A DNA stretch of 38,547 bases, taken from Anaerovibrio sp. Its GTDB lineage: Bacteria; Bacillota; Negativicutes; Selenomonadales; Selenomonadaceae. Positions within the stretch are counted from its first letter, which is position 1, and every line of letters starts with the position of its first letter. A program made the translations under genes and the position numbers. The notes beneath the pieces are model-generated. The model did no database searches, had not been told where the DNA came from, and was given only the letters and a program-made list of their open reading frames with translations. Below are positions 1-38,547 of this stretch, in pieces. The stretch spans positions 6,357-44,903 of the forward strand of contig JAQUZO010000004.1 in the NCBI GenBank assembly GCA_028691285.1, given 5' to 3'.

Positions 1-630
1 CATCAGCATTTTGCTACCAATATCATTTGCTGCTTCGCCCGTTTCGACGGACGCACTGTCGGTATCATTGCCAACCAGCCAAAGGTTATGGGCGGCTGCC
101 TGGATATTGATGCTTCCGATAAGTCTGCACGCTTTATCCGTTTCTGTGATGCGTACAATATTCCTTTGGTAAATCTGGTTGATGTACCGGGCTTCCTGCC
201 GGGTGTTGGCCAGGAGCATGGCGGTATCATCCGTCATGGTGCCAAGATGCTGTATGCATATTCTGAGGCTACTGTGCCGAAGATTACAGTTATTACCCGT
301 AAGTCATATGGCGGTTCCTATATCGCTATGTGCTGCCGCGAGCTGGGCGCTGACCAGGTTATGGCATGGCCGACCTCTGAGATTGCCGTTATGGGTCCTG
401 CCGGCGCAGCCAATATCATTTTCAAGCGTGATGAGCCGGAGCAGAAGGAAAAGAATACTCAGGCCTATGTGGATGAATTTGCTACTCCATACAAGGCTGC
501 TGAGCGCGGTTACGCTGATATGGTCATCGAGCCATGTGAGACCCGTCCTCTGATCATTACTGCCTTGAATGCCTGTGCAAGCAAGCGCGAGTCTATGCCT
601 GCCAAGAAGCACGGCAATATTCCATTGTAA
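1..630 (+). CDS. mmdA: Methylmalonyl-CoA decarboxylase alpha / propionyl-CoA carboxylase beta-type carboxyltransferase subunit, C-terminal part (5' end outside window)
   Basis: Open in frame 1 from base 1; motifs VDVPGFLPGVGQEHGGIIRHGAKMLYAYSEATVPKITVITRKSYGGSYIAM and C-terminal KKHGNIPL are typical of biotin-dependent carboxyltransferases. Confidence 0.9.
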   Translation, partial: HQHFATNIICCFARFDGRTVGIIANQPKVMGGCLDIDASDKSARFIRFCDAYNIPLVNLVDVPGFLPGVGQEHGGIIRHGAKMLYAYSEATVPKITVITRKSYGGSYIAMCCRELGADQVMAWPTSEIAVMGPAGAANIIFKRDEPEQKEKNTQAYVDEFATPYKAAERGYADMVIEPCETRPLIITALNACASKRESMPAKKHGNIPL

Positions 631-670
631 TAGATAGCATACATCATTAAAGTTAGTGGAGGTATATTAG

Positions 671-1072
671 ATGAAAAAGTTTAACATTACTGTAAACGGT
701 ACTGCTTATGAGGTTGAAGTAGAGGAAGTAAAGGGCGCAGCAGCTCCGGCAGCAGCACCAAAGGCTCCTGCAGCACCTGCACCGGCAGCTCCGGCTCCAG
801 TAGCAGCAGCACCTGCACCAGCAGCTCCGGCAGGCCCGGCAGCAGCACCTGCAGCAGGCGAGTCCGCAGTTAATGCACCAATGCCTGGTAAGGTTATCAA
901 GCTGGTTGCTTCTGTTGGCCAGGCTGTCAAGGCTGGTGAAGTAGTTCTCATCCTTGAGGCTATGAAGATGCAGAACGAGATCGTTGCTCCGGTTGACGGT
1001 TCTGTAAAGGCTATCAATGTAGCAGCAGGCCAGGCTGTACAGGCTGGCGAGGTTCTGGCTGTCATCGGCTGA
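671..1072 (+). CDS. mmdC: Biotin carrier protein (biotin/lipoyl attachment domain), gamma-subunit type, with Ala/Pro-rich linker
   Basis: EAMKMQNE biotinylation motif; Ala/Pro linker; follows the carboxyltransferase gene; SD-like gtggagg upstream. Confidence 0.9.
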   Translation: MKKFNITVNGTAYEVEVEEVKGAAAPAAAPKAPAAPAPAAPAPVAAAPAPAAPAGPAAAPAAGESAVNAPMPGKVIKLVASVGQAVKAGEVVLILEAMKMQNEIVAPVDGSVKAINVAAGQAVQAGEVLAVIG

Positions 1073-1130
1073 TGTTTCGATAAAGCTGAGAATACAGAAG
1101 GGCTGTGAAATAATCAGCTCTCCAAAATAG

Positions 1131-1171
1131 AAGAGTCTTGTGTGCTCAAATGAGCATGCAAGACTCTTTTT
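1131..1171 (+). terminator. Rho-independent terminator after biotin carrier gene
   Basis: AAGAGTCTTGTGTGCTCA-AA-TGAGCATGCAAGACTCTTTTT, 18-bp stem with two G-U wobbles, followed by T-tract. Confidence 0.85.
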
Positions 1172-1328
1172 ATGTTAAAATTCTACGCAATTCAGGCAAA
1201 AAAATTGCAATAAAAGGAGGGATTTGTACTTCAATACGAATATTAACGGTATATCTTGAATGTAGCTGTCGCTTGTATGTAATGCAGGCGGCAGTTTTTT
1301 TTGCGCCACAAACACCACAAATAATATA

Positions 1329-1357
1329 TTGACTACCCTATTGAATAGGGGTAAAAT
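1329..1357 (+). promoter_or_regulatory. Candidate sigma70 promoter and autoregulatory operator of the toxin-antitoxin pair
   Basis: TTGACT (1329-1334), 17-bp spacer, TAAAAT (1352-1357); spacer holds CCCTATT-G-AATAGGG (1336-1350). Confidence 0.6.
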
Positions 1358-1715
1358 GAAATCAGAGGTGAGTACGCTGGAAATAAAAAGAGAATTTGTC
1401 CAAACCACTGCTTTTTCTAAAGGTTGGAGCAAGCTAGGTTTTGGTGAAGAGGATTTGCGCCGTTTAGAAAATGAATTATTGAAGGATACTAAAATTGGTG
1501 ATGTTATACAGGGAACTGGGCGCATGAGGAAAATGAGATTTGCTTTTGAAGGGCGTGGTAAGAGCGGCAGTACTCGTGTATGTTATGTTGATTTTGAGGT
1601 AAAGGAAACAATTTATCTATTGGCAGTATTTGCTAAAAATGAACTGGAAAATGTATCCAAGGCAGAACGTAATAGTTTGAAGAAATTGATTGACCAAATA
1701 GAAACAAATATGTGA
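1356..1715 (+). CDS. RelE/HigB-like toxin of a type II toxin-antitoxin system (start codon uncertain)
   Basis: KREFVQT..GDVIQGTGRMRKMRFAFEGRGKSGSTRVCYVDFEVKETIYLLAVFAKNE..LSKAERNSLKKLI pattern typical of RelE/HigB toxins; followed directly by an XRE antitoxin gene. Confidence 0.8.
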   Translation: MKSEVSTLEIKREFVQTTAFSKGWSKLGFGEEDLRRLENELLKDTKIGDVIQGTGRMRKMRFAFEGRGKSGSTRVCYVDFEVKETIYLLAVFAKNELENVSKAERNSLKKLIDQIETNM

Positions 1716-1727
1716 GGAGTGATTACA

Positions 1728-2030
1728 ATGAGTGAAGCATTTGATATTTTATCTGGTGCATTAAGTGAAGTGATGCAGGATGTTAAGGAGCCTTATTTGC
1801 CAAGGCATACTGCGTCAATAAAGATAGAGCCTATCCGTTCGTATTCAGCAGAAAATATAAAGTCTATCAGGAAAAGTGTTGGTGTGACACAGGAGTTGTT
1901 TGCACGCTTTTTGGGAGTATCATCTAAAACAGTTGAAGCATGGGAAGCAGGAAGGAACAAACCATCTGGTCCATCAAGTAGATTATTGGGATTGTTGGAA
2001 GATAGACGTATTTCTATGACGAGCCTATGA
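1728..2030 (+). CDS. HigA-like XRE-family helix-turn-helix antitoxin
   Basis: IRKSVGVTQELFARFLGVSSKTVEAWEAGRNKPSGPSSRLLGLLE is a canonical XRE HTH; SD gaggag upstream; 12 nt after toxin stop. Confidence 0.85.
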   Translation: MSEAFDILSGALSEVMQDVKEPYLPRHTASIKIEPIRSYSAENIKSIRKSVGVTQELFARFLGVSSKTVEAWEAGRNKPSGPSSRLLGLLEDRRISMTSL

Positions 2031-2079
2031 AAAATCTATGTAAATACGGTCTTCTGTGACAAGGATTTACGGATTGTCT

Positions 2080-2223
2080 TTAAACTGTCAGACTGTCCGG
2101 GTACATAATGACAAGTTTGCCTCTGACCTTGTCCCAGTTGTGGATTGGCATGGACTATTTCTTAGCAGCTTTAAATGTGACCAGGTACAGCGCCTTCAGT
2201 AATGTCTGAGTGCTTGGGAATAC
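2080..2223 (-). pseudogene. Decayed C-terminal fragment of an IS256-family (mutator-type) transposase
   Basis: Minus-strand reading VFPSTQTLLKALYLVTFKAAKK*SMPIHNWDKVRGKLVIMYPDSLTV* matches the IS256-type tail (FPS..LLKALYLAT..KKW.MPI.NW....L.IMY...L); a TAG sits at the usual Trp position. Confidence 0.75.
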
Positions 2224-2334
2224 GCTTCTTTGGCTGTTTTGCCATGATAAAAGGGCACCTATGATTAGGTTTTATCATAGAAGACCTGTTGACTTTGAGA
2301 AAAAGTTAATTTACAGAGAAACTTTCATAATCTT

Positions 2335-2385
2335 AAAAAAGAGCTGTGGACAAAATGATTTCCCATTTCGTTACAGCTCTTTTTT
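2335..2385. terminator. Bidirectional terminator-like hairpin upstream of uvrB
   Basis: AAAAAAGAGCTGT ... ACAGCTCTTTTTT with A-tract on one side and T-tract on the other. Confidence 0.6.
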
Positions 2386-2498
2386 GTGCGGGGAAAAGTA
2401 AAATATCTATATTCACAAACGCATATTTGTGCTATAATTCAGATGTTATGTTCTAACTTTAAATATATATTTATTTTATATTGACAGGGGGTAAAGGT

Positions 2499-4583
2499 AT
2501 GCTTCCCAAGCTGAATAATATTGAATTTAATGAGGCCAAGGCTGTGCCCTTCAGGGTAGAGGCTCCCTTTGAGCCGATGGGGGATCAGCCTCAGGCTGTT
2601 GAGGCACTGGCCGCGGGTATAGAAAATGGACAGGAGGCACAGGTTTTGCTGGGTGCTACCGGTACAGGCAAGACCTTTACCATCGCCAAGCTGATTGAAA
2701 AGGTGCAGAAGCCTACTCTGGTCATCGCCCATAATAAGACACTGGCGGCTCAGCTGGCGAGTGAGTTCAAATCCTTTTTCCCCGAGAATTATGTAGGCTA
2801 TTTCGTCAGCTATTATGATTATTACCAGCCGGAAGCGTACATTGCTTCCACGGATACTTATATAGAAAAGGATGCTTCAATCAATGATGAGATTGATGAG
2901 CTGAGGCATTCTGCGACCTGTTCCCTATTTGAACGGCGGGATGTCATTATCGTGGCCAGCGTGTCCTGTATCTATGGCTTGGGCTCACCTGAAAGCTATC
3001 ATGAAATGGTGCTGTCCCTGCACAAGGGGCAGGAGGCGGACAGGGATGCCATTTTGCGGCGGCTGGTGTCCATGCAGTATGAGCGGAACGATGTGGTGCT
3101 GGAGCGCGGCAATTTCAGGGTGCGGGGAGATGTGGTTGAGGTTTTTCCTGCCGGCTACAATAACCGCGGCGTCAGGATAGAGCTTTTTGGTGATGAGGTG
3201 GACAGGATTCTGGAGTTTGATGTGCTGACCGGCGAAGTTTTTGGCGAGCGCATCCACTCCATGATTTTCCCTGCCTCCCATTATGTTACCAACCGTGAGG
3301 ATTTGGACTGTGCCATGGAAACCATCCGTGCGGAAATGGAAGAGCAGGTCAAATGCTTCAAAGGAGAAAATAAACTCATTGAAGCACAGCGGATAGAGCA
3401 GCGGGTGAATTATGACCTGGAGATGATTCAGGAAATGGGCTATTGCTCCGGTATTGAAAATTATTCACGCCATCTGACGAAAAGGGCGGCGGGAGAAGCT
3501 CCGTACACGCTTCTGGACTATTTCCCTGAGGATTTCCTGATTGTCATAGATGAATCCCATGTAACCCTGCCGCAGGTTCGTGCCATGTATGCAGGTGACC
3601 GTTCCCGCAAGGATTCCCTGGTGAGCAACGGTTTTCGCCTGCCGTCAGCCTATGACAACCGGCCGCTGAAATTTGAAGAATTTGAGAAGCGCATCAATCA
3701 GATTGTTTATGTTTCGGCAACGCCTGCCAAGTACGAACTGGCACATGCCCAGCAGATAGCACAGCAGATTATCCGTCCTACAGGGCTGCTGGACCCGGAA
3801 ATTGAGGTGCGCCCGCTGGAAGGGCAGATGGATGATTTGCTGGGCGAAATACATCTGCGGGCGGAGAAAAATCAGCGTGTGCTTGTTACTACCCTGACCA
3901 AGCGCATGGCAGAAAACCTGACGGATTATTTGAAGGAAATGGGCGTCAAGGTGCGCTATCTCCATTCGGATATTGCTACCATTGAGCGGGCAGAGATTAT
4001 CAAGGAACTGAGGCAGGGAAAATTCGATGTACTAGTAGGCATCAATCTGCTGCGTGAGGGGCTGGATATGCCGGAGGTTTCTCTGGTGGCGATTTTGGAT
4101 GCGGACAAGGAGGGCTTTTTGCGCTCTGATACCTCCCTGATTCAGACTATCGGCCGTGCGGCCAGAAATTCTGAGGGCAGGGTAATCATGTACGCTGATG
4201 TGATTACGGACTCCATGCACAGGGCCATGGATGAAACGGAGCGCCGCCGTGAAATACAGCAGGCCTATAATCAGGAGCATGGCATCATTCCGAGGACCAT
4301 TGTCAAGCCGATCAAGGATTTGATCGAGATAACCCTGGTGGCAGAGGAGGGCGGCAGCTACAAGGTTGATGTGGATGCCGGTGCCAGGGCAGCGGCGAAA
4401 AAGCTTCAGCGTCCAGGCAAAAAACTGACGAAAAAGGAATCGGAGGCACTTTTGAAGGCATTTAAGAAAGAAATGCAGATGGCGTCCCGTTCATTGGAAT
4501 TTGAGCGGGCGGCACAGCTGAGGGATATGATTTTTGAGCTGGAGGATGCCCTGGGGAAAAAGTCCAGCCGCCGCAAGCAATAA
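2499..4583 (+). CDS. uvrB: Excinuclease ABC subunit B
   Basis: [10 protein letters not shown] Walker [57 protein letters not shown]-terminal UVR motif; ATG at 2499 chosen over upstream TTG at 2481. Confidence 0.97.
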
Positions 4584-4661
4584 AGCATGCCTATGATGCA
4601 GACCAGGGGAAAATTATCAGCAGACAATATGTCAAAACAGGTTGAGTACAGTGAGGATAGT

Positions 4662-7484
4662 ATGGATAAATATATAAGAATCAGGGGTGCCAGGCAGCAC
4701 AATCTAAAAAACATAAATTTGGACATTCCAAGAGATAAAATGGTGGTCATTACGGGTCTCAGCGGCTCAGGAAAATCATCACTGGCCTTTGATACAATTT
4801 ATGCAGAGGGACAGAGAAGGTATATGGAATCCCTGTCCTCCTATGCACGGCAGTTTTTGGGGCAGATGGATAAGCCTGATGTGGACAATATAGAAGGACT
4901 TTCTCCGGCAATTTCCATCGATCAAAAGACCACCAGCCGCAATCCGCGCTCTACGGTGGGGACCGTTACTGAAATCTATGATTATCTCAGGCTTCTGTAT
5001 GCCCGTGTTGGACATCCTCACTGCCCGAAATGCGGCAAGTCTGTCAACCAGCAGTCTTTGGACCAGATGCTGGACCAGCTGCTGGCTTTGCCGGAGAGGA
5101 CCAAGCTGCTGGTGATGGCTCAGGCAGTGCGGGGGAAAAAGGGGGAGCATAAAAAGCTGTTGGAGCACATCCGCAAGGAGGGATACAGCCGCCTGAGAAT
5201 CGATGGAGAAATGCGGGATGCCGGTGAGGAAATTCTGCTGGAAAAGAATAAAAAGCATACTATCGAGGTAATCGTGGACAGGCTTATTATACGGGAGGAA
5301 ATCAGGGGGCGTCTGGCAGAAGCTATGGAGACTGCTCTGAAAATGGGGCAGGGCGCTGCCTATGTGCAGCTTGTAGATGGTGAGCTCCTGATGTTCAGTC
5401 AGAATTTTGCCTGTGAGGAGTGCGGCATCAGCCTGCCGGAAATCGCGCCCCGGATGTTTTCCTTTAACAGCCCCTTTGGAGCCTGCCCTGTGTGCAGCGG
5501 TCTGGGCAGCCAGATGAAGCTGGATTTGGAGCTGGTGCTGTCGGATAAATCCCGCAGTTTGGCAGAAGGGGTAATCGCTCCCTTGTCCAGCAATGTCAAA
5601 TCCTATGCCATGTGCCAGATGGGAGCAGTCCTGGAAAAGTATGGCTGCAGCCTGGATACTCCCTGGCAGGAGCTGCCGCCCAAGGTGCAGAAGCTGCTGC
5701 TTTATGGTACCGGGGAGGAACGCTTTGATTTTGGCTATGAAAATATGTTTGGGGTATACAAGATTCATACCGGGCCTTTTGAGGGTATCATGCCGCTTCT
5801 GGAAAGGCGCTATAAGGAATCCGATTCTGACATGATGCGGGAGGAATATGAAAACTACATGAGCATCAGCCTGTGCCCCGCATGCCATGGTGCCAGACTG
5901 AGGCCGGAGACCCTTGCTGTAACAATCGGCGGCAAGAATATCCAGCAGCTGACTGATATGACGGTCAGGGACAGCCAGGAATTCCTGCAGCAGCTGAGCC
6001 TGTCTGACAGGGAGCTGACCATCGGCAGGCAGGTATTGAAGGAAATCAATGCCCGCTTAGGTTTTTTGGTGACGGTAGGACTGGAGTATCTGACCCTGTC
6101 CCGCGCGGCAGGAACGCTGTCCGGAGGTGAGGCGCAGCGTATACGTCTGGCTACCCAGATCGGTTCGGGCCTGGTGGGAGTGCTGTATATTCTTGATGAG
6201 CCGAGCATCGGCCTGCACCAGCGGGATAACAACAAGCTGCTGCAGGCGTTGAAGAATCTCCGGGATATGGGCAATACTCTGCTGGTGGTAGAGCATGATG
6301 AGGATACTATGCGGGAAGCAGACCACATCATTGATATTGGCCCGGGAGCCGGTTCTCAGGGGGGCTATGTGGTAGCTCAGGGTACGGCAGAGGATATTAT
6401 GCAGGCAGCAGACTCTGAAACGGGACAGTATCTCAGCCGTCGGAAAAAGATTCCTGTACCGGCAGCAAGGCGTACAGGCAATGGCAAATATCTGGAAATT
6501 TTAGGGGCGGCAGAAAATAATCTGCAGGACATCCGCTTAAAGCTGCCGCTTGGGGTATTCACAGTAGTGACAGGTGTTTCAGGCTCCGGCAAGAGTACCC
6601 TCATCAATGAAATACTTTACAAGGCAGTGGCTTCCAAGCTGTACCATACCAAAGGCAGACCGGGCAAATTCAAAAAGCTGCTGGGAATCGAGAATGTGGA
6701 TAAGGTTATTGATATTGACCAGTCACCTATTGGCAGGACGCCCCGTTCCAACCCTGCTACCTACACAGGAGTATTTGACCTGATCCGTACTCTGTTCAGT
6801 CAATGCTCGGAGTCCAAGCTGCGGGGTTACAAGCCGGGGCGGTTCAGCTTCAATATTCGGGGCGGCCGCTGTGAAACCTGCAAGGGAGACGGCATTATCA
6901 AGATAGAAATGCACTTTTTGTCTGATGTCTATGTGCCGTGTGAGGTCTGCGGCGGAGCCAGGTATAATCGTGAGACGCTGGAGGTAAAATACAAGGGCAG
7001 GACAATTGCGGATGTGCTGGATATGACCATTGAGGAAGCGGTGGAGTTCTTTAAAAATGTGCCGAGGATTGCCGGCAAACTGCAGGTTTTGCAGGATGTT
7101 GGTCTGGGCTATGTCAAGCTGGGGCAGTCCGCGACCACCTTGTCAGGAGGTGAGGCACAGCGTGTCAAGCTGGCTTCAGAGCTGTCCCGCCGTTCCACCG
7201 GCAGGACGCTGTATATCCTGGATGAGCCGACAACAGGACTGCATACGGCAGATATCCACAAACTGCTGGGGATTTTGCAGCGGCTGACTGATGGAGGTGA
7301 CTCTGTAGTGGTCATTGAGCACAATCTGGATGTGATAAAAAGTGCTGATCATATTATTGACCTGGGTCCTGAAGGGGGAGACAAGGGAGGAACCATCGTA
7401 GCCCAGGGAACACCGGAGGAGATTGCACAGGTAAGTGCGTCGTATACCGGACAATTTCTCAGGCCGCTGCTGGAGGAAAAGTAA
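4662..7484 (+). CDS. uvrA: Excinuclease ABC subunit A
   Basis: [48 protein letters not shown] and CETCKGDG zinc motifs, two LSGGEAQR signatures. Confidence 0.97.
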
Positions 7485-7498
7485 TGACGAGGTGAAGT

Positions 7499-8974
7499 AT
7501 GAACGAGATAATTGCTGAGAAGCTGCAGCTGCTCCCTGAGCGTTCCGGTGTCTACCTGATGAAGGATGAAAAAGGCATCATCATTTATGTAGGCAAAGCC
7601 GTGATCCTGAAAAACAGGGTGCGGCAGTATTTTCAGCAGAATCATCAGCATTCTCCCAAGGTGCGGGCAATGGTGGAGCGGATTGCGGACTTTGAAATCA
7701 TCATCACCGGGTCCGAGGTAGAGGCGCTGATTCTGGAATGCAACCTGATAAAAAAATACCGTCCCAAATACAATATCAGCCTGAAGGACGATAAAATGTA
7801 TCCCTATTTGAAGGTGACGGTACAGGAAGCTTTTCCCCGGGTATTCATTTCCCGTAAGGTACTGAAGGATGGGGCAAGATATTTCGGACCCTATACAGAT
7901 GTGGGAGCACTGCATGACTGTGTAAGGCTGCTGAAGAAGATGTTCCATTTCAGGACCTGCCGCAATATGAAAATGGGTACCTCCTGTCTGGAATTCCATA
8001 TCAGAGGGTGTCTGGCTCCCTGTATCGGACAGGTAGATGAGGGGGAATACCGCAGCATGATCCAGAAGATCTGCCTGTTTTTGGACGGGCGTACCAAGCA
8101 GGTGGAGGCAGATTTAAAAAGCCAGATGGAGGCTGCGGCTGAGGAGCTGGCCTTTGAACGGGCGGCACGGCTGCGTGACCAGCTTCAGGCAGTACAGAAG
8201 CTGGCGGAAATGCAGCGAGGAGTAATCCGCAGAGAACGGGAAGAGGGAATCAACCGCCTGCAGCGGGTTTACGACCAGACAGCAGGCGCAGTGGAGGAGC
8301 TTGGCAGGTATTTGGGACTGCGGGTGCCGCCTTATCGCATGGAGTGCTTTGATATTTCCCACATGCAGGGTTCGGAAACCGTAGCCTCCATGGTGGTATT
8401 TGAGGGCGGCATCGCCCGGAAATCCGCTTATCGCCGCTTTAAGATACGCAGTGCCGAGGGGAAGCCGGATGATTTCAAATCCATGCGGGAGGTTACCGCC
8501 AGGCGGTATGGGGCGCCGGAGGCAGAGCTGCCGGATCTGATTGTCATTGACGGTGGCAAGGGGCAGCTGAGCTCTGCCCTGGAAATCATTCGAGGGGCAG
8601 GACATCTGCAGGTGCCGGTGATTGGGCTGGCCAAGCGGGAGGAGGAGGTTTTCCTGGAGGGTGAGCATGAACCGGTGATTTTGCCGCGGGACAGTCAGGC
8701 GCTGTTCCTGATCCAGCGTATCCGCGATGAAGCGCACCGCTTTGCTATTACCTATCACCGCCGTTTGAGAGGAAAACGAAATCTGGTGTCCGTACTTGAT
8801 CACATTGAGGGCATCGGCCCAAAAAGGCGGCAAATCCTGTATGATCATTATGGGGACATCGAAAAAATACGCAGGGCATCTGCCGAGGAAATGAGCAGCC
8901 TGCCCGGCATGAATACTCCTGCTGCTGAAGCAGTATACAATTTTTTTCAGGCACAAAAATACCTCCGGAAGTGA
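7499..8974 (+). CDS. uvrC: Excinuclease ABC subunit C, shortened form (491 aa)
   Basis: GIY-YIG N-terminus (GVYLMKDEKGIIIYVGKA), Cys cluster, UVR motif (ELAFERAARLRDQL), RNase H-like ECFDISH / VIDGGKGQ / IRDEAHRFA, HhH C-terminus. Confidence 0.95.
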   Translation: MNEIIAEKLQLLPERSGVYLMKDEKGIIIYVGKAVILKNRVRQYFQQNHQHSPKVRAMVERIADFEIIITGSEVEALILECNLIKKYRPKYNISLKDDKMYPYLKVTVQEAFPRVFISRKVLKDGARYFGPYTDVGALHDCVRLLKKMFHFRTCRNMKMGTSCLEFHIRGCLAPCIGQVDEGEYRSMIQKICLFLDGRTKQVEADLKSQMEAAAEELAFERAARLRDQLQAVQKLAEMQRGVIRREREEGINRLQRVYDQTAGAVEELGRYLGLRVPPYRMECFDISHMQGSETVASMVVFEGGIARKSAYRRFKIRSAEGKPDDFKSMREVTARRYGAPEAELPDLIVIDGGKGQLSSALEIIRGAGHLQVPVIGLAKREEEVFLEGEHEPVILPRDSQALFLIQRIRDEAHRFAITYHRRLRGKRNLVSVLDHIEGIGPKRRQILYDHYGDIEKIRRASAEEMSSLPGMNTPAAEAVYNFFQAQKYLRK

Positions 8975-8992
8975 GCTTCCGGAGGTATTTTT
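8955..8992. terminator. Bidirectional terminator shared by uvrC and the convergent lactate permease gene
   Basis: AAAAATACCTCCGGAAG-TGAG-CTTCCGGAGGTATTTTT, perfect 17-bp arms; uvrC stop TGA (8972-8974) is in the loop. Confidence 0.9.
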
Positions 8993-9026
8993 TATGGGAA
9001 TGGGAATTGTTGGAGTCGGGACTGTT

Positions 9027-10670
9027 TTATACCAGACCCATGGTCATAGCAGCCACCATGACTACCACGCAGATGATATAGAATACCAGCCACGGCAGCA
9101 CGGCTGCACGCAGCAGCTTGCCTTCAGCACCGATGATGCCTGTAGTAGCACAGGTTGCAACGATATTGTTGATGCAGACCATGTTGCCGATGGCACCGCC
9201 CTGATTCTGCAGGGCTACAATGATCAGATGAGGCAGATTCAGAATGGTGGCAGTCTCAAATTGCAGCGGTGTGAACATGATGTTGGATACGGTGTTGGAG
9301 CCGAACATGAAGGCTCCGATTGAACCGATCAGCGGTGCCACATAAATGTAGTGTGCACCGGCCAGGTCTGCCATGCCCTTTGCCATGGAAACCAGCATGG
9401 AGTCAAAGCCATTGATGTTTACATTGGAATAACGGAACAGGTAAACCATGGCAAAGCCGAAAAGCAGAGCAATGGTAGCACCAAATACCTGATTGTAGGA
9501 TTTGGAAACGACCTTTTTGATTTGCGTACTGTTCAGGCTGAACATGGCGAAACCGATGATAACAACAAAAATGAATGGGAACAGACCAGGATTGTTCAAC
9601 CATTTCAGGGTGAAGTCAGCTCCTTCGATGCCCATAATACCACTGATGCTGATTTTAGGCAGGCCCATGAAAGGCTTGATGCCAAGCTGTGGAATACGGG
9701 TAGCTACCAACCAGAGTGTTACCAGAAGGTAAGGAATCCAAGCCTTGAAAAGAGACATGGAGCGGGTCTGAGACTGTACCTGTGCAGCAGCCTTGCTTTC
9801 CGCAGCCTTCTTTTCCATGCCAGGGAAGCGCCAAACCTCTTTAGGCATCAGGAAGCCCGCCTTGGCAGCACCAATAGTAGCAAAAATTGTTACAGCGGCA
9901 GCAGCCAGGGAGGTAAGCTCAGCACCTACAAACTTAGCAAAGGCCAGATAGAGTACGGAGAAAACAGTTGCGGTAAAGAGACAGAAAGGAATAATAGGGA
10001 AGACATCAGAGAAGGATTTCTTCTTGCCGTACTGCTTGCAAATAATACCAATGACGAGCCAGATGATGACAAAGGAACCCACAGCCAGACCAAGAGCAGA
10101 AGCAAAGGACAAATCCTGCTTCCATACATCCAGGTCAAGCACGCCCATAGCTGGCAGAGTATCCTTCAATACCTCTGCTGCAGCATTGGTAGGAGTACCG
10201 GCAGCACCGAAGGATACAGGCACGGAATCCAGCAGCAGGCAGGAAATAGCCGCTGCCATAGGAGGTGCACCAAGACCAATCAGCAGAGGCGCGCAGATTG
10301 CAGGCGGTGTGCCGAAGCCGGCAGCACCTTCAATGAAGGCTGCAAAGGCAAAGCCTACAATGACTATCTGAATACGGGAGTCCTCGGTGATGCCGTTGAA
10401 CATCGACTCGATACGGCGCATGGCACCGGCTTCGTTCAGCATATTCATCAGCAGGATTGCACCGAAGATAATCAGCAGGGTATCAATAGAGCCTAAGAAC
10501 CCGGTAACGGTATAGGCAACGACATGCTGTACATCCATGCCCCAGTAGGTGAGTCCGATTACGGCACATACCGCCCAGGAAATAGGAAGTACCTTTTTGG
10601 CAGGGATATTGAATCCAACTGTGAGGATAATAGTAAGAATAATAGGAACAGCTGCTATTATGGCTAACAC
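9027..10670 (-). CDS. lldP: L-lactate permease, LctP/LldP family (ATG at 10694 also possible)
   Basis: Multi-pass protein with [26 protein letters not shown] and [18 protein letters not shown] motifs; AAGGAGAG sits 9 nt before an in-frame GTG at 10670. Confidence 0.92.
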
Positions 10671-10763
10671 AATATATCTCTCCTTACATTTCATTTAGTT
10701 AATAACATTGCTCAAGAGGAGATGTGACCTCAATAGATACTTCTTATTCTGTTCTATGTATAT

Positions 10764-11468
10764 TTAGGAAGTTATTTTTTTAATATCAGAACATTTTTCC
10801 AGCATGAAGTCCTTCAAAAGACATAAATGCATGGTCATATACATGTTGGCTGAGATGGCATTACCAGAAATAATCGCCTGCAGAATCTTTTTGTGATAGA
10901 ACAGGGTGTTGCTTTCCTTCTGGACATCCAGGGTCAGCTCAATATTCTTATAAATAGACTGGAACAGAATATGAGTAAGATTGCCAATGACCTTATTGCC
11001 ACTGGCCTGAGCAATCAGCTGATGGAAGCGTCCATCCTCTTCGGCGTATGGATTGCCATGGGTGATGTGCTGATCCAGGATACGGGTCAGCTCCTGCAGC
11101 TCCTTTTTCTGGGCTGGAGTAGCATTGATTGCGGCAAGCTGAGCGATAGCCGGCTCAAGCATGAGCCGGACATCCAGCATATCCAGGGCCAGAGCTTCAT
11201 CGTCATAGATGAAGGTGAGTCCCAGGGGGTCATCCGGAATGCCCATATTTTCTGCAATAAAGGTCCCCGACCCTTGCTTTGCCTCCAATATATTGCGTGC
11301 GATGAGCACCTTGAAGGCATCGCGCAGCGTACCACGGCTGACATTCAGCTCGGCAGTGAATTCTGCCTCGGTGGGAAGCTGCTGACCAGGCTGCATTTTA
11401 TTTTCTGTAATATAGTCGATGATTTTTTCTGTTGTCTGCTCGACTAATGTTTTTCCTCTTACCAGCAT
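10764..11468 (-). CDS. GntR/FadR-family (FCD domain) regulator, probable lactate-responsive regulator
   Basis: IIDYITENKMQPGQQLPTEAEFTAELNVSRGTLRDAFKVL wHTH; FCD-type C-terminus; AAAGGAGAGG SD before ATG at 11468; sits beside lldP and lut genes. Confidence 0.88.
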   Translation of the reverse strand: MLVRGKTLVEQTTEKIIDYITENKMQPGQQLPTEAEFTAELNVSRGTLRDAFKVLIARNILEAKQGSGTFIAENMGIPDDPLGLTFIYDDEALALDMLDVRLMLEPAIAQLAAINATPAQKKELQELTRILDQHITHGNPYAEEDGRFHQLIAQASGNKVIGNLTHILFQSIYKNIELTLDVQKESNTLFYHKKILQAIISGNAISANMYMTMHLCLLKDFMLEKCSDIKKITS

Positions 11469-11685
11469 TATAGCAAAACCTCTCCTTTTTACATTGCACG
11501 ATTGTACATAATGAAATGAACAAATTTGTCTAACAACTCGGAACCATATAATATCTTCAGCAATTCTTAATATTTGACAAAACAATTAAAAATCCTGCTA
11601 GAAATATAAAAAAATAAAAATTTTTTTTATCTGTTTATAAAATGGGACATAATAGATAAAAAACTCGAATTGTTTCCATTTGTTA

Positions 11686-11714
11686 TTGACAAATTTCGTC
11701 GCGTGTGCTTTAAT
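11686..11714 (+). promoter_or_regulatory. Candidate promoter for the lactate-utilization genes
   Basis: TTGACA (11686-11691), 17-bp spacer, TTTAAT (11709-11714), upstream of the LutC-like gene. Confidence 0.5.
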
Positions 11715-11869
11715 AAAAATACAAAAAGTCATTGTACAAATTACAGAATATATCTTTAGCAGGACAAAAATTTGTAGGGAGATTTTTGTAAATTCATGTA
11801 ATTAGATTGAACGATTTGTCGTGACACAATTAAAAGTGTATGAGTGTTAAGGTAAAAGGAGAGTTATTT

Positions 11870-12484
11870 ATGGAAAAGGTATGCCGCGATTGGGCAAGTC
11901 AGGCCTTTGGGAAAGGTATGGTGAAAGCTGAGTACTGGGATGACTTTGAAGTCAATGCCAAAGCAGCAGCAGCAGAGATTTTCCGAGTGAAGGATTTTTC
12001 TGAGGGAGAAGCAAAGCTCAATGAGCTGCTGCAGGAATATGCTCCCAAAGAAATAATTGCTGTAGGCGGTGATGAAAACTCTGCCATCAAAAATATTTAT
12101 GATAAAATAGCTCAGTCTGGAAGAAAAATCTATACTGGCAAGTACGACATCTATGAGCACAGGGATTCTGCAGATATTGGTATTTCCACAGCAGAGTTCT
12201 GTGTAGCTGAGACCGGCAGCCTGTGTGTAGATAATTATTCCTATGAAGCTCGTGTTACAAGCATGCTGCCATTTGTGAATATCGTTTTCGTAAATGCTAA
12301 CTATGTTGTAAAGGATGTAACCGTTGCCTGCAAGATTATCGGCAAAGTATTCAATAAGGGGTATGTGGGATTTGTTACCGGGCCAAGCCGCACCGCTGAT
12401 ATTGAGCGCGTATTGAGCCTTGGTGTACACGGTCCTAACAAACTTCTGATTATTGCAGTAGAAGACTTTGAGGGGGTAAGATAA
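11870..12484 (+). CDS. lutC: LUD-domain lactate utilization protein, LutC/LldG-like
   Basis: ISTAEFCVAETGSLCVDN..RVTSMLPFVNIVFV..VTGPSRTADIERVLSLGVHGPNKLLIIAVED is the LUD domain pattern; SD aaaggagag before ATG at 11870. Confidence 0.88.
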   Translation: MEKVCRDWASQAFGKGMVKAEYWDDFEVNAKAAAAEIFRVKDFSEGEAKLNELLQEYAPKEIIAVGGDENSAIKNIYDKIAQSGRKIYTGKYDIYEHRDSADIGISTAEFCVAETGSLCVDNYSYEARVTSMLPFVNIVFVNANYVVKDVTVACKIIGKVFNKGYVGFVTGPSRTADIERVLSLGVHGPNKLLIIAVEDFEGVR

Positions 12485-12486
12485 TC

Positions 12487-14655
12487 ATGGCAGAGCGTAA
12501 TCTGAAACAGGAAATCCAGAAAAAACTCAAGGATGATGTCATGCAGGGTGCTCTGTCCAAATTTGCAGAGCAGTATCCTGGTTCCCGTCTGAATGCGTAC
12601 AAGGGACAGGATATCGAGGAGCTTCGTGAAGAGCTGCGCGCCATGAAGCATGATGCTGTACAGCATATTGACCAGCTGGCAGATGATTTTGAGGCCAGCC
12701 TCAGAAAAAGAGGTACAGAGGTATTCCGTGCCAAGGATGGTCAGGCTGTCAAGGACTACATCATAAAGATCTGTAAGGAAAACGGTGTCAAGCGTGTGGT
12801 AAAGTCCAAGTCCATGGCCTCTGAGGAAATCCACCTCAACGAATGCTTCGGTGAGCATGACATCCGTGTCAAGGAAACCGATTTGGGTGAATGGATGATT
12901 GCCATAGCAGGTGAAAGGCCATCTCACATGGTTATGCCTGCTATCCACATGAACCGTTATCAGTGTGCCGAGATGTTCGAGCAGGAGCTTCACCATGAGG
13001 TTCCGGGCGAGGATATTCCGAATATGATTCAGCTGGCCCGCAAAAATCTCCGCCAGGAGTTCCTGCAGGCTGACATGGGTATTACAGGTGCCAACTTCGG
13101 TATTGCGGAAAACGGTGCTATCGGTCTGGTCACCAATGAGGGCAATGCCCGTCTGGTAACCACTCTGCCGAGAATCCATGTGGTGCTTATCGGTTATGAG
13201 AAGCTGATTCCGAAGACTGAGGATGCGGCCAAGATTCTGCGTCTGCTGCCGCGCAATGGTACCTGCCAGAGAATGACCAGCTATATGACCATGGTGGACG
13301 GACCTACCAGGGTCATGTACAAGGACGCAGGCGGCAAGGTTGTAGAAACCGACCGCAAGCAGTATGTTATCCTTTTGGATAACGGCCGGCTGGAGGCTGC
13401 CAAGGACCCTGTGTTCCAGCAGGCCTACCAGTGTGTGCGCTGTGCTTCCTGCCTCAATGTCTGCCCGATTTGGACGCTGGTGGGCGGCCATGTTTACGGC
13501 CATGTTTACTCCGGCGGCATAGGTGCTATCCTGACCGGCCTGTTCAATGGCGTGGACACCTTTGCCCAGTTCAGTGATTTGTGCATTGGCTGCCGCAAGT
13601 GTACGACCATCTGCCCAGGCAAGATTCCGATTCCGGATATCATTGATGAGCTGCGCAGCCGCTATGTGCAGAAGCATGGTGCACCGGGTATGGACAAGAC
13701 AATGTTCAACATGGTGCTCAATGACCGTGGTATGTTCCACAAGCTGCTGCTGAAGGCAGGTTCCATTGGTCAGGCACCGTTCAAGAAGGGCAAGTTCATT
13801 CGCCATCTGCCGCTCTTCATGGAGGAGATGACCAAGGGCAGAAGCCTGCCGACAATTGCCAGTGAGCCGTTCCGTGACAGAGTGGAGAGATTGTCCAGGA
13901 AGAATCCTTCCAAGCCGAAGAAGCGCGTTGCATACTTCAGCGGCTGCAACATGGATTTCGTTTTCGCGGATACCAGTGAAAATGTGGTAAAGGTGCTCCA
14001 GAGTCTTGGCATGGAGGTCGTATATCCTATTGAGCAGGCATGCTGCGGTAAGCCTATTTTGGGAGTAGGCGATCGTGAGGCCGGCAGGGAGACTGCCAAG
14101 AAGAACATCGCTGCCTTCGAGAAGGTAAATGCAGATGTGATTCTTTCTGCCTGCCCGACCTGTACAGAGACCCTGCATGAAACCTATATGAAGCTCTTTG
14201 AGAATGACCCTGAGTGGAAGGCAAGGGCAAGGGCCTTCTGCAGCAAGGTGCGTGAGTTCTCAAGCTTCGTGGCTGAGGAATACAAAAAGACCGGCCGTAT
14301 GGTTCATACCAAGGGCGGTGAAAAGGTTACCTATCATGATTCCTGCCACATGAAGCGAGGCCTTGGCATCTATGAGGAGCCGAGAGCCTTGATTGATGCT
14401 ACTCCAGGGGTGGAGCTGGTAGAGATGCACAACTGCGACAAGTGCTGCGGCATGGCGGGCTCTTTCGGCATGAAGTACCAGGAGGTATCTATTCCTATGC
14501 TGAATGAGAAGGTGGATAATATCAAGGCTACGGGTGCTGCAACGGCAGTTGTTGCCTGTCCTGCCTGCATGATGCAGATCGGCGGCGGACTTGATAAGGC
14601 TGAAACAGGTATCCAGACCAAGCATATAGCAGATTTGCTGGCTGAAAAACTGTAA
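12487..14655 (+). CDS. Fused LutB-LutA-type lactate oxidation protein (LUD domain, two 4Fe-4S motifs, CCG Cys-rich domains)
   Basis: N-terminal LUD (NFGIAENGAIGLVTNEGNARL), CVRCASCLNVCP and CIGCRKCTTICP, then CCGKP..CPTCTETL and CDKCCGMAGSFGMKY. Confidence 0.9.
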   Translation: MAERNLKQEIQKKLKDDVMQGALSKFAEQYPGSRLNAYKGQDIEELREELRAMKHDAVQHIDQLADDFEASLRKRGTEVFRAKDGQAVKDYIIKICKENGVKRVVKSKSMASEEIHLNECFGEHDIRVKETDLGEWMIAIAGERPSHMVMPAIHMNRYQCAEMFEQELHHEVPGEDIPNMIQLARKNLRQEFLQADMGITGANFGIAENGAIGLVTNEGNARLVTTLPRIHVVLIGYEKLIPKTEDAAKILRLLPRNGTCQRMTSYMTMVDGPTRVMYKDAGGKVVETDRKQYVILLDNGRLEAAKDPVFQQAYQCVRCASCLNVCPIWTLVGGHVYGHVYSGGIGAILTGLFNGVDTFAQFSDLCIGCRKCTTICPGKIPIPDIIDELRSRYVQKHGAPGMDKTMFNMVLNDRGMFHKLLLKAGSIGQAPFKKGKFIRHLPLFMEEMTKGRSLPTIASEPFRDRVERLSRKNPSKPKKRVAYFSGCNMDFVFADTSENVVKVLQSLGMEVVYPIEQACCGKPILGVGDREAGRETAKKNIAAFEKVNADVILSACPTCTETLHETYMKLFENDPEWKARARAFCSKVREFSSFVAEEYKKTGRMVHTKGGEKVTYHDSCHMKRGLGIYEEPRALIDATPGVELVEMHNCDKCCGMAGSFGMKYQEVSIPMLNEKVDNIKATGAATAVVACPACMMQIGGGLDKAETGIQTKHIADLLAEKL

Positions 14656-14809
14656 AAATATTGTCTCTGCGTGTACGGCTGACAGGTGAAGTGGTATAAT
14701 TATGTTATTATTTAATATATTTATACCTCAGTCAGCAGAAGGCGGCTGATGATATTGAATAATAAATGAAGTGTTGTTAAAAGAGCGATGCTATTGGGGG
14801 AAAATTAGT

Positions 14810-15601
14810 ATGGAAATTTTGGTTTGTATCAAGCAGGTTCCAGGTTCCAACAAGGTAGAGGTTGATCCTGTTACCGGCGTGCTGAAGCGTAATGGAGCTG
14901 ACAGCAAGATGAACCCTTATGATTTATATGCCCTTGAGTGCGGCATGAAGCTGAAGGAGCAGTACGGAGGCCGAGTGAGTGTAATTACCATGGGACCTCC
15001 ACCAGCTACTGCAGTCATCCGTGAGGCTTTTGCAATGGGAGCAGACGAGGGGGCGCTGCTTTCTGACAGGGCTTTTGGCGGTGCCGATGTTTTGGCAACC
15101 AGCTATACATTGGCTCAGGGAATCAAGAAAATGGGCAAGTTCGATGTAATCATCTGCGGTCTTCAGACCACTGATGGTGATACCGCACAGGTTGGTCCCG
15201 AGGTTTCCGAGTCACTTAATATTCCTTGTGTGTGCAATGTGGCAAAGATTGACAAGGTGGAGGACGGTGCAATTTATGTGGACATGGAGATGGCCCATGA
15301 ATTTGAGCAGGTAAAGGTTCAGTTCCCATGCCTGATTACCGTCAAGAAGGACATCCTCCAGCCTCGTCTGCCGTCTTACAAGCTGCAGAAGGCAACAGAC
15401 AATAAAGAGATTTCTGTATATTCGCTGAAGGATATGGATGATCAGGACAAGAAGCATTATGGTCTTTCCGGCTCAGCAACTCAGGTGCAGCGCATTTTCC
15501 CGCCGGTTTCTGACAAAGAGCAGGAAACCTGGCAGGGCAGCGGCGCCGAGCTGGCTGACAAGCTGCATGGCAAGCTGAAGCAGCTGAAATTTATTTCCTG
15601 A
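14810..15601 (+). CDS. etfB: Electron transfer flavoprotein beta subunit
   Basis: MEILVCIKQVPGSNKVEVDPVTGVLKRNGADSKMNPYDLYALE..DVIICGLQTTDGDTAQVGPEVSE. Confidence 0.93.
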   Translation: MEILVCIKQVPGSNKVEVDPVTGVLKRNGADSKMNPYDLYALECGMKLKEQYGGRVSVITMGPPPATAVIREAFAMGADEGALLSDRAFGGADVLATSYTLAQGIKKMGKFDVIICGLQTTDGDTAQVGPEVSESLNIPCVCNVAKIDKVEDGAIYVDMEMAHEFEQVKVQFPCLITVKKDILQPRLPSYKLQKATDNKEISVYSLKDMDDQDKKHYGLSGSATQVQRIFPPVSDKEQETWQGSGAELADKLHGKLKQLKFIS

Positions 15602-15655
15602 TTTGGCAGGGAATGTGTGTATGAAAATTTCGACCGGAAAAGGAGATAATGCGAA

Positions 15656-16852
15656 ATGGGAAAACTGATAGTTCATCAGGATAAGGTGACAGATATCGCT
15701 GCTATGGTTGCTCTCTGCCCCTTCAAGGCTTTGGAGGACAACGGCGGCAAGCTGGAAATCAATGCAGGCTGCAAGCTGTGCAAGCTGTGCGTCAAGAAGG
15801 GTCAGCCGGGAGCTGTGGAATTCGTGGAGGAGGAAGCAGGCCCTCAGGTGGACAAGAGCCTTTGGAAGGGTATTACCGTTTATGTTGACCATGTAGAGGG
15901 TGAAATCCACCCTGTTACACTGGAGCTTTTGGGCAAGGCCCGCGAGCTGGCTGACAAAATCGGCCATCCTGTACAGGCACTGTTCCTGGGCAGCAGCATT
16001 GAAGACAAGGCGAAGGAGCTGCTGCACTATGGTGCGGATTCCGTATATGTGGTGGACTCTCCGGAGCTGATGGATTTTAAGATTGAGAGCTATACAGCAG
16101 CTTTTGAGGCATATATCAACAAGGTAAAGCCTTCTGCTATTTTGGTGGGTGCTACTCCTGTGGGACGCCAACTGGCGCCAAGAATTGCGGCCCGCTTCAA
16201 GACAGGACTGACTGCTGACTGTACAATTCTCGACATACATGACAATACAGATCTGGTGCAGATTCGCCCTGCCTTCGGCGGCAATATCATGGCGGAGATC
16301 CTTACGACCAATACCCGTCCTCAGCTGGCGACTGTCCGCTATAAGATCATGAATGCGCCGGAGCGTTCTGCCGAGGCCAGGGGTGAGATTGTCAAGCTGG
16401 AGGTACCGGCTGCGAAGCTGCAGAGCAAAATTGAGGTTCTGGGCATCATCAAGAAGGAAAAGGTCAAGACCATCGAGAGTGCTGAGGTGCTGGTTGTAGC
16501 AGGCAGAGGCATCAAGAAGATGGAGGATCTGGAGATGATTCGCCAGCTGGCGGATGCATTGGGCGGCGACGTTGCCTGCACCAGACCGCTGGCAGAGGCT
16601 GGCTGGATGGATGCTACGCATCAGATTGGCCTGTCCGGGCGTACGGTTCGTCCAAAGCTGATCATTACCTGCGGTGTATCCGGCGCCATTCAGTTTGTTG
16701 CCGGTATGAACAATTCCGAGCAGGTGGTTGCTATTAACTCTGACCCTGAGGCAGCTATCTTCAAGGTAGCAAATTATGCTTTGGTGGGAGACATTTATGA
16801 AATCATTCCAGAGCTGATTGAAAAAATTAAGCAGGGAGGAGCATTGGCATGA
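15656..16852 (+). CDS. etfA: Electron transfer flavoprotein alpha subunit with N-terminal ferredoxin-like extension
   Basis: N-terminal [29 protein letters not shown]-terminal [72 protein letters not shown]. Confidence 0.93.
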
Positions 16853-18252
16853 GCGAGTACAAGAAACTTACAGAACAGGATTTGGCTGAAATCGCCAAGA
16901 TTGTGCCTAGAGAGCGTATTCTTTGGGCAGATGAAATAAACGAGGAATACAGCCATGATGAGCTGACGGCGACTCCGTCCTATCCGGATCTGGTTGTCAG
17001 AGCTGCCTCTGCTGAGGAAATTTCCGGTGTGCTGAAATATGCCAACAAGGAGCATATCGCGGTAACCCCTCGCGGAGCAGGCACCGGTCTGGTTGGTGCG
17101 TCTGTTGCTGTTGAGCACGGCATCATGATGGATACCACCCTGATGAATCACTTCCTGGAGCTGGATGAGGAAAATCTGACCCTTACCCTGGAGCCGGGTG
17201 TGCGTCTGATGGAGATTTATCAGTATGTAGAGCCGAAGGGCTTTTTCTATCCGCCTGATCCAGGTGAAAAGACTGCTACCATCGGCGGCAATATCAGCAC
17301 TAATGCCGGCGGCATGAGAGCCGTAAAATACGGTGTAACCCGTGATTTCGTCCGTGGACTGGAAGTGGTATTGGCGGACGGCACTATCCTCCAGCTGGGG
17401 GGCAAGGTCGTAAAGAACAGTTCCGGCTATGACCTGAAGGATATTGTCATCGGCTCTGAGGGTACGTTGGTATTCATCACCAAGGCAATCCTGAAGCTGC
17501 TGCCGCTGCCGCAGAAGGCTGTAAGCCTGTTGATTCCGTTCCCTACTCTGGCACAGGCTATCGGCACTGTACCGTTGATTGTCAAGTCCAAGGTGATTCC
17601 TACTGCCATTGAATTCATGGAGCGCGAGGTTATCATGGATTCGGAGAAATTCCTGGGGCAGAGCTTCCCGGACAATCAGGCTGATGCATATCTTTTGCTG
17701 AAGTTTGACGGCAATACCGTGGAAGAGATTGCCAAGTCCTATGATGGCGTGGCGCAGATTTGTCTGGAGCAGGGCGCCTATGATGTTCTGATTGCTGATA
17801 CAGATGAGCGTTCAGATGCCATCTGGAAGACTAGAGGTTCCTTCCTGCAGGCAATCAGCGGTTCCACCACCATGATGGATGAGGTGGATGTAGTAGTTCC
17901 GCGCAACCGTGTCAACGAGTTCGTTGAGTTCGTACATGGGCTGCAGGATGAGATGCATGTCCGCATCAAGAGCTTCGGCCATGCAGGTGACGGCAATCTC
18001 CATGTGTACATCCTGAGGGATGATTTGGATGATGCTGCCTGGGAAAAGGTGCTGGCTGATACCATGGAGAAGATGTACGCCAAGGCGCGTACCATGGATG
18101 GCAAGGTATCCGGTGAGCACGGTATTGGCCTGGCCAAGAAGCCGTATCTGAAGGAGGATCTTGATCCTGCTGCCGTAGAGGTTATGCGCGGTATCAAGAA
18201 GGCCTTCGACCCTAACAATATTCTGAACCCACGCAAGGTTTGCTTTGATTGA
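16849..18252 (+). CDS. FAD-linked (GlcD-type) lactate/glycolate dehydrogenase, probable Etf-linked LctD-like lactate dehydrogenase
   Basis: [77 protein letters not shown] overlap with etfA. Confidence 0.88.
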
Positions 18253-18300
18253 TTGAGTTTTCCAAGTTCCTATAACTCCTATAAACCCTAACAAAACAGG

Positions 18301-18331
18301 AAAATCCTCCAGCAGTGCTGGGGGATTTTTC
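18301..18331 (+). terminator. Terminator after the lactate dehydrogenase gene
   Basis: AAAATCCTCCAGCA-G-TGCTGGGGGATTTTT. Confidence 0.8.
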
Positions 18332-18468
18332 TGTGCAGGAAATAAAAATATCAAAATAATACAATAAATAGGGGATATAAGACAAGATTTTCAAGCAATA
18401 GGATGTTATATTATAAACAACAAAGAGCTCTTAACTAAATAACCAGAGAAAAGCGGAGGTAGAAGATT

Positions 18469-19176
18469 ATGAAACCAGCAAAAAAAGCAAATGAAATGAC
18501 CATCAGAGAATTGGCAGCCTACATTGATTTTTCCGTGCTGAAGCCAGAGTTTACAGAGGCAGAAATCATTAAACTGACCAAGGAGGGCGTAGAACTCGGC
18601 TGTGCAACAATTTGTATCAATCCAGGCTATATAGAGCTGTGCCAGGAATATACCAAGGGAACACAGACTATGCTCTGCCCGGTAACAGATTTTCCTTTCG
18701 GTACAAGCTCTACCGAATCCAAGGTTATGCAGATCAAAACTGCGGCCCAATATGATTCAGTCAAGGAAATTGATATAGTTGCTAATTTCGGCTGGATCAG
18801 GAGCGGTGAATATGACCGTGTAACGGCTGAATTGAAGGCCTGTGCGGCGGCTGCGCATGAATACGGCAGAGAATTGAAGGCGATTATCGAAACGGATGCC
18901 CTGAATGAGGAGCAGATTCGGAAGGCGTGCCATTGCTGCCTGGAAGCCGGGGTGGATTTTGCAAAAACCAGTACGGGCTTTTTGACAGGACATGACTGCT
19001 GCGGCGGAACACCAGAGGTAGTCCGGATCATGATGGAGGAGATTCAGGGGAAATGCAGGATCAAGGGCAGCGGCTGCATTAGGACGCAGGAGCATTTCTT
19101 TAAGCTGATTGACATGGGGATTGACAGAATGGGTATAGGCTATAGATCTGTACCGACAGTTTTGGGATTAAAATAA
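18469..19176 (+). CDS. deoC: Deoxyribose-phosphate aldolase
   Basis: IDFSVLKPEFTEAEI..VTDFPFGTSSTESKV..EIDIVANFGWIRSGEYD..KAIIETDAL..FAKTSTGF (Schiff-base Lys). Confidence 0.93.
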   Translation: MKPAKKANEMTIRELAAYIDFSVLKPEFTEAEIIKLTKEGVELGCATICINPGYIELCQEYTKGTQTMLCPVTDFPFGTSSTESKVMQIKTAAQYDSVKEIDIVANFGWIRSGEYDRVTAELKACAAAAHEYGRELKAIIETDALNEEQIRKACHCCLEAGVDFAKTSTGFLTGHDCCGGTPEVVRIMMEEIQGKCRIKGSGCIRTQEHFFKLIDMGIDRMGIGYRSVPTVLGLK

Positions 19177-19193
19177 AAATTCAGCAATACAAA

Positions 19194-19233
19194 AAAAGCC
19201 TTCAGCATATCCTCTCCTTTGCTGAAGGCTTTT
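19194..19233 (+). terminator. Terminator after deoC
   Basis: AAAAGCCTTCAGCA ... TGCTGAAGGCTTTT, perfect 14-bp arms. Confidence 0.85.
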
Positions 19234-19365
19234 CCTGACTCAGGGTCTGTGACATCAGGAAGTCAGGAATATTCCATCCTTCTTTTGGGAAGGGTAGTAG
19301 AAAAAAGTGTTTTTTTAGAGTATAATTTGGGAAGATGATGTGATGAACTAGGGGAGGAAAAAGCA

Positions 19366-20286
19366 ATGTTTCGCAGGAAAACTCTTCAGCATGAGCTGCT
19401 GCATTACGGAGGCATCACTATTGGCTGCCTGATTGCCAGCTGTTCCATCAATCTGTTTTTGGTTCCCTCACATTTACTGACAGGAGGAGCCACCGGCATA
19501 GCGATCATTTTCTACTATCTGGCGGCTATGCCAATCGGTATCCAGACCCTGGTGTATAATGTTCCGCTGCTGTTGGCAGCCTGGAAATTGATGGGGCGCA
19601 GCTATACGCTGGACATTATTGTTGGGACGACCATATTTTCTGTATGCTTGGATATGACAGGCTTTTTAAATGCCTATGCACCTGTTGATGATGTGATGCT
19701 GGCGGCTATATTTGGCGGCGTATTTAATGGCATCGGCTATGGCATTGTCTTTCGCAGGGATGGCAGTACAGGCGGTTTCGATATTGTCGGGGCGATAGTA
19801 AAAAAGTATTATTCCCTGCACATGGGCGGTGTCATTTTTGGCTTCAACTGCCTAATCATGCTGATTGCGGCCTTTCTATTCGGTGTAAAGCCTGCTATGT
19901 TCACCCTGATCAGCATGTTCATCAATGCTATGGTCACGGACAAGGTGATTGCGGGCTTCAATAGCCGCAAAGCTGTGCTGATTGTTTCTGACAAGGCTGA
20001 GGCGATAGCAGATGGCATCCTGATGGAAATAGGAAGAGGTGTGACCTTTCTGCATGGGCAGGGGGCCTTTACTCATAATGAACGAAATGTGGTTTTTGTG
20101 GCAGTTACCCTGTTTCAGGTAGGAAAAATCAAAATGATTGCCAATGAAATTGATGCCAACGCATTCATGATTATTATGTCAGCCAATGAGGTAATGGGAC
20201 GAGGCTTCACCAAGCCGGGTGCACCGCTGCCCCTGAGTGATGGCGGCGGCAGCAAAGCCATGCACTGCTGTGATGAGAGGCAGTGA
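19366..20286 (+). CDS. YitT family membrane protein with C-terminal DUF2179-type domain
   Basis: SCSINLFLVPSHLLTGGATGIAIIFYYL..GIVFRRDGSTGGFDIVGAIVKKYYSLHMGG..GRGVTFLHGQGAFT pattern. Confidence 0.88.
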   Translation: MFRRKTLQHELLHYGGITIGCLIASCSINLFLVPSHLLTGGATGIAIIFYYLAAMPIGIQTLVYNVPLLLAAWKLMGRSYTLDIIVGTTIFSVCLDMTGFLNAYAPVDDVMLAAIFGGVFNGIGYGIVFRRDGSTGGFDIVGAIVKKYYSLHMGGVIFGFNCLIMLIAAFLFGVKPAMFTLISMFINAMVTDKVIAGFNSRKAVLIVSDKAEAIADGILMEIGRGVTFLHGQGAFTHNERNVVFVAVTLFQVGKIKMIANEIDANAFMIIMSANEVMGRGFTKPGAPLPLSDGGGSKAMHCCDERQ

Positions 20287-20343
20287 ATTTAGTGGGACAG
20301 GCCAGGGAGGCCTGTTGGTATGCAGATAAGGAAGTGTCTTTTT

Positions 20344-21195
20344 ATGATAGATTTACATGTACATTCAACGGTTTCCGATGGTACCTATACACCGGCAGGG
20401 CTGGCAGAGCTGGCTGAAAAAAATGGTGTGGAGGCTTTTGCCCTGACTGACCATGAATCAATTGCCGGGAACGCCGAAGCCGCCGCGGCAGCGAAAGAAT
20501 TGGGCATTGGTTTTATTAATGGCATGGAAATGACCATGACCTACCAGGGACATAAGATCCATGTGGTATGCCTGGGCTTCGATCCGGCCCATGAGGGCTT
20601 TCAGAGACTGTACAAGCGTCTCAGGTACATCAAGGAGGATTCTATGGCGGATGTAGTGGAGATTATCCGCCGGAAGGGAATACCGATAGAATTTTCAACG
20701 GTAAAACAATATGCCGGGGGTCAGCTTGATCGTTATGCCATTATGCGTGCCCTGGTCGCTATGGATGAATTTGGCAATATTCAGGAGATTTGGGATAATT
20801 ACCTCAATCCTGCGGTCAAGGAGGCAGGAGTCGCCTGGGATATTCCTGCAGAAGAGGCATTGCCTGTGATTTGTGAAGCAGGCGGAGTCACCTCCCTGGC
20901 TCATTTTCACAAGCGGATTGGCCTGATGGGACAAAATAGAGCAGAGCAGGAGGAGTCTATCAAGGAACTTGCAGGCTTTGGTCTTTGCGGCATGGAGGCC
21001 TGTTACCCGAATTATACTGCTGAGGATGAGGCCTTTGCCAAAGCAATGATTGAAAAATATAAGCTGCTGCCTACCGGAGGGACAGATTTTCATGGCGAAA
21101 ACCGTCCGGGGGTTATGCTGGGTACAGGCATCAATAATAATATCAGCGCACCTATGGAATTTTTAGATAATATCCGCAGGAGCTGTCATTCCTGA
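20344..21195 (+). CDS. PHP-domain phosphoesterase (YciV/RNase AM-like)
   Basis: MIDLHVHSTVSDGTYTPAGLAELAEKNGVEAFALTDHESIAG..TSLAHFH..TGGTDFHGENRPGVMLG. Confidence 0.9.
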   Translation: MIDLHVHSTVSDGTYTPAGLAELAEKNGVEAFALTDHESIAGNAEAAAAAKELGIGFINGMEMTMTYQGHKIHVVCLGFDPAHEGFQRLYKRLRYIKEDSMADVVEIIRRKGIPIEFSTVKQYAGGQLDRYAIMRALVAMDEFGNIQEIWDNYLNPAVKEAGVAWDIPAEEALPVICEAGGVTSLAHFHKRIGLMGQNRAEQEESIKELAGFGLCGMEACYPNYTAEDEAFAKAMIEKYKLLPTGGTDFHGENRPGVMLGTGINNNISAPMEFLDNIRRSCHS

Positions 21196-21254
21196 GAGAT
21201 GCTTTACTGCTTACGGTATAGTCTTTGATATACATATCCCATAGTCTCAGAAAA

Positions 21255-21385
21255 AGCCTTGTTAAGCGCCGATACTCAATGAAAGCTGGCGCAGCCATGC
21301 GTGAATTCAGTGTTCGCTGTGTTTAATGCAGAGCGGCAGCATTTTTGGGGAAGCTTATGGGTACTGGTGCGCTGAAATAACAGGT
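21255..21385 (+). other. Candidate structured RNA or imperfect long hairpin (unclassified)
   Basis: AGCCTTGTTAAGCGCCGATACTCAATGAAAGCT pairs in order with AAGCTTATGGGTACTGGTGCGCTGAAATAACAGGT with small bulges; no convincing ORF. Confidence 0.35.
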
Positions 21386-21493
21386 CAAACTTTTAGAGGC
21401 TGTATATTCTTGTTTATGGCAGGCTGTTTCCGGCCATACAAGAGAATATTGCTATATAATTTGTAGATAAAGGTGTAAAAAGGAGGTTTTTTT

Positions 21494-21652
21494 ATGAAGA
21501 CTTATGTTTGTCAGGTTTGCGGCTGGACTTATGATGAAGCTGCCGGCGATCCGGACCATGGCATTGCGCCGGGCACTGCTTTTGAGGATTTGCCTGAGGA
21601 TTTTACCTGCCCGTTGTGCGGTGTAGGTAAGGATCAGTTTACTGAGGAGTAA
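21494..21652 (+). CDS. Rubredoxin (52 aa)
   Basis: [52 protein letters not shown]; two CxxC(G) knuckles; SD aaaaaggagg upstream; too short for the supplied ORF track. Confidence 0.95.
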
Positions 21653-21665
21653 AAGCAGACAAAAG

Positions 21666-21717
21666 TCTGCCCTCTGTGGTGCTGTGTTTGGCAGCATGGA
21701 CAGAGGGCAGATTTTTT
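21666..21717. terminator. Terminator between convergent rubredoxin and RND permease genes
   Basis: TCTGCCCTCTGT ... ACAGAGGGCAGA TTTTTT. Confidence 0.85.
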
Positions 21718-21734
21718 ATGGCATATTTGCAGTT

Positions 21735-24700
21735 TTATTTGATTTTATACATTACGGCATACATCACAGGGAGCACCAGGAGTGTGAGCACGGTCGCTAC
21801 CAGCAGTCCGCTGGCGATAGCAACTGCCATCGGGCCCCAAAAGGAGCTGCTCATCAGGGGCAGCATACCGAGAATGGCTGCTGCTGCCGTCAGCATAATC
21901 GGACGGAAACGCAGGACAGCAGAATCAATGATCGCATCAAGCGGCGTCTCACCAGCCTCAATATGCTTCTGTATCTGGTCAATGAGGATGACGGAATTGC
22001 GGATAATCATACCGTTGAGGGCAAGGACGCCCAAAATTGCCACAAAGCCCATTGCCTGGTTCAGCAGGAGCATGCCGAATACCACGCCGATGATGCCCAA
22101 GGGGGCCGTGAGCAGGGTAAGCAGCATATCCTTGCCGCTTCTCAGCTGGAACATCAGCAGGGTCATGATGATGAAAAGCATTGCCGGAATCGGTACCAGT
22201 AGATACTGCATGGAATCGTTGCTGTCTGCCAATGCGCCGTCTGCTTTGATGCTATAGCCAAAGGGCAGGCTGTTCCGCAGCTCACCGAGGTCGTCAAAGG
22301 CCTTCTGTGTAGCGTCATTGGCGGTGCCGTCTTTGATATTTGCCTGTACCATGATAGTCGGCAGCATATTGTTTCTTTTTATCATGCCGTCGTCTGCCCG
22401 GAAGGAAATTCTGGCAAGCTGCTCCAGCGGCACATAACCGCCGGCAGAGTATACAGGCAGGGTTTTTATCTGAGACAAATCACTGCGGTCTGCATCATTC
22501 AGGCGCAGCTGGATATCAATGGTGCGGTCACCGGCATAAAGCTGAGCAGCTGAGGCTCCGGAAATTTCCGTATAGACAGTCTGAGCTACCGCCTGAGGAG
22601 AAAGCCCCAGGGAGCGCAGCTTTGCCTGATCAAATTCCAGATAAAGGAATTTGGCCTTTTCTGACCAGTCCAGATTGATATCCGTGTTGTTCGGGTCAGC
22701 AGCCAGGATATCGGCTGCCTGAGCGGCTATTTCCCGCACCTTGTCCTCACTGTAGCCGGACACTGCAAGCATTACAGGGTAAGGCGCAGGCGGGCCGGTC
22801 TGGATGACGGAGGCCTTGGTGCGCACATCAGGGAATTCATCTGCTAAATGGGCGGTGAGCTTTGCCTGCAGCTCATCCCGTTTTTGAGGGTCCTTGGCTA
22901 CAATGACAAACTGGGAAAGATTGTCTGCCGGGAGCTTGGGGTCAATGGTCAGGACGAAGCGGGGAGCGCCCTCACCCACATAGTAGGTATAGTTTGCGAT
23001 TTCGGCAGCATTTTCATCCAGGAAGGCAGCAAAGCGGCCGGCAGCCTCTGCGGACGCCTTGAGGGAGGCACCTTCCGGCAGCTGCAGATCAATGATTATC
23101 TCCGGTCTTACAGAAGGCGGAAAAAATTCCTGGCGGATAAGGCTGCTCATGCTTACCGCAAGGACAAACAATGCTGCCGTTGCGGCCAGGACGGATTTCC
23201 TGTGAGCAAGGAACCAGCAGAGCAGGCGGCGAAAAACGAGATAGAACCTGCTTTGATAAGGGTCGTCCTGGGCAGCCTTGTTTGCTGCCGGTTTGATGAG
23301 ATAGAAGCCAAAGAGGGGAGCCACCATCACGGAAACAATCCAGGAAATTACCAGTGCCATGCCGATGACAGGAAAGAGGGCACTGCAGAATTCGGCGGCC
23401 ATGCCCTTGGAAAAGCTGACAGGGATGAAGCCTGCACAGGTTATCAGTGTGCCGGTAAGCATCGGCTTGGCTGTAGCCTTGAAGGCGTAGCAGGCAGCAT
23501 CAAAGCGGCTGTGTCCCCGTTCCAGCTGTACACTCATCTGTTCAACGGCAATGATGGCATCATCTACCAGCAGTCCCAGGGAAATAATCAGTGCGCCCAG
23601 AGAAACCTTGTGGAGGTCGATGCCGAAAACATACATGCCGCAGAAAACTCCTGCCAATACCAGGGGAATACAGCCTGCAACCACCATGCCTGTGCGCAGG
23701 CCCAGGCTGAGAAAGCTGACGGCTAGTACAATGATGACAGCCTCTCGCAGTGTGCTGACAAAGTCATTGATCGATTCGGTCACCACAGCGGGCTGGTCGG
23801 AAACCTGATGTATTTCCAGCCCGGCAGCCATTTCTGTCTGAATGCCTGCCATCTGTTTTTTCAGCTCATCGCCCAGCGTGATGATATTGCCGCCGTTCTC
23901 CATGGAAACAGCAATGCCGATGGCAGGCTCGCCGTTGAAATACATGGCTGTATCGGACGGGTCGGCATAACGCCGTTCTACTTTGGCGATGTCGCCCAGA
24001 TAAAAGGTTTTGCCGCCGGCATTTACAGGGGTGTTTTTGACTGCCTCGACATCATCGAAGGTACCGCTGTAGCGCAGATACACATTGTCGCTGCTGGTTT
24101 CAATCATGCCTGAGGGGGTCATTTCGTTTTGTGTTTTTAGGGCATCGGCAAGTGCGGCGGGGCTGATGCCAAGCTCTGCCAGCCGGGCACCTGCAATTTC
24201 CACATAGACCTTTTCCTTTTGTACGCCTAAAAGCTCAACCTTCTGCACCTTGTCTATGACTGCCAGCTGACGGCGGATTTTTTCCGCCTGCTGGCGAAGC
24301 TCCTCCATGGAGAAGCCGTCGCCGGTCAGAGCATAGATGGAACCGAAGACATCATCGAAGCGGTCATTATAATATGGACCATAAACGCCGGAGGGCAGTT
24401 CGCTCTCCAAATCCCTGCCGAAGCTGCGGACATCACGCCAGGTGTCCCGTATTTTGGCGCGGTCCACATCATCCCGCAACGTCACATAGACCACGGCAGT
24501 GCCGGTGCGGGTGGTGCTGGTTATTTCCTTGACGCCGGGAATATCCCGGAATTTGGATTCCATTTTGTCCGTGACCTGCAGCTCCATCTGCTGGGCAGAG
24601 GCACCGGGCCAGGCGGCGGTCACCACCATCTGGTTGATGGTAAAGTTCGGATCCTCCATGCGTCCCAGCTTAAAGTAAAAGAAGATACCGCCGATAGCGG

Positions 24701-24764
24701 TTATGATGATAAAGTACCAGATCAGAGCCCGGTTTTTCAGGGAAATCTCGCTTAAATTCCTCAT
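21735..24764 (-). CDS. RND-family efflux transporter permease
   Basis: AWPGASAQQMELQVTDKMESKFRDIPGVKEITS; SLGALIISLGLLVDDAIIAVEQM; multi-pass 1009 aa protein of the AcrB superfamily. Confidence 0.93.
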   Translation of the reverse strand: MRNLSEISLKNRALIWYFIIITAIGGIFFYFKLGRMEDPNFTINQMVVTAAWPGASAQQMELQVTDKMESKFRDIPGVKEITSTTRTGTAVVYVTLRDDVDRAKIRDTWRDVRSFGRDLESELPSGVYGPYYNDRFDDVFGSIYALTGDGFSMEELRQQAEKIRRQLAVIDKVQKVELLGVQKEKVYVEIAGARLAELGISPAALADALKTQNEMTPSGMIETSSDNVYLRYSGTFDDVEAVKNTPVNAGGKTFYLGDIAKVERRYADPSDTAMYFNGEPAIGIAVSMENGGNIITLGDELKKQMAGIQTEMAAGLEIHQVSDQPAVVTESINDFVSTLREAVIIVLAVSFLSLGLRTGMVVAGCIPLVLAGVFCGMYVFGIDLHKVSLGALIISLGLLVDDAIIAVEQMSVQLERGHSRFDAACYAFKATAKPMLTGTLITCAGFIPVSFSKGMAAEFCSALFPVIGMALVISWIVSVMVAPLFGFYLIKPAANKAAQDDPYQSRFYLVFRRLLCWFLAHRKSVLAATAALFVLAVSMSSLIRQEFFPPSVRPEIIIDLQLPEGASLKASAEAAGRFAAFLDENAAEIANYTYYVGEGAPRFVLTIDPKLPADNLSQFVIVAKDPQKRDELQAKLTAHLADEFPDVRTKASVIQTGPPAPYPVMLAVSGYSEDKVREIAAQAADILAADPNNTDINLDWSEKAKFLYLEFDQAKLRSLGLSPQAVAQTVYTEISGASAAQLYAGDRTIDIQLRLNDADRSDLSQIKTLPVYSAGGYVPLEQLARISFRADDGMIKRNNMLPTIMVQANIKDGTANDATQKAFDDLGELRNSLPFGYSIKADGALADSNDSMQYLLVPIPAMLFIIMTLLMFQLRSGKDMLLTLLTAPLGIIGVVFGMLLLNQAMGFVAILGVLALNGMIIRNSVILIDQIQKHIEAGETPLDAIIDSAVLRFRPIMLTAAAAILGMLPLMSSSFWGPMAVAIASGLLVATVLTLLVLPVMYAVMYKIK

Positions 24765-25858
24765 TCTTCAGCCTCCGCCAAACGCACCAGGATACCCTCG
24801 CGCAGCTTGTGGACACCGGCAGTCACTACAATATCGCCGGTTTTCAGCCCGGTAACCTTGAGCTTGTCTCTGCTGAAGTCCTCTACCTGAACCGGCTTGA
24901 GGGAGAGTGTCATATCCTCAGGATTTACCAGCCATACATTGGGCGTATCGCCGGTCTGATATACAGCAGCGAGAGGCAGCAGGGCAAAGGCTTCCTGCTG
25001 ACCATCTGCCGTATCTGTGCTGCCGATGCCGGCAGAGGCAGTCATGCCGAGGTGCAGTCCGCTGGGCGGCTGGGGTAGGGAAATGCGGATGCGGTAGGTT
25101 CTTGCTGTGCTGTCAGCCATGGGAGAGATTTCACGGATGGTTCCCTCTGTACGCTGGCTGTTCAGCGACCAAAAAGCAACAGGCACCTTCTGTCCGACAG
25201 AGACAGAGCTGATGCGGCTTTCCGGCAGATTGACCTCCACCTCCAGCTCCTGCGACTGGACTAAAGTCAGAACGGTCTGTCCGGCGCCTACCACCTGTCC
25301 TGCTTCGGCGCTGACTGCAGCGATTACACCGTCAGAGGCGGCGATGAGGGAAGCATAGCCCAGGGCATTGTGTCCCTGAGCTGCACCGGCAGCGGCCTGA
25401 TTGTAGGCTGCTAAAGCTGCGTCATAGGCAGTCTGGTACTGCTCCAGTACGCTGGCAGGAACGGCATCCTGAGCATAAAGGATGCTGTAGCGGTTCAGAT
25501 TGGAACGGCTCAGCTCCAGCTGCGCCTTGGCGGCAGCTGCCTGGGCCGAGCCCTGGTTTGCCTGCTGCAGGACATCCCGATTGTCAATGGACATGAGGAC
25601 ATCACCGGCCTGCACCCTGTCTCCGGGCTGGACATACCGCTGGAGGATCCTGCCGCCTACCTGGAAGGACATATTGGTTTCATAACGGCCCTTGACAACG
25701 CCGGGATAATTTCCTTCGCTGTCTGCCCCCCCAAGGGCAATGGTCTGTGTCTTGACCAGCAGCGCCTTTGCTGTGTCCTGGCTTTTCTCTGTGCCGCAGC
25801 CGGTCAGTGACATTATCAGCAATACACAGAAAAACAATGCGGCTATACTTTTTTTCAT
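24761..25858 (-). CDS. RND efflux periplasmic adaptor (membrane fusion) lipoprotein
   Basis: Signal peptide with lipobox (LIMSLTGCG); GGRILQRYVQPGDRVQAGDVLMSID lipoyl-like hairpin; 4-nt overlap with permease gene. Confidence 0.92.
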   Translation of the reverse strand: MKKSIAALFFCVLLIMSLTGCGTEKSQDTAKALLVKTQTIALGGADSEGNYPGVVKGRYETNMSFQVGGRILQRYVQPGDRVQAGDVLMSIDNRDVLQQANQGSAQAAAAKAQLELSRSNLNRYSILYAQDAVPASVLEQYQTAYDAALAAYNQAAAGAAQGHNALGYASLIAASDGVIAAVSAEAGQVVGAGQTVLTLVQSQELEVEVNLPESRISSVSVGQKVPVAFWSLNSQRTEGTIREISPMADSTARTYRIRISLPQPPSGLHLGMTASAGIGSTDTADGQQEAFALLPLAAVYQTGDTPNVWLVNPEDMTLSLKPVQVEDFSRDKLKVTGLKTGDIVVTAGVHKLREGILVRLAEAEE

Positions 25859-25967
25859 ATCAGCAAACTCCCTTTTTTGAAGCGGTTCAATTGAAAAATA
25901 CAGTTAAAATTATAACAAAATATATAGAAATAAACAATGAATACGGAAAGTAAATAAATTTCCCGAA

Positions 25968-25981
25968 AGTGAAATTTCACT
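25968..25981. promoter_or_regulatory. Perfect 14-bp palindrome, candidate operator upstream of mdh
   Basis: AGTGAAATTTCACT; its last base overlaps a candidate -35; TATAAT at 26004-26009. Confidence 0.4.
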
Positions 25982-26071
25982 ATACAAATTCATTAATATT
26001 TGTTATAATATCATTAGTTAAGGAACAGACAGTCAGTGGGCTGCCTGCCAAATAAAAGGAGGAATTCTTAA

Positions 26072-27025
26072 ATGAAAGTAACAGTTGTAGGCGCAGGTAA
26101 TGTAGGAGCAACAGCAGCAAATGTAATTGCCAGCGCAGGTTATGCTAGTGAGGTAGTTCTGCTCGACATCAAAGAGGGTGTATCCGAAGGCAAGGCAATG
26201 GATATGATGCAGACTTCCCAGATTCTGAATTTTGATACCACCATTACCGGTGTTACCAATGACTATTCAGCTACTGCAGGCTCCAAGGTTGTTGTTATCA
26301 CCTCCGGTATTCCTCGTAAGCCAGGCATGAGCCGTGAGGATCTGATCGGCGTAAACGCTGGTATCGTAGGCAGCGTTATTGAGCAGGCTGTAAAGTATTC
26401 CCCGGATGCCATTTTCATCGTAATCTCCAACCCAATGGATGCTATGACTTATTTGGCACTGAAGAATTCCGGACTGCCAAAGAATCATGTAATCGGCATG
26501 GGCGGTATGCTTGACAGCTCCCGTTTCCGTTATTTCCTGTCCCAGGCTCTGAAGAAGAAGGGCATCCCTGCTACTCCTACCGATATTGACGGTATGGTAA
26601 TCGGTGGCCACAGTGACAAGACGATGGTTCCATTGGGCTCCATTGCAACCTACAAGGGTATTCCTGTAGCTCATTTCCTCAGCGAGGAAGAGCTGGAAGA
26701 TGCTATCGCTCAGACCAAGGTTGGCGGTGCTACCTTGACAAAGCTGCTGGGCACTTCCGCTTGGTATGCTCCAGGTGCTGCTGCAGGCGAGCTGGTTAAG
26801 TCCATCATCACTGATGGCAAGAAGCTCATTCCTTGCTGCGTATATCTTGAGGGTGAGTATGGCGAGGATGATCTCTGCATCGGCGTTCCAGTAATCCTGG
26901 GCGAGAATGGTGTTGAGAAGATTGTTGAGCTGAACCTTGAGGGCGTTGAGAAGGAGCGTTTTGCAGAGTCTGTTGTTGCAGCACGCAATACCCAGAATAA
27001 CCTGGGCGATGCTCTGAAGAAGTAA
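26072..27025 (+). CDS. mdh: Malate dehydrogenase (LDH/MDH superfamily)
   Basis: VVGAGNVGATAANVIASAG..VVITSGIPRKPGMSREDLIGVN (Arg in substrate loop favours malate)..VISNPMDAMTYLA..IGGHSDKTMVPL. Confidence 0.92.
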   Translation: MKVTVVGAGNVGATAANVIASAGYASEVVLLDIKEGVSEGKAMDMMQTSQILNFDTTITGVTNDYSATAGSKVVVITSGIPRKPGMSREDLIGVNAGIVGSVIEQAVKYSPDAIFIVISNPMDAMTYLALKNSGLPKNHVIGMGGMLDSSRFRYFLSQALKKKGIPATPTDIDGMVIGGHSDKTMVPLGSIATYKGIPVAHFLSEEELEDAIAQTKVGGATLTKLLGTSAWYAPGAAAGELVKSIITDGKKLIPCCVYLEGEYGEDDLCIGVPVILGENGVEKIVELNLEGVEKERFAESVVAARNTQNNLGDALKK

Positions 27026-27063
27026 TTCCAAAACTGACTTTTGTTTGAAAAGCTAGCATAATC

Positions 27064-27094
27064 AAGGAGCCTGCAGATTTCTGCAGGCTCCTTT
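27064..27094 (+). terminator. Terminator after mdh
   Basis: AAGGAGCCTGCAGA-TT-TCTGCAGGCTCCTTT. Confidence 0.85.
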
Positions 27095-27241
27095 ACATTT
27101 TCAGATATTATTTGTCCGGGACTGGCAGTTATTTTTGGCGTAAATAGATAATATGTCTTAAGTTTTTTCAGTGTGGTGACGATATATAGGTACAAGCAGG
27201 TTGAATGTAAGTATTAAGTATTAAGGATTGAGGTGGTCAGC

Positions 27242-27520
27242 ATGATGGGCAAGATTGATAAGATAACAAAAATAAGCGGCGTTCAGCTGGATGCCAACAG
27301 TCCTTGGCTGCAGCGCAGGCATCGTGATGACCAGGGCTCTGAGGACAGCTTCAAGGATATGCTGAGAGAGCGTGCCGCCAAGGGCGTACGCAGTTCGGCA
27401 TCAGCAGCTCCTGGGGAGGAGGCGGCTGTCTGGGAGGGAAATGGTGCTACGCAGTCGCTGTTTTATGAAAAGGGAGTGGATCTGGACTTCTTTTACAGAC
27501 AGCGGCTTGGAGATATGTAG
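27242..27520 (+). CDS. Uncharacterised small protein
   Basis: ATG with upstream gaggtgg; ORF runs to TAG just before tadA; no recognisable family. Confidence 0.55.
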   Translation: MMGKIDKITKISGVQLDANSPWLQRRHRDDQGSEDSFKDMLRERAAKGVRSSASAAPGEEAAVWEGNGATQSLFYEKGVDLDFFYRQRLGDM

Positions 27521-27537
27521 TGTGTAAAGGTGATAAG

Positions 27538-28053
27538 ATGCTTGATGATGAAAAATACATGACTCTCGCTCTGAAGGAGGCTGAAAAAGCCTATCTGATG
27601 GGGGAGGTTCCTATAGGTGCCGTCCTTGTTGATAATGAGGACGGCACTGTTGTGTCCAGAGGACATAATCTGCGGGAAACCAGACAGGATGCAACAGCAC
27701 ATGCAGAAATGGAGGCTATCCGTGCTGCCACTGCAGCTCTGCAGAGGTGGCGTCTGACAGGCATGACGCTCTATGTAACCATTGAGCCCTGTGCCATGTG
27801 TGCGGGGGCTTTGGTCAACAGCCGGATTGACCGTCTGGTCTACGGCAGCCATGAATCCAAATTCGGTGCGGTGGAATCTGTGTTCAATGTGGTCAGCCAT
27901 CGGCTGCTGAATCACCGCATAGCGGTGACGGCAGGAGTGCTGGAGGAGGAATGCCGTCGGCTGATGCAGGATTTCTTTAAAATGCGCAGGCAGCAGAATC
28001 GGGCAAAGAAAAAAGCCTCCTTTCAGGAGGCTTTGCCGGATTCGATGGAATAA
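27538..28053 (+). CDS. tadA: tRNA-specific adenosine deaminase
   Basis: MTLALKEAEKAYLMGEVPIGAVLV..HAEMEAIRAA..EPCAMCAGALVNSRIDRLVYG. Confidence 0.95.
   Translation: MLDDEKYMTLALKEAEKAYLMGEVPIGAVLVDNEDGTVVSRGHNLRETRQDATAHAEMEAIRAATAALQRWRLTGMTLYVTIEPCAMCAGALVNSRIDRLVYGSHESKFGAVESVFNVVSHRLLNHRIAVTAGVLEEECRRLMQDFFKMRRQQNRAKKKASFQEALPDSME
28008..28034 (-). terminator. Minus-strand terminator for the TPR-like gene, embedded in the 3' end of tadA
   Basis: Minus strand AAAGCCTCC-TGAAA-GGAGGCTTTTTTC; plus strand lacks a T-tract. Confidence 0.7.
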
Positions 28054-28767
28054 TCAGATATCCCAATGAAGATTGTCGGGGTTTGGAGTGGCTTTGTCGA
28101 TTTCCGCCAGAATCCAGGAGACATTTTCATGAGCAGCCTCAAAGGCTGTTTTCAGCTTTTCCTGATTGATAGGCGGCAGTTCGATGAAGCGCAGGGCCAT
28201 GTGCATATAATCCTTGGCTATCAGTGCCAGGCTGCGTTCAGCTGCCAGCTGTGCCTTGAAGCGGTAGCCGTAATATAAATAGCTGTTGTGGGATACCGGA
28301 ATATCCTTGAAGACTTCAATCCTTTCATCAGCTTCGGCCTCGGCCTCCTGTGTGCGGTTTGTCAAATGGAGGAGATTCCAGCGGTCAGCCCACAGCTCTC
28401 CCCGGAGAATATAGCGGTAGAGAAAATCAGAGTCTTCAGCAGCTTCCAGGGCTGCATTGATATGCTCCAGGGCTGCTTCGTAGTCCTTGGCATCTCTTTC
28501 CAGCTGGCTTAAATGCTGGAGCGCATAAACCTTTTCTTCAATATCCTCAGCGTTTTCCGGGTCCGGGTCAGCATCCATGACGGAGAGAAAAAGCTCCTTT
28601 GCAGTATCTGGACGGTTCAACTCAGGCATAGAAAGAAAATGCGCCAGCCTGGCACGGCAATGCCAGTCATCGCTGCCGCCTGCAAAGAGCTTGGCAGGCG
28701 GGCGGGCATTGGTTTCCAGTACCATATCAACCAGTAAATCAAATTGTTCCTTATTCACAGTAAACAC
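28054..28767 (-). CDS. TPR-like repeat protein, uncharacterised
   Basis: Helical repeat pattern (KVYALQHLSQLERDAKDYEAALEHINAALEAAEDSDFLYRYILRGELWADRWNLLH); stop abuts tadA stop. Confidence 0.7.
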   Translation of the reverse strand: MFTVNKEQFDLLVDMVLETNARPPAKLFAGGSDDWHCRARLAHFLSMPELNRPDTAKELFLSVMDADPDPENAEDIEEKVYALQHLSQLERDAKDYEAALEHINAALEAAEDSDFLYRYILRGELWADRWNLLHLTNRTQEAEAEADERIEVFKDIPVSHNSYLYYGYRFKAQLAAERSLALIAKDYMHMALRFIELPPINQEKLKTAFEAAHENVSWILAEIDKATPNPDNLHWDI

Positions 28768-28815
28768 TCCTTGCAGTGATGTTAAATCTCAGATGTTTCG
28801 GATACGGTGCGCCGG

Positions 28816-29949
28816 CTAATATTTCAGCGGAATCTGATTGAAAAGCATCAGGATGGAAGCGGCACTGCCGAGCAGTACAAGCAGAAGACCGCCGTAGCCG
28901 GGCAGAGGCTCAAGGCTGGCTAAAAACAGCAGGGAAAAAACCAGCAGCAGGTTGCAGAGCAGACAAATCAGCAGACCTGTTTTTTTTCTGCCGTAAGCAG
29001 TAAGACATATACCCTTGGCGGTAGCGATGGTGCCAAGGCTGTTTGTATGAATCAGGACATCCGCCAGCTTTTTGATGCGTTCATCGGCATATTCGAGGGC
29101 AAAGCTGAGATTGGCGGTCTTGGCGGCACCTTCAAATTTGGCAGTCCTGCCTGCCGCACCGATAATCTCACCGCTGGTCTGCATGAGCAGTACCTCTTTG
29201 GCCTTTTCCATATTGTTCAGCTCACTGCGTATTTGGTCAATGTCGGCAGTCTTGCTGTAGCTTTTGGCAGTGGTGCGGTTGGCTCCGGTCAGGACGGTGG
29301 TATTGATGCCCATTTCCTTCAAAAAGCTGATATCTCCCGGTACGCTGCGCTTTGGCTTGTCCTGCAGGGTAATGAAGCCCCGGCAGAATTTTCCGATGGC
29401 AACAAAGACGATGATTTGCCCCTTGTAGGCCAGCTGGTCTGCCTTGGTAAAGAGCTCGGCTTCAATGTCGATATTTTGTTCCCGGAGAAAGGCAGCTGTG
29501 CCGAGGCTGAGCGTTTGCCGGTTCATCAGGGCTTCAGCTCCCTTGCCGGGAACGGCATTGGAAGCAGAGATTTCCGGCAGGACAAGTCCTCTGACTCTGG
29601 CCTCGTCAGCAATCGCTTCGGCAATCGGGTGGCTGATGTTCTGCTCAATGGCAGCTGCCAGCGCCAGCAGCTTGGCAGAGGAAATGCCGTTGGGATAAAT
29701 ATCCGTTACGACCGGCACGCCATAGCTGATGGTTCCGGAAAGGTTGAGTGCCAATTCTTTAAGCTGGCGCAGTGCAGGGAGCTTGCGGAGACTGCGCAGT
29801 TCAATTTTCCATTGTTTCAGCAGCCTTTTAGTCTGCCAGGGAAGCAGGATTTTCAATAAAAATGCACACAGGCAGTTGAAAAATAACAATACTGCTGCAG
29901 CAATCAGATAGAGTTTGGCAGGGTCATCATCAATCCATAAATAATCCAC
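28816..29949 (-). CDS. Truncated P1B-type ATPase-like pseudoenzyme (HAD/N-domain core with flanking TM helices, catalytic motifs lost)
   Basis: LALNLSGTISYGVPVVTDIYP aligns with the DKTGTLT-x-GxPxVTDI region; HPIAEAI and PGKGAEA retained; LTGAN for LTGDN; 377-aa uninterrupted ORF. Confidence 0.75.
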   Translation of the reverse strand: MDYLWIDDDPAKLYLIAAAVLLFFNCLCAFLLKILLPWQTKRLLKQWKIELRSLRKLPALRQLKELALNLSGTISYGVPVVTDIYPNGISSAKLLALAAAIEQNISHPIAEAIADEARVRGLVLPEISASNAVPGKGAEALMNRQTLSLGTAAFLREQNIDIEAELFTKADQLAYKGQIIVFVAIGKFCRGFITLQDKPKRSVPGDISFLKEMGINTTVLTGANRTTAKSYSKTADIDQIRSELNNMEKAKEVLLMQTSGEIIGAAGRTAKFEGAAKTANLSFALEYADERIKKLADVLIHTNSLGTIATAKGICLTAYGRKKTGLLICLLCNLLLVFSLLFLASLEPLPGYGGLLLVLLGSAASILMLFNQIPLKY

Positions 29950-30081
29950 TGAATCACCTTCCTGTAAAAGTATTATCTAAAATATTATCCTTTTCTTAGG
30001 AAGAAAAGTCAATAAGACTTGAAGAAAAGGCAAAAAATTGGTAGAATTTATGGGTAAAAGGTAAATTAGCTGGCGGGAAGT

Positions 30082-30963
30082 GTGGAGAGATTGGTAAAGA
30101 TAAATGCTAACGCAAAAATTAATCTGACACTGGATATTTTAGGGAAGCGGCCGGACGGCTACCATGAGGTGGCCATGATCATGCAGGAAATCCTGCTGCA
30201 TGATACGCTGACGCTGACAAAGCAGGAGTCCGGCATCAGCCTGTCCATCATTGTAGAGGGGCAAAAGGGAGAGCTTCCCGCTGATGAAACCAATCTTTGC
30301 TGGAGGGCAGCGGCTCTGCTCCAAAAGGAGCTGGGAGCAGGCGGCGTCAGCATCCATCTGGTAAAGCGCATTCCCATGGCAGCCGGTCTGGCAGGCGGGT
30401 CTGCTGATGCTGCCGCTGTACTGAAGGGAATGGACCAGCTCTATGGACTGCAGCTGTCTGAGGAGAGGCTTTGCAGTCTGGGGGCGGCTTTGGGGTCGGA
30501 TATTCCCTTCTGTATCATGGGAGGCACCATGCTGGCCACCGGCAGGGGTGAGATTTTGACGCGTCTGCCTGCGCTGCCGATGACGGATGTGGTTTTGGCA
30601 AAGCCTGGGGTGGGAGTTTCCACTGCCTGGGCCTATAAGACTTATGATGCAGGCTATGACGGGCTGCATCCTGATAATGCCGCCATGCAGGAGGCTGTCG
30701 GGGCAGGCAGCTCAAAGAGAGCGGCAGAGCTTCTGTGCAATGTGCTGGAGGGGGTTACTGCCGGAAAATACGGGGTCATTTCTGCCTATAAGGAGCTTAT
30801 GCTTCAGCATGGAGCCTGGGGCAGCATGATGTCCGGCAGCGGGCCGACGGTTTTCGGATTGGCGCCGGATGCGGATACAGCGGCAGGGATTGCCGACGCA
30901 TTGAGGAGATATGACAGCGGGGCTGCAGTGTTTGTTACCAAAACTGCGGCAGGCAGGTATTGA
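30082..30963 (+). CDS. ispE: 4-diphosphocytidyl-2-C-methyl-D-erythritol kinase
   Basis: NAKINLTLDILGKRPDGYHEVAMIMQ..KRIPMAAGLAGGSADAAAVLKGM..LGSDIPFCIMGGTMLATGRGE..MSGSGPTVFGL. Confidence 0.95.
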   Translation: MERLVKINANAKINLTLDILGKRPDGYHEVAMIMQEILLHDTLTLTKQESGISLSIIVEGQKGELPADETNLCWRAAALLQKELGAGGVSIHLVKRIPMAAGLAGGSADAAAVLKGMDQLYGLQLSEERLCSLGAALGSDIPFCIMGGTMLATGRGEILTRLPALPMTDVVLAKPGVGVSTAWAYKTYDAGYDGLHPDNAAMQEAVGAGSSKRAAELLCNVLEGVTAGKYGVISAYKELMLQHGAWGSMMSGSGPTVFGLAPDADTAAGIADALRRYDSGAAVFVTKTAAGRY

Positions 30964-31040
30964 ACAGGTTGTGATGTTGGCTGTTGGGGATGGCAGCGGT
31001 TTATTGTTAGTTGGATTTGGGACAGAAGGATTTGGGTTTG

Positions 31041-31745
31041 ATGGAAAAAAAGCTGACACCAATTAAATTGGATAGTTATCAGCCTCTGAGAGAGGTTGTA
31101 TGTGAAACTCTGCGGGATGCTATTCGTAAGGGTGTTTTGGCACCTGGGGAGCGCCTGATGGAAATTCAGCTTGCCGAGGAGCTGGGCGTGAGCCGTACCC
31201 CGGTTCGTGAGGCAATCCGCAAGCTGGAGCTGGAGGGGTATGTCATTATGATGCCCCGCCGTGGTACCTATGTTGCTAATTTATCCATTCGTGATGTCAA
31301 TGAGGTTTTTGAGATACGCACTTCACTGGATTCATTGGCCAGCGGGCTGGCTGCTGAGCGCATTACGGACGAGGAGCTGGAGCATCTGCAGCGTTTGCTG
31401 GTAGCTATCGGCGGTTATATCGAAGAAGGCGACATGGACAAAATTGTGGAAACAGATGTGGAATTCCATGATTTGCTGTATCAGGCAAGCCGTAATTCCA
31501 GGCTTGTGGGGATTATTTTCAATCTGCGTGAGCAGCTTACCCGTTTCCGTTCCACCTCCATGTCCTATCCGGGACGCCTGAAGGCTACCCATGAGGAGCA
31601 CTGCCGCATCGTGGAGGCCATTGCTCAGGGAAATGTCAAGGAGGCACAGGCTGCGGCTGAGTATCATATGGAGCAGGCAGAGCATACGCTGCTGTCAAGC
31701 ATGGAGGCTCTTACCAAAAAGACAGCGGGCAAGAAAAACAAATAA
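31041..31745 (+). CDS. GntR-family (FCD domain) transcriptional regulator
   Basis: LREVVCETLRDAIRKGVLAPGERLMEIQLAEELGVSRTPVREAIRKLELEGYVIMMPRRGTYVA. Confidence 0.9.
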   Translation: MEKKLTPIKLDSYQPLREVVCETLRDAIRKGVLAPGERLMEIQLAEELGVSRTPVREAIRKLELEGYVIMMPRRGTYVANLSIRDVNEVFEIRTSLDSLASGLAAERITDEELEHLQRLLVAIGGYIEEGDMDKIVETDVEFHDLLYQASRNSRLVGIIFNLREQLTRFRSTSMSYPGRLKATHEEHCRIVEAIAQGNVKEAQAAAEYHMEQAEHTLLSSMEALTKKTAGKKNK

Positions 31746-31796
31746 GCGTTGAAGTTTGATGATTTAGAATAAAATATTATATTTGGAGGCAATGAA

Positions 31797-33161
31797 ATGC
31801 TGGATTTAGTTACTGTTATTTTGGCGGCAGGCAAGGGTACCCGTATGAAGTCAAAACTGCCAAAGGTTTTGCACAAGGCAGCAGGCAAGCCGATGCTGCA
31901 GCATGTGCTGGATGCTGCCAAAAATGCAGGAGCCAGGCGCAATATTGTGGTTGTGGGCTTTGGCGGCGACCAGGTCAGGGAAGCAATGGGAGAGCAGGCG
32001 GAGTTTGTTGTGCAGACAGAGCAGCTGGGAACAGGCCATGCGGTCCGTCAGGCAGAGCCTCTTTTAAAGGATGAAAAGGGCACTGTGGTGGTGCTGTGCG
32101 GTGATACGCCGCTGGTGACCTCTGAGCTGATTGCCGCTCTGTACGAGGGACATAAGGCTGCCGGGGCAAAGGCGACTGTTTTAACGGCTATCATGCCGGA
32201 TGCGACCGGCTATGGCCGCATCATCCGCACTCCTGAAGGAGAGGTTGCCCGTATCGTTGAGCAGAAGGATGCTTCCGAGGAGGAACTGAAGGTCAGAGAG
32301 GTAAATTCCGGCATCTATTGCTTCGAGTGCCAGGAGTTGTTTGCGGCTTTGGCGAAGGTGGGCTGCGAGAATGCACAGGCGGAGTATTATCTGCCGGATG
32401 TTTTGGGAATCCTGCGTGAGCAGGGTGAAAAAATCTGGGCAGTGGCTGCCGAGGATTATGAAGCTACTCTGGGGATCAATTCCCGGGTCCAGCTTGCCGG
32501 TGCGGAAAAGATACTGCGCCGCCGCAAGAATATCGAGCTGATGGACAAGGGTGTTACTCTGATGGATCCTGACAGTACCTTTGTAGATGCCGATGTAGAG
32601 GTGGGAGCCGATACGGTCATCTATCCCTTTACCTGGCTGGAGGGCAGCACTGTTGTAGGCGAAAACTGTCAGCTTGGCCCGAACAGCCGCTTTTCTGATG
32701 CCAAAATCGGGGACGGTGTCTGTGCCCAGTTTACATATGGCCACGAGTGTACTATTGACAGCGGTGTTATAATGGGACCGTATGTGCATATTCGTCCCAA
32801 CAGCCATATTTTCAATGATGTCAAAATCGGCAATTTTGTGGAGGTCAAGAATTCCAATGTGGGGCAGGGTACGAAGCTGCCTCATCTTCAGTATATCGGC
32901 GACTCGGATATAGGAACCGGCGTAAATCTGGGCTGTGGTACGGTGACTGTCAACTATGACGGCAAGCTCAAGCACCGTACTTCCATTGGCAGCAATGCCT
33001 TTGTAGGCTGTAATACCAGCCTGGTGGCGCCTGTCAGCGTAGGTGAGGGTGCCTATATCGGAGCGGGTTCTGTCATTACCAAGGATGTGCCTGCAGGCAG
33101 CCTGGCTATTGGCCGTGCCCATCAGAAGAATATTGATGGCTGGGTGGACAAGAGGAAGTAG
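31797..33161 (+). CDS. glmU: Bifunctional UDP-N-acetylglucosamine pyrophosphorylase / glucosamine-1-phosphate N-acetyltransferase
   Basis: VILAAGKGTRMKSKLPKVLHKAAGKPML..left-handed beta-helix hexapeptide C-terminus (FVGCNTSLVAPVSVGEGAYIGAGSVIT). Confidence 0.96.
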   Translation: MLDLVTVILAAGKGTRMKSKLPKVLHKAAGKPMLQHVLDAAKNAGARRNIVVVGFGGDQVREAMGEQAEFVVQTEQLGTGHAVRQAEPLLKDEKGTVVVLCGDTPLVTSELIAALYEGHKAAGAKATVLTAIMPDATGYGRIIRTPEGEVARIVEQKDASEEELKVREVNSGIYCFECQELFAALAKVGCENAQAEYYLPDVLGILREQGEKIWAVAAEDYEATLGINSRVQLAGAEKILRRRKNIELMDKGVTLMDPDSTFVDADVEVGADTVIYPFTWLEGSTVVGENCQLGPNSRFSDAKIGDGVCAQFTYGHECTIDSGVIMGPYVHIRPNSHIFNDVKIGNFVEVKNSNVGQGTKLPHLQYIGDSDIGTGVNLGCGTVTVNYDGKLKHRTSIGSNAFVGCNTSLVAPVSVGEGAYIGAGSVITKDVPAGSLAIGRAHQKNIDGWVDKRK

Positions 33162-33257
33162 GCTCTCTGGTGCAGGGAATGATATTGGTATAATCAGCTC
33201 AGGCTGACTATATATAGAGTAAGTAAAAAAGAAAAGATATTGGAGGCATTCAAGACA

Positions 33258-34220
33258 ATGAACGAAGCTGCGAAAAATTTACGACTTCTGGCCGGCAATG
33301 CAAACCCTGAGTTAGCACAGGAGATTTCCGACTATTTGGAAATTCCTCTTTTGGAAGCACAGGTGGGCCATTTTAACAATGGTGAGATTCAGGTCATGAT
33401 TGGTGAAAGTGTTCGTGGAAAGGATATCTTTATTATTCAGCCAACCTGCCAGCCTGTCAACGAGAACCTGATGGAGCTGCTGATTATGACTGATGCCTGC
33501 AAGCGAGCTTCTGCCAGAAGCGTTACTGCAGTTGTGCCTTATTATGCTTATGCGCGTCAGGACCGCAAGACCCGCGGTCGTGAGCCGATTTCCGCCAAGC
33601 TGGTAGCAAACCTGATGTCTGCTGCCGGGCTTAACCGTGTGGTTACTGTTGATTTGCACGCAGGACAGATTCAGGGCTTCTTTGACATCCCTGTGGATCA
33701 TCTGGCTGCTGCTCCTGCTTTGGCAGATTATTTCCGCAAGCTGGAGCTGGAGGACATGATTGTGGTTTCACCGGATTTGGGCGGTGTGACCCGTGCCCGC
33801 AATATGGCTGACCTGCTGGGCACAAGCATTGCTATTGTCGAGAAGCGCCGTCCTCGTCCGGGCTGTGCCGAGGTCATGAACCTGATTGGTGATGTCAAGG
33901 GCAAGACCTGTATCATGATTGACGATATGGTTGATACTGCCGGCTCTCTCTGTGAAGGTGCCAAGGCGCTGCTGAAGCTGGGCGCCAAGGATGTTTATGC
34001 CTGCTGCTCCCACGGTATCCTGACCGATCCTGCTGTACAGAGGATCCAGGATTCAGGTATCAAGCAGCTGGTGGTTACCAATACGATTCCTCTTGATCCG
34101 AAGAAGAAATGTGACAAGATTGTCAGCATTTCTCTGGCCCCTATGCTGGCAGAGTTCATTGAGTGCATCTATGAGAATAAGCCTGTAAGCAATCTTTTTG
34201 ATAAGAACTGGGGAAAATAA
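33258..34220 (+). CDS. prs: Ribose-phosphate pyrophosphokinase
   Basis: LLAGNANPELAQEI..GHFNNGEIQVMIGESVRGKDIFIIQPT..VVPYYAYARQDRK..VDLHAGQIQGFFDIPVDHL..CIMIDDMVDTAGS; GGAGG before ATG at 33258. Confidence 0.95.
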   Translation: MNEAAKNLRLLAGNANPELAQEISDYLEIPLLEAQVGHFNNGEIQVMIGESVRGKDIFIIQPTCQPVNENLMELLIMTDACKRASARSVTAVVPYYAYARQDRKTRGREPISAKLVANLMSAAGLNRVVTVDLHAGQIQGFFDIPVDHLAAAPALADYFRKLELEDMIVVSPDLGGVTRARNMADLLGTSIAIVEKRRPRPGCAEVMNLIGDVKGKTCIMIDDMVDTAGSLCEGAKALLKLGAKDVYACCSHGILTDPAVQRIQDSGIKQLVVTNTIPLDPKKKCDKIVSISLAPMLAEFIECIYENKPVSNLFDKNWGK

Positions 34221-34249
34221 TTTCCGGATAGTGTATCTGTGAAGCAAGG

Positions 34250-34292
34250 GCGCTTTGTCATTACTGAGGCAGTAATGGCAAAGCGCTTTTTT
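34250..34292 (+). terminator. Terminator after prs
   Basis: GCGCTTTG-T-CATTACTG-AGG-CAGTAATG-G-CAAAGCGC then TTTTTT. Confidence 0.85.
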
Positions 34293-34390
34293 GGTTGGCA
34301 GGACCATGCATCTATGGTAAAATTAACAGGTTGATGATGGACTGGACGGGGACAGCCGTCCTGTTTCTTTTATATATCAGAAGCGAGGTA

Positions 34391-35575
34391 ATGACTGTGG
34401 AATTTGCAAAAAGAATGGATCAGTTTGGAGAGGGAGTTTTCTCCAGGCTGGCTGCCATGAGAAAAGAACAGGAATCGCAGGGCAGAGAGGTTTTCGATTT
34501 GAGTATCGGTGCACCGAATATTCCTCCGACCAGGGCGGTGATGGAAGCTATGGCGAGGGCCGTTCTGGATCCTGCCAACTATGTTTATGCCATCAATGAT
34601 ACCGGAGAAATGCTGAAGGCTGTGGCAGACTGGTATAAACGCCGTTATCAGGTGGAGCTTGACCCAGAGACGGAAATCTGTTCCCTGTTGGGCTCACAGG
34701 ACGGGCTGTCTCATATTGCCCTGTCTATTCTCGACCCTGGCGATGTGATGCTGGTGCCGGACCCATGCTACCCGATTTTTGCAGATGGGCCGAGGCTTGC
34801 CGGGGCAGAGCTTTATTATATGCCCCAAAAGAAGGAAAATGATTATGTGATACAGCTGCAGGAGATTCCGGAGGAGACAGCCAGAAGAGCAAAGTTCATG
34901 CTGGTCTCTTATCCAAACAATCCTACGGCGGCGATGGCACCGGAGTCCTTTTACCATGAGCTGGTGGCCTTTGCCAGAAAGTATGATATCATCGTGCTTC
35001 ATGACAATGCTTACAGTGAGCTGGTATTTGACGGCAGGAGCTGGGGCAGCTTTTTGAGCATTCCTGGCGCAAGAGAGGTGGGCGTTGAGTTCAATTCCCT
35101 GTCCAAGACCTATGGGCTGGCAGGAGCCAGAATCGGTTATTGCCTGGGCAATGCCAAAGTGGTTGCCATGCTGAAAACCCTGAAATCCAATATGGACTAC
35201 GGCATGTTCCTGCCGATTCAGGCTGCTGCGGTTGAGGCTATTACAGGAAATCAGGCAGTGGTGGCAGAAACCCGTGCGGCCTATGAACGGCGCCGCAACG
35301 CGTTGTGCGATGGACTGATTGCCGCTGGCTGGCAGATGGATAAACCACCGGGAACCATGTTTGTCTGGGCACCAGTGCCAGCTGGCTATGCTGATTCAGA
35401 AAGCTTCGTGGCAGATCTGCTGGCAAGGACAGGGGTACTGGTTACGCCGGGCAGCGCCTTTGGTCCGTCGGGGGAAGGCTATGTGCGCATGGCATTGGTC
35501 AAATCTGAGGAGGATATGGTGAGGATTGCCGGAATAGTGAAGGCAAGCGGCATTTTTAAGCCTCAGACTTGTTAA
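34391..35575 (+). CDS. PLP-dependent class I/II aminotransferase (LL-DAP aminotransferase / MalY-AspC-like)
   Basis: LSIGAPNIPPTRAVMEAMARA..VSYPNNPTAAMAP..HDNAYSELVFDG..FNSLSKTYGLAGARIGY (PLP Lys). Confidence 0.9.
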   Translation: MTVEFAKRMDQFGEGVFSRLAAMRKEQESQGREVFDLSIGAPNIPPTRAVMEAMARAVLDPANYVYAINDTGEMLKAVADWYKRRYQVELDPETEICSLLGSQDGLSHIALSILDPGDVMLVPDPCYPIFADGPRLAGAELYYMPQKKENDYVIQLQEIPEETARRAKFMLVSYPNNPTAAMAPESFYHELVAFARKYDIIVLHDNAYSELVFDGRSWGSFLSIPGAREVGVEFNSLSKTYGLAGARIGYCLGNAKVVAMLKTLKSNMDYGMFLPIQAAAVEAITGNQAVVAETRAAYERRRNALCDGLIAAGWQMDKPPGTMFVWAPVPAGYADSESFVADLLARTGVLVTPGSAFGPSGEGYVRMALVKSEEDMVRIAGIVKASGIFKPQTC

Positions 35576-35647
35576 ATATGTTTTTTTGCTATACAATACA
35601 TAGGTCAGTTGTTATAACTAATTTAGAAAAGAAAGTGGGAATTATTT

Positions 35648-37153
35648 ATGGCTGAAACAGTCTGGTCCATATTGCCTCCTATCATAACCATTGTTTTTGC
35701 ACTGGTTACCAAGGAAGTATATATGTCACTGTTGATTGGTGTTTTTTGCGGTGCGCTGCTCTATGCTGATTTCAATGTGCTTACCGCTATCATGACCATG
35801 TTTGAGGTCATGGCAGACAAGGTTGGCGGCAATATCAATATTTTGGTATTTTTGGTTATTTTAGGAATCCTGGTGTCGGCTATCAGCCGCTCCGGTGCAA
35901 CCAAGGCTTATGGTGAGTGGGCTGCCGGAGCCATCAAGGGAAGACGCAGCTCCATGCTGCTGACAGCACTTTTGGGTGCCGTGATTTTTATTGATGATTA
36001 TTTCAACTGCCTTACGGTTGGTACTGTCATGCGTCCGATTACGGACAGATTCAAGGTTTCCCGTGCCAAGCTGGCATATATCATTGATGCGACGGCAGCT
36101 CCTGTCTGCATTTTGGCTCCTGTATCGAGCTGGGCGGCAGCTGTAGGCTCATCTCTGCCGGAGGGCAGTGAGATTGACGGCTTCAGCCTGTTCCTGCAGA
36201 CGATTCCCTTCAATATATACGCCTGGCTGACCATGCTGTTCATGTTTTTTATTATCTGGTCACAGCGGGATGTATTCGCAATGGCAGCCTATGTCAGGAA
36301 GAATCAGGAAAAATTCATCGTGCCTGATGAATACAGGGACAGTGAGGACAAGCTGCCTTCCGGCAAGGGAAAAATCATAGATTTGGTGCTGCCGCTGCTG
36401 GTGCTGATTGGCGCCTGTGTATACGGCATGCTGTATACCGGCGGCATCAATGATGGGGCCAGCGTCCAGGAGGCCTTTGCCAACTGCAACTCCAGTGCTT
36501 CACTGGTATTTGGCTCCTTTATAGCTTTTGTCTTTACGGCACTTTTGTACCTGCCCCGCAGGGTCATCAGCTTCAGCTCCTTCTGCGAAACCTTCGCTCA
36601 GGGCTTCAAGGCCATGACGCCTGCCAATCTGATTCTCTGCTTTGCCTGGACCCTGTCAGGCATCTGCAGCGATAAGTATTTGAATCTGGGCGGTTATGTA
36701 GGTCATTTGGTGAGTGCCAATACGGAAGTGCTGGTGCTGCTGCCGGCAATCTTCTTCCTGGTGGCGATTGTCCTTGCTTTTGCCACCGGCACCTCCTGGG
36801 GAACCTTTGGTATTTTGATTCCGATTGCCGTGGCGGTTATCGGCAGCAGTGACCCGAGTCTCCTGGTGCTGACTGTGGCGGCTATTCTTTCCGGAGCAGT
36901 GGGCGGCGATCATGCCTCACCGATTTCGGATACAACTATTTTGGCATCAGCCGGAGCACAGTGCAGTCATCTGGACCATGTCAGCACTCAGATTCCTTAT
37001 GTACTGATTGTTTCTGCCGCCAGCTTCATAGGCTTCGTGGTAGACGGCTTCACCAGGAACGGCTGGCTGGGCATGGGGGCAGCGCTGGCTGTCCTGGGCT
37101 GTGTCATGCTGGTTATTTATTTCAAGGTCAGGCCGGTGGATGTAGCCCACTGA
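35648..37153 (+). CDS. nhaC: Na+/H+ antiporter, NhaC family
   Basis: Multi-pass; FIDDYFNCLTVGTVMRPITDRFKVSRAKLAYIIDATAAPVCILAPVSSWAA; GTSWGTFGILIPIAVAVI; GGDHASPISDTTILASAGA. Confidence 0.88.
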   Translation: MAETVWSILPPIITIVFALVTKEVYMSLLIGVFCGALLYADFNVLTAIMTMFEVMADKVGGNINILVFLVILGILVSAISRSGATKAYGEWAAGAIKGRRSSMLLTALLGAVIFIDDYFNCLTVGTVMRPITDRFKVSRAKLAYIIDATAAPVCILAPVSSWAAAVGSSLPEGSEIDGFSLFLQTIPFNIYAWLTMLFMFFIIWSQRDVFAMAAYVRKNQEKFIVPDEYRDSEDKLPSGKGKIIDLVLPLLVLIGACVYGMLYTGGINDGASVQEAFANCNSSASLVFGSFIAFVFTALLYLPRRVISFSSFCETFAQGFKAMTPANLILCFAWTLSGICSDKYLNLGGYVGHLVSANTEVLVLLPAIFFLVAIVLAFATGTSWGTFGILIPIAVAVIGSSDPSLLVLTVAAILSGAVGGDHASPISDTTILASAGAQCSHLDHVSTQIPYVLIVSAASFIGFVVDGFTRNGWLGMGAALAVLGCVMLVIYFKVRPVDVAH

Positions 37154-37165
37154 CGGAGTTTTCTC

Positions 37166-37199
37166 AAGAGCCTTTCAGAAGTGACGGAAGGCTCTTTTC
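37166..37199 (+). terminator. Terminator after nhaC
   Basis: AAGAGCCTT ... AAGGCTCTTTTCC. Confidence 0.7.
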
Positions 37200-37313
37200 C
37201 TTTGGGCTTGCGGAAGCTTCCTCAGGATATTTTACTTGACTTTTTATGTCATTAGTTTTATATTGAAAAGGTTAAAATTCAGTTTAATATTGTACTTTGC
37301 TAAAGGAGGTAAG

Positions 37314-37724
37314 ATGATGATTACGACGGCAGTCCACAAGGTTAACTTTTATGATACGGATGCGATGGCGGTGGTACATCATTCAAATTATATCCGCTGG
37401 TTTGAAATAGGCAGGGTGGAGTTTTTGCGTCAGGCAGGAATTACTCTGACAGAACTGATGGAGGCAGGCTATGTTTTTCCCATTACTGAGGTCAGTGCCA
37501 AATATATCAGCTCCGGTTATTTTGATGATGAGCTGATTATTGAAACTTCACCTGTAGCCTTGACGAAGGCAAAGATGTCTTTTGATTACAGGGTATTGAG
37601 AGCTGCTGATAATACAGTGCTGGTAACGGGCTTTACTCAAAATGTATTTACCAGCCGGGAAACCGGCAGGATTACCAGGCTGCCTGACAAATATTACGAT
37701 AGGCTGAAAACAATGCTGGACTGA
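37314..37724 (+). CDS. Acyl-CoA thioesterase, 4HBT/YbgC-like hotdog fold
   Basis: VNFYDTDAMAVVHHSNYIRWFEIGRVEFLRQAG is the hotdog thioesterase signature; SD aaaggaggt upstream. Confidence 0.9.
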   Translation: MMITTAVHKVNFYDTDAMAVVHHSNYIRWFEIGRVEFLRQAGITLTELMEAGYVFPITEVSAKYISSGYFDDELIIETSPVALTKAKMSFDYRVLRAADNTVLVTGFTQNVFTSRETGRITRLPDKYYDRLKTMLD

Positions 37725-37747
37725 CAGCTTGAGGAGGAAAATTTTTT

Positions 37748-38323
37748 ATGTGTTCATTTACTTTTGTGGATTTTTTGCTGATTTTAGCAGTGACGGCTGT
37801 TTTGCTGTGCCTGCTGGTGAAGCTGTACCTCTGCCATGCCGGTACGGAAGAAGTGATTCCTCTTGTGGAAAGCCGCAGCAGGCTGACTGCTGAGCAGCAG
37901 ACGGAGGACAGCCTGACGGTCAGCACCGTCATCGAATTCGTGAACAGGGGCAAGCAGTGCGCTACCATCATGGATGCTTTTGTAAGGCCGCATCTGCCTT
38001 ATGAGCAGTATGACGGACTGGAGACCCGCGGCCACGCAGAGCTTATCAGCGCTCCCCGTGAGGATGATTATTTTGAGGCATATATCATTCAGAGAGCAGG
38101 CTACAAGGACGGATTGGACAGGACTGCCATCAAGGCGCAGGTAAAGCTGATCGCCAGAAAGGGCATGACCATCAGAGAGGCTGTTGCCAAGATGCCGGAT
38201 TTCAATTTTCAGCTGATTTGGCTGGAAACAGGCCGTATGCCTTGCCATTACCGTCAGGTGCGCATTGAGGTTGCTGCGGCAGAGGTTGCAGCTCTGGCTG
38301 GCGTTCAGTCGGCAGAAGTCTGA
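37748..38323 (+). CDS. Uncharacterised N-terminally membrane-anchored protein
   Basis: One hydrophobic N-terminal helix (FVDFLLILAVTAVLLCLLVKLYL); SD gaggagg upstream; no recognised family. Confidence 0.7.
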   Translation: MCSFTFVDFLLILAVTAVLLCLLVKLYLCHAGTEEVIPLVESRSRLTAEQQTEDSLTVSTVIEFVNRGKQCATIMDAFVRPHLPYEQYDGLETRGHAELISAPREDDYFEAYIIQRAGYKDGLDRTAIKAQVKLIARKGMTIREAVAKMPDFNFQLIWLETGRMPCHYRQVRIEVAAAEVAALAGVQSAEV

Positions 38324-38340
38324 TTGGGAGGTTGCTTAGA

Positions 38341-38547
38341 TGAGTGAAGTAAAGATAGATTTGATTCCGATTCCTACCAGGATACTTACCGAAAAGGACG
38401 ATATCATAGAGGTGGTCGATCGCTACACCAAAGGAAAGATCGGGCCGGATGATGTTATTTCGGTGGCAGAAAGTGTAGTTGCCATTACTCAGGGCAGAGC
38501 AGTGCGCACGGAGGATTTGAAGATTACCAGAGTGGCACGCCTGTGCT
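38341..38547 (+). CDS. Coenzyme F420-0:L-glutamate ligase (CofE)-like protein, N-terminal fragment (truncated by window end)
   Basis: [69 protein letters not shown]. Confidence 0.75.

Follow-up and report, generated by a model that had tools for sequence, protein, structure and literature searches.

A shortened descendant of a copper-exporting P1B-type ATPase, devoid of the catalytic motifs, is maintained by selection in the Selenomonadaceae

Introduction

The stretch of DNA analyzed here (hereinafter the window; 38,547 nucleotides of an Anaerovibrio sp. contig) encompasses, at positions 28816..29949 of the (-) strand, a gene for a 377-amino acid protein that is homologous to P1B-type ATPases and lacks the residues required for pumping. 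This locus raises the question of whether such a gene is a remnant of a pump undergoing decay or has been retained for a different function and, if so, which one. A preliminary description, made from the sequence of the window alone, interpreted the product as an ATP-sensing or scaffolding pseudoenzyme and named decay as the alternative. We addressed this question by comparing the gene with its relatives in the same genus, family and class.

Architecture of the protein

The gene starts with a GTG codon, 5' of which lies a ribosome-binding-like site (AGGAAGGTGA), and continues to a stop at position 28816, so the translation bears out the intact 377-aa frame described previously. The protein matches the heavy-metal P-type ATPase model TIGR01525 (E=1.4e-34, well under the curated cut-off of this model, 346 bits), scores above the cut-off for the Pfam Hydrolase family (PF00702), and can be aligned with the Legionella CopA (3rfu; E=6.7e-30) over residues 8-366. 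The TIGR01525 and 3rfu matches agree with the earlier assignment to the TM6-TM8 region of P1B-ATPases: the protein consists of a TM6-like helix, the P and N domains, and TM7-TM8, with TM1-TM5, the HMA domain and the actuator domain with its TGES motif all absent. Helix prediction also reproduces the topology first proposed, namely, one hydrophobic helix before the soluble part (29842..29913, (-); equivalent to TM6 in the alignment) and two after it (28825..28986, (-); TM7-TM8 equivalents); an extra helix predicted at residues 177-195 falls inside the soluble domain. The AlphaFold model, for which the alignment included a single relative (L043), had a pLDDT of 39 and a pTM of 0.22, values too low for it to be informative.

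Loss of the catalytic motifs

Although the window protein is a P1B-type ATPase by descent, as indicated by homology and by its orthology with a live CopA (see below), four signatures of an active P1B pump are missing: the DKTGT aspartate, the TGE motif of the actuator domain, CPx in TM6, and GDGxND along with TGD. In the alignment, DKTGT is replaced by NLSGT (29731..29745, (-)), with the phosphorylated aspartate changed to Asn69 (codon AAC, 29743-29745), LTGDN is replaced by LTGAN (29278..29292, (-)), and AAGRTAK occupies the GDGxND position (29137..29157, (-)), such that GRTAKF stands in place of the motif itself. All three replacements had been noted in the preliminary description, which saw no GDGxND where GAAGRTAK occurs, and the alignment confirms each of them. 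The CLC triplet (residues 26-28; 29866-29874, (-)), located within the TM6-equivalent helix, does lie 43 residues upstream of NLSGT and Asn69, as reported, but its proposed equivalence to CPC did not hold: position is the sole support for it, and none of 15 sister species has a cysteine pair where CLC aligns (for example, NCLWAF, NLLNLG, NFLAFF and NLSAIL), so that CLC is not a conserved metal site.

The same losses are apparent among the dead sequences in general. When 55 dead sequences, which fall into about 28 clusters, are weighted accordingly, retention amounts to 0.04 for the phosphorylated aspartate and to 0.31 and 0.04 for the two CPC cysteines. Because the phosphorylated aspartate, TGES and the metal site are missing, the protein can neither hydrolyze ATP through the P-type cycle nor transport metal. 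A split pump, in which a different gene would provide the other half, was considered and rejected given that the phosphorylated aspartate itself is gone.

Conservation, selection and phyletic spread

All 16 genomes of the window's genus carry an intact orthologue, an open frame of 377-449 aa without a stop, with 39-75% identity to the window protein. For the genus pairs with usable dS (0.3-1.5), the dN/dS ratio of the dead gene is 0.06-0.17, in the same range as that of ispE for the same genome pairs (0.03-0.17). Together with the intact frames, these values indicate ordinary purifying selection on the protein and exclude neutral decay in this genus. Thus, the gene is a pseudoenzyme by descent that is maintained by selection, not a pseudogene with frameshifts, stops or relaxed selection; the decay alternative of the preliminary description is not borne out, and homologs in relatives are neither absent nor frameshifted, the outcome that it had named as contrary to its view.

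We searched 151 genomes of the family, the single family sampled in its order and, to judge from gene content, the Selenomonadaceae of the Negativicutes, with a profile (A2) constructed from ten dead sequences, and obtained matches in 129 genomes from about 23 of the 30 genera; we inspected the motifs of 55 of these 129, so that the profile count is broader than the motif count. About 126 of the 129 matches contain no stop, the exceptions being G043, G074 and G140, and the dead gene is wholly missing from three genera. Genera g8, g11 and g22 possess a live CopA and no dead paralogue. The dead-type genes with an internal stop at L084:3630-5387 and in G074 and G140 might represent late decay in single lineages.

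In none of the genomes sampled outside the family did we see a dead type. Among the best matches listed from the class-wide profile search, all frames were at least 743 aa long, the ordinary size of a pump. The ispE neighborhoods of 20 other genomes of the class contained no dead homologue, and one of them (L105) harbors an intact pump. No useful relative was detected in the genome-contig and viral-contig collections that were scanned.

Origin from an ispE-linked CopA and stepwise reduction

Across the family, comparison of gene neighborhoods identifies ispE (30082..30963, (+)), the divergent neighbor of the window gene, as a syntenic anchor. Next to ispE, genera g16 (L069) and g24 (L070) encode a live CopA, with HMA, TGES, CPC, DKTGT and GDGINDAP all present. 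In both loci, a gene for a CsoR-type copper repressor precedes this copA, and in g24, genes for CydA, CydB and an ABC transporter follow it. Most of the other genera have the dead relative at this ispE-linked address. The preliminary description had held that its interpretation would be contradicted if sister strains had an active P1B gene of full length at the locus. There is none in the window's genus, and the live genes in g16 and g24 show what the ancestor of the dead gene was, rather than recent decay. In g8, a CsoR-like gene is located just upstream of ispE with no copA there (L059:4289-4615), apparently a relic of an ancestral csoR-copA pair.

In the phylogenetic tree, a branch with SH-aLRT support of 99 sets the 25 live pumps together on one side, and the ispE-linked live type is nearest to the dead sequences; the tree has long branches and is to be read with caution. 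Independently of the tree, the dead consensus agrees with the ispE-linked live type and not with the unlinked type in 21 alignment columns, compared to 2 columns with the reverse pattern. The ispE-linked live CopA of other genera is, then, the orthologue of the dead gene.

A census of live CopA found one locus per genome wherever the gene was present. Four genera, g10, g16, g23 and g24, have no CopA other than the ispE-linked type, although in g10 and g23 this type is recognized by the tree and lies away from the ispE address in these assemblies. All other genera in the census encode an unlinked live CopA of about 850 aa, and in the genomes with this gene, the ispE-linked copy is dead or gone. 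Given that death or absence of the ispE-linked gene coincides exactly with the presence of a second CopA, the simplest scenario is release by redundancy followed by a new use. The sole live CopA of the window genome (L120; G000:C84) is encoded at a contig end, where the gene is cut at 698 aa with its motifs intact.

The dead copies form a series from full-length proteins through forms without a recognizable actuator domain and 4-TM forms to the 3-TM form of the window. The g6 copies (672-756 aa) can be aligned over the actuator region, with TGE changed to TGK, TGS, TGD or TGI and the phosphorylated aspartate also replaced. Five or six N-terminal helices are kept, with TGES not recognizable, in g7, g14, g20, g21 and g30, and g20 still has the aspartate (DRSGT) despite the loss of TGES and GDGxND. 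About two helices precede the soluble part in g2, g3, g4, g9, g13, g15, g17, g18, g19, g25, g27 and g28, and one in the window's genus. From this series, it seems that the catalytic residues were lost before most of the domains.

Retention of the N-domain nucleotide pocket

Alignment shows that the nucleotide pocket of the N domain is complete in the window protein, with five of the five residues present (E102, H107, G135, G137 and G150; 29500..29646, (-)). These are the Glu, the His of the HP motif, the GxG and the Gly, which we take to be the established ATP contacts in the N domain of CopA and ATP7B. The preliminary description had recognized the HP and GxG motifs, and its claim can be extended to the entire set.

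Across the dead sequences, the pocket residues are retained at 0.96 (Glu), 0.88 (His), 0.79, 1.0 and 1.0 (mean, 0.93), against a mean of 0.38 for the 109 columns that are invariant in live CopA and 0.39 for the P-domain columns, and none of 100,000 random draws of five invariant columns matched the retention of the pocket. The N domain also stands out when the proteins of the genus are compared, being better conserved than any other part (0.65 vs 0.49-0.54). Among the 13 invariant columns of the N domain itself, the pocket is only slightly above the other 8 (permutation value 0.05, marginal) because N-domain glycines outside the pocket (G545 and G559) are equally conserved; a general constraint on the fold could therefore explain part of the signal.

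Genomic neighborhood

No constant neighbor of the dead gene was seen across the family, so a protein partner, if there is one, is likely encoded elsewhere. In the window, a gene for a 237-aa TPR-like protein (28054..28767, (-); all of its TPR matches are weak, and it matches nothing in NCBIfam) lies 48 bp downstream of the dead gene. The TPR-like gene adjoins the dead gene in the window's genus (g1) and in g5, and elsewhere is usually several kilobases away or absent, and so we downgraded the possibility of a role bound to it. The TPR-like gene is present in 101 of the 151 family genomes, often a few kilobases downstream of the cyd genes, and is highly conserved, with a dN/dS of 0.03-0.08.

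The dead gene has cydA beside it in g3, g4, g9, g15, g18, g20, g30 and part of g17, as does the live CopA in g24. A role bound to cydAB was likewise downgraded: in the window's genus, cydA is unmatched in 5 of the 16 genomes, two of them 99% complete, and all five keep the dead gene. Some of the dead copies have relocated next to trmK, lgt, an amidase gene or spoVS. The window also contains a 95-aa ORF (27233-27520, (+)), without an NCBIfam match, between a malate/lactate dehydrogenase-like gene and tadA.

Possible functions of the inactivated ATPase

The reading that we consider reasonably probable, from the comparative sequence evidence, is that the family-wide pseudo-P-type ATPase is a membrane-anchored regulator or scaffold that putatively binds nucleotides. 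Thus, the part of the preliminary interpretation that is borne out is that the protein is neither a pump nor a product of decay, given the 16 intact frames, the low dN/dS, the family-wide spread and the retained pocket, whereas the ATP-sensing or scaffolding part stays at the level of prediction. Under this scenario, the ancestral gene beside ispE would have belonged to a csoR-copA pair, probably followed by cydAB. This CopA would have become catalytically dead in an early member of the family, most likely after a second CopA covered copper export, and would have been retained for a different job as a membrane-anchored pseudo-ATPase. Binding of ATP or a different adenine nucleotide by the N domain has probably persisted; occupancy of the pocket could alter the arrangement of the N and P domains, and the helices that are left might relay this change to a protein partner. 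The pseudo-ATPase would then act as an ATP-state sensor, a regulator or an assembly scaffold. A more specific version, which we put forward tentatively and with some doubt, is that a copper pump was converted once, early in the family, into a membrane ATP sensor that acts in trans to control a different protein. Subsequent loss of up to five TM helices and of the actuator domain would have followed, and these proteins would make up an undescribed family of bacterial pseudo-P-type ATPases.

Several alternatives have to be weighed against the regulator or scaffold reading. That the gene is a CopA pseudogene remnant, stop-free by chance, would fit the loss of all catalytic motifs, the shrinking length across genera, the three genomes with internal stops and the absence from three genera; this explanation is already refuted for the window's genus by the dN/dS values and intact frames and, given the preponderance of stop-free matches in the family and the non-random retention of N-domain residues, is highly improbable in general. 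Less implausible, but still unlikely, is a role in copper handling or cytochrome bd biogenesis, for example, as a partner that regulates the remaining CopA or as a CydAB/CydDC assembly factor in a CcoI-like capacity. The ancestral gene was a CopA next to csoR and cydA is adjacent in multiple genera, but the gene persists in the genomes without a cydA match, the CPC cysteines are largely lost, g8, g11 and g22 combine a live CopA with no dead paralogue, and the relocated copies are found in unrelated contexts.

The remaining two alternatives concern the soluble domains, and we consider both improbable. If the pocket were kept for folding alone, in a membrane anchor or scaffold that binds no nucleotide, the prevalence of glycines (three of the retained residues) and the equal conservation of G545 and G559 would be accounted for; the highly retained Glu and His, however, are side-chain ligands rather than fold glycines. 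Catalysis of a different reaction by the HAD-like P domain or the nucleotide site, for which we see slightly less reason still, draws on the HAD motif II Thr (0.83) and motif III Lys (0.79), which are fairly well kept in the same 55 sequences, so that a phosphate-binding site may persist; against this, the motif I Asp (0.04) and the motif IV residues (0.25, 0.18 and 0.60) are mostly lost, and no conserved substitute nucleophile was seen.

Relationship to known systems and implications

The closest characterized relative considered here, CopA (3rfu), is homologous to the window protein over the P domain, the N domain and TM6-TM8 but differs in having the phosphorylated aspartate, TGES, GDGxND, TM1-TM5 and the HMA domain, as well as CPC, the counterpart of which is not conserved in the dead proteins. 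CcoI, a P1B-type ATPase of the CopA2 type, is a hub of cbb3 oxidase biogenesis and thus a relative linked to the assembly of a terminal oxidase, which suggests a model for the cydAB neighborhood; unlike the dead protein, CcoI is an active, electrogenic Cu(I) pump (PMC8475189). In GC-alpha of Plasmodium, a P4-ATPase module similarly serves as an input to another protein, but the catalytic Asp of its DKTGT motif is present and required, and the module is fused to the effector (PMC7858053).

Pseudokinases and other pseudoenzymes are well known. The bacterial ones likewise combine conserved nucleotide-binding folds with the loss of catalytic residues, but have other folds (PMC10211241, PMC12599244), and P-type ATPases and transporters are not mentioned in a review of pseudoenzymes (PMC10211241). 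We found no published counterpart of a bacterial pseudo-P-type ATPase in the open-access literature covered by our search.

The existence of these genes carries a warning for genome annotation: they score as relatives of heavy-metal P-type ATPases or HAD hydrolases and yet cannot pump. For the biology of the family, the ispE locus provides a natural series from a live copper pump to a minimal 3-TM remnant, predicted to bind nucleotides, at one chromosomal address, such that one can read, and test, in which order catalysis and domains were lost and a new constraint set in.
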